A stretch of 64,000 nucleotides of DNA from assembly GCA_021781535.1 (NCBI GenBank), contig JAJXWO010000007.1:45006-109005 (forward strand). Reading direction: 5' to 3'. This document shows positions 1 to 64,000 of the stretch, piece after piece. Origin of the DNA: Deltaproteobacteria bacterium. Lineage in GTDB: Bacteria > Desulfobacterota > Desulfuromonadia > Geobacterales > Pseudopelobacteraceae. Both the position numbers and the translations under genes were made by a program. The stretch's first letter is position 1, and every line of letters begins with the position of its first letter. The notes beneath the pieces were generated by a model. It searched no databases and had not been told where the DNA came from. It saw only the letters and a program-made list of their open reading frames with translations.

Positions 1-1467
1 GATCTGGCTGATCTGTTCGGTCACGTCATTGATGATGTCGAGGATTTCCTGCAGCGAGCGGCCGGATTCCGAGGCATGACTGGTCCCCTGTTCAACCTGG
101 GTGACACTCTGCTCCATGGAGGTGACCGCATCTTTGGTCTCTTTCTGGATGGCCTTGATCATTTCACCGATCTCTTTGGTGGCACGGGTGGTCCGTTCGG
201 CGAGGGCACGAACTTCGTCGGCAACGACGGCAAAACCGCGCCCCTGCTCTCCGGCTCTGGCCGCTTCGATGGCGGCATTCAGGGCCAGCAGGTTGGTCTG
301 GTCGGCGATATCTTCGATGGTGCCGATAATGGTGCCGATCTGCTCTGAGCGGACGCCAAGGGCATCAACCGTACTGGCGGCATTTTGCACCCGTTCGGCA
401 ATGGTGTTCATGACGGCAATTGATTGACCGACAACGACCACGCCCTGGTTGGCCTTCTGGGTGGCGCCGCCGGCATTGGCTGCGGCATGGTGACAGTTGT
501 TGGCAATGTCGCCCGAAGTGGCCGACATCTCTTCGCCTGCCGTTGCCAGCGAGGTGGATTGTGAGGATAGCTGGGCAATACTTTCGATCATCTGTTTCGA
601 TGTCGTTTGCAGTTCGAGGGAGGACGATGCCAGTTGCAGCGAACTGTCTGATACCTGGTTAATGATGCCGTGCAGCTTGCCGATAAAGGTATTGAACCAT
701 TCGCTCAGTTCGCCAATCTCATTCTTGCCGAGGATCGGCAGACGGCGGGTCAGGTCCCCCTCACCCTGGGCAATATCCCTGATAGTGTCGACCACAGCTT
801 TGATCGGACCGGTGACAGTGCGGGAGACCACCCAGGCAAGCAGAATGCTGAGCGCCAGTATTCCCATAAGGCCCACCCCGATGCCGATCTGAATCTGGCG
901 GACATGGGCCGTGACATCATCAACATAGATGCCGGTGCCGACCACCCAGCCCCAGGGCCGGTACAGCTCAACGTAGGAAAGTTTCGGCACCGGCTTGACG
1001 CTCCCCGGTTTAGACCAGGCATAATCAACAAAGCCCTTCCCCGCGTCCTTGCAGACCGTAGCCATCTCCACAAAAAGCGCCTTGCCGTTGGGGTCCTTGT
1101 TGCCGCTCAGATCCGTACCGTTCAGTTCAGGCTTGATCGGGTGCATGATCATCTTCGGGCCAAGATCATTGATCCAGAGATAGTTTGAGTCATCATAGCG
1201 TATGGCGGCAATCCGCTCGGCCGCCCGCTTCTGGGCCTCCTCTTTCGTGAGCGTCCCGGCTTCAACCTGTTTCTGGTAGGAAGCAAGCTGGCTGGTCGCT
1301 TCCTGCACCAGACAGCTCACGGTCGCCTTTTTTTCAGCCATGATCAGCCCACGAATAAACGGCATCAGCACGAACATGGTGACTAACGACAATACCAGCC
1401 AGGTAAGCACCGACAAGCTCATGATTTTTGTAAAAATACTCCAGTCCTTGTATGCTTTCAGTTTCAT
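1..1467 (-). CDS. Methyl-accepting chemotaxis protein (3' end beyond window)
   Basis: Transmembrane chemoreceptor that would signal to a CheA/CheW complex. The visible 489 residues begin [10 protein letters not shown]. They show an N-terminal membrane segment, a periplasmic single-Cache-type sensor (residues about 50-185, with [15 protein letters not shown] and [13 protein letters not shown], as in sCache_2 domains), a second membrane segment, a HAMP-like region, and the start of the cytoplasmic signalling helix bundle including the hairpin-tip sequence [20 protein letters not shown]. The C-terminal part lies beyond base 1. The start fits the signal/TM architecture and has GGGG upstream. A sigma-54-like promoter lies about 65 nt upstream. 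The family is certain; the ligand is unknown, although sCache_2 receptors commonly bind small organic acids. Confidence 0.96.
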
Positions 1468-1532
1468 AATTCCCCTTTTGTAATTGCCATCGCATGCGCA
1501 CGCATGCAGGCAGAGATTTCTGCAAGACAGAG

Positions 1533-1548
1533 AGCAGAGAACGTGCCA
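1533..1548 (-). promoter_or_regulatory. Candidate sigma-54 promoter of the chemoreceptor
   Basis: On the minus strand the sequence reads TGGCACG-TTCT-CTGCT. This matches the sigma-54 consensus TGGCACG-N4-TTGCW at all seven -24 positions and four of five -12 positions, with the required GG-N10-GC spacing. Transcription would start near 1522, about 55 nt before the chemoreceptor start codon. A sigma-54-dependent response regulator is encoded immediately upstream on the same strand, so local control is plausible but not shown. Confidence 0.7.
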
Positions 1549-1734
1549 GAGGGAGAAACTATTAATTTAGTTGTAAATACTGCCAGTTAGGGGTTTTATT
1601 ACCACGGAGGGGGTGCGACGTAAATTGACAACTTCATGCATACTATTGTGTTATACGTTATTTATCGATATGTTACGCTGCGCGACACCGGTTGCAGCAG
1701 CAACTTTTGTCGCACCGGTGGTTCTGTTGGTGCG

Positions 1735-3150
1735 TCAACCCGAGCGCGACAAGCGCTTGTTAAGCGCCTGGCGGGTGATACCCAGATAAGCAGCCGCCAA
1801 GCGCTGATTATTATCGGCCAGATGCAGCGCCTCCGAGACCAGGAGATTCTCGGCCTCCTTGAGGGTCGGAAACTTTTCACTGAACGGGCAGACGGGACAG
1901 TGGTTCACAACCGAAACAGGAGATGCCGGAGTACGCAGGTCGCTGCCGATCGCCTCCACAATTGAATCCAGCGGCAGGATACGGCTCACCGAGCGGGCAA
2001 CAGCGTCATGGATGATCGCCTCCAGCTCGCGGATATTGCCGGGAAAACGGTAGGCCGACAGATAGCAATTCAATTCCGCCGGGGCGACCGGTGCCGGTTT
2101 GCCGAGCTGGACGGCCGCTTTCTCCATAAAATGCGCCGTCAGCAGCGGGATATCCTCGGGGCGGTCACGAAGGGGCGGCAGTTCTACACGATGGCTGCAG
2201 AGGCGATAATAGAGGTCAGGTCGGAAAATGCCGTTCTCCATCTTGGACTTCAGATCGGCATGCGTGGCAACGACAATCCGGGCGGCACTTTTCTGTACCT
2301 TGTCAGCACCGAGTGGCAAGTATTCGCCCTCCTGCAGCAGACGCAGCAGTTTCACCTGCGATCCGGGTGACAGATCGCCAATCTCGTCCAGAAAGAGCGT
2401 ACCGCCCGATGCGCGACGGATCAGTCCGTCACGGGCCCGGTCTGCCCCGGTGTAGGCCCCGCGTTGATGCCCGAAGAGGGTGTCGCTGAACATGGCGTCG
2501 TCCAGTCCGGCAAGATTTATCGCCACAAATGGGCCGCCGAGCCCGCTCAAAGTGTGAACCGCCCGGGCTATCAGCTCTTTCCCGGTGCCGGTCTCGCCGC
2601 TGATCAGTGTCGGTTGGCGGGAAGCGGCAACCGACTCCAGATACATGAAGATCGCACGCATCCTTGATGACGTTGTTATGATGCTGCTGAAAGCTGTTTC
2701 ATCTTCCAATGTCCCGTCAGAGAGATGGCGACGCAGGCGCTCCAGTTCCAGTTTGGTTCTGGCGCGCTCCAGACAATCTTCAAGTGTGATTTCCAGCTCT
2801 TCAAAATTCATAATGGGCTTGGACAGGTAATCCCACGCCCCCAAACGCATGGCCCTCACCGCTTCATCAACCGCACCAACTCCGGAAACAACCACAACCG
2901 GCGTGAGTTCCGCTTCTGCAGAAAGCGCTTCCACCAGCGCAAAACCGTCCATGACCGGCATCCGCAAATCGGTCATCACAATATCAGGATTCTCACGGCG
3001 AAACATCTCGAGCCCGACCTTGCCGTTTTCAGCCGCCAGCACCCGGAACCCGATATCGTCGAGATACGCCGTCAGAGACTCCCTGACATACTGTTCATCT
3101 TCGACCACCAAAATGGTCAGCTGCTTATGAGCGGAAATAATTTTATTCAT
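1735..3150 (-). CDS. Sigma-54-dependent response regulator (NtrC family)
   Basis: 471-residue transcription activator. It has a receiver domain (residues about 10-125; phospho-acceptor in DIVMTDLRMP, conserved Lys in YLSKP) and a sigma-54 AAA+ domain (about 155-390; Walker A GETGTGKE, sigma-54 contact loop GAYTGA in place of the usual GAFTGA, Walker B GGTLFLDEIGD). The C terminus is a Fis-type helix-turn-helix (NNQRLAAAYLGITRQALNKRL). Between AAA+ and HTH is a short HCPVCPF segment with two Cys and a His, of unknown role. Its start overlaps the stop of the upstream hybrid kinase by 4 nt (ATGA), so the two are almost certainly a translationally coupled two-component pair. Targets are unknown; the neighbouring sigma-54-like chemoreceptor promoter is a candidate. 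Confidence 0.96.
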   Translation of the reverse strand: MNKIISAHKQLTILVVEDEQYVRESLTAYLDDIGFRVLAAENGKVGLEMFRRENPDIVMTDLRMPVMDGFALVEALSAEAELTPVVVVSGVGAVDEAVRAMRLGAWDYLSKPIMNFEELEITLEDCLERARTKLELERLRRHLSDGTLEDETAFSSIITTSSRMRAIFMYLESVAASRQPTLISGETGTGKELIARAVHTLSGLGGPFVAINLAGLDDAMFSDTLFGHQRGAYTGADRARDGLIRRASGGTLFLDEIGDLSPGSQVKLLRLLQEGEYLPLGADKVQKSAARIVVATHADLKSKMENGIFRPDLYYRLCSHRVELPPLRDRPEDIPLLTAHFMEKAAVQLGKPAPVAPAELNCYLSAYRFPGNIRELEAIIHDAVARSVSRILPLDSIVEAIGSDLRTPASPVSVVNHCPVCPFSEKFPTLKEAENLLVSEALHLADNNQRLAAAYLGITRQALNKRLSRSG

Positions 3151-5945
3151 TGGTTTAGTGCTCCTGCCACAGCCCGGCTCAAATCTCTCCGGTTATACGG
3201 TTTTTGAATAAAGCCGCTGGCGCCCAGTTCCACCAGTTCAGCTCCGGTCCCTTCATCGTTGAATCCGGAGCAGAATATCACTTTCAGGGTGGGGGCCAGT
3301 TCACGCAGGCGCAGAAAGGTCTCCTTGCCACCCATCTTCGGCATGATCATATCCAGCAGAACCAGCGAGATGTCGCTCCGATGATCGGCAAACACCTCCA
3401 GCGCCTGTGCCCCGTTTTCAGCAAGATACACCGTATAACCGAGATCTTCGAGCAGATCGCAGCCAACACCGCGCAGCATCGCTTCATCATCAACCAGCAG
3501 AATACCGCCGGTGCCGTGGATCACATCTCCTTCCAACGGAGAAGAGACTTTTCCCTGTTCTATTACCGGGAGGTACATGGTAAACACCGAACCGGCCCCC
3601 GGTTCACTCTGTACATGCACTTCTCCGTGATGACTGCAAACGGTGCCGTACACGACAGCAAGACCGAGGCCAGTGCCTTTGCCAACCTCTTTGGTGGTAA
3701 AAAAAGGCTCGAAGATATGCTCAACAATCGCTTTTTCCATACCGGCACCGGTATCGGACACCGCTATTTCAAGATAGTTGCCCGGCGCAAGCGAGATGCC
3801 CATCGAGCGGCAGCCCGCTTCATCCAGCGTTTTTACCGCTGTTGTATAGGTAAGCGCACCGCCATCCGGCATGGCATCGCGTGCATTGATTCCAAGATTG
3901 AGCAGGGCGTTCTGCAACTGGGTCTGATCCCCCATGACCGCAGGGTTGCCGCCATCCAACCGGGCAGTGAGCCGTATATTCTTGTCAAGCGTGCGTTCCA
4001 GTAATCTCATGACAGAATGAATAGTCTCATTGATATCAACCGCATGTGCGCCTGCCGTCCCTTTGCGAGAGAACATCAGCAGTTCGCGGGTCAGGTCTGC
4101 GGAACGGGTAGCGGCATCAATGATGGTGTTTATCAATATATGTTTTCCCTCATCATGCGGTAATCGCAGCTTCAACAACTCGGCCGCAGCCATGATGCCG
4201 GTGAGCATATTGTTGAAATCATGGGCAATACCGCCTGCCAACTGGCCGATAACATCCATTTTCTGCGACTGCTGCAGCTGGTTCTGGAGCCGTTTCTGCT
4301 CCGTTATATCCATGATGATGCCCAAAACGAACGGCCGATCACTGATGTTAAATTTCGCGGAGGAAACCATCGTATCCAGTTCCTCGCCGTCCCTCCTGCG
4401 TGCTTTTACTTCAAAGTTATGAACGTAGCCGTAGTCCCGCAGTTGCTGCAGATAATTGCCGCGATCGCTCTTATGCTTCCAGATCCCCAGTTCGATGGTG
4501 GTTTTACCAATCGTCTCTTCCCGAGTGTAGCCAAACATATCGATAAACGCCTGATTAACTTCGCAGAACGTCCCATCCGGCAAACTGGTAAGTGCCACCG
4601 CAAGCGGAGAATGTTCAAAAACGGCCTTGAATTTTTGTGAACTTTCTTCAACCGCCTCCAACTGGACCCGCAACATCTCTTCAGTTGCCAGAAGGTCGTC
4701 CTGGCTCTGCAGATATTCATCAACCTGTGCGCGCAGCATCTCTTCGGTCGCCTGCAGTTCCTCCTGCGACTCCTGATACTGGTCGATCTTGAGGCACAGC
4801 ATCCGTTCAAGACGCCTTCGTTTGCGGACATTCAAAGCCAGCACGATCACACCTGTTGTGCTGAACAAGGTAAAAGCGGCCCCCAGCCAGACCGCGGTCT
4901 TGTCGACGGCAACTGTTGAAGGAGGCTTATTGATTAAAACCGCATCGGGCGGCAATTGAGCGGTATGTATGCCAAACCTCTTCAGCACGCGGTAATCAAA
5001 CAGAGGACGTGATAAGGCACCGGTTATGATCGGCAGCTTTCCAGGCGGCTCCCCGCCGATAATGCGCACGGCCAGCTCTGCTGCCTTCTGTCCCTGAATC
5101 TGCCCCGTCATCATCCGGCCGCCGACAACCCCGCTGCCCAATTGCGCCGCATACACTGAATAAACCGGCACCGGACTGGCACTGCTTACCAGGCGGGCAG
5201 CCTCAAAATGGCTGAAGGTTCGTCCACCTTTTTCAAGCGTATAGGAAAGCATCAACACCAGATGTCCGGGCGTTACCACCTTCAGCTTTTCAACCATTTC
5301 TTCAAGCGGCATTTCCGCCATGAACTGCAGCTTTACGGCCGGGAAGCGCCGCGCCGTCTTTTCCAGCTCGCGGCGTATGGCCAGGCCGGTGTCGGTATAA
5401 TCATGAATCACAAGTATGTCCGTGGTTTTCGGATGCAGCCTGAGAGCTAACGCCAGTGTGCCGAAGATGTCATGATCTTCAGCAACACCGGTTATCAGGC
5501 TCTGGCCCGCAATCATGGATGGTTCGTAGTCATTGATGCCACAAAAAACCAGCGGGGTGCCGGGAGAAATACGCTGCCGGTACTGCGACGCAAACTCCAG
5601 CGCGGCGTTGTCCATGGCAATGATGACATCGAGATGCTGGTTTGCATATTTGGTTTCCAGCAGGTCGGCTTCGGCAGGAAAATGTTTCTTGGTGTGAAAT
5701 TTCTTCGTGTCGAGACATTCAATAAACAGTTCAACCCGCGGATACACTTTTGCGAGGCCGGCACGCACTCCCGCCATCTCGTCTTCCCACCAGTCGTAGC
5801 CCATATTGTATGAATTGATGACAAGAATGCGCGGGACGGAAACGGCGGCATAAAGAGGAGTAACGGCACCGGACAGCAGGATCTGGAGTATAACGAGGGC
5901 TGTGACTACACTTGTTATGAATATGTGCCTCCGAGAAAATTTCAT
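3147..5945 (-). CDS. Hybrid sensor histidine kinase with ABC-type substrate-binding sensor
   Basis: 932-residue membrane kinase. In order it shows an N-terminal signal/TM segment (about 8-32), a periplasmic ABC substrate-binding-like domain (about 38-335, resembling the ABC_sub_bind family), and a second TM (about 350-375). Next is a coiled-coil linker containing a near-duplicated unit ([20 protein letters not shown] then [17 protein letters not shown]), then a PAS domain (about 440-560) and a HisKA domain with the phospho-His in [11 protein letters not shown]. HATPase motifs follow ([33 protein letters not shown]), then a C-terminal receiver ([12 protein letters not shown]). It probably senses a periplasmic small molecule and passes phosphate through its own receiver or to the overlapping sigma-54 regulator. 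The ligand cannot be told from sequence. Confidence 0.95.
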
Positions 5946-6090
5946 TATGCCCCTTGTTTATCGATAAAAGCAGGTATCCCGGAAATAAATAATCGCTGAT
6001 GTCATTTATAGCAGAATCGGCACGGAACAATGTTCTTATTACCATGTCAGCCATAACGGTGAAAGCAGTTTATAACCACATCAAGCAAAA

Positions 6091-6123
6091 AACGGCCATC
6101 CGAAATTCATCCGGATGGCCGTT
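6091..6123 (-). terminator. Intrinsic terminator of the PpiC-type foldase gene
   Basis: An 11-12 bp perfect inverted repeat (AACGGCCATCCG / CGGATGGCCGTT) with a 9-nt loop lies 32 nt after the foldase stop. On the minus strand it is followed by a run of T, the normal form of a rho-independent terminator. Confidence 0.9.
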
Positions 6124-6154
6124 GAGACATCAAACGCATCAATGCCCTGCCGGA

Positions 6155-7174
6155 TTATTTCAAAAGGATCTCGATCTTGGCATTTTTTCTGGCATCCGCA
6201 AGATATTGCTGGACAGCTTCATTAACTTTCTGTCCTTTGAGATACTCTCCGATCTTTTCTTTTACATCATTAAAACCGGTTACTACAGCCGGTTTTTTCT
6301 CTGTCAGTTTGATGATATGATAGCCAAACTGAGTCTCGACAACATCACTTATCTCACCAGGCTTGAGCGCAAAGGCGGCTTTTTCAAAAGCAGGCACCAT
6401 TTGCCCCTTGCCAAAATAACCAAGATCCCCTCCTTGCTGACTGCTGGGGCAGGTAGAATTTGCCTTGGCCAGTGTCGCAAAATCAGCTCCGCCAGCCAGA
6501 TCTTTCCGCAATTTTTCGGCCTTTTCACGAGCTTTCTTTTTGTCGGCAGCAGAGGCGTTGCTATCAACTCCAATCAGGATGTGACTGGCTTTGACGGTTT
6601 CCGGCTGTGTGAACTTATCAGGGTTCTTGTCATAAAACGCACGGATTTCCGCATCTGAAACCGTTACTTTAGGCACGAAGGTTGTTTCAACAAAATGGGA
6701 AATCAAAAGTTCACGCCGGGTATAGTCGCGCAGAGCCTTCTCATCCATCTCGAGGTCTTTCATCGCCTTTGTGAATGCCTGCTCATCTTTAAAGCGGGCT
6801 TTCCCCTGGGCCACCTTGGCATCGATCTCTTTATCCAGATCGGCAACCTTCATCTTTGCAGCGGCCTGATACAGCAGTTCTGCAGATACCAACTGCTCAA
6901 CCGCCTGCCTGTCGAGTGCCGCTTCCTGTGCAGCCGGCACTGTCTGTCCGCGCAGCAGGACTTTCTTGGCCCGGCGAAGTTCAATGGCATCAATAGCCGT
7001 TCCGTTGACGCGTGCGACAGGGCCCTGAAGCGGAGCTGCAGCAGGAGTGACAGCGGCAACGGTGCTCGTTTTTTTTGCTTCGGGCTCGGCGGCGACTGCA
7101 ATACTTGCACATGATATGAGTGCCGCAACCAGAAACCCTTTAATAAACCAGCCTGATGAATAAATACTCTTCAT
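6155..7174 (-). CDS. Exported PpiC/SurA-type peptidyl-prolyl isomerase
   Basis: 339-residue periplasmic foldase. It has a signal peptide (MKSIYSSGWFIKGFLVAALI, cleavage near AVAAEP), a SurA-like N-terminal helical domain (about 50-190), and a parvulin/rotamase domain (about 195-300) with the hallmarks VKASHILIGV, STCPSSQQGGDLGYF and FGYHIIKLTEKKP. The reading frame is open further upstream, but the ATG at 7174 is chosen because AAGGAG lies just upstream and the signal peptide starts there. A close paralogue that is a lipoprotein lies at 50608-51630. The gene stands alone between a terminator and a divergent CheY gene. The family is sure; its clients are unknown, with c-type cytochromes and outer-membrane proteins as obvious candidates. 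Confidence 0.94.
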   Translation of the reverse strand: MKSIYSSGWFIKGFLVAALISCASIAVAAEPEAKKTSTVAAVTPAAAPLQGPVARVNGTAIDAIELRRAKKVLLRGQTVPAAQEAALDRQAVEQLVSAELLYQAAAKMKVADLDKEIDAKVAQGKARFKDEQAFTKAMKDLEMDEKALRDYTRRELLISHFVETTFVPKVTVSDAEIRAFYDKNPDKFTQPETVKASHILIGVDSNASAADKKKAREKAEKLRKDLAGGADFATLAKANSTCPSSQQGGDLGYFGKGQMVPAFEKAAFALKPGEISDVVETQFGYHIIKLTEKKPAVVTGFNDVKEKIGEYLKGQKVNEAVQQYLADARKNAKIEILLK

Positions 7175-7365
7175 TGTTCCGGATACTCCTTTGGAATAAA
7201 ATTTTGGATAAGGGTAAATACTATCACATTCTATTATAACATGAAAAGCCAAACATACTTTTGACATTTGAATGGCTTTCAGATACATTTCACAGCGGTT
7301 TCTGTGCCAATCAGCGTTGTAGGGCATATCCGGACAGCAGCAATTCATCAGGAGGAAACGTGGAA

Positions 7366-7725
7366 ATGAAAAAGGTTCTCGTAGTTGATGACAGCCTCTC
7401 AGTTGCCCGCCAGCTTGAGAAGATAATCAGCGAATCAAGCGACTTCACCTGCGTTGGGCACGCCAAAAACGGCGCCGAAGCGATCAAGATGAATCATACT
7501 GAAAATCCGGACATCATCTGCATGGATATGAACATGCCCGGCATGGACGGGTTGACGGCGCTTCGGACACTTTCAGTTATGGATAAAGAGGTCAAGGTTG
7601 TGATGGTGACATCCCTCGGCGGGGTAGGCGACAAATTTACCGAAGCACTAAGACTTGGCGCCAAAAATGTCATATCGAAACCGTTCGATGCAGAAACCGT
7701 TCTGCGCATCTTGCGGGAACTCTGA
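7366..7725 (+). CDS. CheY-like single-domain response regulator
   Basis: 119-residue receiver domain with no output domain. It begins MKKVLVVDDSLSVARQLEKI, has the phospho-acceptor Asp in IICMDMNMPGMDG, a conserved Thr/Ser (VVMVTSLGG) and the conserved Lys in NVISKPFD. AGGAGG at 7350-7355 could serve either the ATG at 7366 or a GTG two codons earlier. It is followed 35 nt later by a CheX-like protein. Because CheX proteins dephosphorylate CheY-P in characterised systems, the two are likely partners. Role in chemotaxis versus another behaviour is not determined. Confidence 0.93.
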   Translation: MKKVLVVDDSLSVARQLEKIISESSDFTCVGHAKNGAEAIKMNHTENPDIICMDMNMPGMDGLTALRTLSVMDKEVKVVMVTSLGGVGDKFTEALRLGAKNVISKPFDAETVLRILREL

Positions 7726-7760
7726 TTCATCAAATCCATGATTTTGACACGAGGCGGACT

Positions 7761-8627
7761 ATGGCGGTTAAATTTTTCGGACAGTTTTTAGTTGAACGTG
7801 GCGTCGTCACCAGCGAAGCGTTGCTGGGAGCTATCAATCTCCAGGATAACAACAACCTGAAATTTGGCGAGATGGCCGTAGCAATGAAGCTGGTTACGCC
7901 GGCCGATATCCAGCGGGCCCACAATGCCCAGATGTCCAAGGATATGAAACTCGGGGATCTGCTGGTTGAAATGGGTCTTCTGACACTCGTGCAGATGAAT
8001 GATATTGTTACTCGGCAGAAAAACACCCATCTGTACATCGGCGAAGCGCTGGTACAGGTCGGGGCTCTGACACAAGATGAGTTGCAGAAACAGCTTGATG
8101 CCTTCAAGGCCGATCAAGCCGAATACGTATCGAACGGCATTGAGCTGCCTATCAGCTCTACCAATGAAAAAATCTGGGAAATGACGGTTGATCTTACCTA
8201 CAAAATGATCACCCGTGTGCTTGACCTGCAGTTCCGGCCCGGGAAATGTGCTGTAGCGACGACCATCTCCCCTCGTTTCATGCTGGCAGCCATGGACATG
8301 GCCGGTGATATTGAGGCACGTTACATTATCTCGGTTTCAGAGGAACTGCAAAAATCGATCGCCAGAGCTATTCTGAGCGAAGAATCCGTGGATGATGAAC
8401 CGGCTGAAGTACTGGAAGACACCGTCATGGAGTTTGTCAACGTCGTCTGCGGCAACGTGGCGGCAAAAGCGTCCCAGATGGGGGTCATCATCAACATCAA
8501 CCCTCCGGTCACGGTTCACCCGCCGGCACAAGGTCTGCCAATACCCGCCGGTTATACGGCACTCAGCTTCCCGATTCACATCATAGGTGGTGACACGATG
8601 GAGCTGCTTCTGCTGGTCAAGGACTGA
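7761..8627 (+). CDS. CheX-like phosphatase domain fused to MshEN/GspE-N-like repeats
   Basis: 288-residue cytoplasmic protein. Residues about 1-125 contain three repeats of the type FGQFLVERGVVTSEAL, LGDLLVEMGLLTLVQM and IGEALVQVGALTQDEL, the pattern of the N-terminal domain of GspE/MshE ATPases, some of which bind c-di-GMP. Residues about 140-288 resemble CheX, with a helix containing EDTVMEFVNVVCGNVAAKA, where CheX proteins carry ExxN catalytic residues. The upstream CheY-like gene is the likely substrate. A fusion of this kind could link c-di-GMP level to CheY-P turnover, but that is inference. The SD-like GAGGCGG precedes the ATG. Confidence 0.82.
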   Translation: MAVKFFGQFLVERGVVTSEALLGAINLQDNNNLKFGEMAVAMKLVTPADIQRAHNAQMSKDMKLGDLLVEMGLLTLVQMNDIVTRQKNTHLYIGEALVQVGALTQDELQKQLDAFKADQAEYVSNGIELPISSTNEKIWEMTVDLTYKMITRVLDLQFRPGKCAVATTISPRFMLAAMDMAGDIEARYIISVSEELQKSIARAILSEESVDDEPAEVLEDTVMEFVNVVCGNVAAKASQMGVIININPPVTVHPPAQGLPIPAGYTALSFPIHIIGGDTMELLLLVKD

Positions 8628-8660
8628 CACAGCGACTGAAAAACACTGACAGAAAATTTT

Positions 8661-8694
8661 AAAGGGCATGCGGCGTATCAGCCGGATGCCCTTT
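8661..8694. terminator. Bidirectional terminator between convergent genes
   Basis: A 14-bp stem with one G-G mismatch (AAAGGGCAT-g-CGGC / GCCG-g-ATGCCCTTT) and a 6-nt loop sits between the CheX-like gene and the convergent methyltransferase. It is flanked by T-rich sequence on the plus strand and by A-rich sequence that becomes T-rich on the minus strand, so it can end transcription from both sides. Confidence 0.85.
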
Positions 8695-8698
8695 AATT

Positions 8699-9433
8699 TT
8701 AATCCCCGCCAAGAATTACTTTTGCTTCATCGCTGTAGCCTCCGGACTCATCCCGGATAACCAGCGGAGGGAGCAGTTCCAGGGTTGACCTGCTTCCTTT
8801 GGCCAGCTCCGCCAGGAACATAGTGGCAGGTCCCGTGATTCTGTCATGCACCATCCGTAACCTGTGCAGCGCCAGCTTCAACTCCATGGCGTGGGCGATA
8901 AAATCTGTTAGTCGCGATGGATGGTGAATGAAACATATTGTGCCGCCCGGTTTTACAAGGTATTTCGCAGCAGCCAGAAAATCAGCCAGCGCTGCAGTTG
9001 TTTCATGGCGGGCGCTGTCGCGTCCGGCCAGGGGACTGATACGGCCGCTTCCAGCTTTTCGAAAGGGGGGGTTGGATACAACCAGATCAAAAGACGACAC
9101 GGGAAAATGTTTGCGCAGATGGAGAATATCCGTTTCATGGACGGAAATCCTCCCGTCAAGATCATTATGTCGAACATTCCGTTCGACAAGTGTTGCCATT
9201 TCGGGATTGTTTTCGATCGCCACCACGGAAGCTAACGGGTTGGCCCGGGCCAGCAGCAGCGAAATAATCCCGCATCCGGAGCCCAGATCAATAATGCTGC
9301 CTCCCGGATTCACTTCTGGGCAGAAACGTGCCAGTAGCAGAGCATCCAGCGAATATCTATAGCCGCGACGAGGCTGAAACAACTGCAAACCGGACACCTT
9401 CAGATCATCTTGTGTCACATGGTCATCTTCCAT
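8699..9433 (-). CDS. trmN6: tRNA1(Val) (adenine-37-N6)-methyltransferase-like protein
   Basis: 244-residue class I SAM methyltransferase. It has the SAM-binding motif IIDLGSGCGIISLLLA and the catalytic NPPF motif in LVVSNPPFRKAGSGR, the signature of N6-adenine or glutamine methylases. The opening QLFQPRRGYRYSLDALLLARF matches the TrmN6/YfiC family, which methylates A37 of tRNA-Val. It is the last gene of the minus-strand polysaccharide run and its start overlaps the upstream YfhO-like stop by 11 nt, so it may be carried by that transcript. Assignment of the exact tRNA substrate is by family only. Confidence 0.85.
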   Translation of the reverse strand: MEDDHVTQDDLKVSGLQLFQPRRGYRYSLDALLLARFCPEVNPGGSIIDLGSGCGIISLLLARANPLASVVAIENNPEMATLVERNVRHNDLDGRISVHETDILHLRKHFPVSSFDLVVSNPPFRKAGSGRISPLAGRDSARHETTAALADFLAAAKYLVKPGGTICFIHHPSRLTDFIAHAMELKLALHRLRMVHDRITGPATMFLAELAKGSRSTLELLPPLVIRDESGGYSDEAKVILGGD

Positions 9434-11837
9434 TATTCAACCTTTTACGATGCAAAAGCCATTCGCGGATCAGCATCCCGGCAAACAGCGCAAACGAAGC
9501 CAGTGTCAGATATTTTCCGATCTTGAAGGGAAGCGGATCAAAGCGAAATTCAACCGTGTGCTCCCCCTTCTGAACATATACACCACGCAGTACATGATCG
9601 ACCGGAACGATATCGGACTGTTTGCCGTCAACAGTGGCCTCCCACCCTTTGTAGTACTTTTCACCAAGGACGAGCAGGACGTTGGCAGCAGCATGTACAT
9701 CAACCGAAATGTCATTTGCTTCATAGCGGGTTACAACCGAGTTTCCCGTTACTCCGCCACCAAGTGCAAGTCCGGGCGGCGCCTCAATCAGCGCTTGACG
9801 AGCCGGATCAAACTGTGGAGAAGAGTTGAGGATCATCAGCCTGCGCTCCGGATTCGTCTCGATGAACGCCTGGGAAACCAGCCAGGATTTGGGTAGTACT
9901 GTTTGATTTTGCAGTACGGTTTCGTTGCGAACAGGATCCTGGAACGCCACCTCGTACTTTGTGCCAAGCAAGTGAAGTTGCTGCGCGACCTGGTCGCTCT
10001 GCATCACAAGATAGCGGACGTTCATTATGTCCGGCATGACGGAGGTCAGGGAAAAGGCATCCAGAAACTCCTGCCAGCGGCGCATTTGTACGGGATTCGA
10101 GGTATACATCACCGGAATCCCCTGCGAGACATACCTCATCGGATCCGTATTATCGAGCGGCAGTACGCGAAATGGAGGAGCGTCCCTGGCGATAAACTCC
10201 ATGGCAGCAGTTTTTTTCTCTGATGCCTGTACCGGCGTATCCTGCAGCAGCATAAACTTGTCATTGATGCGCCAGATATCCGTGAGATAAAGGCAAATCA
10301 GCACCAGCGGCAGGTATTTGAGCGGGGCGAGGCGCTTTATAAAGATCAGGATGGCTGCACCATATGCTGTCATGACCACAGTCGCTATTCCCGCTTCGCG
10401 CACCAGATTGTCCCAGCGCTGGTTTACAAGCTGCATACCCTGTTCATACCGGGTCGGCTGTGCCAGTTCTACTATGAAGCGCCCGACAAAATACTCCTTA
10501 CCTCCGAGAACAATTCCCCACAAAATCAACATACCGGCAGTCAGTCCCCCCAGTCCCCACAGGTACCGCCTGAATTTTTTCTCAGATCTGACGGAATCGT
10601 CCATGAGTGCATCCAGACCACGGGCGCCCAGCACTCCGAGACAAAAAGCCGGAATAATCATCATCATTTTCGGCACCCTGAAATGATTGATCCCCGGGAA
10701 ATGCTCGTACAGGAACCAGTAGAACGGGGTGTATTTGCCCATTGAAAACAGTAACCCGAGCACAAGTCCCGCAAGTGCAAGATGCGTGTAACGATCACGC
10801 CTGAATATCAGCGCCAACGGCAGAAGCAGCCACGGCAGAAGCCCCAGGTAATCCGTCGTCTGGGTAAATGACATTCGTCCCCAGTAATATGACTTGATAT
10901 CGGCGGTATTGTACCCTCCCTCTTGACGCGACAGTCCAAACATGCCGGGTATCAGGAATGTTGCCACCTCCTCGGGAGGAAGTGACCACGACATCGCCTC
11001 ATCAACATTCAAACCACCACCCCCCTGATTGGCACCGCTCTTTGCTCCTCTTGTCGTATCTTTCGACCAATCGGCAAGCGGAAGCAACGAAATAGAAACC
11101 GTCGTTAAAAAAAACGCCAGTATGACGAAATTGAGCCCCGCAAGTTTCCAGGCAACTGCTGCTCGATTATCACGTTCAGCAACAATAATCGCCGCCGTGC
11201 GGCACAATCCGTATACGCCAAGAGCAAGGCAGGTATAGTAGGCAATCTGCCAGTGCATGTTGAAAAACTGGAAGGCAAGGACAACGGCCGCAGTCATGAA
11301 CATCAGCACCCGGCGCGTCTGGTATCCTCGTTCCAGAAAATAAAATGCCCACGGAGCAAAGGAGATGGTTGCGATCTTCTGAACGTGGCCGGCATTGATC
11401 AGTGATGCATTTTCTGGAGCAACGGCAAATACAAGTGCAGCAAGAATCGCAGCAAAACGCCCCGCTCCGATCAGCCGACAATACAGATAGGTGCCGGCAG
11501 CGGCAAAAAATAGATGAAAAACAATAAACCAGGCAATATTTTCCGGCAGCGGAATCAGCCAGAACAGGAGGCTCCGATACAACAAAAACTGCATGGAGAG
11601 GGTCCCGCCTCCCTCTGTCCCGCCACCATTCGCATACTGGTCCCACCCGGCATGAAGCTGGATACGAAAAAGATCCCAAAAGCTTGCCGAGCTGAAATGT
11701 TTGATATTCCAGACAAATTCATTGGTAATATCGGGAGCCCTGATGATCAGGTCGGTGAACAGGATGCGTTGAAACATCAGCAGCATTACACCTGCCAGTG
11801 CAAGTAGTGCCAGCAGATCTTTACGTCGTTCGGTCAT
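9423..11837 (-). CDS. YfhO-family multispanning membrane protein
   Basis: 804-residue integral membrane protein. About 12 hydrophobic segments fill residues 10-540. They are followed by a largely soluble region (about 550-775), including WEATVDGKQSDIVPVDHVLRG and GEHTVEFRFDPLPFKIG, and a final TM before LLHRKRLNN. This layout and the C-terminal motif match the bacterial membrane protein YfhO family (GT-C-like glycosyltransferases that modify surface polymers in Gram-positives). It sits at the end of a polysaccharide gene run, 15 nt downstream of a glycosyltransferase, so a glycan-modification role is likely. The donor and acceptor are unknown. Confidence 0.85.
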   Translation of the reverse strand: MTERRKDLLALLALAGVMLLMFQRILFTDLIIRAPDITNEFVWNIKHFSSASFWDLFRIQLHAGWDQYANGGGTEGGGTLSMQFLLYRSLLFWLIPLPENIAWFIVFHLFFAAAGTYLYCRLIGAGRFAAILAALVFAVAPENASLINAGHVQKIATISFAPWAFYFLERGYQTRRVLMFMTAAVVLAFQFFNMHWQIAYYTCLALGVYGLCRTAAIIVAERDNRAAVAWKLAGLNFVILAFFLTTVSISLLPLADWSKDTTRGAKSGANQGGGGLNVDEAMSWSLPPEEVATFLIPGMFGLSRQEGGYNTADIKSYYWGRMSFTQTTDYLGLLPWLLLPLALIFRRDRYTHLALAGLVLGLLFSMGKYTPFYWFLYEHFPGINHFRVPKMMMIIPAFCLGVLGARGLDALMDDSVRSEKKFRRYLWGLGGLTAGMLILWGIVLGGKEYFVGRFIVELAQPTRYEQGMQLVNQRWDNLVREAGIATVVMTAYGAAILIFIKRLAPLKYLPLVLICLYLTDIWRINDKFMLLQDTPVQASEKKTAAMEFIARDAPPFRVLPLDNTDPMRYVSQGIPVMYTSNPVQMRRWQEFLDAFSLTSVMPDIMNVRYLVMQSDQVAQQLHLLGTKYEVAFQDPVRNETVLQNQTVLPKSWLVSQAFIETNPERRLMILNSSPQFDPARQALIEAPPGLALGGGVTGNSVVTRYEANDISVDVHAAANVLLVLGEKYYKGWEATVDGKQSDIVPVDHVLRGVYVQKGEHTVEFRFDPLPFKIGKYLTLASFALFAGMLIREWLLHRKRLNNGR

Positions 11838-11852
11838 ACGATTGTTCCCTTG

Positions 11853-13055
11853 TCATGTCTTTCGTTTGTGTATAATGCTCACATACAGCTTATCCAGCTT
11901 GTCGGCATAGGCATCCCATGAAAAAGCATCCAAAAGGTAGCGGCGCCCGGCGGCGCCAAGCAGACGGCCGGCATCCCCGTTACGCAGCAGACGTACCGCC
12001 TGTCCAACCATTTCATCCCAGTTATCAGGATTGCACAGTACTCCGGAAATATCAGTTTTAATGTATTCTGCCAATTGTCCCACGTTATCAGCCACTACCG
12101 GTATCGCCGCGCGCAGAATCTCGGTCATCTTGGCCGGGCACTTGGATCGATTAGCCAGTGTATCACTGAAGGGGTAGAGCGCCAGATCAGCCGCCGCCAG
12201 ATAGGAAGCTATATCGTCAGGCTGCAGCCACCCTCCCATCACCAGGGCCTGGACGAATCCGCGCTCCTGTCCGGCATTGAGCAGAAGCTCCTCCTCATTG
12301 TTGCGACCTTTGCCGACCACCAGAAAGCGGACAGCGGGAATCTGCCGCCAGATATCAGTCAGCACGGCATGGAGCTTTTCCTGACTGAATTCGAAAAAAC
12401 GGGTATAAAGCAGGACAACCGGCACTTCAGGCCCGATGCCCAGTTTCTCCCGGACCCGGGCTCCGTCTCCCGGCGGGGTGTCTTCAACACAGTTGGGCAG
12501 GTAGAGGACCCGCTCCGATGCCACTCCGAGCCCGACCGTCAGCCGCTGCAGTTCACGACTGGCAACAGTCATACCCGCGGCATGGCGCGACAGCCACTGT
12601 TCCTGGAAGGCGAACAGCCGCTTTTCCGCTGAAGAATAGGTATGGAGGTCGTTCATCCCCCCCTTCCCTTCCCAGTCATCCGTATCCACAAACAGGGGTG
12701 GCATGCGAACACCGCAGCGTTGCAAGGAGAGCATCAGCATTGATGCCAGGCCGCCGTATCCCTTGGGCTTGAAGAGGTGGATAATATCAGGCTTTTCCGC
12801 CAGGGCCATCCGGAACATGCGCCAGGTCAGCGGCAATACTCCGAGCGCCTTGCCACAGGCAGGCAGCACGACATTGACCAGCCTCACCCCCAGCAGCACC
12901 TCGATCTTGCCCGAGTCCTCCGGGTTGGTGTAGGGAGGCGCAACAATGGTAACACTGTGGCCTAACTTCTGCAGCTCCACCGCCAGCGGCAGCATGCGTG
13001 CGATGACCGTCCCCTTGGGACGGATACCGAAGGGGGCCAGGAAAAGTATTTTCAT
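11853..13055 (-). CDS. GT4-type (GT-B fold) glycosyltransferase
   Basis: 400-residue cytoplasmic glycosyltransferase. The N-terminal half begins MKILFLAPFGIRPKGTVIAR with a glycine-rich acceptor domain. The C-terminal half has VVLLYTRFFEFSQEKLHAVL and a nucleotide-sugar site near SKCPAKMTEILRAAIPVVAD (the EX7E-like region). It belongs to the glycosyltransferase group 1/4 family. It sits 3 nt from the preceding glycosyltransferase gene, so one operon is implied. The sugar transferred cannot be read from sequence. Confidence 0.9.
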   Translation of the reverse strand: MKILFLAPFGIRPKGTVIARMLPLAVELQKLGHSVTIVAPPYTNPEDSGKIEVLLGVRLVNVVLPACGKALGVLPLTWRMFRMALAEKPDIIHLFKPKGYGGLASMLMLSLQRCGVRMPPLFVDTDDWEGKGGMNDLHTYSSAEKRLFAFQEQWLSRHAAGMTVASRELQRLTVGLGVASERVLYLPNCVEDTPPGDGARVREKLGIGPEVPVVLLYTRFFEFSQEKLHAVLTDIWRQIPAVRFLVVGKGRNNEEELLLNAGQERGFVQALVMGGWLQPDDIASYLAAADLALYPFSDTLANRSKCPAKMTEILRAAIPVVADNVGQLAEYIKTDISGVLCNPDNWDEMVGQAVRLLRNGDAGRLLGAAGRRYLLDAFSWDAYADKLDKLYVSIIHKRKT

Positions 13056-13058
13056 TGT

Positions 13059-13916
13059 TTATACCCGCCCCGCGTATTTGCCGAAATTCTCCCGCCGGAA
13101 ATCACGCCAGCCACGCCACATCATCAACAGCTTAGCCAACTTTTCATCCTCGAACAGGATGATACTGGCGATCTCCTTCACCAATCGTACCAGGTCATAG
13201 AAACAGTGGCCGGGAAAATCCATCACATACTCATGGAACACCTTGAAACGGTTGCGGGTCTTGTAATAGCGCCGCAGCGGAGAATGATTGGTGGCGATAA
13301 ACGGTCCGTACTTTTTGGTGTCCCCGACACTGTGTTCAAGTCGCGCCAGGTTGGCGCGACAGACGTCAAATCCCTGCTTCCTGAGCCGCAGGCAGTACTC
13401 GTTGTCAACAAAATCGATGAAGAAGTCGTCCCTGAATGGTCCGACCGCCCGATACGCCGCCAGGTTGAGCAGGCAACCGGAAGTCATGGGTGTCATCACA
13501 TCCTGGCACTCCTCTTTCCCCGGCAGGTGCCCCGACTTGGTCACATGAAAGGGTGAAATGATCCCGATCTGCGTCAACGTCCGCACATCCAGGCAGTCCA
13601 GCATCAGCGCCACCATGTCAGGCGCCGCCTTGCTGTCCTGATCCATTGTGAGTAGAAAGCCATAGCCTTGTTCAATTGCTCTTTCGGCCCCAATGTTGAG
13701 GGCCCGGGCCATTCCCCGGTTCGCGCCTTGTGGGATATACGTTATATTCCGGACTTTAGCCACCAGGAGGTTAAAGACCGAATCGGATGCCTCCGAGTTG
13801 TCCACGGCGTAGACAGTTTCCACCTGCCCGGACCACGACCGGATGTTGTCGATAACCTCCAGACCAGGGTGGTAGAGAACAACCACTGCGGCTATTCTTG
13901 GCGCAAGGCCAATCAA
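13059..13916 (-). CDS. GT2 glycosyltransferase, rhamnosyltransferase-like
   Basis: 285-residue inverting GT-A enzyme. It shows VVVLYHPGLEVIDNIRSW at the start of the fold, the conserved VYAVDNSE, and FLLTMDQDSKA containing the metal-binding DxD. This combination is typical of the RfbF/RfbN-type rhamnosyltransferase group. It is clearly paralogous to the product of 15629-16522, which has the same motifs in the same order, so the two probably add similar sugars at different positions. Its 3' neighbour is a GT4 enzyme, and its start overlaps the upstream methyltransferase stop by 4 nt. Confidence 0.9.
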   Translation of the reverse strand: MIGLAPRIAAVVVLYHPGLEVIDNIRSWSGQVETVYAVDNSEASDSVFNLLVAKVRNITYIPQGANRGMARALNIGAERAIEQGYGFLLTMDQDSKAAPDMVALMLDCLDVRTLTQIGIISPFHVTKSGHLPGKEECQDVMTPMTSGCLLNLAAYRAVGPFRDDFFIDFVDNEYCLRLRKQGFDVCRANLARLEHSVGDTKKYGPFIATNHSPLRRYYKTRNRFKVFHEYVMDFPGHCFYDLVRLVKEIASIILFEDEKLAKLLMMWRGWRDFRRENFGKYAGRV

Positions 13917-14647
13917 GCGCCCGCCTTGCGGATGATGAAGATAACCTCGCCCTTGTTCCGGAGCATCACCTCGATCTCACTGGGAATCTGTTTCGCAAGG
14001 TACTGGAGCAGCTCCAGCATCTCTTGTTGCGTCCAGACGTGATAGTGTATGCTGTACTCCATTTCAAGGAGTTGCTCAACCTGCCGGTGCATCATCTCCG
14101 GATCAGTGATGCCGTTTACCAATCGGACCCATTCCTGAAAATGCTCACGCCGGGAGCACTCCGGGGCTTCTGAGTAGTCACGCCGCAGATGTTCAAGCGT
14201 CGTAACCGGTCGCACGCGGTCAAAGGTGTACCGTTTGTCCGGCAGAGCCAGATAGAGAACGCCATCTACCCGGAGCACCCGAAACATGTTCTCCAGTGCC
14301 AGAAGCGGATTCTGGCAATGTTCCAAAAAATGGTTGGCAATGACAAAATCCTGGGAGGCGTCGGCAATACTCTCCAAAAGTTCTCCATTGGCCACAACAT
14401 CGACCGGCTTAAGCTTTTTTTCGTTCAGTTCCGGATACTGCAACCGCAGTTCCGCAACCGTCATCCGGTCCACGTATCGGACCTTTGTCCAGGGCGACAC
14501 CATCAGGGGGTTGTGAAGCGCTCCAATCTCAATCCCTTTGCCTCGAAGATAGAGAAAGGCAAGAGAATAACGGTTGTACAGCAGCTTGCGGGCAATCATG
14601 TATATCTGGTGAAATAAGTGATTTTCATTCAGAGGCATTGCGGGCAC
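13913..14647 (-). CDS. SAM-dependent methyltransferase of the polysaccharide cluster
   Basis: 244-residue class I methyltransferase. The opening LRGKGIEIGALHNPLMVSP and the later VIANHFLEHCQNPLLALENM (motif with acidic/His cluster) and GVLYLALPDKRYTFDRVRPV are typical of methyltransferase type 11 proteins found among O-antigen glycosyltransferases. It probably methylates a sugar or caps the glycan chain. It overlaps the downstream glycosyltransferase start by 4 nt and the upstream one by 19 nt. The substrate is unknown. Confidence 0.85.
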   Translation of the reverse strand: MPAMPLNENHLFHQIYMIARKLLYNRYSLAFLYLRGKGIEIGALHNPLMVSPWTKVRYVDRMTVAELRLQYPELNEKKLKPVDVVANGELLESIADASQDFVIANHFLEHCQNPLLALENMFRVLRVDGVLYLALPDKRYTFDRVRPVTTLEHLRRDYSEAPECSRREHFQEWVRLVNGITDPEMMHRQVEQLLEMEYSIHYHVWTQQEMLELLQYLAKQIPSEIEVMLRNKGEVIFIIRKAGA

Positions 14648-15636
14648 CTATTTGATGACACAATTTTGTTGATGAGCTTGCTGAACACGAAAACGAACTT
14701 CTCCACATGCCCGGCTGCAGGGAAAAGAATGGTGCGGTATCTGAACGCCAGCACAAACGATGCAATGTGGAAACGCCGATCAAGCAAGCTCTCTGCGTAG
14801 CGTTGGATATCGCCAAGAAACCTGAGTTCTTCGGCGCCAAGAGCAAGCCGAGTTTGCAGAGCCACGTAGCAGAGTGCTCTGTCCCTCAACAGACGGTAGT
14901 AACGTATTTTTGCCTCACCGGTCTCGCCACGCAGATGTGCGGCAAGGCGAGTAAGCAGAGCGGTTTTGATTGTAGCCCCGGTGTCGTTGTCATCGTGCTG
15001 CCGGTACTTGACAAGCCGTTCCGGAAGGTACCTGACCCCACCATACCGGGAGGCGACCACTGCAATCCACCAATCGTGATATATCTCGCAAACGGGAATC
15101 GGCAGAGCTTTTTCCAGCAGATCCCGCCGGATAAGCGTCGTGCAGCCGGTGACACAGGCGTTGCAAACAAAATAGTTAAATGACCTGCCACTAACCGGTC
15201 TGACACCGGCAGTCTGTATCAGGGATACTGGCAACTCCCTGCCATCCCTGTCGACAAGAAGAGCATCCGAATAGGCAAGATCTGCTTCACCGATGCCAGC
15301 CATAAGCCGCTCAAGTTTTTGCGGAAGCCAGATGTCGTCCTGATCCGCCAGAGCAATGAACATGCCACGACAGCGCGCGAGTGCCTTCTCGAAATTCCGG
15401 ACAAACCCCAGGTTTCGTTCGTTAACCTCGTACTGAAGACCGTGGCTCTGCCGGTACTCATCCAGAATCGCCACAGTATCATCCGTGGAACAATCATCAC
15501 AAGCGACTACTTCGATGTTTTCCCAAGACTGGGAATAGATCGAATCAAGTTGTTCCCGAAGAAAGCGCCCTCCGTTGTATGTTGCAAGTGCCACGGAGAT
15601 AAGGGGAAGAATTGAGGTCACGCTACAGTCAGGCAT
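14629..15636 (-). CDS. GT2-family glycosyltransferase
   Basis: 335-residue GT-A enzyme. Residues 10-110 have the family pattern VALATYNGGRFLREQLDSIY, then ACDDCSTDDT and the DxD-type metal site in FIALADQDDIWLPQKLERLM. The C-terminal third is Arg-rich and helical, with a hydrophobic tail region that may sit at the membrane. It overlaps both neighbours (8 and 19 nt), so translation is probably coupled. Likely adds one sugar of a surface glycan repeat; which sugar cannot be told. Confidence 0.9.
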   Translation of the reverse strand: MPDCSVTSILPLISVALATYNGGRFLREQLDSIYSQSWENIEVVACDDCSTDDTVAILDEYRQSHGLQYEVNERNLGFVRNFEKALARCRGMFIALADQDDIWLPQKLERLMAGIGEADLAYSDALLVDRDGRELPVSLIQTAGVRPVSGRSFNYFVCNACVTGCTTLIRRDLLEKALPIPVCEIYHDWWIAVVASRYGGVRYLPERLVKYRQHDDNDTGATIKTALLTRLAAHLRGETGEAKIRYYRLLRDRALCYVALQTRLALGAEELRFLGDIQRYAESLLDRRFHIASFVLAFRYRTILFPAAGHVEKFVFVFSKLINKIVSSNRCPQCL

Positions 15637-16522
15637 GAAACCTCCCCATCTTCCTTCTGTGATAATCCAGATATCCTTTAAGTGTCATCCAAAGCTTGGC
15701 CGGCTTTTCATGTTCAAACAGGATGATCCCCTTGATTTCCCCCACTATCTGGCGGATCTGTCGACGGCAGAACTCAGGGTACTGGGAGCGATACCTGGCA
15801 ATTACGTAAAACCGATTCCGGGACATGTAGTAACGCCGAAGAGGGGGATGATTACTGACACTGACCATCCGACCGAGGTAACGGTGCGCGGTGATGTCCC
15901 CCAGATTGTGTTCAAGCAGGGCATCGTGACACCGGATGATCCGGTATCCGGCACTCCTGAGACGGAGGCAGTATTCGATATCAACCATGTCAATAAACAG
16001 TTCATCGACAAACGGTCCTACAATCTCGTAGGCCCGCAGGTTGAGGATATTCCCCGAGGTGAGGACCGCCTCCGCTTCTTCATTACCACTCCGTGGCGGC
16101 ACTGATCCGGACTTCAACAACTGAAACGGGGCGATGATACCCACGTCCCTCCCCCCCTCTACCACACAAGCAAGCAGAGTAGCCACCATGTTTGGTGTGG
16201 CCCTGCTGTCCTGATCCATGGTCAAGAGAAAACTGAATCCCTCTGAAATTGCTAACTCCGCCCCCATATTGAGTGCTGCGGCAACACCCACATTTTCTCT
16301 TTGCGGCAACCATGTCACATTTCCCAAATCAACCATCCTGGCGGCAAAAGATTCGTCGGGCGGCTCCGAGTTGTCAACAGCATAGACCTTCGTCACTTGG
16401 TCATTCCAGCTCCGGATATTTGCCACGACCTCATCTCCCGGGTGATAAAGCACCACCACGGCAGCAGTCAGCACCGCAAAGTCGTTCTGACGTTTACTGT
16501 CCGGATCGCATTCTTTAAACAA
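15629..16522 (-). CDS. GT2 glycosyltransferase, rhamnosyltransferase-like (paralogue)
   Basis: 297-residue GT-A enzyme with AAVVVLYHPGDEVVANIRSW, KVYAVDNSEPPDESF and FLLTMDQDSRATPNMVATLL. These are the same motifs as in the gene at 13059-13916. The C-terminal part (NHPPLRRYYMSRNRFYVIAR) also parallels NHSPLRRYYKTRNRFKVF of the paralogue. The two genes are probably an old duplication within the cluster. It lies 41 nt downstream of the flippase gene. Confidence 0.9.
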   Translation of the reverse strand: MFKECDPDSKRQNDFAVLTAAVVVLYHPGDEVVANIRSWNDQVTKVYAVDNSEPPDESFAARMVDLGNVTWLPQRENVGVAAALNMGAELAISEGFSFLLTMDQDSRATPNMVATLLACVVEGGRDVGIIAPFQLLKSGSVPPRSGNEEAEAVLTSGNILNLRAYEIVGPFVDELFIDMVDIEYCLRLRSAGYRIIRCHDALLEHNLGDITAHRYLGRMVSVSNHPPLRRYYMSRNRFYVIARYRSQYPEFCRRQIRQIVGEIKGIILFEHEKPAKLWMTLKGYLDYHRRKMGRFHA

Positions 16523-16563
16523 TCGCTACACCTCCAGCACAAGGTAAATAAGAGAGTGTGACG

Positions 16564-18027
16564 TCACCGCGCCAGCGCTTTCAATTCACCAATCAGTTTG
16601 CCACGGTCAATCATCGCATAGACACCGACGTAGACCCCCGCCGCACATATTCCTTGGGCAAGAAGGCTTAGTAACGACTCAGTTATTACCATCCTGACAA
16701 GATACATTGTCACGGCCATGACTGAAGCCGCATACAATGAAAACCGGATTTCCCGAAACAAATCAATCCACTGAACGCTTAGTTCCCGCTTGAGAATCGG
16801 CACATAAACCAGATACTGTGATAGGTAGGCAATAGTGACGGCCACAGCCACACCGGTAATGCCAAAAGTTCTGATAACAGGATAGAGAAGTCCGAGTTCG
16901 ATGACCGCTACCAGAATGATGGCTTTAAGGCAAAGTTCCGGCTTGCCGATGCCAAAAATGACATTTCCGAGTGGTTCGAGGACAGCCCGGAAGACCCCGT
17001 ATACACAGAGTATCTGAAAAGCCAGGAGGGCCGGGAGCCACCGTTCGGTTCCGCGACCAAGGACATAAATCAGAAACTCCCTGCCATACACCAGCAGAAA
17101 GGCATTCACCGGCAGAGCCAGGAACGCTATGTAGCGGACTGAAGTAAGATATGCCTTTTTCATGGCCGGCAGGTCATGCTGGAGTCGGGTAAATGTAGGA
17201 AAAAGCACCTTGTGAAAAAGTGACGCCAGTTGGATACAAACCATGGACCCCCAACTAAAGGCTACCGCGTAATAACCAAGCTGTTCCGCTCCACGAAGAG
17301 TGCCAATTGCAAAATTATCTATGTTGAAAATGATAAAAACAATAACTCCGGGAATCAAAACACTCCCGCCGAAACGCAGCAGGCGCTTCGCAATCACAGT
17401 ATCAAACCGGAATGATACCCGTGCAGGGCACAGCAGGTTCAGTCCCACTGCAGTGATAAACGCAACAGCAATACTATTGGCCGTCATACTCCAGAAGCCG
17501 AAACCGGAATATGCCATGAATATGGCAAGAGTTGATCCTGCCATCACAGAAATAGTCACGGGAATGGCCAGTTTCCGATAATCCAGCTGCCGCGTCAGAA
17601 GAACCTGGGGCAGAAAGCTGCCCACCGAGAAAAGAAATGTCAGGGAAAGGAGGCGGATAACCGTAACAACCTCGGCACGATCCATAAAATAAAGAGCCAA
17701 AGGCGCGCCAAAAAGTAGCAGCAGAAAGATACCGGTACTCAATAGAGCTTTGAGCGTAAAAGCCGTGTAGAGCGTTGAGTCGTCCAGTTCTTTGTGCTGC
17801 ACTACGGCATTATTGATACCAAAATCACCGAACTGCATCATAAATGCTATGAATATATTTGCAAAACCGACAATTCCGTAATCTGCCGGAGTGAGAACCC
17901 TGGCCAACACCACATTCGTCACAAACTGTACCACAGCCACCAGTAGTGTCGCTACAGCGTTATAGCTGATATTACGGGTGGTTATTTTTTTGAGTTTCTC
18001 ATCCACGAGTACGTTTCTTAGCCGCAA
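16564..18027 (-). CDS. Polysaccharide flippase (Wzx/O-antigen translocase type)
   Basis: 487-residue membrane protein with about 12-14 hydrophobic segments and the N-terminal sequence TTRNISYNAVATLLVAVVQF typical of the polysaccharide biosynthesis/MOP superfamily. It would flip lipid-linked oligosaccharide to the periplasm. No polymerase (Wzy) or ligase is evident nearby; those functions may be outside the window. The ATG used overlaps the upstream methyltransferase by 29 nt; a GTG seven codons later (18006) would reduce this and cannot be excluded. Confidence 0.9.
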   Translation of the reverse strand: MRLRNVLVDEKLKKITTRNISYNAVATLLVAVVQFVTNVVLARVLTPADYGIVGFANIFIAFMMQFGDFGINNAVVQHKELDDSTLYTAFTLKALLSTGIFLLLLFGAPLALYFMDRAEVVTVIRLLSLTFLFSVGSFLPQVLLTRQLDYRKLAIPVTISVMAGSTLAIFMAYSGFGFWSMTANSIAVAFITAVGLNLLCPARVSFRFDTVIAKRLLRFGGSVLIPGVIVFIIFNIDNFAIGTLRGAEQLGYYAVAFSWGSMVCIQLASLFHKVLFPTFTRLQHDLPAMKKAYLTSVRYIAFLALPVNAFLLVYGREFLIYVLGRGTERWLPALLAFQILCVYGVFRAVLEPLGNVIFGIGKPELCLKAIILVAVIELGLLYPVIRTFGITGVAVAVTIAYLSQYLVYVPILKRELSVQWIDLFREIRFSLYAASVMAVTMYLVRMVITESLLSLLAQGICAAGVYVGVYAMIDRGKLIGELKALAR

Positions 18028-18655
18028 CGAGGTAATGAAATATAAAGAACGATTGCAGCCGATTGAAGCAGAGCAGGTTTATAAATCGCATTAGCCGTGA
18101 CCGGACTATATTGTGTTTCACTTTAGAAAGGGTGAGTCCGCTCCGGGAAAGAAGTTTCAAGATCCCGTCATACGTGAAAAATCGGATGTGGGTGACATCA
18201 AGTAGCCCTGCTTCGCAATATTCCCATCTGTCTCTCAAAATCAAATCCTTAAGCAGAGTATAATGCTTCACGTTGGGAATACTGATCAGAATCGTCCCGT
18301 CATCTTTCATCGTTGTGACAACACTACGTAGCACACTCCACGGATCATAGAGATGTTCGAGTACATCGCCAATAAGAATAAAATCAAACTCTCTCTCTTT
18401 GAACGGGAGCGGTTCGCTATTCAGATCGCATACATGGACCTCGAGGCCTTTATTTCGGGCCGTTGCCAGTGCACTTTCACAATAATCAAGTCCGACCACT
18501 TCGCAGTCGAACCTTGTTTTTAAATACTCCAGGGTCAATCCTTCTGCACAACCGATCTCAAGCACGCGTCCCCGGATATCCGGAGCAAGACTGACGAGAT
18601 CCGTTCTAACGCCTGAATAATAATCCTGGCTTTTTTCAAAGTGCCCGTTTTCCAA
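17999..18655 (-). CDS. SAM-dependent methyltransferase
   Basis: 218-residue class I methyltransferase. It has SAM motif I in GRVLEIGCAEGLTLEYLKTR, the post-motif VVGLDYCESAL, and ILIGDVLEHLYDPWSVLRSV. It is the first gene of the tightly packed minus-strand polysaccharide run that extends to 8699. Similar proteins methylate sugars or lipid carriers in surface-glycan clusters; the target here is unknown. Confidence 0.88.
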   Translation of the reverse strand: MENGHFEKSQDYYSGVRTDLVSLAPDIRGRVLEIGCAEGLTLEYLKTRFDCEVVGLDYCESALATARNKGLEVHVCDLNSEPLPFKEREFDFILIGDVLEHLYDPWSVLRSVVTTMKDDGTILISIPNVKHYTLLKDLILRDRWEYCEAGLLDVTHIRFFTYDGILKLLSRSGLTLSKVKHNIVRSRLMRFINLLCFNRLQSFFIFHYLVAAKKRTRG

Positions 18656-18766
18656 AGTAGCTCCATCTTGACTTGTTCTCCCATGGTATTTTCACCACTG
18701 ACTGACCAGGAAAACCTGCATTCCAGTTAAATTTTCACCCAAAAAAAAGGACCGGATTCTAACACG

Positions 18767-19726
18767 CTAACAGTTTTCTACATACCACCGGTATGCCCCG
18801 GCAATACCATCCCGCAGTGCAACCGTATGTTGCCACCCCAATGCATGTATCCGCGAGGAATCGGCCAGTTTCCGGGGCGTACCGTCAGGCTTGTCCGCAT
18901 CAAAAACGAGGGTACCAGTAAAGCCGACCACATCCTGCACCAGCATCGCCAGATCATGGATGCTGATTTCCTGGCCGGAGCCGACATTGATCAAAGCCGG
19001 CGCAACCGGATCATTCAACAGCGCGTTGTAACGGGAGTCATCAAGGTTCATCAAAAATACGCAGGCGGCCGCCAGATCATCGACGTGAAGAAATTCGCGC
19101 AGCGGAGTCCCGGTCCCCCAGATCGTCACGGACGCATCACCGCGATGTTTTGCTTCGTGAAACTTGCGAATCATGGCCGGCAGCACATGCGATTTTTCAA
19201 GATTGAAGTTGTCGTTGGGACCATAGAGGTTATTCGGCATGGCGGACAGATACCTGGTGCCATACTGCTGATTATACGAGCGGCATTGACAGATTCCGGC
19301 AATCTTCGCAATCGCATAGGCATCATTGGTCGGCTCAAGTGGGCCGGTCAGCAGGTATTCCTCTTTCATCGGCTGCGGGGCAAACTTGGGATAGATGCAG
19401 GTACTGCCGAGAAGCAGCAGGCGCGTGACACTATTCATCCAAGAGCTGTGAATGATATTATTCTGGATCATCAGGTTGTCATGAATAAACTCGCCCTTAT
19501 AGCTGCTGTTGGCAATAATGCCGCCAACCCGCGCAGCGGCAAGAAACACGTATTCCGGGCGATACCGGCTAAAAAACGCCTCAACCGCGCTCTGATTGCA
19601 CAGATCAAGCTCTGTTCGCGAGCGAAGCAACAGGTTGGCGTACCCAGCGTCATGAAGCTTTCTCACAATAGCAGAACCAACCATACCGCGATGTCCTGCA
19701 ACAAATATTTTCGCATTACTCTGCAT
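18767..19726 (-). CDS. fcl: GDP-L-fucose synthase
   Basis: 319-residue NADPH-dependent epimerase/reductase of the short-chain dehydrogenase fold. It converts GDP-4-keto-6-deoxymannose to GDP-L-fucose. It shows the nucleotide-binding GHRGMVGSAIVR, the catalytic Ser/Cys region LLGSTCIYPKFAPQPM, and the catalytic YxxxK in TNDAYAIAKIAG. It supplies an activated sugar to the adjacent glycosyltransferase cluster. The partner enzyme GDP-mannose 4,6-dehydratase (Gmd) is not in this window. A 111-nt gap separates it from the methyltransferase that heads the polysaccharide run. Confidence 0.95.
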   Translation of the reverse strand: MQSNAKIFVAGHRGMVGSAIVRKLHDAGYANLLLRSRTELDLCNQSAVEAFFSRYRPEYVFLAAARVGGIIANSSYKGEFIHDNLMIQNNIIHSSWMNSVTRLLLLGSTCIYPKFAPQPMKEEYLLTGPLEPTNDAYAIAKIAGICQCRSYNQQYGTRYLSAMPNNLYGPNDNFNLEKSHVLPAMIRKFHEAKHRGDASVTIWGTGTPLREFLHVDDLAAACVFLMNLDDSRYNALLNDPVAPALINVGSGQEISIHDLAMLVQDVVGFTGTLVFDADKPDGTPRKLADSSRIHALGWQHTVALRDGIAGAYRWYVENC

Positions 19727-19785
19727 CTGTCTCTACATCCCCGATTTTAGTATGTGCCATTACAAGACCGCAACTGAAGCCGGCA

Positions 19786-20133
19786 CTACTGACTTTCAGA
19801 GGAAGCAGAGTAGCGGATAACAGTAGCTTTTTCCAACGTAATCATCCCCCCACCCATCATAGCGTCGATCCTTGGCATGATAGCATTAATCTTCTCCTGA
19901 GTGTCAACCACCTCGACAACCAGCGGCAGATCGGCAGAGAGATCCAGTAACTTCTGCGTATGATAGACCCGGTTGGCTCCGAATCCGCAGACGCCGCGCA
20001 GGACCGTCGCACCGGCAAAACCTCCGCTCCGAAGCAATTCAACCAGTGCCTCATAGAGCGGTTTATGTCCGTGGCGGTCACCTTCACCGATGAATATCCG
20101 CATCAACACCTGTTCACCAATAAGTTTTGTCAT
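19786..20133 (-). CDS. DUF190 family protein
   Basis: 115-residue cytoplasmic protein with the DUF190 pattern EQVLMRIFIGEGDRHGHKPL at the N terminus, GFAGATVLRGVCGFGANRVY in the middle and LPLVVEVVDTQEKI later. The fold is ferredoxin-like and PII-like; its biochemical role is not known. DUF190 genes are commonly adjacent to crcB, as here (13 nt downstream of crcB), suggesting a link to ion stress. Confidence 0.9.
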   Translation of the reverse strand: MTKLIGEQVLMRIFIGEGDRHGHKPLYEALVELLRSGGFAGATVLRGVCGFGANRVYHTQKLLDLSADLPLVVEVVDTQEKINAIMPRIDAMMGGGMITLEKATVIRYSASSESQ

Positions 20134-20146
20134 AAAGAATCCTTAC

Positions 20147-20524
20147 TTACGCCAGAGTTCGAACCGTAATAATTCCAAGCCAGGTGAACAGCAGGCAGGC
20201 CGCAATACTTGCCATAATATTGGCAAAAGCCACCAGAATCTGACCATCCTCTAAAAGCGAAAAAGTTTCGTAGCTGAACGTCGAAAAAGTCGTCAAACCA
20301 CCGAGAAATCCGACTGTCATTCCGATGCGCAGAGTATCGGGGATAACCGTACTGCGAAGGCCAAGTTCCATAATCAACCCGATCAGATATGCGCCGATGA
20401 TGTTGACTGCAAAGGTTCCGTACGGGAAGGCCCGCCCGAGCAGGCTGTAGACCCAGCCGGACAGGTAGTAGCGGGTAAGCCCGCCGCCGGCGCAGAACAG
20501 GGCTATTGCAGAAGCAGTCTTCAT
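20147..20524 (-). CDS. crcB: CrcB/Fluc fluoride channel
   Basis: 125-residue membrane protein with four hydrophobic helices. The Fluc signature GGLTTFSTFSYETFSLLEDG contains the Phe-box and pore residues, and FPYGTFAVNIIGAYLIG contains the conserved Asn. It forms dimeric fluoride export channels. It lies 15 nt after nikR and 13 nt before DUF190. There is no space for a fluoride riboswitch directly in front of it, so expression probably comes from the nikR promoter. Confidence 0.95.
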   Translation of the reverse strand: MKTASAIALFCAGGGLTRYYLSGWVYSLLGRAFPYGTFAVNIIGAYLIGLIMELGLRSTVIPDTLRIGMTVGFLGGLTTFSTFSYETFSLLEDGQILVAFANIMASIAACLLFTWLGIITVRTLA

Positions 20525-20539
20525 ATCAACCCCTCTCCA

Positions 20540-20980
20540 CTAGAGATCTTCACCGGTCGTGGTCAAGACCAGCTTGCCATGCTTGACCCCTTTGACACTG
20601 ATCAGTTCATCCGCAATCTGTTTTACCACCAGAACAGTACCGCGAATAACCAGCACTTCAAGACAGTTGTGGGCATCAAGATGAACGTGGAGGGCAGATA
20701 TGATCTGATCATGATGGGTGTGCTGATGGTCGGTCAGTTTATCAGCAAGATCCCGGACATGATGGTTGTAAACCAGCGTCACCGTGCCGACCGCTTCCTG
20801 ATCCTCCGCTCCGCACCGTTCCTCGACCAGTGAGGCACGGATAAGATCGCGGATTGCTTCAGAACGGTTCATATAGCTCTTCTGTTCAATCAGCTGATCA
20901 AAATTCTGCAGCAGTTTTTCATCCAGAGAAATTCCAAACCTGACCGTTTGTCCCACGCCCGCCCCCTTGTTATTGAACAA
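20540..20980 (-). CDS. nikR: Nickel-responsive regulator NikR
   Basis: 146-residue ribbon-helix-helix repressor. The N-terminal DNA-binding strand is [15 protein letters not shown], with the RHH helix [20 protein letters not shown]. The ACT-like metal-binding domain has [20 protein letters not shown], supplying the His/His/His/Cys nickel site. It is divergent from the cbiQ-cbiO transporter genes, which fits control of nickel uptake. It may start 8 codons downstream at a GTG in front of GQTVRF. Confidence 0.96.
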
Positions 20981-21061
20981 TAGTAGGCATCGTAGCCGAT
21001 TTCGTCATAAATGTCACGATCCGGAATGGACCCGCTTTTCCGTGTAATTTTTTTTGAATTT

Positions 21062-21091
21062 GTGTTACAGATTCCGTCACTGCTGGAGTAC
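21062..21091 (+). promoter_or_regulatory. Possible NikR operator
   Basis: The half site GTGTTAC at 21062-21068 is followed after 16 nt by GGAGTAC at 21085-21091. As I recall, predicted NikR sites in related Deltaproteobacteria are GTGTTAC-N14/16-GTAACAC. The left half is exact and the right half matches 4 of 7. Its place between divergent nikR and cbiQ supports the call, but the right half is degenerate. Confidence 0.35.
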
Positions 21092-21125
21092 TTGCGCTTT
21101 CGTCTCTAAAGGATCTCACACCATC

Positions 21126-21938
21126 ATGCTATCCATTAATGCAGCTGTCAGCGACTTGAAGCGACTGGACCTGCTGGCAAACAGCGATTCGCCGATTCAT
21201 GCCCTTGATGCACGCGCCAAAGTGCTGGTAACGCTTATATTCAGCATATCGGTTGTTTCGTTTGACCGATATGAACTTGCCCGCCTGCTTCCGTTCTTTA
21301 TCTTTCCGGCTGTGATGATTGCATACGCCAATCTGCCGCCGCTCTATTTTGTTAAAAAAATAGCGTTTATCTCCCCCTTCGTTCTGATGATGGGGCTCTT
21401 CAACCCGATCTTTGACCGGGCGGTACTGTATCACATCGGACCACTGGGGATCTCGGGCGGCTGCATTTCTCTTATTTCAATGCTCATTCGCTCTCTGCTT
21501 ACAGTCGGGGCGGCATTCATTCTTGTAGGGACTACCGGTTTCACGGCTGTATGCGAGGCCCTTGAGCGTTGTGGTACGCCACAGATTTTTACTCTGCAAC
21601 TGCTTTTCCTGCATCGGTATATTTTCGTGCTCGCCGATGAAACAGGCAGGACCGCCCGAGCTCGCGAGCTCCGTTCATGCGGCAGAAAGGGACGCGGCAT
21701 CGCCAGCTTCGGCTCGCTGACAGGGCACCTGCTGCTCCGCACCTGGCAGAGGGCGGAACATATTCATACTGCCATGCGTGCCCGCGGTTTTATCGGCCGG
21801 TTCCATGCCCACCGACGCTCGCACTTCGGCGTAACCGGGCTTAGTTTTGTTCTCGGCTGGACTTTGCTATTTATCACACTGCGGATTTATGATCTTCCCG
21901 GCATTCTCGGAGCGTTGCTTACAGGAATACTGCCATGA
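21126..21938 (+). CDS. cbiQ: Energy-coupling factor transporter transmembrane protein CbiQ
   Basis: 270-residue membrane protein, the T component of a group I ECF transporter for Co2+ or Ni2+. It has about five hydrophobic helices and the two coupling motifs expected in CbiQ/EcfT (RARELRSCGRKGRG and HTAMRARGFIGR), which contact the ATPase. The ATG at 21126 is chosen because it begins the conserved domain and has AAAGGA upstream; the frame is open 24 codons further. The 3' end overlaps cbiO by 4 nt. A substrate-binding CbiM/NikM gene is not adjacent. Nickel is favoured because nikR is divergent. Confidence 0.93.
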   Translation: MLSINAAVSDLKRLDLLANSDSPIHALDARAKVLVTLIFSISVVSFDRYELARLLPFFIFPAVMIAYANLPPLYFVKKIAFISPFVLMMGLFNPIFDRAVLYHIGPLGISGGCISLISMLIRSLLTVGAAFILVGTTGFTAVCEALERCGTPQIFTLQLLFLHRYIFVLADETGRTARARELRSCGRKGRGIASFGSLTGHLLLRTWQRAEHIHTAMRARGFIGRFHAHRRSHFGVTGLSFVLGWTLLFITLRIYDLPGILGALLTGILP

Positions 21939-22705
21939 GCCACCACATCGTCGAGGTAAAGAATTTACAGCACGTGTATCCGGATGGCACGATAGCCATC
22001 AAGGATGTTTCCTTCCGCATCACGCACGGTGAGTCGGTCGCGATCATCGGCGCCAATGGAGCAGGCAAGTCCAGCCTTCTGCAACATTTAAACGGCTGTC
22101 TGGAAGCAACCTCCGGGGAGGTCATGATTGGAGACACGCGGCTTTCGAAGGGAACGCTGCCGGACATCCGTCGCACCGTCGGGATGGTCTTTCAAAATCC
22201 TGACGACCAGCTTTTCATGCCGACCGTATTTGAAGATGTGGCCTTTGGGCCACTGAACCTGGGGCTCTCAGGTTCGGAAGTTGAGCTGCGAGTGAGAGAA
22301 TCTCTCGAACGTGTCGGAGCCGGACATTTGTGCGCCAAGCCACCCTATTTGCTTTCCGGTGGCGAAAAAAAACGGGTTGCTATTGCCACCGTGCTGGCCA
22401 TGTCTCCCGACATTCTGGTCATGGATGAACCGACCAGCGGGCTTGACCCTTACGCGCGTCGTCAGCTCATGTCTCTTTTACGGGAATTTCACCATACGAA
22501 GATTTTCACCAGTCACGATCTCGATATGGTCCTGGAGCTCTGCCCGCGGACTATTATTCTCTACGAAGGGGGCGTAATGGCCGACGGACCGACGCGTGAC
22601 ATATTTCGTAATGATGCGCTTCTCGCGGCATGTCGCCTGGAAAAGCCTTTTTCCATGCAGGGATGCCCTGTCTGCAACAAGAACGGAGACGCAAAAAAGC
22701 TCTGA
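21935..22705 (+). CDS. cbiO: ECF transporter ATP-binding protein CbiO
   Basis: 256-residue ABC ATPase. It has Walker A (GANGAGKSSL), Q-loop (VFQNPDDQLFMPTVFEDVAF, a form typical of ECF ATPases), signature LSGGEKKRVAIA, Walker B (ILVMDEPTSGLDP) and the H-loop in FTSHDLDMVLEL. It powers metal uptake with CbiQ, whose stop it overlaps (ATGA). The C-terminal tail ends CPVCNKNGDAKKL, a short Cys-x-x-Cys that may be metal-related. Confidence 0.95.
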   Translation: MSHHIVEVKNLQHVYPDGTIAIKDVSFRITHGESVAIIGANGAGKSSLLQHLNGCLEATSGEVMIGDTRLSKGTLPDIRRTVGMVFQNPDDQLFMPTVFEDVAFGPLNLGLSGSEVELRVRESLERVGAGHLCAKPPYLLSGGEKKRVAIATVLAMSPDILVMDEPTSGLDPYARRQLMSLLREFHHTKIFTSHDLDMVLELCPRTIILYEGGVMADGPTRDIFRNDALLAACRLEKPFSMQGCPVCNKNGDAKKL

Positions 22706-22807
22706 CAACCGTAGGGTGCAGAGTTTAATGAGCCATTTATCATAACACAAGATGTTATACGCGAAGAAAAACAGGGAGATACGGCAACAGGATGACAGGT
22801 ATGAATG

Positions 22808-23329
22808 TTACTTTTTATTTGTCCCAAAAAAGGAAAGAATCGTTTCATCAAGATTGACAACTTTGCTGTCTTTATCAGATGGTGAACTCTTTTTTTCCAG
22901 AGAAGCAGAATCTTTTTTTGTTGTCTGCTGCGGCAATTCAAACAGGAGAGAAACATCACTTTTTGAAGCAGCACCGGACGATGATGGGGATGAAAAAATA
23001 TCAGCGACCGGATCTGCTTCCGGTGCCAACAGAGGGATCTCATAGTTTTCAATCAGCTTGGCTTCAAAGGAGAAGGCTTTTTCATCAAACTCGCCCGCTT
23101 TCAGGCGGCGCATCATCTCCTTGTGCTGTTCTTTCATCAGTTCTTCGACAACAACATCCAGATTATCCATCCTGAGGATATCAGAATAGCTGGTTTTTCT
23201 TGAGCTGATGATGACCCCGCCCCGGTAGAGCAATGTAATGATGTGCGGATTGGCCACTCCGCTATCCTCAGTCTGGACGTGGAAAACCTCTCCCTTGTAC
23301 ATAAGATTGTGATTAAAGCCGAGAACCAT
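22808..23329 (-). CDS. Conserved hypothetical protein (Geobacter-type)
   Basis: 173-residue soluble protein of unknown function. The N-terminal half (GFNHNLMYKGEVFHVQTEDS ... LLYRGGVIISSRKTSYSDIL) is compact and looks conserved; it resembles proteins I recall from Geobacter genomes with no assigned role. The C-terminal part is Ser/Lys-rich, probably disordered, ending LDETILSFFGTNKK. It is convergent with cbiO and has its own upstream gap. There is no signal peptide or membrane segment. Confidence 0.75.
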   Translation of the reverse strand: MVLGFNHNLMYKGEVFHVQTEDSGVANPHIITLLYRGGVIISSRKTSYSDILRMDNLDVVVEELMKEQHKEMMRRLKAGEFDEKAFSFEAKLIENYEIPLLAPEADPVADIFSSPSSSGAASKSDVSLLFELPQQTTKKDSASLEKKSSPSDKDSKVVNLDETILSFFGTNKK

Positions 23330-23405
23330 TACGATACCTATTACCAGTCATTACCAGTTTTGACGCTATCATATCACGTAATATAATAGCAATCTGTTCC
23401 TGATT

Positions 23406-25844
23406 TCAATCGCAAACGCCAAGAAGAACTTTGATTTTTGCAACCGCCTCCATCGCATCCTTTGCATACAGGTCGGCACCGATACGATCGGCATACTCCT
23501 GACTGACAACTGCTCCGCCAACCATGGTAAAGGTGGTAACCCCAGCACTTTTAAGCCTTTTCAGCACATTATCCATCTCTGACATGGTTGTCGTCATGAG
23601 AGCAGAAAGCCCAACCGCATCAACCGTATATTCTTTTGCTTTAGCAATTATTGTTGCGGCCGAAACATTCTTGCCGATATCAAAGACCTCAAATCCGTGG
23701 TTCTCAAGGAGGGTGCATACGATATTCTTGCCAATATCGTGAATATCCCCTTCAACCGTTGCCATCAGAATCTTTCCGTGACTCTTGAATTTTTCGCCAT
23801 GCATCTCGGCTTTCAGGCGTACAAAACCGCTCTGCATGGTATCGGCAGACTGCATTACCTGCGGCAGAAAAAAGATATTACGTTCAAAACGCCGACCGAC
23901 CTCTTCCAGGCCAGGCATAAATCCTTTATTGCTGATTTCCAGGGGGGCAAACCCTTCCGCCAGTGCCAGCTCTACAAGCGCAACGATACCATCGCTCTCA
24001 CCATCTATAATCGCCTGCGACAGACGTTCAAGAATTGTATAACTCGATCCGGTCGATGGTTCCTGTTGAACAGCTCCCCCCTGCTGGTCACGATAGGCTT
24101 CAATATATGCAGCTGCCTGATGGTCCCGGTTGAGCAGCACCATTGCCGAGCGCCAGGCATCCATCATCGGCTTATCCTTGGGGTTAATAATGGCGGCATC
24201 CAGACCGGCCGCCATTGCCATTGCAAAAAACGTGGAGGAGATCAGCGGGCGCTGCGGCAGGCCAAAAGAAATATTGCTGACACCCAGTACCGTTGAGAGC
24301 CCCAGTTTCTGCTTGACCAGACGGATGGCACGCAGCGACTCGGCGGCCCGTTTCTGTTCGGCACTTACCGTCAGGGTAAGACAATCGATAATGATATCAT
24401 TATCAGGAATACCGATGCGCCGGGCGGCAGCGCGGATGCGGCGGGCCACTGCAAGTCGCCCCTCAGCCGTTTCAGGGATACCCTTCTTATCAAGAGCCAG
24501 TCCGATTATTGCCGCTCCGTATTTTTTTGCCAGAGGCAGAACCCTTTTGAGGCTTTTGGCTTCCCCTGACACCGAATTGATCAGCACCTTGCCGTCAGCC
24601 GCCTTTAGTCCGGCTTCCAGCGCAGCAGGATTGGAGGAATCAAGTACCAGCGGCACACTGACGGCACCGGCGGCACAAAAAATGGCACGTTGCATGGCCG
24701 CCGGTTCATCAATGCCGGGCGCGCCGACGTTTATATCCAGCAGCGTGGCACCTGCCTGAACCTGTTCAAGTGCCTCGCGGCGAATATAGGCAACCTTTCC
24801 TTCCTGCAACTCTTGTGAATAGAGCTTTTTGCCGGTCGGGTTGATCCGCTCGCCGATAATTGCAGTAGTTGTTCCTGCGCCAACGGTTGTCCAACCGGAA
24901 CGGCTGGAGAGATGCGTCACCCCGCCGTGGCTGCTTTCATGTGCCCAGATACGCTGCAGTGGTACCAATGCCTGTTTCATGGCACGGGTATGGGCCGGAG
25001 TCGTACCACAGCAACCGCCGATGATCCGAACACCCAACGCGATCATCCGTTCGTGATACGCCACCATTTCATCGGGTGTACCGGGAAATACCGTGCAATC
25101 ACCAACAAGGTGGGGCAGTCCGGCATTTGCCTGCGAGATCAGCGGCACATCGGTCACCCGGCGCATACGACAGAGGATGTCGTAAATACCATCAACACCA
25201 AGCCCACAATTCGAACCGACTATATCTGCGCCGGCTGCTGTCAGTGTGATGGCAGCAGCCTCGGGTGGTGTTCCCAGTACAGAGCGACCCTTATCATCAA
25301 ACGTCAGCATGGCGATAACCGGAATCGTGGCGGAAACCTCGCGTATTGCAATGACAGCGGCACGACACTCTTTAATATCAAGAAATGTTTCAAGACTGAT
25401 CAGATCAGCCCCGGCAGTCACAAGCGCCTCGGCCTGCTCGCGAAATGCCGCCTTCATCTGGTCGAATGACACTTCACCCAGCGGCTCGACAAATTGTCCG
25501 GTCGGGCCCATCGAAGCGCCAACATAGGCATTTGAACCAGCTTCGGCGCGGGCAATTTCAACCGCCCGGGTATTAATTTCCACCAGACGGCCTTCCAGCC
25601 CATAGTGAGCAAGCTTGAACCGGGTCCCGCCAAAGGTATTGGTGATGATTATGTCAGCGCCGGCCTGTATATAGTCGCGATGTACCGAAGCGACCACTTC
25701 CGGCATGGTCAGATTGAGTTCTTCCGGTGACTGCCCCGGCTGCAGCCCCCGTTCCTGAAGCATTGTCCCCATCGCTCCGTCAAGGATCAGCACCTGTTCC
25801 CGAATTGCTGCACGAAATGGTCTCATGTGGGCATTCCCTTTCAT
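23406..25844 (-). CDS. metH: Cobalamin-dependent methionine synthase, short form
   Basis: 812-residue cytosolic enzyme that moves a methyl group from methyl-tetrahydrofolate to homocysteine. The homocysteine-binding domain (about 1-300) opens with ILDGAMGTMLQERG and carries the zinc Cys in VGSNCGLG and GGCCGTTPAH. The pterin-binding domain (about 315-580) has IIGERINPTGKKLY. The cobalamin domains (about 610-812) have the His-on motif EGDIHDIGKNIV. The C-terminal SAM-dependent reactivation domain of the long E. coli MetH (about 1227 aa) is absent, as in several anaerobes, so reactivation must come from another protein. Its start overlaps the upstream GerMN stop (ATGA). Confidence 0.95.
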   Translation of the reverse strand: MKGNAHMRPFRAAIREQVLILDGAMGTMLQERGLQPGQSPEELNLTMPEVVASVHRDYIQAGADIIITNTFGGTRFKLAHYGLEGRLVEINTRAVEIARAEAGSNAYVGASMGPTGQFVEPLGEVSFDQMKAAFREQAEALVTAGADLISLETFLDIKECRAAVIAIREVSATIPVIAMLTFDDKGRSVLGTPPEAAAITLTAAGADIVGSNCGLGVDGIYDILCRMRRVTDVPLISQANAGLPHLVGDCTVFPGTPDEMVAYHERMIALGVRIIGGCCGTTPAHTRAMKQALVPLQRIWAHESSHGGVTHLSSRSGWTTVGAGTTTAIIGERINPTGKKLYSQELQEGKVAYIRREALEQVQAGATLLDINVGAPGIDEPAAMQRAIFCAAGAVSVPLVLDSSNPAALEAGLKAADGKVLINSVSGEAKSLKRVLPLAKKYGAAIIGLALDKKGIPETAEGRLAVARRIRAAARRIGIPDNDIIIDCLTLTVSAEQKRAAESLRAIRLVKQKLGLSTVLGVSNISFGLPQRPLISSTFFAMAMAAGLDAAIINPKDKPMMDAWRSAMVLLNRDHQAAAYIEAYRDQQGGAVQQEPSTGSSYTILERLSQAIIDGESDGIVALVELALAEGFAPLEISNKGFMPGLEEVGRRFERNIFFLPQVMQSADTMQSGFVRLKAEMHGEKFKSHGKILMATVEGDIHDIGKNIVCTLLENHGFEVFDIGKNVSAATIIAKAKEYTVDAVGLSALMTTTMSEMDNVLKRLKSAGVTTFTMVGGAVVSQEYADRIGADLYAKDAMEAVAKIKVLLGVCD

Positions 25845-26446
25845 TTAGTCGTCACCCCGGACGGAGTATCCCCGGAATCCGGCGGCGGGGCCTGTTCCAG
25901 CGAATAGTCCGGCAACAACGGCTCAGACAGATCAAGATGGTTCAGGACGACCTCTGTGGTGCCGTCAATATCTATTTTAACCTTTTGTATCTGTGGGAAA
26001 TTAACGGTAACCGTATCAACCACGGAATAGACGGCCAGCATCTCTGCTGAACTTCCGGACAGCATGGCATCGGAAAACATATGATTAAATTCAATCGTCG
26101 CCACATTCCCTTCCATGCGTACGGATTCAACCACGGTCCCCTCCGGTACCGCTTCCTCAAATTCGCCAACCGGGCCATTCAGCAACTCGTCAAGGACTCT
26201 TTTCAGACAGGCAGTATCATTATCACATGGGTCAATCTTTCGCGCTTCACGTGCCAGCCGTGTCCCGTCGGAAACAAAAAAGAGAGTGATTGACCGGTAG
26301 CTCTCAGCGTTCTGCTGTGGAGGTGTAACCGTCACTTCATGGCTGGAACGATATTTTTGCCAGATCATGGTGCTGAAAAACAGTATAAACACCAGAAATG
26401 GTATCAAGAGGCTGATTGTGACTTTTTTTCGCGGGTGAGTTGACAT
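25841..26446 (-). CDS. GerMN-domain membrane-anchored protein
   Basis: 201-residue protein with an N-terminal membrane anchor (KVTISLLIPFLVFILFFSTM) and a GerMN domain (about 45-170, for example SYRSITLFFVSDGTRLAREA and LNGPVGEFEEAVPEGTVVES). GerMN was named from spore germination protein GerM but is widespread in non-sporulating bacteria, where its role is obscure and often linked to the cell envelope. Its start overlaps the murI stop by 1 nt, and its stop overlaps the metH start, so murI-gerMN-metH form one operon. Confidence 0.88.
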   Translation of the reverse strand: MSTHPRKKVTISLLIPFLVFILFFSTMIWQKYRSSHEVTVTPPQQNAESYRSITLFFVSDGTRLAREARKIDPCDNDTACLKRVLDELLNGPVGEFEEAVPEGTVVESVRMEGNVATIEFNHMFSDAMLSGSSAEMLAVYSVVDTVTVNFPQIQKVKIDIDGTTEVVLNHLDLSEPLLPDYSLEQAPPPDSGDTPSGVTTK

Positions 26447-27264
26447 CAGATGACTCCCTCTTCTTCATCAAGACTTACCTGGAATACGTCTCCCAGTTTA
26501 TCACCGAGGAAACGATTGCCAACCCGGACAAAACCGGCAGGAATATCGCTGACATAATAGTTATGGTTGCCTTTTTCAGCCGGAGGGCGAAGCAACTTTT
26601 TGTCCGCCAGAATAACAGCTACCGTTCTGGCTGTCTCCTCAGCAGAGTCTACCAGCATGACACCCGGCCCCATGACATCCGCTATCATCACCTTGAGCAG
26701 CGGATAGTGGGTACATCCAAGCACCAGCGTATCGACTGCTGATTCTTTCAATTCCTGAAGATAGGTTTGTGCCGTCAACCGGGCAATCTGGTTGTCTACC
26801 CACCCCTCCTCGGCCAAAGGGACAAACAGCGGGCAGGCACGGGTCAGAACTTCGGCATCCGGCATCAGGCGCTTGATCGCCCTGGTGTATGCACTGCTGC
26901 GGATGGTACCGGCAGTGCCGATGACGCCGATCCGCCCGGAGCGGGTCACCTCAACCGCTCGACGGGCACCCGGCTCGATGACGCCAACGACCGGGATCGA
27001 CAGCTGGCGTTTAAGAGCAGGCAACGCCACTGCCGAAGCGGTATTACAGGCCACTACCAGCAGCTTGATATCCCGCTTGATCAAAAATGACGCAATCTCG
27101 CCGGCATAGCGCGTTACCGTTTCAGGAGACTTGGTACCATACGGCACACGGGCGGTGTCGCCGAAATAGAGCGTATCCTCTTGGGGAAGAACCTGCATTA
27201 TTTCGCGTAAAACGGTCAACCCCCCCACGCCGGAATCAAATATGCCGATAGATTTCCACGTCAC
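26446..27264 (-). CDS. murI: Glutamate racemase
   Basis: 272-residue enzyme making D-glutamate for peptidoglycan. It has IGIFDSGVGGLTVLREI, the first catalytic Cys in LVVACNTASAVALPAL, and the second in TLVLGCTHYPLLK. The frame is open to an ATG at 27288, but the GTG at 27264 has GAGGTGA about 7 nt upstream and starts directly at the conserved domain, giving a length usual for the family. It is the first gene of the murI-gerMN-metH operon and divergent from glgC. Confidence 0.96.
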   Translation of the reverse strand: MTWKSIGIFDSGVGGLTVLREIMQVLPQEDTLYFGDTARVPYGTKSPETVTRYAGEIASFLIKRDIKLLVVACNTASAVALPALKRQLSIPVVGVIEPGARRAVEVTRSGRIGVIGTAGTIRSSAYTRAIKRLMPDAEVLTRACPLFVPLAEEGWVDNQIARLTAQTYLQELKESAVDTLVLGCTHYPLLKVMIADVMGPGVMLVDSAEETARTVAVILADKKLLRPPAEKGNHNYYVSDIPAGFVRVGNRFLGDKLGDVFQVSLDEEEGVI

Positions 27265-27446
27265 AACAACATCACCTCGTATATCCATATATTTTCAATA
27301 ACAGCAAATCATATACTTTTTGATATCATTCAGGCAAGCCATTTACATCAATAACGTGCGGAAGTTTTTCCGCATGACACACTGTAAACGATCAATAAAA
27401 ATTGCATTTTTTTTATATTCAAGCGCGCAGCAATACGGTAGAGTTG

Positions 27447-27470
27447 CCCTGTTTAAAGTCATGAACAGGG
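27447..27470 (+). promoter_or_regulatory. Hairpin overlapping the glgC ribosome binding site
   Basis: CCCTGTTTA and TGAACAGGG can form a 9-bp stem (one wobble pair) with a 6-nt loop just before glgC. The 3' arm contains most of the SD sequence (AGGGGG). It could slow translation initiation in a temperature- or ligand-dependent way. This is only a structural observation. Confidence 0.3.
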
Positions 27471-27477
27471 GGTGTGT

Positions 27478-28719
27478 ATGTATTCCATGGACAATGTCGG
27501 CAAAAACACCATAGCCATGGTTCTGGCAGGTGGTAAAGGTGAACGCCTCAGTCCGCTGACGCTGCGTCGTGCCAAACCGGGTGTTTCTTTTGGCGGTAAA
27601 TACAAAATTATTGATTTTGTACTGAGCAACCTGTTCAACTCCGGCATAAAAAAAGTTTATATTTTGACGCAGTATCGTGCCTATTCCCTGAACAAGCATA
27701 TCCGAGAGTCCTGGGGAAAGTGGACCGGCCTGGGCGAATTTTATGTGGCAATTTCTCCGGAAACAAGCAGCGAGAGCGAAGAGTGGTTCAAGGGCACCGC
27801 TGATGCGATTCTTCAGTACCTGCGCTTCGTGGAATCCTCTGATGCTGATTATGTGGCGATCTTCGGCGGCGACCATATCTATAAGATGGATATCACCCAG
27901 ATGATCAACGCGCACCGCATGAACCGGGCGGACATCACCATTGCCGCTTTGGAGGTTTCCGTCGATGGTGCCAGCCGCTTCGGGGTGTTTTCCGTCGATG
28001 ATGATTCGTGGGTGACCGCTTTTAATGAAAAGCCGGCTGATCCGGAAACCATTCCGGGGAGAAAAACCTGTTTCGCCTCAATGGGAAATTACATATTTTC
28101 CACCAAGAAACTGATCGAAGTGTTATTGGAGGGGAAAAAGCACTATGAGGATCTTGATTTCGGCAAGCATGTTATCCCAATGATGCTGAAAAGCGGTGAC
28201 AAGGTATATGCCTACAATTTCAATGACAACCAGATACCCGGAATGAAGGCCGAAGAGCGTGGATACTGGAAAGATGTCGGCACAATCGATTCATACTACG
28301 ATGCTAATATGGATCTGATCAATATATCACCGCAATTGAATCTGTATAACTACAAGTGGCCGATTCTGACGAATCAGGGAAATTACCCCCCTGCCAAGAC
28401 GGTATTCGACGACGATGACCGTCGCGGCGTTAACATCGATTCATATGTCAGTGCCGGCTGCATCACCAGCGGCAGCACCGTGAGGCGCTCCATACTCGGT
28501 CCGCTTTGCAAGGTGAACAGCTATAGTCTCGTAGAAGATTCCATCCTGTTCGAAAATGTGACCATCGGGCGGCACGTCAAGATCAAACGGGCGATTATTG
28601 ACAAGGGGGTTGTCATTCCGGATGGCGCTACAATCGGTTATGACGGTGTTTCAGACCTGAGTAACGGCTATACCGTTACCGAATCCGGCATTGTTGTTGT
28701 GCCGCGAAAGGACAAGTAA
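27478..28719 (+). CDS. glgC: Glucose-1-phosphate adenylyltransferase
   Basis: 413-residue enzyme making ADP-glucose for glycogen synthesis. It has AMVLAGGKGERLSPLTLRRA (nucleotide binding), KPGVSFGGKYKIIDFVLSN (activator-site region), FGGDHIYKMDITQM and the sugar-phosphate site near KAEERGYWKDVGTIDSY. A left-handed beta-helix follows (GSTVRRSILGPLCKVNSYSL). The ATG at 27478 is preferred over a GTG at 27472 because AGGGGG sits about 6 nt in front of it. No other glycogen gene is nearby. Confidence 0.95.
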   Translation: MYSMDNVGKNTIAMVLAGGKGERLSPLTLRRAKPGVSFGGKYKIIDFVLSNLFNSGIKKVYILTQYRAYSLNKHIRESWGKWTGLGEFYVAISPETSSESEEWFKGTADAILQYLRFVESSDADYVAIFGGDHIYKMDITQMINAHRMNRADITIAALEVSVDGASRFGVFSVDDDSWVTAFNEKPADPETIPGRKTCFASMGNYIFSTKKLIEVLLEGKKHYEDLDFGKHVIPMMLKSGDKVYAYNFNDNQIPGMKAEERGYWKDVGTIDSYYDANMDLINISPQLNLYNYKWPILTNQGNYPPAKTVFDDDDRRGVNIDSYVSAGCITSGSTVRRSILGPLCKVNSYSLVEDSILFENVTIGRHVKIKRAIIDKGVVIPDGATIGYDGVSDLSNGYTVTESGIVVVPRKDK

Positions 28720-28754
28720 AAACAGCTTAGAGAGGCATATGTACCGGCATTTTT

Positions 28755-29831
28755 TTATTTCAGTATTCTGGCAAGACATTCCAGCAACCGATTGTTCTCG
28801 GCGCCGGTACGAACCGCAACCCGGAAAAATTGCCCGGAAAGTCCCATAAAACTGGCGCAATCGCGCACCATAATCCGGTGAGGCAACAGACGCTCTTTGA
28901 GTTCACGGGAGTTCGTACCCTCTTTGATTTCAACCAGCAAATAATTTGCGCTCGAAGGATACACCTTGAACTGTGGAAACTGTTCCAGGCGTTCAATAAG
29001 AGTGCGCCGTTCCTGCCGGATAAATTCCAGACTCTCCTGATTATGCTGAACATCCTGCAGAGCCGCTGCCCCTGCAGCCAAAGCCAGTGAATTAACACTC
29101 CAGGGGCCACCCATCGAATCGAGTCGTTCTGCGAGAGTGGTAGTGCTGATGGCATACCCGAGACGCAAACCGGGGATGCCAAAGAATTTTGTCATCGAGC
29201 GCAGTACGATAGCATTGTCGCTCTGAATGATCATCCGTTTGGACGAAGCTTCCTCACAGAAATCCATAAAGGCCTCGTCCAACACTAGAAAAGTACCAGC
29301 AGCCAGACAGAGGCGGGAGATATTTTCTACCACCCGTTGCGGATAGAGTGTTCCGTTGGGATTCCCGGGATTGCAGACAAAAAGAGCATCAACACCATCA
29401 GCCAGAGCACGTTCCAACTTTTCAGTATCGATAGAAAAATCATTTTCCGGCGTCAGGATAAAATGCTGTGTTTCCCAATGATGTTGATTAAGCGCCCGAA
29501 CATATTCGCTGAACGACGGGGAGATGATCAGCGCTTTTTTGCCCGGAAGCATGGCGGGCAGATTGTAAATCAGCTCGGTCGAGCCGTTGGCAATCGTAAA
29601 GTGAGCGGGAGAAATACCATGGAATCGTGCAAGTGCCTGCTTCAATTCCTTGTGACTGGTATCAGGGTAATGAACCAGACTGTCGAGAGAGCTGACCAGC
29701 GCCGTGCGCACCAGTGATGACATGCCGAGCGGGTTTATGCTGGCAGAAAAATCCAGGACCTGGTCAGGTACAACGCCAAGCGTTCTGGCAACGGTGAATA
29801 TATTACCGCCATGATCATATGAATGGGACAC
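28755..29831 (-). CDS. cobD: L-threonine-O-3-phosphate decarboxylase (cobalamin side-chain)
   Basis: 358-residue PLP enzyme of the aminotransferase class I/II fold. It has FTIANGSTELIYNLPAML, the aspartate region LVLDEAFMDFCEEASSKRMI and the PLP-binding Lys in VLRSMTKFFGIPGLRLGYAI. Similar sequences are histidinol-phosphate aminotransferases. CobD is preferred because the start overlaps cbiB by 17 nt and follows a cobJ-cobQ gene, and CobD makes the aminopropanol phosphate used by CbiB. Confidence 0.87.
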   Translation of the reverse strand: MSHSYDHGGNIFTVARTLGVVPDQVLDFSASINPLGMSSLVRTALVSSLDSLVHYPDTSHKELKQALARFHGISPAHFTIANGSTELIYNLPAMLPGKKALIISPSFSEYVRALNQHHWETQHFILTPENDFSIDTEKLERALADGVDALFVCNPGNPNGTLYPQRVVENISRLCLAAGTFLVLDEAFMDFCEEASSKRMIIQSDNAIVLRSMTKFFGIPGLRLGYAISTTTLAERLDSMGGPWSVNSLALAAGAAALQDVQHNQESLEFIRQERRTLIERLEQFPQFKVYPSSANYLLVEIKEGTNSRELKERLLPHRIMVRDCASFMGLSGQFFRVAVRTGAENNRLLECLARILK

Positions 29832-30786
29832 GTGATCCTCTCAGGAAGAATGCTGCAACCATACAGGCAACGGCCATCAGCACGGTTGAAATATACATCA
29901 GCTTGATCATGCCGTAGTAAGCACGTTCGTCAAGCGGCTGCAGTTGATCGCCAATATACTCTTTCCATGACGAAACACCTCTGTAGCAGGCCGCCCCTCC
30001 CAATTGCACGCCCAAGGCGCCGGCTGCAGCCGCTTCCGGGTGCCCGCTGTTGGGTGATGGGTGCTTCAGGCGATCCCGGACCGTTATCCGCACGGCCTCT
30101 GAAGCCGAACAGCCAGCCATCGGCGCCGCAACCGCCAGAAGCAATGCAGTGAGGCGGGCCGGAATATAGTTCAGCAGGTCATCCATCCGTGCCGACGCCC
30201 ACCCAAATTGCAGATAACGCTGATTCCGATAACCGACCATTGAGTCCAGGGTGCTGACGGCCTTATACGTCATCGCGGTGACCGGCCCTCCGACCGTCAG
30301 CCAGAAGAGCGGAGCAATAATGCCATCGGAGGTATTTTCAGCAACAGTTTCCACCACTGCGCGCCATATCTCCGCTTCTTCAAGCTGATCAGTGTCTCGC
30401 CCCACGATAAAGGAGAGATAGCGGCGGGCCAGTGGCAGGTTGCCGGCAAGCAGTGCAGTAGCAACGCGGGCCGACTCTTTGTGAAGAGAACGGGCGGCCA
30501 GACAGGTTGAAGAGATCAGGACGGCAGCGATCCAGCCTGCCAACGGCAGCAACGTATTGAGCAATTCCAGCAGAAGCCAGGTGGTGCCGGCAGAGCAAAC
30601 CACCACCAGAAGCAGCAGCAGTATTCCTGCCAGACGTTCATTAAGCCAGGTGCACCGCAACCCTCTATCAAGCACATGTATCAAACGCCCGATGGCAACG
30701 ACCGGGTGCGGTAGCCAGTGGGGGTCGCCGATTATCAGGTCAAGCAAAAGCGCCAAAAAGATGATAAGCGGATCAGGGGGTGTCAC
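29815..30786 (-). CDS. cbiB: Adenosylcobinamide-phosphate synthase CbiB
   Basis: 323-residue inner-membrane enzyme that attaches aminopropanol phosphate to adenosylcobyric acid. It has the family opening LALLLDLIIGDPHWLPHPVV, the conserved AVVETVAENTSDGIIAPLFW and the later DRLKHPSPNSGHPEAAAAGA. The frame is open to 30915, but the GTG at 30786 puts the family's usual N terminus first and overlaps the upstream gene by only 14 nt, so I use it. It lies between cobD and the cobJ-cobQ fusion in one operon. Confidence 0.93.
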   Translation of the reverse strand: MTPPDPLIIFLALLLDLIIGDPHWLPHPVVAIGRLIHVLDRGLRCTWLNERLAGILLLLLVVVCSAGTTWLLLELLNTLLPLAGWIAAVLISSTCLAARSLHKESARVATALLAGNLPLARRYLSFIVGRDTDQLEEAEIWRAVVETVAENTSDGIIAPLFWLTVGGPVTAMTYKAVSTLDSMVGYRNQRYLQFGWASARMDDLLNYIPARLTALLLAVAAPMAGCSASEAVRITVRDRLKHPSPNSGHPEAAAAGALGVQLGGAACYRGVSSWKEYIGDQLQPLDERAYYGMIKLMYISTVLMAVACMVAAFFLRGSRVPFI

Positions 30787-33109
30787 TGCCCAACCCACAA
30801 ATCGCCAGCATACGCGGCAGATCAAGATATTTTCCAAACTGCTCCGCCAGTTGGTCAAACGGATCGGGTTGCGACTGTTTATGTGCTCCGCTGCTGAGCG
30901 CCATCCCCTTTTCAAGACGGATGCCGTTCAGATAAACTTCTCTGAAGCGGTTGTTTTCGAAAAGGCCATGCAGATAAGTGCCGAAGATCCTCCCGTCGTG
31001 CGAAACCGCTCCGTCTTCAATTGAAACCGAGGCAGCACCGCGCCGGAAGATTCGTGAGAATGGCCGCAATCCCTTGTCAAGAGTCGTCAAACCCATATGA
31101 ATTTCATAACCGGTCATAACCCCATCACATTCAGGAGCGACGGTAAATCCCGCTTCACCCAGATACGCCAGCGCCTGGTGAGTCTCTTTTTCCATTAACA
31201 GAACCGTTGTGGAAGGAAGCAGATCAAGCCCGTGGGTCTCTTTGACAGACGATTCAACGCCGTTTGGATCAAGCACCGCTGTTCCCAGCATTTGGAAGCC
31301 ACCGCATATCCCGGCAATATGTCCGTTAAAGTCGCGTATTGCGTCGTAAAAACCGCGCTCCATCAGGAAATGCAGATCTGCTATGGTTGATTTGCTGCCG
31401 GGAATGATCAAGATATCCAGACCCTGCAGCTGGTCCGGCATCTCAACATAACTGAGATGGACATCCGGCTCGTTCTGCAGCGGGTCGAAATCAGTAAAAT
31501 TGGATATTCTCGGAAGCTTGAGGATACCAATGTGGATTTTTTTGAGGCCGACCACGTTACTGACAGCTTTGGAACATTGACCAAGCGCGACACTGTCTTC
31601 CGCTGGCAGGTTCATATCGGCAAACCAGGGGAGGACTCCCAGTACCGGCACACCAGTACGCTGCTCAATAAAGTCGATACCTGGCTTCAGGATATCGACG
31701 TCGCCGCGAAATTTATTAATAATGATCCCTTTAATAGAGGAGCGTTCCCGCGGTTCAAGCAGTTCAATCGTACCGATAATCTGCGCAAAAACTCCGCCAC
31801 GATCGATGTCGGCAACCAGAATCACCGGGCATCGCGCCATTAATGCAATCCTGAGGTTGGCAATATCATTCTTTTTCAGGTTGATTTCCGAGATGCTTCC
31901 CGCTCCTTCAATAACAATAAATTCATATGCGTGACGAAGCCGGCCAAAACTCTCCTCTATTTTTTTGAAAGCGGCCGGCTTGTAGGCATCATATTCTGTT
32001 ACGGACATATTGCCTACCGGCCTCCCCTGAATAACGATCTGACTCCCGATATCGGAGTTTGGCTTGAGTAAAACCGGATTCATGTCGGTATGAGGATTGA
32101 TATTGCACGCCTGAGCCTGAACCGCCTGAGCGCGGCCGATCTCTCCTCCCTCGGGGGTCACAGAGGAATTAAGTGACATATTTTGGGATTTGAAGGGAGC
32201 CACACCTATCCCGAGCTTGACCAGACAACGGCAAAAGCCGGATGTGATAATCGATTTTCCGACATCTGAGGCAGTTCCGCAAAACATGACCGCTCCAGGG
32301 TGAAAAAGTGGCTCCTGACCTGTAACTGATTCAGTCACAGCAGCACTTTCACCATATTTGGCAGCATAGCCTCGCGGCGTTACGATACGTCCCTCGGTAT
32401 CAATGAAGGTACTGGCATTGCCGATCAAGACAATACTCGTCATATCGATTTCATGGTCGAACATCTGCCCGAGAGTAGTAACGGCAACCGTTTGCCCCTC
32501 ACGACAGGCGTTACGGACGATTCCAACCGGGGTTTCAGGGGGTCGATGCGCCAGGATGATGTTCTGTGCTTCCTGTATCTGGGTCCTGCGACTTTTACTG
32601 CGCGGATTGTATATGGCGATGACAAAGTCAGCCCGAGCAACCGCTTCCAATCTGGTTTTAATCAGATTCCACGGAGTCAGCAGGTCTGATAACGAGATCA
32701 CCGCAAAATCATGCATCAGCGGAGCGCCAAGCAGCGCAGCTGCTGCCTGAACAGCGGAAATACCCGGGATTATCCGGACATCAATGCGAGGTGCGCCTGG
32801 ATTCTGGCCGGCATCCATTTCAACCAGTTCCAGCACTAGGCCGGCCATGCCGTAAATTCCGGAATCACCACCTGAGACAAGTGCAACCGCTTCTCCGGTA
32901 CGCGCCAGGTTAATGGCCTCACGGCAGCGGTGCACTTCCTGCATCATACCGGTTGATATAATCTGTTTGCCCGCCAGCAACGGCCGGACCTGTTCGACAT
33001 AATTATCATACCCGATAATTATGTCAGAGACCGCAAGCGCCTCCTTGGCTGCATCGGTAAGATGACAGACAGTGCCGGGTCCGGTGCCGATAATATAGAG
33101 TGGAGCCAT
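30773..33109 (-). CDS. Fused precorrin-3B C17-methyltransferase / cobyric acid synthase
   Basis: 778-residue two-enzyme fusion. Residues 1-250 are CobJ/CbiH, a SAM-dependent methyltransferase that contracts the corrin ring (LYIIGTGPGTVCHLTDAAKE, VALVSGGDSGIYGMAGLVLE, FVIAIYNPRSKSRRTQIQEA). After a linker, residues about 270-775 are CobQ/CbiP, the glutamine-dependent amidating enzyme (VMFCGTASDVGKSIITSGF with P-loop, VIEGAGSISEINL, glutaminase Cys in HIAGICGGFQMLG, and the glutaminase His in YLHGLFENNRF). The steps are not consecutive in the pathway. There is no internal stop or frameshift between the parts. The start has GAGG 6 nt upstream. It heads cobJQ-cbiB-cobD. Confidence 0.93.
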   Translation of the reverse strand: MAPLYIIGTGPGTVCHLTDAAKEALAVSDIIIGYDNYVEQVRPLLAGKQIISTGMMQEVHRCREAINLARTGEAVALVSGGDSGIYGMAGLVLELVEMDAGQNPGAPRIDVRIIPGISAVQAAAALLGAPLMHDFAVISLSDLLTPWNLIKTRLEAVARADFVIAIYNPRSKSRRTQIQEAQNIILAHRPPETPVGIVRNACREGQTVAVTTLGQMFDHEIDMTSIVLIGNASTFIDTEGRIVTPRGYAAKYGESAAVTESVTGQEPLFHPGAVMFCGTASDVGKSIITSGFCRCLVKLGIGVAPFKSQNMSLNSSVTPEGGEIGRAQAVQAQACNINPHTDMNPVLLKPNSDIGSQIVIQGRPVGNMSVTEYDAYKPAAFKKIEESFGRLRHAYEFIVIEGAGSISEINLKKNDIANLRIALMARCPVILVADIDRGGVFAQIIGTIELLEPRERSSIKGIIINKFRGDVDILKPGIDFIEQRTGVPVLGVLPWFADMNLPAEDSVALGQCSKAVSNVVGLKKIHIGILKLPRISNFTDFDPLQNEPDVHLSYVEMPDQLQGLDILIIPGSKSTIADLHFLMERGFYDAIRDFNGHIAGICGGFQMLGTAVLDPNGVESSVKETHGLDLLPSTTVLLMEKETHQALAYLGEAGFTVAPECDGVMTGYEIHMGLTTLDKGLRPFSRIFRRGAASVSIEDGAVSHDGRIFGTYLHGLFENNRFREVYLNGIRLEKGMALSSGAHKQSQPDPFDQLAEQFGKYLDLPRMLAICGLGSDTP

Positions 33110-33124
33110 GTGTGCCTCGTATCA

Positions 33125-33200
33125 AAAATAGAAAGGCTGGCACCCAATCACCCCAGGTTCTCCTGAATCAGAAAGGGAGTAGTTGCTTTGCGTGCCATCT
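33125..33200 (-). promoter_or_regulatory. Possible structured leader before the cobalamin operon
   Basis: Read on the minus strand this leader contains ACGCAAAGC, a sequence characteristic of GEMM-I c-di-GMP riboswitches, within a TGGCAC/GTGCCA closing stem. Inside is a hairpin CAGG-AGAA-CCTG, and the 3' part is followed by CTATTTTT. A TATAAT box lies just upstream (33206-33211). The other GEMM-I core elements (the CAAACC loop and tetraloop/receptor) are not clear, and no B12 box is present. I call it a structured leader of unknown class. Confidence 0.35.
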
Positions 33201-33220
33201 TTAATTATAGCGTGGAATAA

Positions 33221-34042
33221 TCAGACACTGTATGTAGCGTACAGCTGTTTGACACGCGCCAGATAGTCGCGTGTTTCGCGCGGCAGATGATCGGAACGTT
33301 TGTCGACGTTACCCGGCCCCCAGTTATATGCCGCCAGGGCTGCGTCAACATTTCCGCCATAACGCTGGAGCATATCTTTCAAGAACCGGGTACCACCCAT
33401 CACATTCTGCTCCGGGTCGAATGAATCGGCCACACCAAGCGAACGCGCAGTAGCCGGCATAAGCTGCATCAGCCCGCGGGCCCCGGCAGGCGAAACAGCC
33501 TGAGGGTTGAAGTTGCTCTCAGCCTTTATCACCGCTCTAATCAATCCGGCATCAACACCATATTTCTGTGACGCCCTGGAAATAACAGGATCAAGCCAAG
33601 CTGTCCCAGTGTGGAGTGAGGAATCTTGTGCCGTTGCTTGAACAGCGGCTGGGGCACCATCTGCTAAGTCCTGAAGTTGTGACGATACGGGCGCAGAAGA
33701 GGTCGACGCCGCGTCACCTCCCCCGGCAAGATTGTCACGGTAGGCGTGAAGAAATGCGTTTGCTGAAGAAAGTGATAGTGGGGGTGAGTTGGTTTGGCTT
33801 TCTGAAGTGGAATCTCCCGACAGGGCAAGAGTGTTTTGCAGCATCTGCAGGGTGAGAGATTCAGCCGCTTCCCTGGCATTATCAGCGGCGGTGAACGAGG
33901 AAGATTCACCGTTCCCGAGAGCCTTGTCGAGTTTTTCTGCAAAACCATTATTCTTCTGAATGGCATTACTGTCAGTTTTTTGTCGAAGGGGAGCAAGCGC
34001 CCCCAGTAATGACAGATTTTCAATTGGAATCGACATGAGCAT
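33221..34042 (-). CDS. Lytic transglycosylase (SLT domain)
   Basis: 273-residue peptidoglycan lyase. The N-terminal part (about 1-145) is low-complexity and Ser/Ala-rich, and may be an export or targeting region rather than a classical signal peptide. The SLT domain (about 150-270) has the catalytic Glu in LIRAVIKAESNFNPQAVSPA, then GARGLMQLMPATA and AAYNWGPGNVDK. The start shares one base with the stop of the upstream regulator (TAATG), so both are co-transcribed. Next to chemotaxis genes, a flagellar or pilus passage role is possible. Confidence 0.9.
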   Translation of the reverse strand: MLMSIPIENLSLLGALAPLRQKTDSNAIQKNNGFAEKLDKALGNGESSSFTAADNAREAAESLTLQMLQNTLALSGDSTSESQTNSPPLSLSSANAFLHAYRDNLAGGGDAASTSSAPVSSQLQDLADGAPAAVQATAQDSSLHTGTAWLDPVISRASQKYGVDAGLIRAVIKAESNFNPQAVSPAGARGLMQLMPATARSLGVADSFDPEQNVMGGTRFLKDMLQRYGGNVDAALAAYNWGPGNVDKRSDHLPRETRDYLARVKQLYATYSV

Positions 34043-35442
34043 TAATCCTCGCTGAAAGCCAGGTTCTTTTTCTTCAGTTTTTCTATAAGAGTGGTTCGCT
34101 TGAGATTGAGCAAAAGAGCAGCCTCTTTTTTATTCCCTCCCGAACGGGCAAGAGCCAGCATTATAAGATTATTTTCAAACTCGTTTACGGCTGAATTGAG
34201 GCAGATCCCCCCCTCGGGAAGCGGATTGTCTGTCGGCAGGACGTGTGCCATAACCGGCTCGGGATACGACAATTTTCCAGAATGATACTTCTCCGGCAGG
34301 TCATCCGGGACAATAAGTCCGCTCCCTTTCAGGATAACAAGGCGTTCTACCAGGTTTTCAAGCTCTCTAACGTTTCCCGGCCATTCATAAGTACAGAGGA
34401 TTCCAAGTGCGTCACGAGAAATCCCTTTTACCGCATGGCGTTTATCGGCATTAAAGCGCGTAAGAAACGTATGGATAAGTATTGGTATATCTTCCCGTCG
34501 TTCGCGAAGCGGGGGGATCGTAACCGGAATAACCGAGAGCCGATAATACAGATCCTCGCGAAAGTCACGGCTGATCACCATTTCTTCCAGGTTTTTATTG
34601 GTGGCAGCAACAATACGGACATTAACTTTTTGCGATTTTGACGCTCCAACCGGCTCAAACTCCCTGTTTTGGAGAACCCGCAACAATTTAACCTGCAGAT
34701 TGGCCTTCATATCACCGATTTCATCCAGAAACAATGTGCCCTTGTCAGCCATCTCGAAGCGGCCGACCCGGTTAGCATAGGCTCCCGTAAAAGAACCTTT
34801 AACATGGCCGAACAATTCACTTTCGAGCAGATCATCAGGAATAGCCGCACAGTTGACCGGCACAAAGTTTTTAGCATTCCTGTCACTCAGTTGATGAATT
34901 GCTCTTGCTGCAAGTTCTTTGCCGGTTCCTGATTCGCCCTGTATCAGGACGGTCGCATTTGATGCAGCCACCTTGGTAATCATTTCAAAAAGTGCCCGCA
35001 TCGGCGCACTTGTGCCGATCATGGTGGTTGAGAGGAGTTGATTTTGAGCAGAGCGGTCACTCTCGTACATTTTCATGGATTGGTACTCACGCGCCCGCAT
35101 GACAAGACTTTCCAGCTCATCCAGATTAAGCGGTTTCGGAAGCGTAAAGACCATCTCACTTGCAGGTAATTTCAACTCGGTAGCCCTTGTTTCACCATAT
35201 CCGATCAGCATCATCAAAGGATTAAGCACGGATCTTCGCTCGTTGAAATCTGGAGCTATCGATTGCAGATATGGCAAATCGGCGATGACAATATCAATAT
35301 TATTTTTTTGGAGTGTGTCAAAAAGAGGAGCGTCACCTTCTGCTTCGGCAATACTGTAGCCTTGATATCTGAGAAAAGCCGACACCAGGTCCCGTGTTTT
35401 CACATCATTGTCTGCTATGAAAATAGTGCCGTTTCCACGCAT
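34042..35442 (-). CDS. Sigma-54-dependent transcriptional activator with degenerate receiver
   Basis: 466-residue activator of the NtrC/FleQ type. The N-terminal domain (about 1-115) is receiver-like, with NGTIFIADNDVKTRDLVSAF and IDIVIADLPYLQ. The AAA+ domain (about 145-375) has GESGTGKELAARAIHQL, the sigma-54 loop GSFTGA (usual GAFTGA) and GTLFLDEIGDM. The Fis-type HTH is SGGNKKEAALLLNLKRTTLI. The start is set at 35442 because the receiver fold begins there, with AGGGGGG 11 nt upstream. It is divergent from the cheW operon and upstream of a lytic transglycosylase, so it may control motility or envelope genes. Confidence 0.93.
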   Translation of the reverse strand: MRGNGTIFIADNDVKTRDLVSAFLRYQGYSIAEAEGDAPLFDTLQKNNIDIVIADLPYLQSIAPDFNERRSVLNPLMMLIGYGETRATELKLPASEMVFTLPKPLNLDELESLVMRAREYQSMKMYESDRSAQNQLLSTTMIGTSAPMRALFEMITKVAASNATVLIQGESGTGKELAARAIHQLSDRNAKNFVPVNCAAIPDDLLESELFGHVKGSFTGAYANRVGRFEMADKGTLFLDEIGDMKANLQVKLLRVLQNREFEPVGASKSQKVNVRIVAATNKNLEEMVISRDFREDLYYRLSVIPVTIPPLRERREDIPILIHTFLTRFNADKRHAVKGISRDALGILCTYEWPGNVRELENLVERLVILKGSGLIVPDDLPEKYHSGKLSYPEPVMAHVLPTDNPLPEGGICLNSAVNEFENNLIMLALARSGGNKKEAALLLNLKRTTLIEKLKKKNLAFSED

Positions 35443-35523
35443 GGCTGAACAAGCCCCCCTGAAATAAGTAACCTTTTTTGCCATACTACATACATTAAAA
35501 CAAATGTCAATAAAATGACTCAT

Positions 35524-35562
35524 TGAATGTTCATTCAGAAGAGACGGGTAACATGCTGTTAC
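35524..35562. promoter_or_regulatory. Paired palindromes in the divergent regulator-cheW region
   Basis: Two dyads lie 10 nt apart: TGAATG-TT-CATTCA (35524-35537) and GTAAC-ATGCT-GTTAC (35548-35562). They sit between divergent genes and look like operator half sites. No known regulator is assigned. The rest of the 260-nt intergenic region is AT-rich and holds no other clear element. Confidence 0.35.
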
Positions 35563-35706
35563 AATCTTGTTTTTGACTGTTTTTTTATTGTATGTTGCTT
35601 GATATAGATTGATATGCATGATAAATTGCCGGCCGTATCCATTCATAGATAGCGTTTATGTACCAGCTGTTTGGTGGACATCCATTTTGTTCGAGGAGAT
35701 TAATTG

Positions 35707-36201
35707 ATGCAAAATGCACTGGTGCCGGTAAAAACTGATGACACTCACGATGAACTTATCCAACTGGTAAGCTTCAACCTTGACCAGGAAGAGTATGGGG
35801 TAGACGTACTCAAAGTTCGCGAAATCATTCGCATGCCGATTGTAACTCGCGTACCAAACACCCCACATTATGTTGAGGGGGTAATCAACCTGCGCGGCAA
35901 GGTCGTCCCAATTATCTGCATGAGAAAAAAATTCGGCCTGATAGAACCTGAGAACGACAAACAAACCAGAATCATGGTTATGGACATGGACGGTGAACTG
36001 ATGGGATTCATTGTTGACGCAGTGTCGGAGGTCATAAGAATCTCCGGCAGCGAGATCCAGCCATCCCCTGCCATGGTGGCCGGTGGCATTGATCAGGAAT
36101 GTATTGCCGGAGTCATTAACCAGGCCGAACGCCTGCTTGTTTTACTTAATCTGGAGAAGATGTTTTCCCGTGACGAGAAGAACTTGTTCACCGGAATGTA
36201 A
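35707..36201 (+). CDS. cheW: CheW chemotaxis coupling protein
   Basis: 164-residue adaptor linking chemoreceptors to CheA. It has QLVSFNLDQEEYGVDVLKVR, EIIRMPIVTRVPNTPHYVEG, VINLRGKVVPIICMRKKFGL and VDAVSEVIRI, the standard CheW fold. The ATG at 35707 is used, with AGGAG 8 nt upstream; a TTG one codon earlier is also possible. First gene of cheW-cheA-cheR-HDOD-cheB. Confidence 0.96.
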   Translation: MQNALVPVKTDDTHDELIQLVSFNLDQEEYGVDVLKVREIIRMPIVTRVPNTPHYVEGVINLRGKVVPIICMRKKFGLIEPENDKQTRIMVMDMDGELMGFIVDAVSEVIRISGSEIQPSPAMVAGGIDQECIAGVINQAERLLVLLNLEKMFSRDEKNLFTGM

Positions 36202-36240
36202 TGAAATTTATCTCCATTAAACGTTCAGGAGTTGCGTACC

Positions 36241-38067
36241 ATGCCACCTATTGATTGCGAAGATCAGGAACTACTCGACGGTTTCCTAGCCGAGACAACA
36301 GAGCTGCTCGAAAAACTTGACGATGACCTTATCGCCCTTGAAAAAGCTTCCGATGACACAGACCTGATGAACCGGATTTTCCGGTCGATTCATACCATTA
36401 AAGGTGCGTCAAGCTTTTTGGGGTTTGATTTACTGGTTAAGGTGGCCCATAAAACAGAAGATGTGCTGAACCGGCTTCGCAAGGGTGAGCTCGCGGTAAA
36501 CCCTGAACTTATGGATGTCATCTTGGAAGCGACTGACCTCGTCAAGCTTTTGGTAAGTGATATTAAGGCCGGCGAAATTCAGGAACGGGAAACAGAAGGA
36601 ACCATCAACAAATTACTACCGTTTCTTACTGATACTGCCGGGGCTTCACCGGCGGCAGCCGCTGTACCGCCACCTCCATCAGAACCAGTTTCTGGCCCCG
36701 GAGATGCGGCATCAGCACCAGTCACGCCCCTTGCTGCTGAACCGGCAGCTGTTCCTGATTCATCATCTGCCCCATCTCCTGCAGCTCCATCAGTCCCCGC
36801 CACGAAACCGGCTGCCGAGGCCGCCCCCAAGAAAGCTCCGGCACCTCCCAAGCCCACCGATGGCAAAGGGGATGACCTCTCTGATAACACCACGGTCAGA
36901 GTTGATGTAAAACGTCTGGACGATCTGATGAATCAGGTCGGCGAGCTGGTACTTGAGCGCAATCGTATGATTCAAATCAACCAGGACCTGCAACAGAGTG
37001 ATGTAAATCGCACCGACTTTAACGAGGAATTCGGCAAACTCACGAAACGCATGAGTTTTGTCACCTCAGAATTGCAGATGCAGGTTCTCAAGATGCGTAT
37101 GATACCGGTTGAGAAGGTTTTTAAAAAATTTCCTCGCATCGTTCGCAGCATGTCCCGCGATTTGGGTAAAGAAGTTGAACTGCTCATTGTCGGAGAAGAA
37201 ACCGAGCTGGACCGTTCTGTTGTTGACGAAATTGGTGATCCGTTGATCCACCTGATCCGTAATGCCATGGATCACGGGCTTGAAACCCCTGAGGAACGAC
37301 TCGCGGCCGGGAAATCGCGCGGCGGCACCCTCGTGTTGGCGGCTGTGCATGAGGGCAACCAGATTATCATCAGCATCAAGGATGATGGACGTGGGATTGA
37401 TACAGAGCGGGTTGGGCGTAAAGCGATTGAAAAAGGGCTTATTACTGAAGAGCAGTTTGCCGCCATGGGTCAACGCGAAGTTTTTGACCTGCTGTTCCTG
37501 CCCGGATTCTCAACAAAAGAAAAAACAACCGACCTTTCCGGGCGCGGTGTTGGCATGGATGTCGTCAAAACCAATATCAAAAAGCTGAACGGTCTGATCG
37601 AGATCAAGAGCACCAAAGAACTTGGGTCCGAATTCATTTTACGATTACCGCTCACTTTGGCGATTATCCAGTCATTGCTGGTTGAAGTTGAGGGAGAAAT
37701 TTATTCCATTCCACTCTCGTCAGTACTGGAAACTATCCGGGTCGATCAGCGCAAATTCCACCTGATCGGAGGACAAGAGGTACTAAAGCTCCGCGATATC
37801 GTGCTGCCGCTGATTCGTCTGCAAAAAGTTTTCAACGTCCAACCACGCAGTGAAGAGAATGATTTTTGTTACGTCGTGGTGGTCGGTGCCGCTGAAAAGA
37901 GAATGGGGTTGGTCGTTACCCGCCTGGTTGGACAACAGGAGGTGGCCATCAAGTCGCTTGGCAACTATCTGGCAAATATTCCCGGCATTGCCGGTTCCAC
38001 GATTTTGGGTGATGGACGTGTTGCCCTGATAATTGACCCGGTTGCAATGTCTGAGGTCTGCGAATAA
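36241..38067 (+). CDS. cheA: CheA chemotaxis histidine kinase
   Basis: 608-residue kinase. P1 (about 1-105) has the phospho-His in RIFRSIHTIKGASSFLGF. A Pro/Ala-rich linker (about 135-210) occupies the place of the CheY-binding P2 domain, which I cannot see. P3 dimerisation begins VDVKRLDDLMNQVGELVLER. P4 ATPase has HLIRNAMDHGLETPEERLAA, DDGRGID and LSGRGVGMDVVKTNI. P5 (CheW-like) follows from VEVEGEIYSIPLSSVLETIR. The ATG at 36241 has CAGGAG upstream. Lack of P2 suggests slower phosphate transfer or a different partner. Confidence 0.95.
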   Translation: MPPIDCEDQELLDGFLAETTELLEKLDDDLIALEKASDDTDLMNRIFRSIHTIKGASSFLGFDLLVKVAHKTEDVLNRLRKGELAVNPELMDVILEATDLVKLLVSDIKAGEIQERETEGTINKLLPFLTDTAGASPAAAAVPPPPSEPVSGPGDAASAPVTPLAAEPAAVPDSSSAPSPAAPSVPATKPAAEAAPKKAPAPPKPTDGKGDDLSDNTTVRVDVKRLDDLMNQVGELVLERNRMIQINQDLQQSDVNRTDFNEEFGKLTKRMSFVTSELQMQVLKMRMIPVEKVFKKFPRIVRSMSRDLGKEVELLIVGEETELDRSVVDEIGDPLIHLIRNAMDHGLETPEERLAAGKSRGGTLVLAAVHEGNQIIISIKDDGRGIDTERVGRKAIEKGLITEEQFAAMGQREVFDLLFLPGFSTKEKTTDLSGRGVGMDVVKTNIKKLNGLIEIKSTKELGSEFILRLPLTLAIIQSLLVEVEGEIYSIPLSSVLETIRVDQRKFHLIGGQEVLKLRDIVLPLIRLQKVFNVQPRSEENDFCYVVVVGAAEKRMGLVVTRLVGQQEVAIKSLGNYLANIPGIAGSTILGDGRVALIIDPVAMSEVCE

Positions 38068-38138
38068 GGAAAAGCCGCTTTTGTTGCAAAAATCAATTTG
38101 TAGAAGATTCATTGGTAATGACGCCCAAGGAGTGAAAT

Positions 38139-38966
38139 GTGGCTATCAGCGATAAAGATTTTGAACAACTCCGTGATTTTATTTACAACATCTGCGGTAT
38201 GTATTTTCACACTACCAAGAAATATTTTTTGGAAAGTCGGCTCACCCGTCGCATGGAAGCTACCGGCTCAAAAACATATCAAGACTATTACCTGCTGCTC
38301 AAATCTCCGCGCGGGTCTGAAGAATTAAAGTTTCTGATGGATGAGATCACCACTAACGAAACCTATTTTTTTCGTAACGTTCCGCAATTAGCAGCTCTTG
38401 AGAATAAATTGCTTCCCGAAATTGTTGAAGCTAAAAACAAAATGGGATTCCGCAAGCTGAGAATCTGGAGCGCGGCCTCATCTTCCGGCGAAGAAGCCTA
38501 CACCATGGCGATGATTCTTCTCGAGAAACGGCCTACCCTGTTGAAAGACTGGATCATTGAAATTGTCGGTACCGACATCAACGAAACCGTTATCGCCCAG
38601 GCCAAAGAAGGAATCTATAACGCGTATTCCGTTCGAAATATCCCCGATGTGTACAAACGCAAGTATATCCGTGAGGATAATGGTAAATTTATCCTGTCCC
38701 CTGAAGTCAAAAAATTTGTCACATTCAACAAGCTCAACCTGTATGAAGACTCTAAAATGATATTTATGAAGAGCTTTGATTTCATATTCTGCGCTAATGT
38801 GTTGATCTATTTCGATACCGCTTCAAAATCAAAAGTCGTCCAGCATTTTTATAATAATTTGCAGCCCTACGGATACTTCTTTGTCGGCCAGTCGGAATCA
38901 CTGCATGGCGTCAACGACAAATTTAAGACGGTTCACTTTCCCGGTGGTTTTGGCTACAAAAAATAG
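38139..38966 (+). CDS. cheR: CheR protein-glutamate methyltransferase
   Basis: 275-residue SAM-dependent enzyme that methylates chemoreceptor glutamates. The N-terminal helical domain is followed by EITTNETYFFRNVPQLAALE, the SAM site LRIWSAASSSGEEAYTMAMI, and VGTDINETVIAQAKEGIYNA. The GTG start has AAGGAG 6 nt upstream. It lies 71 nt after cheA in the same operon. No pentapeptide-binding or TPR domain is fused. Confidence 0.95.
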   Translation: MAISDKDFEQLRDFIYNICGMYFHTTKKYFLESRLTRRMEATGSKTYQDYYLLLKSPRGSEELKFLMDEITTNETYFFRNVPQLAALENKLLPEIVEAKNKMGFRKLRIWSAASSSGEEAYTMAMILLEKRPTLLKDWIIEIVGTDINETVIAQAKEGIYNAYSVRNIPDVYKRKYIREDNGKFILSPEVKKFVTFNKLNLYEDSKMIFMKSFDFIFCANVLIYFDTASKSKVVQHFYNNLQPYGYFFVGQSESLHGVNDKFKTVHFPGGFGYKK

Positions 38967-38984
38967 CCTGAGAGGTTTAATTGT

Positions 38985-39884
38985 ATGGACAAAATTCTCA
39001 TGATGGAACGGGCCGAAATATTGGTGGGAGCCGTTGACGATCTCCCTACCATCCCGATTGTCGCAACCAAGGTGCTGCAGTTGCTTGATGATCCTGACGT
39101 CAGCGTTGAAGAGGTAGCTGATCTGATGCTGTCGGACCAGGTCATGACAGCACGGGTCATGAAACTGATCAACTCGCCGGTATACAAGCCGAATCAGGAA
39201 ATCACCTCTCTTAAGCGCGCTCTGGTGTACCTCGGCCTGCGTCATGTTCGCGAACTGGCTCTAACAACATCAGTTATCAATGCATTTGACGGGACATCGG
39301 GAGCACTGGAGCTGAATGCGTTCTGGGAACATTCTTTTGGTGTCGGCATGGTATCAAAAATTATTGCCAGGAAAATTGGCTATCAGGATCTTGAAAAAGC
39401 CTATATTGCCGGTATTATACATGATCTTGGTGAAGTGTTCTTAAGCAACTTCCTGCGCGATCCGTTTTTGGATGTACTGGAGCATATTAAAACCCACCCG
39501 GTGAAACTTGTCGATGCCGAAGCGGAACTGCTCGGAACGACCCACTGCGAGATCGGCCTCTGCATTGCGCGCAAATGGAATTTTCCCGATGCCTACTGTG
39601 ATGTAATCGCATATCACCATAGCCCGGGCGAAGCCAAGGTCGACCCGATTCTGTGTGCCATCGTCAACCTTTCGGATCTGTTCTGTACTGTCCGTGAATT
39701 GAACTATGGCGGTCGCGAATGGATCAGTTTCAATTTGAGCGAAGAAGAAGCCTGGACAATCCTTAAAAACGAATCACCTGCATTGGCCGAGATGGATGTG
39801 GAACGTTTCTGTTATGAACTTGATGATGCAATTCCTGATGTAAAAGAGCTGGTATCATCTATGTTCAACCCATCCTCACGCTAA
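38985..39884 (+). CDS. HDOD-domain protein in chemotaxis operon
   Basis: 299-residue cytoplasmic protein. The HDOD domain (about 12-210) has LPTIPIVATKVLQLLDDPDV, AGIIHDLGEVFLSNFLRD and later VIAYHHSPGEA, the last resembling an HD metal site. HDOD proteins are regulatory, often tied to signalling and not normally phosphodiesterases. It sits between cheR and cheB with short spacing, which points to a role in the same pathway. Confidence 0.9.
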   Translation: MDKILMMERAEILVGAVDDLPTIPIVATKVLQLLDDPDVSVEEVADLMLSDQVMTARVMKLINSPVYKPNQEITSLKRALVYLGLRHVRELALTTSVINAFDGTSGALELNAFWEHSFGVGMVSKIIARKIGYQDLEKAYIAGIIHDLGEVFLSNFLRDPFLDVLEHIKTHPVKLVDAEAELLGTTHCEIGLCIARKWNFPDAYCDVIAYHHSPGEAKVDPILCAIVNLSDLFCTVRELNYGGREWISFNLSEEEAWTILKNESPALAEMDVERFCYELDDAIPDVKELVSSMFNPSSR

Positions 39885-39910
39885 TAAACAGACCAAAAGG
39901 CGACGCCCTG

Positions 39911-40999
39911 ATGATAATGCAGCAGCAAGCAAAAACCCGTATATTAATTGTTGACGATTCATCGTTCATGCGGATGGCCATCCGGAGTGTCTTATCAAAA
40001 GACCCCTCCTTTGATATTGTCGGCACAGCAGCCGACGGCATGGAAGGCGTCGAAAAAGCCATTGCCCTCAAACCGGATCTTATTACGATGGATGTCGAAA
40101 TGCCACGCATGGACGGCATTACCGCCTTGAAGCAGATCATGGCGAAAGCTCCCACCAAAGTCATCATGGTCTCCACTCTGACCAACGAAGGCGCCAGGTC
40201 AACGTTCGAAGCCCTCGACGCCGGAGCAATCGATTACATTCCGAAAAACGTTACCGACTCATCAGATGCGCAGAATATTTTCCGCCAGGAGTTGCTGCGC
40301 AAGATAAAGGAAGCGATAGCTTCGCGCATACGCCACGTGCCCGGCACTGTTCAAACATCAACGCGCCCGGCACCGTCAGCTATCTCCGTGCCGCACCGGC
40401 CGACGTCATCAAAATTCCTCGGGAAGAAGATTCAGTACGTCGGCATCGGAGCCTCCACCGGCGGGCCGGTTGCGCTGCAGGAAGTGCTTTCGCGCATCCC
40501 GGTCAATTTCCCGTATGGAATAATCGTCGGCATCCACATGCCAAAGGCGTTTACCGGACCGTATGCTGACCGCCTCAACGCCAAGTGCTCCATGACTATC
40601 CGAGAAGCTGTCGACGGTGACATTCTCAAGCCGGGACTGGCACTGATTGCACCGGGAGGGATGCACACCACGCTTGTCCGGCAGGGGGGCCACATTGTCG
40701 TCAAGACTCAGCCAACCAGTTCATACCCACAATATGTGTATATACCCTCGGTAGACCTGCTAATGTCAAGTATGGCCGAGGCGACCGGTGGGGCCATGTT
40801 GGGAGTGATTCTTACCGGGATGGGTAATGACGGATTCAAAGGAATGCAGATGCTGAAGCAGAAAGGTGGCGTTACGATTGCTCAGGATGAGGCAACCTCA
40901 ACCATTTACGGCATGCCGAAAGCCTGTGTTGACGGAGGTGTGGCTGATGAGGTACTGCCGTTGGGACAAATCGGTTTTGAAATATCGAAGTTCATGTAA
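39911..40999 (+). CDS. cheB: CheB protein-glutamate methylesterase
   Basis: 362-residue response regulator enzyme. The receiver (about 1-125) has RILIVDDSSFMRMAIRSVLS and DLITMDVEMPRMDG. The catalytic domain (about 180-360) has the Ser in VGIGASTGGPVALQEVL, the His in VGIHMPKAFTGPYADRLN and the Asp in VILTGMGNDGFKGMQML. It removes methyl groups from chemoreceptors. Last gene of the operon, followed by a terminator. Confidence 0.96.
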   Translation: MIMQQQAKTRILIVDDSSFMRMAIRSVLSKDPSFDIVGTAADGMEGVEKAIALKPDLITMDVEMPRMDGITALKQIMAKAPTKVIMVSTLTNEGARSTFEALDAGAIDYIPKNVTDSSDAQNIFRQELLRKIKEAIASRIRHVPGTVQTSTRPAPSAISVPHRPTSSKFLGKKIQYVGIGASTGGPVALQEVLSRIPVNFPYGIIVGIHMPKAFTGPYADRLNAKCSMTIREAVDGDILKPGLALIAPGGMHTTLVRQGGHIVVKTQPTSSYPQYVYIPSVDLLMSSMAEATGGAMLGVILTGMGNDGFKGMQMLKQKGGVTIAQDEATSTIYGMPKACVDGGVADEVLPLGQIGFEISKFM

Positions 41000-41029
41000 T
41001 CCGTTGCATAAATGAGCGGTTGAGTACAG

Positions 41030-41058
41030 AAAAGGGCGACCAACGGGGACGCCCTTTT
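41030..41058. terminator. Terminator of the chemotaxis operon
   Basis: A perfect 9-bp stem (AAAAGGGCG / CGCCCTTTT) with an 11-nt loop lies 31 nt after cheB. The T-run in the 3' arm continues to TGTTATTT. It also faces the convergent small gene at 41064, so it may work in both directions. Confidence 0.85.
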
Positions 41059-41063
41059 GTTAT

Positions 41064-41294
41064 TTAGCGGTCCGCATACACGACCAGCCCTGTTCCTGAC
41101 ACTTCAACCCGGCAGTTTGAAAATCCACGTCGTTTCAGACGAAACATGATAAGCGGCGCGATCAGGGGGTGAACCCCGGGCAGAATAAGCGGGAAGTGGG
41201 TGTACGACATACCGAGAAGAGCCGCCAAGGTTGCCTTACCATCTGTTTTAGGTCTGTTATTTCTCACCTTCTGATTTTGTTGGTCAACCGGCAT
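41064..41294 (-). CDS. Small hypothetical protein downstream of prfC
   Basis: 76-residue predicted protein, not recognised. It has a hydrophobic middle (ALLGMSYTHFPLILPGVHPL) and a basic turn (FRLKRRGFSNCRVEVSGTGL). It starts only 4 nt past the prfC stop, and a GTG 9 codons in (AGAAGGTGAGAAAT context) is an alternative. The stop falls just before the shared terminator, and codon use resembles its neighbours, so it is probably real. Confidence 0.5.
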   Translation of the reverse strand: MPVDQQNQKVRNNRPKTDGKATLAALLGMSYTHFPLILPGVHPLIAPLIMFRLKRRGFSNCRVEVSGTGLVVYADR

Positions 41295-41297
41295 GAC

Positions 41298-42881
41298 TTA
41301 GCTGTGCTCACTGGTTTCATGAAAGACCAGATCCTTCCAGCTCTCAATAGTATTATCCAGTCGCCACTGGCTCCCGGCCATATAGGTCAACTTGCCTTCC
41401 CCATCAATATAAACATGCATCGCTTCTTTCTTCTCAAAATCTTCAATATGCTTTTTCTCACCGGTAACCCAGCGAGCGGTTACATAACTGACCGGTTCAA
41501 AGGCCACTTTAACGCTGTATTCGTGTTCAAGGCGGTGCATAACCACCTCGAACTGAAGCAGTCCAACCGCTCCGATAACCCAATCAGAGCCCATCAGAGG
41601 CTTAAACACCTGAGTAGCACCCTCTTCGGCCAACTGGACTAACCCTTTCTCCAACGCCTTTGATTTCATCGGATTGAGCAGACGTACCTTGCGAAAGTGT
41701 TCAGGGGCAAAACTCGGGATGCCGGTGAACTTAAGGTCTTCACCCATCGTAAAGGTATCGCCAATCTTGATTGTACCGTGATTGTGGATGCCGATAATAT
41801 CGCCCGGCCAAGCTTCTTCCACATTGGTGCGATCCTGTGCCATAAATATGGTAGCGTTTGCGATCTGAACGTCACGCCCCAAACGCACATGGCGAACCTT
41901 CATCCCCCGGGTGAATTTGCCGGAACAGATCCGGAAGAACGCGATCCGGTCACGATGAGCCGGATCCATATTCGCTTGAATCTTGAACGTAAACCCGCTG
42001 AAGGGCTCTTCGTAAGGAGAAACGGTACGAGTTGCGGTTTCGCGTGGTAACGGATGCGGTGCATACTGGACAAAAGCATCCAGCAACTGCTGCACACCAA
42101 ACGTATTAATGGCACTGCCAAAGAAAACCGGCGTCTGTTTTCCTGCCAGGTATGCCGACATATCAAAAGGATTTGCCGCCCCCTCCAACAGTTCTATGTC
42201 ATTTCTCAGTTCTTCAACCTGACTTCCAAGCAGTTCATCCAGACGTGGATCGTTCAGCCCCGTAACCGTTATGATTTCACCGGTACCGTTATCTGCATCT
42301 GCGTCAAAAAAGGTCAATTCCTTGGTATATAAGTGATAGGTTCCCCGAAAACGTTTTCCCATTCCAATCGGCCACGTTATCGGAGCGGTCTGCATGTGGA
42401 GGTTTTTTTCGATATCGTCCAGAAGATCAAACGGTTCCTGTCCCTCACGGTCAAGCTTGTTCATGAACGTCATGATCGGAGTGTGACGTAATCGACAGAC
42501 TTCCAGCAGCTTCTTGGTCTGGCTTTCAACTCCTTTAACAGAGTCAATCACCATCAATACCGAGTCTACGGCTGTCAAGACGCGGTAGGTATCCTCTGAA
42601 AAGTCGTTGTGGCCGGGGGTATCCAGCAGATTGATTTCGCATTCATCATAGGAAAACTTCATGACCGATGAGGTAACTGAAATACCGCGCTGTTTTTCCA
42701 GATCCATCCAGTCGGAGGTTGCATGTCGGGCACTCTTGCGGGCGCGAACCTCTCCAGCCTGCTGAATGGCACCGCCGAAAAGCAACAGCTTCTCTGTGAT
42801 CGTGGTTTTTCCGGCATCGGGATGGCTGATAATGGCAAAGGTACGACGTTTTTCGACTTCTAGCTGGTTGAACAGTTCCAC
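41298..42881 (-). CDS. prfC: Peptide chain release factor 3
   Basis: 527-residue GTPase that recycles RF1/RF2 from the ribosome. It has [19 protein letters not shown] (G1), the switch [16 protein letters not shown] and the base-recognition [20 protein letters not shown]. Downstream domains resemble EF-Tu/EF-G. The frame is open to 42953, but the GTG at 42881 has AAGGAG about 9 nt upstream and gives the usual 527-529 residue length. Confidence 0.96.
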
Positions 42882-42965
42882 GGGGTGTAACTCCTTATAA
42901 CAATCGGTATGGCAATCGAAAGGCGGGCAAGCCCGCCTGATTTTTAAACACACTATGTGAAGGTT

Positions 42966-43412
42966 TTATGACCTGAACACCAGCCGGTCAAGGCACCACC
43001 GGCCGCCTCCCGCAATCATCAGGTAGAGGGCCATACCCAGCAGGGCAGCATTGTACTCGATGCCCTGCCCGCGACCGGGGACGCAGTTTAAATTAAGAAA
43101 AAAACCATGGGCCCAATGAATTTTATAGATGGCAACCAGCATGACTGCGGAGATGCCCGCTGCTGAGAGGCGGGTCATAAAGCCGGTCAAGATGCCGAAA
43201 CCACCGCCAAATTCAGCAATGATAGCCAGCAATGTGAAAATAGGCGGAATCCCCATTTTTTCTTCAAAGGTTTTAAATGTCCCCGTCAATCCCTGCCCAC
43301 CGAAAAGACCAAACAGTTTCTGAGAACCGTGAGCCATGAAGATCAGCCCGAGCGGGATGCGAAGCATCAAGGGGGCAAATAAATCTGTCGCATCAAAACT
43401 TCCTTTAGCCAT
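42966..43412 (-). CDS. DoxX family membrane protein
   Basis: 148-residue membrane protein with four hydrophobic helices, including LMLRIPLGLIFMAHGSQKLF and the GFGILTGFMTRLSAAGISAV region, typical of DoxX/DoxD-like proteins. Their function is poorly known; some take part in quinone or thiosulfate redox chemistry. The ATG at 43412 has GAGGAGG 6 nt upstream. A 53-nt gap separates it from the RF3 gene's start signal region. Confidence 0.88.
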   Translation of the reverse strand: MAKGSFDATDLFAPLMLRIPLGLIFMAHGSQKLFGLFGGQGLTGTFKTFEEKMGIPPIFTLLAIIAEFGGGFGILTGFMTRLSAAGISAVMLVAIYKIHWAHGFFLNLNCVPGRGQGIEYNAALLGMALYLMIAGGGRWCLDRLVFRS

Positions 43413-43779
43413 GTATAACCTCCTCAATCTCCTTAAGAAACAGTCTGTTATTGTTAAACAAGCAATTAAATCGTGAAATAGAAATGAAAGCAGCTTTTAC
43501 CGGCGAAGGGCTTAGGAATGAACGGAGGCAACCAGTTGAATAGCACATTTCCAAGGATTTAAATACATATATTACAGACGCATCTACCCATCTCCTCGGT
43601 CTGTTTTTAAATGGTTTCAGGCAAAAATGCAATAGTCCTCAGTTTTTTGGATAAAACATATAATTAAGAGTATCGTTCCAACGTAATCAACTTTAAAGTC
43701 AGACTGCACACACATGTAGTGCAGAAGAGAATTGCGGCACGATGAGATAGCCCACGGAGGACGCAGTTATAGCTTTTTT

Positions 43780-43823
43780 AATGTGTAAACACATTGACTT
43801 TAATATGTGTGGTTTGTTATATT
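43780..43823 (+). promoter_or_regulatory. Candidate promoter and operator of the LysR gene
   Basis: A perfect dyad AATGTGT-AA-ACACATT (43780-43795) overlaps a -35-like TTGACT (43794-43799). This is followed after 18 nt by a -10-like TATATT (43818-43823). Such a layout fits an autoregulated LysR promoter. The rest of the DoxX-LysR interval (43413-43779) holds nothing I can assign. Confidence 0.45.
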
Positions 43824-43860
43824 TACGCCGTTTCGTAGTGGAATAGGCGAGGTAAAAAAA

Positions 43861-44796
43861 ATGGAAACGCGCTACCTAAGAACATTCAAATTTGTTTTGG
43901 ATCTGGGAAGCTTTTCCCTCGCTGCTCAGGAACTGTGTATAACTCAGTCAGCGGTATCCCAGCGCATAAAGTTTCTTGAAGATCACTATGGATGTCAACT
44001 GATAGACCGTTCAGGCTCGACTCTTAAGCCAACCCCGTCAGGAGAGAAAGTACTTGCTAAAACAAATATGATTTTGATGGCTGTACACGATCTCGAAAAT
44101 GATGTAAAGAACTTGGGGAAGAAAGTAGAGTTTTCAATAGGCTTTACGCCGACATTCGGTTTTGTTTTCTTGCCAAAGGTTTTAGATATCTTTCTGAAAA
44201 AAAATACTCATGAAATAGATATCAAGTTTATTACCCAACAATCAGATCAACTCATCAAGAATCTTGCTGATAAAATATTTGACGTTATTGTTATTGAGCA
44301 CTGTGAGGAATTAAAGAATAAAAACCTTGCGCTTTTTCCTCTGTTCAAAGATGAAATGGTCATGATTTCATCGCCATCACTGGGGATTGCATCCGAGGAA
44401 ACCAGGCTCGAAGAGTTTTTTAAACATCGACTCATCTCACGACGAGATGGATGCAGTTCACGCCATCTATTCAAGGACAATTTAAGCAAAACGGGAAACT
44501 CTGTTGAAAACTTCAGAGGTGTTATCGTTCACGACCATCTCAGATGCTTAATACAATCGACCTTGCAAGGGCAAGGAGTTGCCTTTGTATCGAGATCTCT
44601 GGTTACTGACCATATTAACGCGGGTAATCTCCGTGAACACGTTATTCCCGGGTTTTGTAATACCCGTTCGCGCACATTGGCCTGTAACCGGAGCAAGGTT
44701 CATGACCCCTTACTCAAGGATTTTATTGAGTCCGTCTTTCAGACTTTTAACGTGCAGTCACCTTTTCGCACTTCTGAAAATGCTGCTGCAATCTAA
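43861..44796 (+). CDS. LysR family transcriptional regulator
   Basis: 311-residue regulator. The N-terminal winged HTH is METRYLRTFKFVLDLGSFSL then ITQSAVSQRIKFLEDHYGCQ. The effector domain (about 90-295) is a two-lobed periplasmic-binding-like fold. The ATG at 43861 is chosen because the HTH starts there, with GAGG 8 nt upstream. It lies 34 nt before the tRNA-Sec gene on the same strand; a functional link to selenium is possible but unproven. Targets and inducer are unknown. Confidence 0.93.
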   Translation: METRYLRTFKFVLDLGSFSLAAQELCITQSAVSQRIKFLEDHYGCQLIDRSGSTLKPTPSGEKVLAKTNMILMAVHDLENDVKNLGKKVEFSIGFTPTFGFVFLPKVLDIFLKKNTHEIDIKFITQQSDQLIKNLADKIFDVIVIEHCEELKNKNLALFPLFKDEMVMISSPSLGIASEETRLEEFFKHRLISRRDGCSSRHLFKDNLSKTGNSVENFRGVIVHDHLRCLIQSTLQGQGVAFVSRSLVTDHINAGNLREHVIPGFCNTRSRTLACNRSKVHDPLLKDFIESVFQTFNVQSPFRTSENAAAI

Positions 44797-44830
44797 TTGC
44801 TGTAAATTTGTTTTTGCGCTATTCCACTTT

Positions 44831-44928
44831 GGAAGCACGTCCGTCGCTGGTGGGCGGCCTGGTCTTCAAAACCAGTGGGGGGGATGAGAAATCTCCCCGG
44901 TGGGTTCGATTCCCATGTGCTTCCGCCA
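44831..44928 (+). tRNA. selC: tRNA-Sec (UCA anticodon)
   Basis: 98-nt tRNA including an encoded CCA. It has an 8-bp acceptor stem (GGAAGCAC / GTGCTTCC), G as discriminator base, an anticodon stem CTGGT/ACCAG with loop CTTCAAA (anticodon TCA at 44866-44868), a long variable arm (GGGGGGAT...ATCTCCCC) and a T arm containing GGTTCGATTCC. The long acceptor, UCA anticodon and long variable arm are diagnostic of selenocysteine tRNA. selB follows at 45075. Confidence 0.97.
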
Positions 44929-45074
44929 TTTAAATCCTGTTGTCGGTCTTCCAAAAGACGGTCGGAGATCAATATGGAACCGGACCAGATACTGTGTAAC
45001 AAAGGTGAAGCCCCCCGAAATCCGCACCGGTATGGTGTCAGTCTCAGACGCAGCATCCCCAAAGTTTATCAATC

Positions 45075-46988
45075 ATGAAAAATCTCATACTTGGCACAGC
45101 CGGCCATATTGACCACGGCAAAACCTCACTGGTACGGGCCCTGACCGGCATCGACACGGACAGGTTGAAGGAAGAAAAGGCGCGGGGAATTACCATTGAA
45201 CTGGGGTTTGCGCATCTCGAGCTTTCCGGAGACATCAGATTCGGCATAATAGATGTTCCCGGCCATGAAAAATTTGTACGATCGATGGTGGCCGGCGTAG
45301 GCGGCATGGATATAGTTATGCTGGTAATCGCTGCTGACGAAGGAATCATGCCACAGACGCGGGAACACATGGATATCCTGCGGTTACTTGGAGTCAAAAA
45401 TGGTCTGGTAGCCTTAACCAAGTGCGATATGGTTGACCGGGAATGGCTGGACCTGGTCACCGAGGAGGTGCGCGATTTCGTGTCCGGCAGTTTTCTGGAA
45501 AACGCCCCGATTGTGCCGGTTTCATCACGTACCGCAGAAGGCCTCGATGCGTTGAAGGCCGTCCTGACCGGCCTGGCAAACGATGTTGCCGAAAAACGCC
45601 GCGAAGGGTACTTTCGTTTGCCGGTTGACCGGGTCTTTACCATGACCGGTTTTGGAACAGTGGTGACAGGCACTCTCCTCTCAGGCGAAATCGCCGTAGG
45701 AGATGAATTGGAACTACTTCCGTCAGGCAGGGAGGGAAGAGTTCGCGGTATCCAGGCTCACGGCAGCAAAGTTGAAAAGGGCTTGGCAGGCCAGCGCCTG
45801 GCGGTCAACGTGCAGGGAGTGGCTCTGGATGAGGTGCGGCGAGGAGACGTTGTTGTTCCACGCAATCTGTTTCAAACAACCCGCGCAGTGGATGTCCGCC
45901 TCGACCACCTCTCTACGGCCCCCCGGGAATTGAAACACCGCACCAGCGTACAACTTCATTCGGCTACCTATGAGGTCCAGGCTCAGATTATCCTGCTGGA
46001 CCGTGATAGCATTCAGCCGGGAGACAGCACGTATGCGCAGTTGCGACTGGCTGAACCGGTCCTGCTCAATTCAGGCGACAGCTATATACTGCGCATAGCC
46101 TCACCCGCCACCACGATAGGCGGCGGTGTTGTGTTGGACCCCTTCCCCCCCCGCCGCAGGCGCCGGAGCGAAGAGGCGGTGATGCTGCTGGAGTCACTTG
46201 AGAGCCAGGAGCACCAGCGAGTCTGCGCCCTGATCATTGGCCAGAGCAAGCTGTCCGGACTTTCATTCGAGGATATTCTCCTGCGCTCCGGTATCTCACG
46301 CAAAGCCGCAGAGACGGCGCTTGCAGCACTCCTGGGTACCGGTGATATTCTTCAAATGACTCGTGAACCACGCATGTTTCTGTCCAGAGATTCATTCAAT
46401 TCACTCAAGAATGGATTGGTGGACGAGGTGAGTTCATTTTTGGCGTCCAACCCTCTTAAACATGGAATGGGAAAGGAAGAACTAAAAACCCGCCTGCCCA
46501 AGCGAAGTGACCTGCGCTTTTTTACGCCGATTCTGTCAGCTCTGGAACGGGACGGGTTGATAATACCCGAGCGTGACATCGTCATGCTGGCAGGCCAGAC
46601 CGTGCGAACAACCGCTTCAGCAGAAGATCTGACGTCGGCCGTCAGTTCATTTTTGCGGGAAAAAGCACTTGAGCCTCCCACCATAAAAGAGCTCATGGAG
46701 CGTTTCCATTTTGACGAGAAGTCGGTCCGCGATAATATTGCCATCCTGATCAGAAATGGCGATGCGGTGCGTATATCCAGCGATTTATTCTACGCCAGCG
46801 AGGTGTTGGACGGCCTGCGGGAAAAATTGATACTGCATCTTCGCGAAAAGGAAGAGATCACTCCACCTGAATACCGTGAACTGACGGGACTGTCTCGCAA
46901 ATTTCTCATTCCGCTCTTGGAACATTTCGACAGTGAAAAGGTTACCATCAGAGTGGGAGACAAACGAGTTTTACGGAAACGCCTGTAG
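45075..46988 (+). CDS. selB: Selenocysteine-specific elongation factor SelB
   Basis: 637-residue GTPase that delivers Sec-tRNA to UGA codons and binds the SECIS hairpin. Domain I has [39 protein letters not shown] and [12 protein letters not shown]. Domains II-III follow, including [20 protein letters not shown]. The C-terminal 270 residues form the winged-helix RNA-binding domains. It lies 146 nt after selC. With two likely Sec cytochromes in the same window, its substrates are near at hand. Confidence 0.97.
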
Positions 46989-47071
46989 TACTGCCGTTTC
47001 CTCTGTGTACTGTATGTATACATCAATGGGCAGCTCACGGGAAAAGAGAGAACTATGAGGAGAGTGCGCTG

Positions 47072-47893
47072 TTAATATCCGGAGGAGCCGCTCATTTTCG
47101 CATGGCACCGCCTGCAGTCATTCATGGGAAAAGCCACACGCATATGGCAGGCGCCGCAGTAATTACCATAAATGTTATTCTTCATGGAAAAAAACTCCGT
47201 CCCGTCCCTCTTGATTTTGAATATGTCGGGATGGCAACTTGAACAGTCCAGTTCGGCAAAATGATCCTCATGCGAAAAGGTGACGTCGCTGCGTGGTGAA
47301 GTTGTTCCCAGCTTCAACGGCGCTTTGAGCTTATCGGGAAATTGCATGACTGAACGTTCTGCGCGGAATGAATTGGAGGGGGCGATCTGCCCGTCTCTCA
47401 GTGCTTTGGCCCAATCTATGCCATTTCCGAATGATGCCGCGGGAAGTTTCTCCGCAAATTTTTCAAACCGTTCCTCTAATGCTCTTGTATCCTTCATATG
47501 GCATTTTTCGCATTTGGTCGGGTCTCCATCCAGTACGGAAAATGCGGTTTTCCCATCGTGACAGGCGCCGCAGTATTTTCCGGCCAGATACTGCGCCCTG
47601 GTGACCCCGGTATCACCTGAACGCATGCCGAATTCCAACTCAAGGTGACAAACACGACAGGTATATTTTGTCCGATGAACCCAGTGGGGGAAAACAACCG
47701 GGGTCATTCCTGCTTTTTTGCTTTTGCGGCGCATTACTACAGTACCGTATTTCCAGAATGGGCCATTGGGCGGCATCGCATGGAGGACTTTACCCAACTC
47801 TTCCCGGTCCTCTGCTTCCCCGTGCCCGGCTCCGCTCCACAGTAGCACGGCCAGAACCATCAGCGGTACTATGACTGAATATCTGGCTGTCAT
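47072..47893 (-). CDS. Secreted six-haem cytochrome c (c7/triheme-type repeats)
   Basis: 273-residue exported cytochrome. A signal peptide (MTARYSVIVPLMVLAVLLWS) is followed by six CXXCH sites (CRVCH, CGACH, CEKCH, CSSCH, CGACH, CRRCH) arranged as two groups of three. Each group has PxVFPHWVHR- or VTFSHEDHF-type His ligands, as in cytochrome c7-type triheme domains. It should carry electrons in the periplasm. It is a close paralogue of the product at 48270-49073. The ATG at 47893 is preferred to a GTG two codons earlier because of GTGGGG upstream. Confidence 0.93.
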   Translation of the reverse strand: MTARYSVIVPLMVLAVLLWSGAGHGEAEDREELGKVLHAMPPNGPFWKYGTVVMRRKSKKAGMTPVVFPHWVHRTKYTCRVCHLELEFGMRSGDTGVTRAQYLAGKYCGACHDGKTAFSVLDGDPTKCEKCHMKDTRALEERFEKFAEKLPAASFGNGIDWAKALRDGQIAPSNSFRAERSVMQFPDKLKAPLKLGTTSPRSDVTFSHEDHFAELDCSSCHPDIFKIKRDGTEFFSMKNNIYGNYCGACHMRVAFPMNDCRRCHAKMSGSSGY

Positions 47894-47949
47894 CTGCACC
47901 CCACGGCATTACCGCCCTGTTACGGGAAGATTACGACGAGCGACCCGGG

Positions 47950-48261
47950 TCATTGCGGCTTTTGTTCCCGAATTTTAGAATCCAGAACGAATGTGTAGAA
48001 ATTTTTGCACATCTGCAGTCTTTTCAGATAAACCTTACGAACCGTTTCTTCCTCATTTTCTATATTCTTCTGCAAACTGACACACCGCTCTATGAGCTTT
48101 TCCAACTCGGGGACCGGAAGAGCCATGGCATCGGTGGATTGTGAGCATACCGCATCAAATTCAGTTCGCCAGGCTTCCGCACCGTAGACAGCGTGCATGG
48201 CAATGAACAGGCTTATACATCCTGCCATAATCAAGACGGTAATTCTTCTACCAGTTCTCAT
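47950..48261 (-). CDS. Small secreted hypothetical protein between cytochromes
   Basis: 103-residue protein with a clear signal peptide (MRTGRRITVLIMAGCISLFI ... VYGAEA). The mature part is helical and charged with three Cys (DAVCSQ, ERCVSL, QMCKNF). It has no haem site. Not recognised. The ATG at 48261 lies 7-9 nt after AAGGGTG; a GTG start at 48273 would overlap the upstream cytochrome stop by 4 nt (GTGA). Its position between two paralogous cytochromes suggests an accessory or assembly role. Confidence 0.7.
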   Translation of the reverse strand: MRTGRRITVLIMAGCISLFIAMHAVYGAEAWRTEFDAVCSQSTDAMALPVPELEKLIERCVSLQKNIENEEETVRKVYLKRLQMCKNFYTFVLDSKIREQKPQ

Positions 48262-48269
48262 ACGTTTAT

Positions 48270-49073
48270 TCACCCTTGGGGCGGCGTGGCATGGCACCGC
48301 TGGCAATCCGTTTGCGGAAAGGCGACCTTCTCATGACACACGCCGCAATACTTACCATCAAAAATGTCGACCATGGAATACTTGGAAGTCCCCTTTTTGA
48401 CCCCGATAAATATCTCCGGGTGACAGAGCTCGCAACCGTTCCAAACTGTGTGTTTTTTATGTGAGAAGATGATGTCCGGCATCCCTCCAACTTTCGCTTT
48501 AATGGCAAAATCCGGGTTAACTTTCAGATTCGATTTTTTTGCGGAAACACCCTCCAGATAATCGATCGGCTTGATTAGGCCCTTTTCTTCAGCGACTTCC
48601 CAGTTAATCCTGTTTCCGAACCTGTCACCCGGCATTTTTTCAGAAAACCGGTAAAATTCATCCTCCTTGGCGGCACGTTTTTCCAGCGTATGACATTTCA
48701 CACATCTTTTATACTCTTCCCGGCTGTATTCCCTGGCGCATGATTCAAAAATTCTTTTTTTATTATGCAGCATCTCGCCATTATGGCATGTCCCGCAATA
48801 ATAGCCTTTCATGTTGTCCGCTGAGCAGATCTTGGTAGATCCGGCGATCATACCGAAGCCGACATCCACGTGGCAAAGTCTGCATGTATAATATTGTCGG
48901 TGCACCCAGTGGTCGAATACCACCGGCGGCATGCCCGCCTGCTGGGAATAATTATTGATGGTAACAGTGCCAAATTCATACGGAAGAGGTTTGTGCTTCT
49001 TCATACCGCCCTGGGCCCACGCAATGCCGGCAACAACCAGCAGTATCGGTACAACGAAAAATATTTTTCTCAT
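48270..49073 (-). CDS. Secreted six-haem cytochrome c (paralogue)
   Basis: 267-residue exported cytochrome with signal peptide MRKIFFVVPILLVVAGIAWA. Six CXXCH sites (CRLCH, CGTCH, CVKCH, CELCH, CGVCH, CQRCH) appear in the same order and spacing as in the 47072-47893 paralogue, with matching PPVVFDHWVHRQYYTCRLCH and DIIFSHKKHTVWNGCELCH ligand segments. The central region between the two triheme halves also aligns. It lies 19 nt downstream of selA, so selA and both cytochromes may share a transcript. Confidence 0.94.
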   Translation of the reverse strand: MRKIFFVVPILLVVAGIAWAQGGMKKHKPLPYEFGTVTINNYSQQAGMPPVVFDHWVHRQYYTCRLCHVDVGFGMIAGSTKICSADNMKGYYCGTCHNGEMLHNKKRIFESCAREYSREEYKRCVKCHTLEKRAAKEDEFYRFSEKMPGDRFGNRINWEVAEEKGLIKPIDYLEGVSAKKSNLKVNPDFAIKAKVGGMPDIIFSHKKHTVWNGCELCHPEIFIGVKKGTSKYSMVDIFDGKYCGVCHEKVAFPQTDCQRCHATPPQG

Positions 49074-49092
49074 TGAGTCACCTCTTGTAGCC

Positions 49093-50493
49093 TTATTCTA
49101 AGACGAATTTGGCAACTTCTCCAAGCGAAGCTTCCAGAGCCGGCATGTCGTGATCGAGGATGGTGCGGACATCAAGCAGAAAACGCTCCCGCTGAATTCG
49201 GCCGATCACCGGTTGTGATGCCCCCCGCAGTCGCTGCTCGATCTGTTGGGCTGACAGCCCGCTGATGCGGACTTCGAGGAGCGTTGTCGGCAGGCTCAGC
49301 AAGGGGAGTGAACCGCCACCGGCGCTGGATTCGCCCTTATGTTTCAACAGTGTTACCGTTTGAGGGAGCCGGCGGCGCAGTAAACGGACAAGCCGGTCTG
49401 CCCTTCGCGATAATTCGGCCGGAGTCGCCGTGAGCATGCGCAGAGTCGGAATTTCACAAATTGCGTGCCGCTCGTCGCGATACAGACGCAACGTTGCTTC
49501 CAGCGCCGCCAGGGACAGCTTGTCCATCCGGAAAGCTCGCATCAGCGGGTGACGTTTCATCGGCTCAAGCAGTTCCCGTTTGCCGGCAATGATGCCGGCC
49601 TGGGGTCCCCCCAGAAGTTTATCACCGCTAAAGGTTACCACATCAACACCTGCATCCAGATAGCAGCCGACGGTCGGCTCTCCGGGAATGCCATACGGTG
49701 CCAGGTCAATCAAGCAGCCGCTGCCGGCATCAGCCATGACCGGGACTCCAATCTTTTTCCCCAGAACAGACAGTTCCTCGACAGACACTTCGGCAGTAAA
49801 ACCAACCACGGCAAAGTTGCTGGTATGCACCTTGAGCAACAGAGCCGTGGCATCGCTATGTGCATTAAAGTAATCACGGACATGGGTGCAGTTGGTCGCA
49901 CCGACCTCTACCAGATGCGCCCCGCTCTGCTGCATTACCTCAGGGATGCGAAAGGAACCGCCAATTTCCACCAACTCTCCCCGGGAGACGATGACCTCTC
50001 TGCCTAATGCCAGGGTCGACAAAGCCAAAATGACGGCAGCGGCATTGTTGTTAACCACCAGCGCCGCTTCAGCGCCGGTCAGTTCGCAGATGAGCCCTTC
50101 CACATGATCATGACGCTTGCCCCGCACCCCGCTGGACAGGTCGTATTCAAGGTTGGAATACCCACAAGAAACTCTGCGGATAGCCTCTTCAGCGTCGAAA
50201 GCCAGCGGTGAACGCCCCAGGTTGGTGTGAATGACTACCCCCGTGCCATTGACGACCTCCCGGAGGCTGGGCCGGCAGCGACAAGCAAGTTCAGCGCTTA
50301 CCAATGCGCTCAGATGTTCACGGGATAGATCAACGCTTGAATTGTGGCGAACGGCATCACGCAGACGGTCAAGCACCTGCCGTACCGCAGCCAGCAGTTC
50401 CGTCCGGGGATGAGAGGCCGCAAGGGCAGCCATCTGATCCCAGGCCAGAACACGATCAACTTTGGGTATCTGCTTCAAAAGCTCTTGCTTCAT
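49093..50493 (-). CDS. selA: L-seryl-tRNA(Sec) selenium transferase
   Basis: 466-residue PLP enzyme that converts Ser-tRNA-Sec to Sec-tRNA-Sec using selenophosphate. It has VNGTGVVIHTNLGRSPLAFD, LTGAEAALVVNNNAAAVILA, and the PLP Lys in VVTFSGDKLLGGPQAGIIAG, all typical of bacterial SelA. With selC and selB 5 kb away, three of the four Sec genes are in this window; selD (selenophosphate synthetase) is not seen. Confidence 0.97.
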   Translation of the reverse strand: MKQELLKQIPKVDRVLAWDQMAALAASHPRTELLAAVRQVLDRLRDAVRHNSSVDLSREHLSALVSAELACRCRPSLREVVNGTGVVIHTNLGRSPLAFDAEEAIRRVSCGYSNLEYDLSSGVRGKRHDHVEGLICELTGAEAALVVNNNAAAVILALSTLALGREVIVSRGELVEIGGSFRIPEVMQQSGAHLVEVGATNCTHVRDYFNAHSDATALLLKVHTSNFAVVGFTAEVSVEELSVLGKKIGVPVMADAGSGCLIDLAPYGIPGEPTVGCYLDAGVDVVTFSGDKLLGGPQAGIIAGKRELLEPMKRHPLMRAFRMDKLSLAALEATLRLYRDERHAICEIPTLRMLTATPAELSRRADRLVRLLRRRLPQTVTLLKHKGESSAGGGSLPLLSLPTTLLEVRISGLSAQQIEQRLRGASQPVIGRIQRERFLLDVRTILDHDMPALEASLGEVAKFVLE

Positions 50494-50607
50494 ATATGGC
50501 TCCCGTTTGTTCTGATACCCGCTGACTTACAATTAAATTTCAAAACTTAAAAAAAATGGCAGATTCAGTCAGAGAAAAACAACCATGAAAACAGCGCAGT
50601 TTGTCTA

Positions 50608-51630
50608 CTATGATTGTGACAAAAGCACTTCTATTTTAGCACTCCTGCGAGCCTCTCCGACAAAATCTCCAATAGCGGCATTTATCTTTTGAGCCTTGAG
50701 ATAATCCTCAATTTTTTTATGGGCAGTAGCCAAAGGGACCGTTTCCGCTTTTTTCCGATCCGTCACCTTGATGATGTGAAAGCCAAATTGTGTTTCTACC
50801 ACGCCGCTCAATCCTCCAGGTTCAAGGGCAAAAACGGCCTGTTCGAATTGAGGCACCATTTTCCCCTTGGTGAAATAGCCCAGATCGCCACCCTGCTTAC
50901 TGCTGGGGCACGTAGAATTTTCCTTCGCCAGCGCCACAAAATCTGCCCCACTTTCCAGTTCTTTGTGCAGTTTTTCGGCTTTTTCACGAGCTTTATTTTT
51001 TTCTTCAGCCCCCGCTTTGGAATCAACGCCTATCAAAATATGGCTCGCCCTCACCTGTTCGGGCTGGCTAAATTTATCAGAATTTTGATCATAAAACGTT
51101 TTGATCTCTTTTTCACTGACTGCAACCTGGGAAGCGAAGTTCGTATTGACAAAATTGGCAATAACCAGATCGCGACGGGTATAGTCACGGAGCATGTTCT
51201 CATCCATTCCGATATTCTGGAGTTCTTTGGCATACACATTTGCATCAGGGAATCCTGATTTGATTTTTTCCAATCTGTCAGCGGTCTGTTTGTCGAGGTC
51301 CTTGACATCAAGCTTCTGGCCGGCCTGGAAAAGCAGCTCAGAGCTAATCAACTGATTGAGCGCCTGCTTTTCAAATTCTTTCTTAAGAGTGGGGGGAATC
51401 TCCACGCCTGGTTGGTTTGCCATTAATATTTTTTCGGCCCGCTTGAGTTCACAAAGAGTTATTTCCGTGCCATTAACCCGAGCAACCGTTTTTTTCAGTT
51501 CAGGTGAAGAAAAGTCCGTAGATGATAATGATTGCACCACATTCGACGCTCCAGGCGAACAGGCTGAAATAAACAGCGTCAGCATTGATGCTGCAATCAC
51601 AGGTTTCAGCAATAGTTTTGAATGGTTCAT
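50608..51630 (-). CDS. PpiC/SurA-type peptidyl-prolyl isomerase lipoprotein
   Basis: 340-residue foldase. A lipoprotein signal ends in the lipobox LFISAC. A SurA-N-like region and a parvulin domain (VRASHILIGVDSKAGAEEKN, STCPSSKQGGDLGYFTKGKM, GFHIIKVTDRKK) follow. It is paralogous to the gene at 6155-7174. The first gene upstream of selA on this strand, 114 nt away. A membrane-attached foldase next to secreted cytochromes suggests help in cytochrome folding, but this is inference. Confidence 0.92.
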   Translation of the reverse strand: MNHSKLLLKPVIAASMLTLFISACSPGASNVVQSLSSTDFSSPELKKTVARVNGTEITLCELKRAEKILMANQPGVEIPPTLKKEFEKQALNQLISSELLFQAGQKLDVKDLDKQTADRLEKIKSGFPDANVYAKELQNIGMDENMLRDYTRRDLVIANFVNTNFASQVAVSEKEIKTFYDQNSDKFSQPEQVRASHILIGVDSKAGAEEKNKAREKAEKLHKELESGADFVALAKENSTCPSSKQGGDLGYFTKGKMVPQFEQAVFALEPGGLSGVVETQFGFHIIKVTDRKKAETVPLATAHKKIEDYLKAQKINAAIGDFVGEARRSAKIEVLLSQS

Positions 51631-51813
51631 TGACAGGTTTCCTCCGTAGATATTGTTTTGATTATAAAACTTGGATATTTTTTAGTTATTTCTATTTTAT
51701 TATTAGTTTAGTATAAATACACGTAATTCATTTTAGATTCTATTTTTTAAATGTAGCTGCAACCAGTTATTATAATAATGGCTGGATTAAAAACTAACCT
51801 GGAGGAGTGCAGA

Positions 51814-52233
51814 ATGAAAAAGACTAGCGTACTGGCAGCTCTGGTTATCATGACAGCATCAACAGCAATGGCGCAACAGTGGAAATATTTGGGTGACTAT
51901 GACGTTTCTACCAGATTTTTTTACAATCCAAAAACATTGTCGGTTTCCACAGGCTCTATTGTTACCGCCTGGACCAGAATTGAATATAATGTGGACAGTA
52001 CTGCCATGGCAAAAGAAAAAATATCATCGAATATGTCTAAAGGGACAAAAACAGTTGCTGCATATGAAGAGTTCGACTGTGTGAATAAGAAAAAACGTAC
52101 TATAACGGGTATGTCCATTGAAAAAGTTAAAAAAGCAGACCTTGACAAAACAGACTGGCTAGAAGTTGCAAAAGGCAGCGTTGACGAAAAATTACTTATC
52201 TCGATATGTCGGGAAATAAAACCTCAGAAGTAG
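51814..52233 (+). CDS. Secreted small protein, adhesin-E-like
   Basis: 139-residue protein with a signal peptide (MKKTSVLAALVIMTASTAMA). The mature part (QWKYLGDYDVSTRFFYNPKT, SIVTAWTRIEYN, YEEFDCVNKKKRTITGMSI) resembles the surface-adhesin protein E family, small exported proteins of uncertain function. Two Cys may form a disulfide. The ATG at 51814 has GGAGGAG 6 nt upstream. The 180-nt region before it is very AT-rich. Confidence 0.75.
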   Translation: MKKTSVLAALVIMTASTAMAQQWKYLGDYDVSTRFFYNPKTLSVSTGSIVTAWTRIEYNVDSTAMAKEKISSNMSKGTKTVAAYEEFDCVNKKKRTITGMSIEKVKKADLDKTDWLEVAKGSVDEKLLISICREIKPQK

Positions 52234-52323
52234 ATTGCAGCATGGTTTAAATATTCAGTAGAGTTTGTTCATCATAACCAGACAACGTTTTGGTCCAATA
52301 ACGCCAATACAGCTGCTGTAAAG

Positions 52324-52353
52324 ATTGCCCGGAGGGAGAACCCTCCGGGCAAT
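52324..52353. terminator. Strong hairpin terminator after Sec cytochrome 1
   Basis: A perfect 13-bp stem (ATTGCCCGGAGGG / CCCTCCGGGCAAT) with an AGAA loop lies 30 nt past the minus-strand cytochrome stop and also 91 nt past the plus-strand small gene. T-rich flanks are short, but the stem is very stable, so it probably ends transcription from both sides. Confidence 0.8.
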
Positions 52354-52382
52354 TTCATGTCATTGTTTCACCTCAGGCCGAA

Positions 52383-52975
52383 TTAGTTCGTGCCGTTAAC
52401 GGTGATAGTCTGCTTGATTAAGCCTATCTGCACGCCGGCCTTGAATACGTAGATCTGAACCAGTTTGCTGCCGGCACTGGTGTACGTATGCGCTTTGGAA
52501 ACAGAAGAGGCATTGACGGTGGTGACGTAGTCGTATCTGCCGTCGCCCCAGACGATTTTCAGTTTATCGTTGAGGGTTGGCAGAGCTGTCACGGTAACGA
52601 TACCACCAAGGTTTCCAGCATTGTCAGCCCAGGTTATCTGATTTGCAGCTGGGGGAACAACGACAGACACCTGTTGCGTTGTGAATGATACATTGCCCTC
52701 CTCGTCGGTAACCTTCAGGGTGATGGTCTTGAGCCCTGTGGTTGCAAAGGTTACGTTTGAGGTTTGGCCATCTGCGATAACAGCTCCATCGCTGGCGCTC
52801 CAGGCATAGCTGGAGAAGCCGACATTACCGGCCTGAGCATCAGCTGCTGCAAGCGGCTGAGCAGCACCCTGAGCTATCTGTATACCTGGGGTTGCCGCGT
52901 CGATGTCGGTAAAGGTTGATGTGATGGTGGCAATCGGCATCACGCCGATACCGGACTGTGCTGCAGTGATACCGG
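52383..52975 (-). repeat. C-terminal PKD-coding segment, copy 1
   Basis: Direct repeat with 58983-59580. The final 280 nt are about 88% identical by eye, and a 36-nt stretch near 52930 (coding GIGVMPIA) is identical in both. It codes two PKD-like domains (FATTGLKTITLKVTDEEGNV; KIVWGDGRYDYVTTV). The haem-binding parts of the two genes are far less similar, so the tail may have been kept alike by gene conversion. Confidence 0.85.
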
Positions 52976-55900
52976 TCAGATAGGTTTTAAAGTCTGCCCG
53001 GGTTACGTGGTCAATACCCTTGACGTCTACAAAACTGACGCCTGTAGCTGTAGGATACAACACTTCAGCACGATCAAGCTCGGTCACACGCTTGTGGGTG
53101 GCTGCGCCACCAGGAGTAAATACACCACCACTCCATGTACCTTCCTCATCGAACTTGACTTCTACGGCTCCACCGGCCTTGGTTGAAACTTCAGCACCGG
53201 TCTCGATGTCAGCGTTAAGACCAACAACCTCCATCAGTTCTGCAGGAGCTTGCATGAAACCTTGGCCATTTGCTATAGCTTTTACGGTATTAATTGCGGT
53301 ACCGAGCATGTTCATTGTGCCATCAAACATTGGCACTGCAGCGGTAGCTACTGGTGAATGGCAATCGGCGCAGCCGAAGCTCGGTGACGTGCCTTTACCC
53401 AGAACGAACTTGTCAACCGGGCGGATACCATGAGTTAACTTGTATGGTCCGGCAACAAAAGCAAGCTGGGTTCCACTCCACGATTTGCCATCAACAGCCG
53501 GGCTGATCTCGTTTCTCCATGCTTTGTACGCTGTAATTTCTTCCGGTGTGGAGAACATGGCGTTGCCGCCATAGACACCAACGTATTTCGCAGCACCAGG
53601 AACGAAGGCGCCTGTTGGACTAAATGCACTTTGGTAAGCACCACTGCCAAAGCCGACCGGAATTGGAGCGAACCCGGAAGGACCGAAGTTCATACCGGCC
53701 TTCATGTCGCGGGCGATCCATGGGTCATAATTGGTTGCCGGAAGAATTTCTGGAGTACCCGCATGAATGCTCGGCTCACGTCCCGGTACGCCATCACCGT
53801 TGGCGTCTACAGTCCCGCTAACGTTGTTCCAGATTTGCGCAGTGATCAGGTTGACAGCGTACATTTTACGCCGCCATTCTGTATTCACTCCACCAGTATT
53901 CAGGTGACTGCTGGTCATGTTCTTGAATTTGAAATCGTTGCCACCTTTCTGCCAGGTGTAAAGAGGAGACCATTTTTCCAGGTTGCTGCCGACGGTGGCA
54001 CCCGCAGACATAGGATCGCTGAACATACCCATCATGCCACGCTCAGCTTTAAAGCCAAGCATGTTGGGATAGCGATTACCCGAGGTGCAGTCGAGGAGAC
54101 GAACTACCATCTGCTCGCGTGTCAAGTGGCACACGGTACAGTCGATTACGTCCAGATGGCTTCCGACAAAGTTCTCTTCAACGCCGGTAGTTGCATTCAA
54201 ACGAACAGACTTGGTAAGGTTGGCAAGAAGGCCGGCGTTTTGGTGAGCAAGGGTCGGATTAGGCGCGCCCATTGTATCGATAGCTACGCCATCAGTGTTC
54301 TTGCCGGTTACATGGCAGTTAGCGCAATGTTTAACGGTGTTCTGGCTGTTGACGGTAGTAACGAAGGCTGGATTTGCTTCAACTCCACCGGCACTGTCAA
54401 AACCACGGCCCGGATCGCCAGCGCTCTTGCCGTCAAAGGTTCCGGCAGCATTGTTGATCTTGGTTGTATTGGTATTCATGTGGCAGCCGGAGCAGTCCAG
54501 CGACAGGTGAACGTCATAACCAGGTGCCCACATATCGCCACGCTTGAACCATTCAGCACGTGGAAATGGAACCGCACTCTTCTTGAGGACGTTCTGGTCC
54601 TGATGGCCCTGTGCGTCGATAGTGGCCTGATAGAAGATCGGGCCGGACATGGTAGGGTTGCCGCCACCCATGAAGTAGTTTTTCATGCCTGGCATCGCTG
54701 TGGAGAAGTTGTTGAATGCAGCTTGGTTGAATTCAGTCCTGCCCATGGCGGATGGCCAACCGGCAGGAATCATGGTATTAAAGCCCGGCGTAAAGCTGCC
54801 GATGCCGGTCTGAGTCATATACAGAGTTGGCGAAGTTGCATATGGGCCAACTTGCATATCCCATGTCATGCCGAAAGGCGCATTCATGTCGAACGACGGC
54901 ATTGCCAGACCGGTAAAGGACTTGACAAATTTGCCGGTATAGATCATTGGCGCTGAAGAGAGGAAGTCCCTGAACATGTCCGGAATATCCTTCAAGTTGG
55001 ACGGCATGTGACAATTGCGGCAGTTCTGGCTCGGTGGATCGTACTTCATCTTGGACATACCAACGTCTGATAAAGATACGACGCTCATGCCGTTTTCATC
55101 AGGTGCGCTCTTACTGAGTATGCCGGTAGTGAAATCATACGCCTCAGTAAACATATTCATAAAGCCCGCGCCGAAAGATGGCGTGGCGTTATGGGCACCG
55201 CTGTAGGCCATGACAGATGACATCATGTTGTTGTAGCCGTCGAAATGGCACATGAGGCAGTCCATCTCTTTTACGTTCGGCATCATAACCTGTTTGTCAA
55301 CAATCGGCATGACGGAACCGTCAGGCATGGTCATGTCCATGGCTGTACCCCAGCCGCCTGGGGCGGTAAGCGGAGTGGTGCCGTTCCAAATCGGGTAGGA
55401 CCATGGAGCAGGCTCAACCGTATGTGCCGGCATACCGGTCAGTGGGTTATAGCGCTCAAATATTGACATGGTGTAAGGAGAGATGCCATCGGTCATTGGG
55501 TTCATCATGCTGAAACGTTTGCCGTTACGATCCTTTTCTATAAAACCGCCGCCCACGTGACAGGAACCGCAGGACTGTGCAAAGTCCCAGGCGGTGATGT
55601 CAACTTTGGTCAGGAGCGGGTTTGATCCCTGAACTGTACTAAAACTGCTCGTACCTTTAAGCATAAGTTCTAGTCCTGGAGAGGCTGGACCGGTATACGC
55701 TCCATAATTAATTGATTGTCCTGCGGAGTTTTTCAAGTAGTTCGGCACCTGCCGAAGCGAGGGGCTTCACCACTTGCCGACCATTGCGGTCGCCTGGGTC
55801 CAAGGTTTGGCCTTGGCTGTAGTAAATTTACCGTCTCCAGTTAGGGAATCAGGATACTCATTGCGTCCCTGGGCCGAATGGAACGCATGGTCTGAAATGT

Positions 55901-56171
55901 TGTCGTACGTCTGATCAACGCCGGTAGTTTTGTTAATGTGGCATCCGGCAGTTCCGCAGGTCTGCTTCGGGCTGTACGGCATACCCTTGCCGTTTGCGTC
56001 AACCATAACTGGCACTTTCGCTCCACCGGCCATCTGCATGCCGATTTCTTCGAATGTGTAGAGCGTAACAGGTGGATGGGCGGCAAATGAAGTACCCGCC
56101 ACAAGGACCAGACCGGCAGCAACCGTCGCTGTCAGAAGTCCTGGCTTACCTCTCATTTTTTCCATTTTCAT
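52383..56171 (-). CDS. Selenocysteine-containing multihaem cytochrome c (in-frame TGA, Sec135)
   Basis: Predicted 1262-residue exported cytochrome read through a TGA at 55767-55769. Before TGA: signal peptide (MKMEKMRGKPGLLTATVAAG ... SFAAHP), a haem-like CX4CH site (CGTAGCH), the HAFHSAQGRNEY motif and MVGKW. The frame continues without shift after TGA as SPSLRQVPNYLKN, then seven CXXCH sites (CGSCH, CLMCH, CRNCH, CSGCH, CANCH, CTVCH, CADCH). Two PKD-like beta domains form the last 190 residues. A SECIS-like hairpin starts 10 nt past the TGA, and selA, selB and selC are close by. The start has AAGGAG upstream. Standard gene calling would give 55767-56171 and 52383-55748 as two genes, the larger without a signal peptide. 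A nonsense mutation is the alternative; the matching gene at 58983 argues against it. Confidence 0.87.
55741..55756 (-). promoter_or_regulatory. SECIS-like hairpin 1
   Basis: In the mRNA a 6-bp perfect stem UUCGGC / GCCGAA closes an AGGU tetraloop. The stem begins 10 nt and the loop 16 nt after the UGA. Bacterial SECIS elements have an apical loop carrying G and U about 16-37 nt after UGA, and the E. coli fdhF loop also begins AGGU. The position is identical to that of the second hairpin. Confidence 0.8.
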
Positions 56172-56303
56172 TGATCTCCTTTTCCGTGACATAGTGTTTT
56201 GACACCAACCATTGATGCTATAGGCTACATTGTTGTTACTGCTGTTCAGTCCCGTATGGGGGTACAGAATCGAACAAATATAAAGAGAGCCTTTTCTGTG
56301 TAC

Positions 56304-56319
56304 AGCAAGACCAGTACCA
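56304..56319 (-). promoter_or_regulatory. Candidate sigma-54 promoter of Sec cytochrome 1
   Basis: Minus strand TGGTACT-GGTC-TTGCT matches sigma-54 consensus at GG, AC and all of TTGCW with GG-N10-GC spacing. It ends 133 nt before the start codon. The second Sec cytochrome has an equivalent element at 130 nt, which makes chance less likely. Confidence 0.6.
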
Positions 56320-56501
56320 ACATTTTTATTACGAAGACAAATGCTGCATATTTGTATTCCAACCAATGCTCAAAAGTGGATTTAGCTCATACAATTAAAC
56401 ACAACATACTGTTTTTATTATATTTTCAATATCACAACCTAGAAGTGTTATTTAAATATTCCTGAATACAAGACCCTATCGCGTCTGGGGTGTTAACTAC
56501 T

Positions 56502-56598
56502 CATTATTTGGGGTATTGGCAGATGTAATTTGGGTTGTTTTCTGAATGCTGATTTTATGAAGCGGGGTGATATAACCCGTAGTGGGGGGATATCACCC
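56502..56598. promoter_or_regulatory. Upstream shared motif and inverted repeat, copy 1
   Basis: CATTATTTGGGGTATT (56502-56517) and the dyad GGGTGATAT-N16-ATATCACCC (56565-56598) lie in the 613-nt region divergent between Sec cytochrome 1 and the histidine kinase. Almost the same motif (15 of 16 bases) and dyad are found upstream of Sec cytochrome 2. They lie 200-300 nt upstream of the sigma-54-like promoter, a distance usual for enhancer sites. The remainder of this intergenic region is AT-rich and shows no gene. Confidence 0.6.
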
Positions 56599-56784
56599 AT
56601 ATACTCGAGATGAATTCATACCCCTGACCATCTGTGCAGTAAAAGGCGCTTGCTTTTTTATTAAAAATGAATTCTAAATAAGTGCGCTTCATTACAATTT
56701 TTCTTACGAACAGAGACAACTATCTGGTGACCTGATAAATAATGCCATCGTTTCTATCAACTTACCTGACGACAAGGAACCAAG

Positions 56785-58173
56785 ATGAGCTCAGATTTAT
56801 TTGCGAGTATTGTTGGAAGCATTTCAGACGGTATCTATGTCATACAGGATAACCGGACCATCTTTCTCAATGACCGTTTCGGAGAGATTTTCGGCTACCC
56901 ATCCATCGATCACCTTATCGGCCAAGACATGTTTGCCACAGTCTACCCGGACCAGCAGAGTGTCGATCTGTTCCGGTCAGTTAACGACAAGGTCTTGGCC
57001 AGCGCTCCACAGCTGACATCCTGGGGACAACCAAGCACAAAGCTCGACGGCACCAACTTCTGGCTCCAAGCTGAAGCGAGGCGCATTGAAGTCAACGGCA
57101 AGCCCGCCATCCTGGGCACTTTTCAAGATCACACCGACTGCAAATTGATTGGACAGGCTATGCATGCGTCACAGGCTACGCTACATCTCGTGCTTGATGC
57201 CATGGAGGACCGCGTCTATGTTGTGACCGACGACTACCGGATCGTGTATGCCAATCGAAAGATGCATGAGGGTATTTGTTGCGATATCGCCTCGGAACCA
57301 TGCTACAAGGTCTGCCGGGGGCTTTCAGAGATCTGTGCGGATTGTTCTCAGGACACGGTTTTTTCCTCCGGCAAGCCGACGTACAAGGAATTCTTTAACG
57401 AAAAAACTCAATTATGGTATTCGGTAATTGAACTCGCCATCAGGATGCCTGGTATTGACCGACCGACAAAACTTGCAGTTGCCCGCGACATTACCGTTCG
57501 AAAGGAGGCGGAGAAGAAAATCCGTGCACTTTCACACCGTCTCCTCAATGCACACGAAGATGAAAGAAAGCGCCTGTCACGGGAACTTCATGACGATTTG
57601 GGTCAGCGACTGAATGCGGTCAAAATTGGAGTGGATACACTGGCCGAAGATTTGGCCGATTTTCCCACTGATATTTTTAACCATGTGAGCAACCTTTCCC
57701 AAGTACTGCAATCTTCCATAGAGTCAGTCAGAAATATTTGCGCCGGATTGCGACCTGTTTCTCTGGAAATGAGTGGTTTGTTGGAGGCGATAAAAAACGA
57801 TTGTGCCAATCTGTCCGTGGTTAATGGCCTCAAAATAGATTTGAAATCGTCCGGCATGAAAAAAGTTCATCTTGACAGCGAAGCAGAGATCAATCTCTAC
57901 CGGGTTTTTCAGGAATCCCTCCACAATATTGTAAAGCACGCCGGGGCAAGCAAGGTCACAATCAGTCTTATTGCGTCACATCCCATCATCAGGATGCGGA
58001 TTGAGGATAATGGCAAAGGTTTTGACACCCTGGAGCGCATGGCAAAAAACGATAACAAACTGGGGTTGGTTGGCATTGCAGAGCGGGTTGGACTTATGTG
58101 CGGGACATTTGAAATGGTCTCCCGACCGGGCATGGGAACACGTATTGTCGTTGAGATTCCGTGCCTCAATTGA
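56785..58173 (+). CDS. PAS-domain sensor histidine kinase (NarL-type partner)
   Basis: 462-residue soluble kinase with no membrane segment. PAS 1 (about 5-115) begins SIVGSISDGIYVIQDNRTIF. PAS 2 (about 125-245) has a Cys cluster, GICCDIASEPCYKVCRGLSE followed by ICADCS, like the CYxxxxGxxxxCxxC motif of many redox- or metal-linked PAS domains. The HisKA_3 dimerisation helix has the phospho-His in RLSRELHDDLGQRLNAVKIG. The ATPase has FQESLHNIVKHAGASKVTIS and DNGKGFD. It lies between the two Sec cytochrome genes and 43 nt before its response regulator. Confidence 0.93.
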   Translation: MSSDLFASIVGSISDGIYVIQDNRTIFLNDRFGEIFGYPSIDHLIGQDMFATVYPDQQSVDLFRSVNDKVLASAPQLTSWGQPSTKLDGTNFWLQAEARRIEVNGKPAILGTFQDHTDCKLIGQAMHASQATLHLVLDAMEDRVYVVTDDYRIVYANRKMHEGICCDIASEPCYKVCRGLSEICADCSQDTVFSSGKPTYKEFFNEKTQLWYSVIELAIRMPGIDRPTKLAVARDITVRKEAEKKIRALSHRLLNAHEDERKRLSRELHDDLGQRLNAVKIGVDTLAEDLADFPTDIFNHVSNLSQVLQSSIESVRNICAGLRPVSLEMSGLLEAIKNDCANLSVVNGLKIDLKSSGMKKVHLDSEAEINLYRVFQESLHNIVKHAGASKVTISLIASHPIIRMRIEDNGKGFDTLERMAKNDNKLGLVGIAERVGLMCGTFEMVSRPGMGTRIVVEIPCLN

Positions 58174-58216
58174 AAATCACCCTAAATTACAGATTTTTTA
58201 ACTCAAGGACATTGCC

Positions 58217-58888
58217 ATGAACAAAAAACGGGTACTCATCGTTGACGATCATCCACTATTTCGTGACGGCTTGAAAAGCCTGGTGGAAAGGAGTGCCAAC
58301 TACCAGACCGTCGGCGAGGCGGGGAGCGGCGCAGAGGCCGTGAACCTCGCTCTTGAGCTCAAACCGGATTTGATCACCATGGATGTATCTCTGCCTGACA
58401 TGAGCGGCATCGATGCGGTTCGGGACATCATGAAGGTTGTTCCGTCGGTCCAGATTCTCATGCTCAGCATGTATCCAAAATTAGATTATGTCGCCGAGGC
58501 ATTCAAGGCCGGCGCACGAGGCTATGTGGTCAAGGAAGCTACCAGCGCCCGTCTGATTCAGGCTTTCGATACTCTCTGCAGAGGTGAGTACTTTGTTGAC
58601 GGTCAGGTTTCCCAGGACATCGTGGTGAAACTCATGGCAGGTTCGGCGAGCGAAGCCGTAACCCAGGACGAACTTTACGGGTTACTCACCGCTCGCGAGC
58701 AGCAGGTACTGCGAATGGTAGCCGAAGGAATGACTTCCCGCGAAATTGCCACCCGTGTAAACCTTAACACCAAGACCGTTGAAAACCACCGGGCCAACCT
58801 GATGAAAAAACTGGACGTTCACAGCAAAATGGAACTTGTCAAATATGCCGCCAAACTGGGACTGATCGATCTTGACAACTGGCGTTAG
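58217..58888 (+). CDS. NarL/FixJ-type response regulator
   Basis: 223-residue regulator. The receiver (about 1-120) has RVLIVDDHPLFRDGLKSLVE, DLITMDVSLPDMSG and YVVKEATSARL. The LuxR HTH (about 155-218) has LLTAREQQVLRMVAEGMTSR followed by VNLNTKTVENHRANLMKKLD. It is the probable partner of the preceding kinase. It may bind the shared elements upstream of the Sec cytochromes, but NarL-type regulators do not normally activate sigma-54 promoters, so its role there is uncertain. Confidence 0.95.
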   Translation: MNKKRVLIVDDHPLFRDGLKSLVERSANYQTVGEAGSGAEAVNLALELKPDLITMDVSLPDMSGIDAVRDIMKVVPSVQILMLSMYPKLDYVAEAFKAGARGYVVKEATSARLIQAFDTLCRGEYFVDGQVSQDIVVKLMAGSASEAVTQDELYGLLTAREQQVLRMVAEGMTSREIATRVNLNTKTVENHRANLMKKLDVHSKMELVKYAAKLGLIDLDNWR

Positions 58889-58924
58889 CGCCTGTAGCGG
58901 TTTAGTTTCAATAAAGCACACAAA

Positions 58925-58958
58925 AATAGAGCCATGGGGAATTTTCCATGGCTCTATT
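58925..58958. terminator. Terminator after Sec cytochrome 2 and response regulator
   Basis: A perfect 13-bp stem (AATAGAGCCATGG / CCATGGCTCTATT) with an 8-nt loop lies between the convergent response regulator and cytochrome genes. On the minus strand it is followed by TTTTTG, so it clearly ends the cytochrome transcript. Confidence 0.9.
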
Positions 58959-58982
58959 GCATTGCATTTGTTTCAGGCAGTT

Positions 58983-59580
58983 CTAGTTAGCGCCGTCAAC
59001 GATGATGGTCTGCTTGATTAAAGCTTTCTGTACGCCAGCCTTATATACGTAGATCTGAACCAGCTTGTTGCCGGCGCTGGTATACGTATGTGCTTTGGAA
59101 GCTGATATGGCATCGACGGTGGTGACGTAGTCGTATTTGCCGTCGCCCCAGACGATTTTCAGCTTATCATTGGGGGTTGGCAGGGATGTCACTGTAACAA
59201 TACCACCAAGGTTCCCAGCATTGTCAGCCCAGGTTATCTGATCTGCAGCCGGTGCTACAACAACATTCACATCTTGTGTTGTTACAGCTACATTACCTTC
59301 CTCGTCAGTTACCTTCAGGGTAATTGTCTTGAGCCCTGTAGTTGCAAAGGTAACGCTGGAGGTTTGGCCGGCAGCGATAGTAGCTCCATCGCTGGAGGTC
59401 CAGGCGTAGGTGACAAAACCACCAACCTGTGCAGCAGTTGCTGCAAGCGGTTGGGCAACAGATGTGTAAACCTGAACGCCAGGAGCTGACGGATCTTTGT
59501 CAGTGAATACTGAGGAGATGCTGGCAATCGGCATCACGCCGATACCGGACTGTGCTGCGGTGATACCGTTCAGGTAGCCG
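58983..59580 (-). repeat. C-terminal PKD-coding segment, copy 2
   Basis: Partner of the repeat at 52383-52975. Same order of two PKD-like domains (FATTGLKTITLKVTDEEGNV; KIVWGDGKYDYVTTV; KAHTYTSAGNKLVQIYV), with mostly third-codon differences between copies by eye. Confidence 0.85.
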
Positions 59581-62333
59581 GTCCAGGAAGAGGCACCAGC
59601 ATACTGTGTTGCTCCGGTCAGAACACCAAGCTGTGGGGCTGCAACATAGGCTTTACCACCCAGGCCGAATGGCCCGAAATCGGTTGCAGCATTAAGCTTG
59701 ATCATGAAACCGGCTGCCGGAGTGATGACAATATTGTTGGCACCGCCATCGGTAATTGTGAAACCAAAACCGTTGGCGTTAGTTGCAAACACGCCCATGC
59801 CGGTGATGTTAGCGGCAATAGAGGTGTACTCACCGTTAACAGCCCAGGTACGGCTCGGTTGAGCAACGCCCAGATCTGTTTGTACATCGATCTTCAGGAT
59901 GTGGCCTTTGGTCGATACGCCACCATCAGCACTGGAGTTCATTATGCCTGTCGCTGTACCACCGACAATCGGTGAAGCAGAGAAGGTGGTCAGCGCTGCA
60001 GCCTGATCCTTAAAGACCGGCTCATAAATTACTTCACTGCGATCGATGTTTCTGAGAACACCAAGATCAGCACCTGCAGGAGCAGGATTGAAAAGCTGAA
60101 AGGCAACGGTGCGCTTACCATGCTTGTCCATGATGTTTGGATGACCTTCGGAAGCATCCATCTTGCCGTTAACCTTGGTGAAGGTGGCCAGCTGGTTGGG
60201 GCCGAATGTCCAGGTCAGGTTGCCGTTGATCGGATAAGCGCCGTTGTAGAAACCTTTGTTAGCGCCATGGCAATCAGTACAGCCGTAAACTTTATTGCCG
60301 TTAACATCGACTGTCGGCTTGCCCCAGGCAACGTCAGCCGGAGAGATGTTGTGAGTGCTCTTGAACGGCACTGTCAACATGGAGATACGTGGTACAAAGT
60401 TTGGGGTAGCGCCGTCAGTCTTCATAGGAGGTGTTACGCCGGTGGCCGCAGCGATACCTGCAGAAAGAAGAGCCTGACGGGCTGCGATCTCAGCGGTATT
60501 GATAACGCCGTCTGCTGCCAGAGCTTTCAGCCCGCCGTTATCCAGGTTGATCTTGGCAACATGGCTTGGCAGCAGCGCATCCATACCACCGGCACGACCA
60601 TCCTGATTGGCATCATAGTTAAAATCGTTCATATCACGCCAGAAGAATGAGGTCAGCAGGTTGGCTGAGTAGAGCTTGCCACCCAGCCAGTGCAGGGCAA
60701 GACCGTTCGACATGTCTTTTGCTACAAAAGGATCGTCATGCAGTGCGACGCGGCCCTGCAGGTCGGTACCGGTTCCGTCAACAAAAGCGCCACCGGTGAT
60801 GCCGGCTTTGTTCTTGGTGTGACAGGCGGTACAGTCGATGATATCAATGTGGCTCTTGCTGGCAACACCGTTCTTTACACCGGCGGCCTGCAGCAATTTT
60901 GCGGTGAGTCCGGCAGCCTGGTGAGCTGTATCAGCACGAGGCGCGCCGTAGGTATTCCATGTAGGAGTAACAGCAGGGGTATGGCAATCTTCGCAGGTTT
61001 TAAAGGCAACCTTGTCCAGGCCACCCCACGCTGCGTCGAAGGGCGATGTGCCCCCTTTAGCCGGATCACACTGACCAAGAGCTGCTTCGGTTACGAGACC
61101 GGTTGTGCCGACTGGGGTGCCTGTTTTGCGCTCATGGCAGGCCATGCAGCCGAAACCGTAGTGCACTTCATTGCCAGCTTTCCAGATCTCACCACGTTTC
61201 TTCCAGTCGACCGCATATTCTGACTGATGGCAGGAAGCACAGTTTGTCGACTTCGGTGTAGCAGCGATCATCGAGCCAACATTGACGTTGAGTACCAGAT
61301 CTCCATCACCATTTGTTGAGACTTTGGTGGGATCGTACGTTACTTTAACGCCGCTGACTGCCGTGCCGAGGCCGGCACCGGCAACGCGAGACGCATCGAA
61401 GTTCCCTACGCGAACCTCATCCCTGCGTTTATCCCATTTGTAACCATCAAGATGGCACATGAGGCAGTCCATCTCAAGAACACCAGACTGGGCATAATCA
61501 GTGGTTTTGGCTGCATAGGTTGGACCTACATAGGTTGGACTGGCAGGATTTAGGTCACGATCAACACCATTATGGTCAGTTGGTTCAAAACCGAGGCCGT
61601 CAAGACCGAAGATGTCAATAAAGGTGTTGAACGAGTTTACGGAAGTGCCGAAATTGGCATCGCGGTAATCGGTACGGTTGGCCGGATCATACTGGTACTT
61701 TTTGGCCGAAGCATCGACTACGCCGGTTACTGAAGAGGTGTAATACTGATTGAAGCCGCCGCCAACATGGCACTCGGCACAGTCGCGCATCATGCCGGCG
61801 ACGCTGTTGTCAGCCTTCTTGGTGAAGTTTACCCCGAAATCGAATGGTGTAAAAGTGGTATATGCGGGATCAGTCGATTTTGCTGTTGCCGGATCGTACG
61901 CCGGTGATGCACCGTCATTGTATGTTCTCGCCAACTGGCGAGCAGAGGGTGGTCACCACGAGCCAAAGTGACCGGGGCTCTGTACCCAGCTTTTGCCGGG
62001 AGAAGCAGCGCCGGTGCGGAAGGCATCGGTTGAATCAGCGTTATAGGGATTGAATCCGCGGAACTCGTTAGAGCCGATCTGAGCGTGATAGTTATGTTGC
62101 TCAATCTCTTTGTAGCTGCGCAGCTGTGTACCTGAACTGGCTGTGCCGTTATGACAGAAGGAGCAGGTGCCCTGCATACTGAATGCGTTATTAGCGGTGT
62201 CAGGCTTGATTGCGGTCCCGGCTCTGTCGCGCAGCACGATGCTCTCGTGTCCAGCGGCAAAGACCGTTCCACATGCCAGGCCGACAGCCATTGAGGCCAG
62301 CAGGACAGACTTTTTATGGATTGGTCTACTCAT
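58983..62333 (-). CDS. Selenocysteine-containing eight-haem cytochrome c (in-frame TGA, Sec127)
   Basis: Predicted 1116-residue exported cytochrome read through a TGA at 61953-61955. Before TGA: signal peptide (MSRPIHKKSVLLASMAVGLA ... VFAAGHES), CSFCH haem site, HNYHAQIGSNEF, and HFGSW. After TGA the frame continues PPSARQLARTYN and has seven CXXCH sites (CAECH, CLMCH, CASCH, CMACH, CEDCH, CTACH, CTDCH), giving eight haems. Two PKD-like domains end the protein. The Trp-Sec-x-Pro-Ser-x-Arg-Gln context and the H-x-x-H-x-x-x-G-x-N-E motif match Sec cytochrome 1. A SECIS-like hairpin starts 10 nt after the TGA. The start has AAGGAG 7 nt upstream. Conventional calling would give 61953-62333 and 58983-61934 as separate genes. 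Confidence 0.88.
61927..61942 (-). promoter_or_regulatory. SECIS-like hairpin 2
   Basis: In the mRNA a 6-bp perfect stem CUCGCC / GGCGAG closes an AGUU tetraloop. The stem starts 10 nt after the UGA, as in hairpin 1. Two of the six stem pairs differ from hairpin 1 in both partners or as compensating pairs, while the loop keeps A-G-N-U. This is the covariation expected of a conserved RNA structure. Confidence 0.8.
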
Positions 62334-62462
62334 CTTTGATCTCCTTTTAACGTGTTTGATGATCATTTTATCGTTTGCAAAAATTACTTCGCCCATGGGG
62401 GTGGGCCGTGATGCTGGGCTATCAAGCAATCAGGCTTTGAAAGAGAGCCGTTGCACGGTAAT

Positions 62463-62478
62463 AGCACGGACTGTGCCA
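62463..62478 (-). promoter_or_regulatory. Candidate sigma-54 promoter of Sec cytochrome 2
   Basis: Minus strand TGGCACA-GTCC-GTGCT matches the sigma-54 consensus at six of seven -24 bases and four of five -12 bases, with GG-N10-GC spacing. It ends 130 nt before the start codon, almost the same as the element of Sec cytochrome 1 (133 nt). Confidence 0.65.
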
Positions 62479-62578
62479 CGGTTTTCGGAGTGGGGACATC
62501 AATGTAGTGAAGTCTTTCTGGTGGCTGGATCTGGAAGTTTTTTGGCGGTGGGTTACTGGCGGATATTGTCGCTATACC

Positions 62579-62649
62579 GTAGAAATGGGTGATACTACCC
62601 GTTCTAATCTGGGTCGTATCACCCATTTCTACCCATTAATTGGGGTATT
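62579..62649. promoter_or_regulatory. Upstream shared motif and long inverted repeat, copy 2
   Basis: A perfect 17-bp inverted repeat (62579-62595 / 62616-62632, core GGGTGATAC / GTATCACCC) with a 20-nt spacer containing ACCC...GGGT, followed by CATTAATTGGGGTATT (62634-62649). It lies 100-190 nt upstream of the sigma-54-like promoter of Sec cytochrome 2. It is not a terminator for the upstream cytochrome: no T-run follows on the minus strand. TACCCAT and TACCCGT heptamers within it resemble NarL-type half sites (TACYYMT). Confidence 0.65.
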
Positions 62650-62710
62650 ATACTCAGCGACTACGCCCGGGGATGCAGCTGACTATTATCCCGCTCCCTC
62701 TGGGCAGGTT

Positions 62711-64000
62711 TCAGTAATAGTGCGGATTCAATGCATGGCAGCTTACCGTACAACTTTTGGCAGTGGAGTTATATGTTCCTCCGCTGATGACAAAACGAAT
62801 ATCAAAATTTATCAGATGGGCGTTGGCGTTAACGGTCGCTCCACGGGTCTGTGGGACGCCATGAGGGTCATGGCACACGGAACAGGGGACTTTGTTCGTG
62901 ACGACATGGCTCTGGTGAGGTGGAAAGGCCGATTTTGCAGGATCGAGCAGTACATTCTGGTCATGGCAACGGAAACAAAGAGCATAATTGGCCTCGCTGT
63001 AGACAAGTGGATAGATATCGTCTTCATACCGTGCGACCAGAATATGTTTAATGTTTGAACCGTGAGGGCCTTTTGCCTGACTGCTGTCATCGTTAGCATG
63101 ACAGTCGGTGCAATAAATCATACTGCTTGTGCTGTACTGTGTGCGCAAGCTTGGTACCTGGTTACCTTTGCCAATGGCTAGAACCGGGTGAAATGAAGGG
63201 TTGAGCGGGTCAAAATCAAGCCGCGTATTGAGCTCTTGGATCTGCCTTAAAACAGTCTGCGTAGCATAAAAACTGTTTTCGGCATGGCAGCGAAAACAAA
63301 CCTCATACTCATTGGTAGCAGCAGAGGGGAGCACTGTTCCGACGCTGGACACCCCTTTTACCCCCGCAAGGGAACCGGGTGCGACAGGAGCTGTGGCCGA
63401 TGTTGTCAGGGCTTGGTGAGGGTTGTGACAATCGCTGCATTCGACATGCTTCTGGGCGGTCAGCGGATTCTCAGTCGGGTCGTGGATACCAGTAGTTGCC
63501 GCCATAGGATGATTGTAAAACTTGGTGGCGGCGCTCTGTATATCTTTGGCCCCTCCTGAGGCGGAATGGCACTGATAGCAGTTAGCCTCCTCTGCAGCCA
63601 ACTTCAGCAGACGCGCGCGCCCCCCGGCATTGTGACTTGCATGGCAGAGGGTGCACCCGGCAGCCGTACTGGGGTCTGTGGCATGAATTGAAGTGCTCCA
63701 TCCTGTTATGTTGTGGCACGCCGTGCAGAGTCCGGAAGTGGCGTTGTCAATAACCAGGAATTTGCCGTACGGGTTCGTATGTGGGTTATGGCAAGCAGTA
63801 CATTGAAGCATGCCCCCCTCCTCAAGCCGAATCTTGGGAGGGAGAGAGCCGGGAAGATTCAGCTGACCATTCAACTGGGCAAGTTCATTGGTATATGCAA
63901 ATGATATGGGATGGTCATTACCCAGATCAGTTTTAAGATTTGTGGTGAGGTTGGCAGGCAGGGTAGTAATGCCCCCAGCCATCGGTATGTATTCTAGATC
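62711..64000 (-). CDS. Multihaem cytochrome c (5' end beyond window)
   Basis: At least 429 residues of a cytochrome whose frame is open to the window edge, so the N terminus and any signal peptide lie outside. Nine CXXCH sites (CTACH, CTACH, CTLCH, CYQCH, CSDCH, CFRCH, CTDCH, CFRCH, CSVCH) plus a final CTVSCH (CX3CH) are seen. Several occur as CxxCHNPH-type doubled-motif units (CTACHNPH, CSDCHNPH, CSVCHDPHG), a class common in extracellular-electron-transfer conduits of Geobacter. It is not in frame with a Sec-like TGA. It lies directly upstream of Sec cytochrome 2 on the same strand but is separated from it by 377 nt holding the shared operator-like elements. Confidence 0.93.
   Translation of the reverse strand, partial: DLEYIPMAGGITTLPANLTTNLKTDLGNDHPISFAYTNELAQLNGQLNLPGSLPPKIRLEEGGMLQCTACHNPHTNPYGKFLVIDNATSGLCTACHNITGWSTSIHATDPSTAAGCTLCHASHNAGGRARLLKLAAEEANCYQCHSASGGAKDIQSAATKFYNHPMAATTGIHDPTENPLTAQKHVECSDCHNPHQALTTSATAPVAPGSLAGVKGVSSVGTVLPSAATNEYEVCFRCHAENSFYATQTVLRQIQELNTRLDFDPLNPSFHPVLAIGKGNQVPSLRTQYSTSSMIYCTDCHANDDSSQAKGPHGSNIKHILVARYEDDIYPLVYSEANYALCFRCHDQNVLLDPAKSAFPPHQSHVVTNKVPCSVCHDPHGVPQTRGATVNANAHLINFDIRFVISGGTYNSTAKSCTVSCHALNPHYY

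Follow-up and report, generated by a model that had tools for sequence, protein, structure and literature searches.

Paired octaheme cytochrome genes with a conserved in-frame UGA: a predicted selenoprotein family with the likely fold of octaheme tetrathionate reductase

Introduction

Multiheme c-type cytochromes containing selenocysteine (Sec) are already known as a kind. Excerpts of three papers present ExtKL of Geobacter sulfurreducens (GSU2937+GSU2936; model NF040886) as a multiheme c-type cytochrome with a predicted Sec, encoded in an electron-conduit cluster (PMC1914089, PMC5877670, PMC6148476), and tabulated entries of a 2026 selenoproteome review place ExtKL under NF040886 and a GenBank-annotated Sec protein, WP_331457571.1, under TIGR04315 (PMC13188914). 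The same review lists a further selenoprotein with a heme-type motif, the GSU2204 family CXXCH-containing protein (NF041027). TIGR04315 is the model for octaheme tetrathionate reductase (OTR); the Shewanella oneidensis enzyme (PDB 1sp3) has eight CXXCH hemes, and an excerpt on its active-site heme describes lysine ligation (PMC12285233).

Here we describe two genes in the window, by which we mean the whole stretch of 64,000 nucleotides analysed, from a member of the Geobacterales. Their predicted products resemble ExtKL in being multiheme c-type cytochromes of Geobacterales with a predicted Sec, within a conduit cluster. However, ExtKL has five hemes, with Sec placed after them in G-H-G-I-P-D-G-U-P-T-P, whereas the products described here have eight hemes and predicted Sec in W-U-x-P-S-x-R-Q. 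WP_331457571.1, known here from its table row only, is like them an octaheme cytochrome with one Sec, but is assigned to a model that they do not reach. The GSU2204 family is by name an outer-membrane barrel (MtrB/PioB). Among the matches listed in the open-access literature, none concerned a selenocysteine octaheme cytochrome beyond that table row, and a paper on Geobacter cytochromes (PMC12977616) has no word beginning with "seleno". Since Sec multiheme cytochromes are already known, the present family is a variant of that kind. What appears to be new is that a broad family with predicted Sec and predicted OTR fold bears a hairpin signature of its own, occurs as pairs in a cytochrome cluster near sel genes and is mostly truncated in databases.

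Results

An earlier note on this DNA had proposed that two genes are each interrupted by a single in-frame TGA in the same sequence context, and that this reflects recoding. Both frames read as proposed: each has the TGA as its sole internal stop (Table 1). The note had the downstream frame of gene 2 starting at 61934; the frame is indeed intact after the TGA, but 61934 is merely the first TTG past it, and the frame runs straight through. The flanking residues are as described, G-S-W-U-P-P-S-A-R-Q in gene 2 and G-K-W-U-S-P-S-L-R-Q in gene 1, with a shared core of W-U-x-P-S-x-R-Q, and the upstream motif H-x-x-H-x-x-x-G-x-N-E is present in both (HNYHAQIGSNE and HAFHSAQGRNE, respectively). Each gene starts with an ATG preceded by GGAG and encodes a signal-peptide-like N-terminus. 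The gene 2 product has eight CXXCH motifs, at residues 57, 185, 290, 365, 396, 447, 501 and 685; that of gene 1 also has eight heme sites, the first being CX4CH. Near the C-terminus of both, PKD_4 scores above the Pfam cut-off. The two proteins are 76% identical over their last 200 residues and 29-34% identical in other aligned stretches.

Table 1. Features of the window, in window positions
Feature	Position	Strand	Basis or detail
Multiheme cytochrome-associated LysR regulator, adjoins selC	43807..44796	+	NF041036 347.6 bits (cut-off 210)
selC, tRNA-Sec (UCA)	44831..44928	+	ARAGORN; Rfam RF01852 78.3 bits at 44831-44924
selB	45075..46988	+	TIGR00475 364.9 bits (cut-off 242)
Two c7-type multiheme cytochromes	47072-47899, 48270-49073 (span 47072..49073)	-	TIGR04257 over cut-off
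selA	49093..50493	-	TIGR00474 606 bits (cut-off 268)
PpiC/SurA-like foldase, travels with gene 1	50608..51630	-	Pfam, synteny
Small Adhesin_E-like protein	51778..52233	+	PF16747, synteny
Gene 1: gene 2 paralogue, PKD + Ig-like tail as in gene 2	52383..56171	-	1262 aa, predicted Sec at residue 135
SECIS-like stem-loop, gene 1: UUCGGC-AGGU-GCCGAA	55741..55756	-	compensatory C-G to G-C change
In-frame UGA, gene 1 (predicted Sec codon 135)	55767..55769	-	frame reading
PAS sensor histidine kinase, between the two predicted Sec genes	56785..58173	+	Pfam, synteny
NarL/LuxR-type response regulator	58217..58888	+	Pfam, synteny
Gene 2: predicted exported octaheme cytochrome, C-terminal PKD + Ig-like domain	58983..62333	-	1116 aa, predicted Sec at residue 127
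SECIS-like stem-loop, gene 2: CUCGCC-AGUU-GGCGAG	61927..61942	-	covariation, folding
In-frame UGA, gene 2 (predicted Sec codon 127)	61953..61955	-	TGA conserved in relatives
Multiheme cytochrome lying upstream of gene 2, truncated at its 5' end by the contig end	62711..64000	-	Paired_CXXCH; 11 CXXCH in L090 and L093

The UGA site is widely conserved. Within the source assembly (3.80 Mb), the pattern TGG-TGA-NNN-CCN-WSN-NNN-MGN-CAR occurs three times and its reversed form not once; adding G-x-W leaves only gene 1 and gene 2. When the class (277 genomes) was searched by homology, 48 genomes gave matches. Among the matches listed, 45 span residue 127, and 43 of these contain exactly one TGA; the two stop-free matches (in G165 and G174) belong to a third paralogue, in which Ser occupies this position. 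The same site recurs in relatives at no more than 40% identity, far beyond chance. When TGA, TGC and TGT were all allowed in a motif search, 51 of the 277 genomes matched, against five hits for the reversed control in the same 277. The class-wide motif sites in long, heme-bearing frames that were read in context are all TGA; the eight TGC or TGT matches all lie in short frames without hemes, and we rejected them as chance. Scanning named genomes yielded 74 loci, of which 82 stretches were confirmed and the best 80 kept; the TGA forms include Geomonas, Geotalea, Malonomonas, Desulfuromonas, Desulfocapsa, Desulfobulbaceae, Ammonifex, one Clostridiales genome and Calditrichota. At the fetched loci, a codon-blind count of the motif (83 hits, less three off-site ones) found TGA at 69 of 80 sites, Cys at seven, Ser at three, Asp at one, and TAA or TAG at none; some of these loci had been collected with TGA/TGC/TGT patterns, and forms lacking R-Q are missed. 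The Cys version that the earlier note suggested seeking was found both as full-length proteins (P0014, P0139, P0152 and P0162, known here from protein sequence alone) and in DNA (L104 and others). In L138 (Nitrospirae), a TGA lies within a different motif and the common hairpin is absent.

Protein databases largely miss the site. Extrapolating without gaps, we place the start of 131 of the 171 relatives in databases at or after it, a count that leaves out 35 of the 171 that could not be placed and two of 173 without a BLAST match. Five of the 171 align over the site, four of them with Cys; the fifth, P0033, we take for a misalignment.

A SECIS-like hairpin follows the UGA in both genes. Forty-eight bases align without gaps in 44 windows (41 distinct) with at least 90 open codons before the TGA and 63 after it; this set was drawn with a TGA-requiring pattern, and the TGA is there by construction. 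In these, a 6-bp stem closes a loop that starts 16 nt past the UGA, reading AGUU in 34 and AGGU in 10, with a G in the apical loop as in bacterial SECIS elements. Pairing holds in 97.2% of the cells in the stem. Two-sided changes number 25 cells compared with 5.7 in shuffles (none of 500 shuffles as high), and the covariation score is 0.290 versus at most 0.069 in slid controls. By two other counts, namely pairs with a two-sided change (three; 117 of 500 shuffles) and further pair types (five; 195 of 500), the stem does no better than shuffles. RNAalifold recovers the same stem unprompted. In gene 1, the C-G to G-C swap is accompanied by a Pro at a position that is Ala in most relatives. The mean fold energy is -11.8 kcal/mol in 76 Sec DNAs versus -4.0 kcal/mol in 14 Cys DNAs, and the hairpin is absent or decayed in Cys relatives. 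In an Rfam scan of the window only the tRNA-Sec was listed, no Rfam family covering the hairpin.

Both genes are under strong purifying selection after the UGA. The earlier note had named relaxed selection there as evidence against recoding; by the Nei-Gojobori method we obtained dN/dS of 0.11-0.22 for gene 2 (0.140, 0.221, 0.219, 0.106 and 0.113 against five relatives) and 0.12-0.27 for gene 1 (0.170, 0.163, 0.117 and 0.269 against four), dS being near saturation in the more distant pairs and above 1.8 in three of the nine. Values before the UGA are much like those after it.

The genes for Sec insertion lie close by: selA, selB and tRNA-Sec are about 2-14 kb from gene 1 and gene 2, and the window's selB is the only one above cut-off in the assembly. 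Across the class, selB is of little use as a marker because 236 of 277 genomes exceed the cut-off; the association was therefore assessed in 26 genomes of named loci, with SelA and SelB sought in 11 of the 26, chiefly those without a strong tRNA-Sec. Twelve of the 16 genomes with a TGA form have a tRNA-Sec of at least 60 bits and three more have SelA or SelB over cut-off; the sixteenth has a 230-bit piece of SelB, below the 242-bit cut-off, leaving no TGA-form genome among the 16 without a Sec marker. Loci L124 and L125, which share a WGS prefix with the TGA loci L114 and L118, are counted here as TGA-form genomes. Where only the Cys form was seen, five of 10 genomes have a marker and five have none of the three (16:0 versus 5:5; one-sided Fisher probability 0.004).

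OTR family proteins reduce tetrathionate, nitrite or hydroxylamine. A predicted model of the heme part, with eight heme c sites as in OTR, matched the overall OTR fold in structure comparison, and profile alignment places Lys379, invariant in the family, at the position of the OTR heme ligand Lys153, which makes it a putative ligand here. The heme part had been folded alone because the Foldseek list for the full model was filled by PKD/FN3-like matches. Searched against the PDB by sequence, P0001 alone matched mostly PKD domains and no cytochrome, and a family profile gave weak matches to NrfA and 1sp3; the absence of other cytochromes from the PDB and Foldseek lists is no evidence against them. 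With a narrower alignment (A3), profile comparison joined the last heme only. OTR has a conserved Cys between hemes 1 and 2, Cys64, which we take to be its active-site Cys, and Sec127 lies in the same order, in an N-terminal part that the profile alignments leave uncovered. The proteins differ from OTR in having a predicted Sec rather than Cys, in length (1116-1262 aa versus about 475 aa) and in their PKD/Ig tail. On this modelling, the heme part likely has the OTR fold.

The surroundings of the genes were surveyed in 17 genomes, over roughly 20 kb each, or 30 kb in the case of two. A complete series of multiheme cytochrome, gene 2, regulator plus kinase, gene 1 and PpiC occurs in four (G216, G175, G109 and G131) and complete except for the multiheme cytochrome, at a contig end, in G231; the others have parts of it, and G034 none. 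SelA and/or SelB lie inside the stretch in six (G231, G145, G131, G254, G190 and G159). A pair of c7-type cytochromes like that of the window is beside the module in L087, and one such gene in L070. Upstream of gene 2 in L090 and L093 are cytochromes with 13, 4 and 5 CXXCH and an 11-heme cytochrome, together with two lipoprotein-like proteins (with NHL repeats in those of L090) and a protein of 671-681 aa ending in Phe, which in L090 has no family match; a C-terminal Phe is often seen in outer-membrane barrels. L142 and L145 have 601 and 580 codons, with seven heme sites, in frame ahead of the TGA, so that gene 1 seems fused to an upstream cytochrome. The distant Sec relatives L127 and L136 have a C-terminal FdhI-type cytochrome b over the TIGR01583 cut-off, and a cytochrome b561-family protein (PF01292) adjoins L138. 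These neighbours and fusions point to a quinone- or conduit-fed reductase.

Discussion

We consider it very likely that gene 1 and gene 2 encode selenoproteins. The case, built from sequence comparison, rests on the conserved UGA, the compensatory hairpin, purifying selection before as well as after the UGA, relatives with Cys at the position and adjacent sel genes; with the OTR-type fold and its Lys, these bear out the earlier note's preference for recoding over pseudogenes. The UGA would be read as Sec by the window's selA, selB and tRNA-Sec through the hairpin right after it, to give two probably exported octaheme cytochromes of predicted OTR fold. In these, Sec127 may replace OTR Cys64 beside the Lys-ligated heme and act as nucleophile or iron ligand; by analogy with OTR, a catalytic role of this sort is reasonably likely. 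The whole reading, from UGA decoding through the hairpin to Sec at the catalytic heme of an exported OTR-fold protein, is one that we hold with good confidence. The enzyme would reduce a small inorganic acceptor, for which a chalcogen oxyanion or an S-S, S-O or N-O compound is our guess. Electrons might arrive via 11- and 13-heme cytochromes like those encoded upstream in relatives, the PKD/Ig tail might keep the enzyme on the outside of the cell, at its surface, and both genes might be switched by the PAS kinase and NarL-type regulator that lie between them. Overall, we favour a pair of respiratory selenoenzymes that are likely exposed on the surface and receive electrons from a multiheme conduit.

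Sec might be inserted and yet serve a structural or redox-buffering purpose, or gate expression according to selenium supply, the protein being only an electron wire at the conduit end. The Ser and Asp paralogues present in the same clusters manage without the group, the multiheme neighbours resemble electron-transfer proteins, and adjacent sel genes would fit a selenium-responsive unit. We nevertheless consider a non-catalytic Sec unlikely: residue 127 (Cys or Sec), Trp126 and Arg132 rank with the best-conserved positions outside the heme motifs, Cys is the commonest residue at non-Sec sites (7 of 11), invariant non-motif His are fewer than hemes, and OTR, the nearest relative of known structure, is an enzyme.

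Less probable still is that the family is an already listed one, either the Sec form of TIGR04315 or ExtKL, as the review entries might suggest (PMC13188914). None of NF040886, NF041027 and TIGR04315 matches the window proteins P0001 and P0002 at E 0.01, and on these model scores we rejected membership in ExtKL, GSU2204 and TIGR04315. Against the TIGR04315 cut-off of 375 bits, six of nine relatives score 26-41 bits and three have no match. True TIGR04315 proteins are separate genes of the same genome (contigs C69 and C4), and no stop was found among the TIGR04315 matches listed (109 of 137 genomes matching). The true ExtKL of the source genome is likewise a different gene, at a separate locus (contig C124, 586.6 bits), with its Sec in a different motif.

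That the UGA is a true stop, separating a short monoheme N-terminal piece from a heptaheme protein made from an internal start, is the usual database annotation, as the starts of the 131 placed relatives illustrate. Those annotated starts, however, scatter from -1 to 143 residues from the site. Heme c attachment happens outside the cytoplasm, so the lack of the frame's signal peptide in the large piece also counts against two polypeptides, as do the existence of unbroken Cys proteins and the hairpin, which shows covariation and which Cys forms lack or have only in decayed shape. We regard this arrangement as very improbable, and rejected it on dN/dS and the hairpin. On the same grounds we give practically no credence to pseudogenes or sequencing errors, with a nonsense mutation acquired in each gene, even in split frames from a draft assembly with 8.87% estimated contamination, given that the same codon, TGA and never TAA or TAG at the counted sites, recurs in two paralogues and dozens of genomes of several phyla with purifying selection downstream.

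Returning to Sec insertion with a catalytic role, a bolder proposal, which we offer tentatively and think doubtful, is a selenium-heme enzyme: Sec127 would sit at the exposed side of the heme that Lys379 ligates, as a selenolate ligand or nucleophile at iron, in a surface selenoreductase at the tip of an extracellular electron conduit. The site with its hairpin is seen in groups as far apart as Geobacterales, Calditrichota and Firmicutes; if the proposal were true, it would mark a whole class of enzymes of selenium respiration that truncated gene calls have concealed.

In database relatives whose start is placed at or after the UGA, the signal peptide, first heme and key residue are all missing. 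With the UGA read as Sec, these entries make up a large family of predicted selenoproteins, found in metal-reducing bacteria but also outside them. If this is true, the family would tie selenium supply to extracellular respiration and allow the effect of selenium at a c-type heme to be tested in nature. The strict placement of the hairpin offers a handle for finding further members, and the family would provide a natural Sec/Cys/Ser/Asp series at one site. One Cys relative, L104 (Desulfocapsa), still carries the hairpin in decayed form, as would be expected if Sec had recently given way to Cys.

Residues at the Sec site

The genome of Desulfocapsa sp. IMS_BF carries both a Cys copy and a TGA copy of one family (loci L104 and L112), and the hairpin is decayed in the Cys copy. 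A different octaheme subfamily has Cys in its other fetched members and TGA in the member at locus L138 (Table). The common hairpin, a SECIS-like stem-loop 16 nt after the UGA, is absent at the L138 TGA site. This TGA looks like an independent change to Sec.

We also identified a third octaheme paralogue in Geomonas and relatives (loci L075, L098, L099, L185 and L186), located within the same cluster as the other octaheme paralogues, in which the codon at the Sec site is TCC, TCT or TCG (Ser) in the context G-x-W-S-P-x-Y-N-R-Q. At locus L077 (genome G075), Asp (GAT) replaces Sec in one paralogue, with the motif otherwise intact (G-N-W-D-P-P-S-V-R-Q).

Table. Locations of octaheme cytochrome variants and ExtKL
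Feature	Location	Strand	Sec site
Gene 1	window:52383-56171	-
Gene 2	window:58983-62333	-
Sec octaheme cytochrome + FdhI/gamma-type cytochrome b fusion	L127:1932-4493
Sec octaheme cytochrome + FdhI/gamma-type cytochrome b fusion	L136:9878-12433
Different octaheme subfamily with TGA	L138:9875-11899		G-N-W-U-S-P-A-P-L-Y
Third octaheme paralogue	L075:8333-11446	-	Ser
ExtKL, known selenoprotein, source genome	G000:C124:10838-12121 (L175)

Hairpin variant, selB copies and ExtKL

Loci L119, L121 and L126 have a variant hairpin directly after the TGA, which by eye seems to contain a bulged U. The E. coli SECIS has a bulged U, a likeness to this variant.

Two carrier genomes, G190 (contigs C38/C89) and G159 (C72/C3), each contain two selB genes scoring over the cut-off, one of which adjoins the Sec cytochrome. 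ExtKL of the source genome has a single TGA, in ExtKL's own context.

Fusions and tail domains

Besides the cytochrome b fusions (Table), loci L142 and L145 have seven heme sites in frame upstream of the TGA; from the reading frames, an upstream multiheme cytochrome seems to be fused in frame to gene 1 at both. Over the last 200 codons, the C-terminal parts of genes 1 and 2 are 76% identical, far above the remainder of the proteins, and the PKD tail may have undergone gene conversion.
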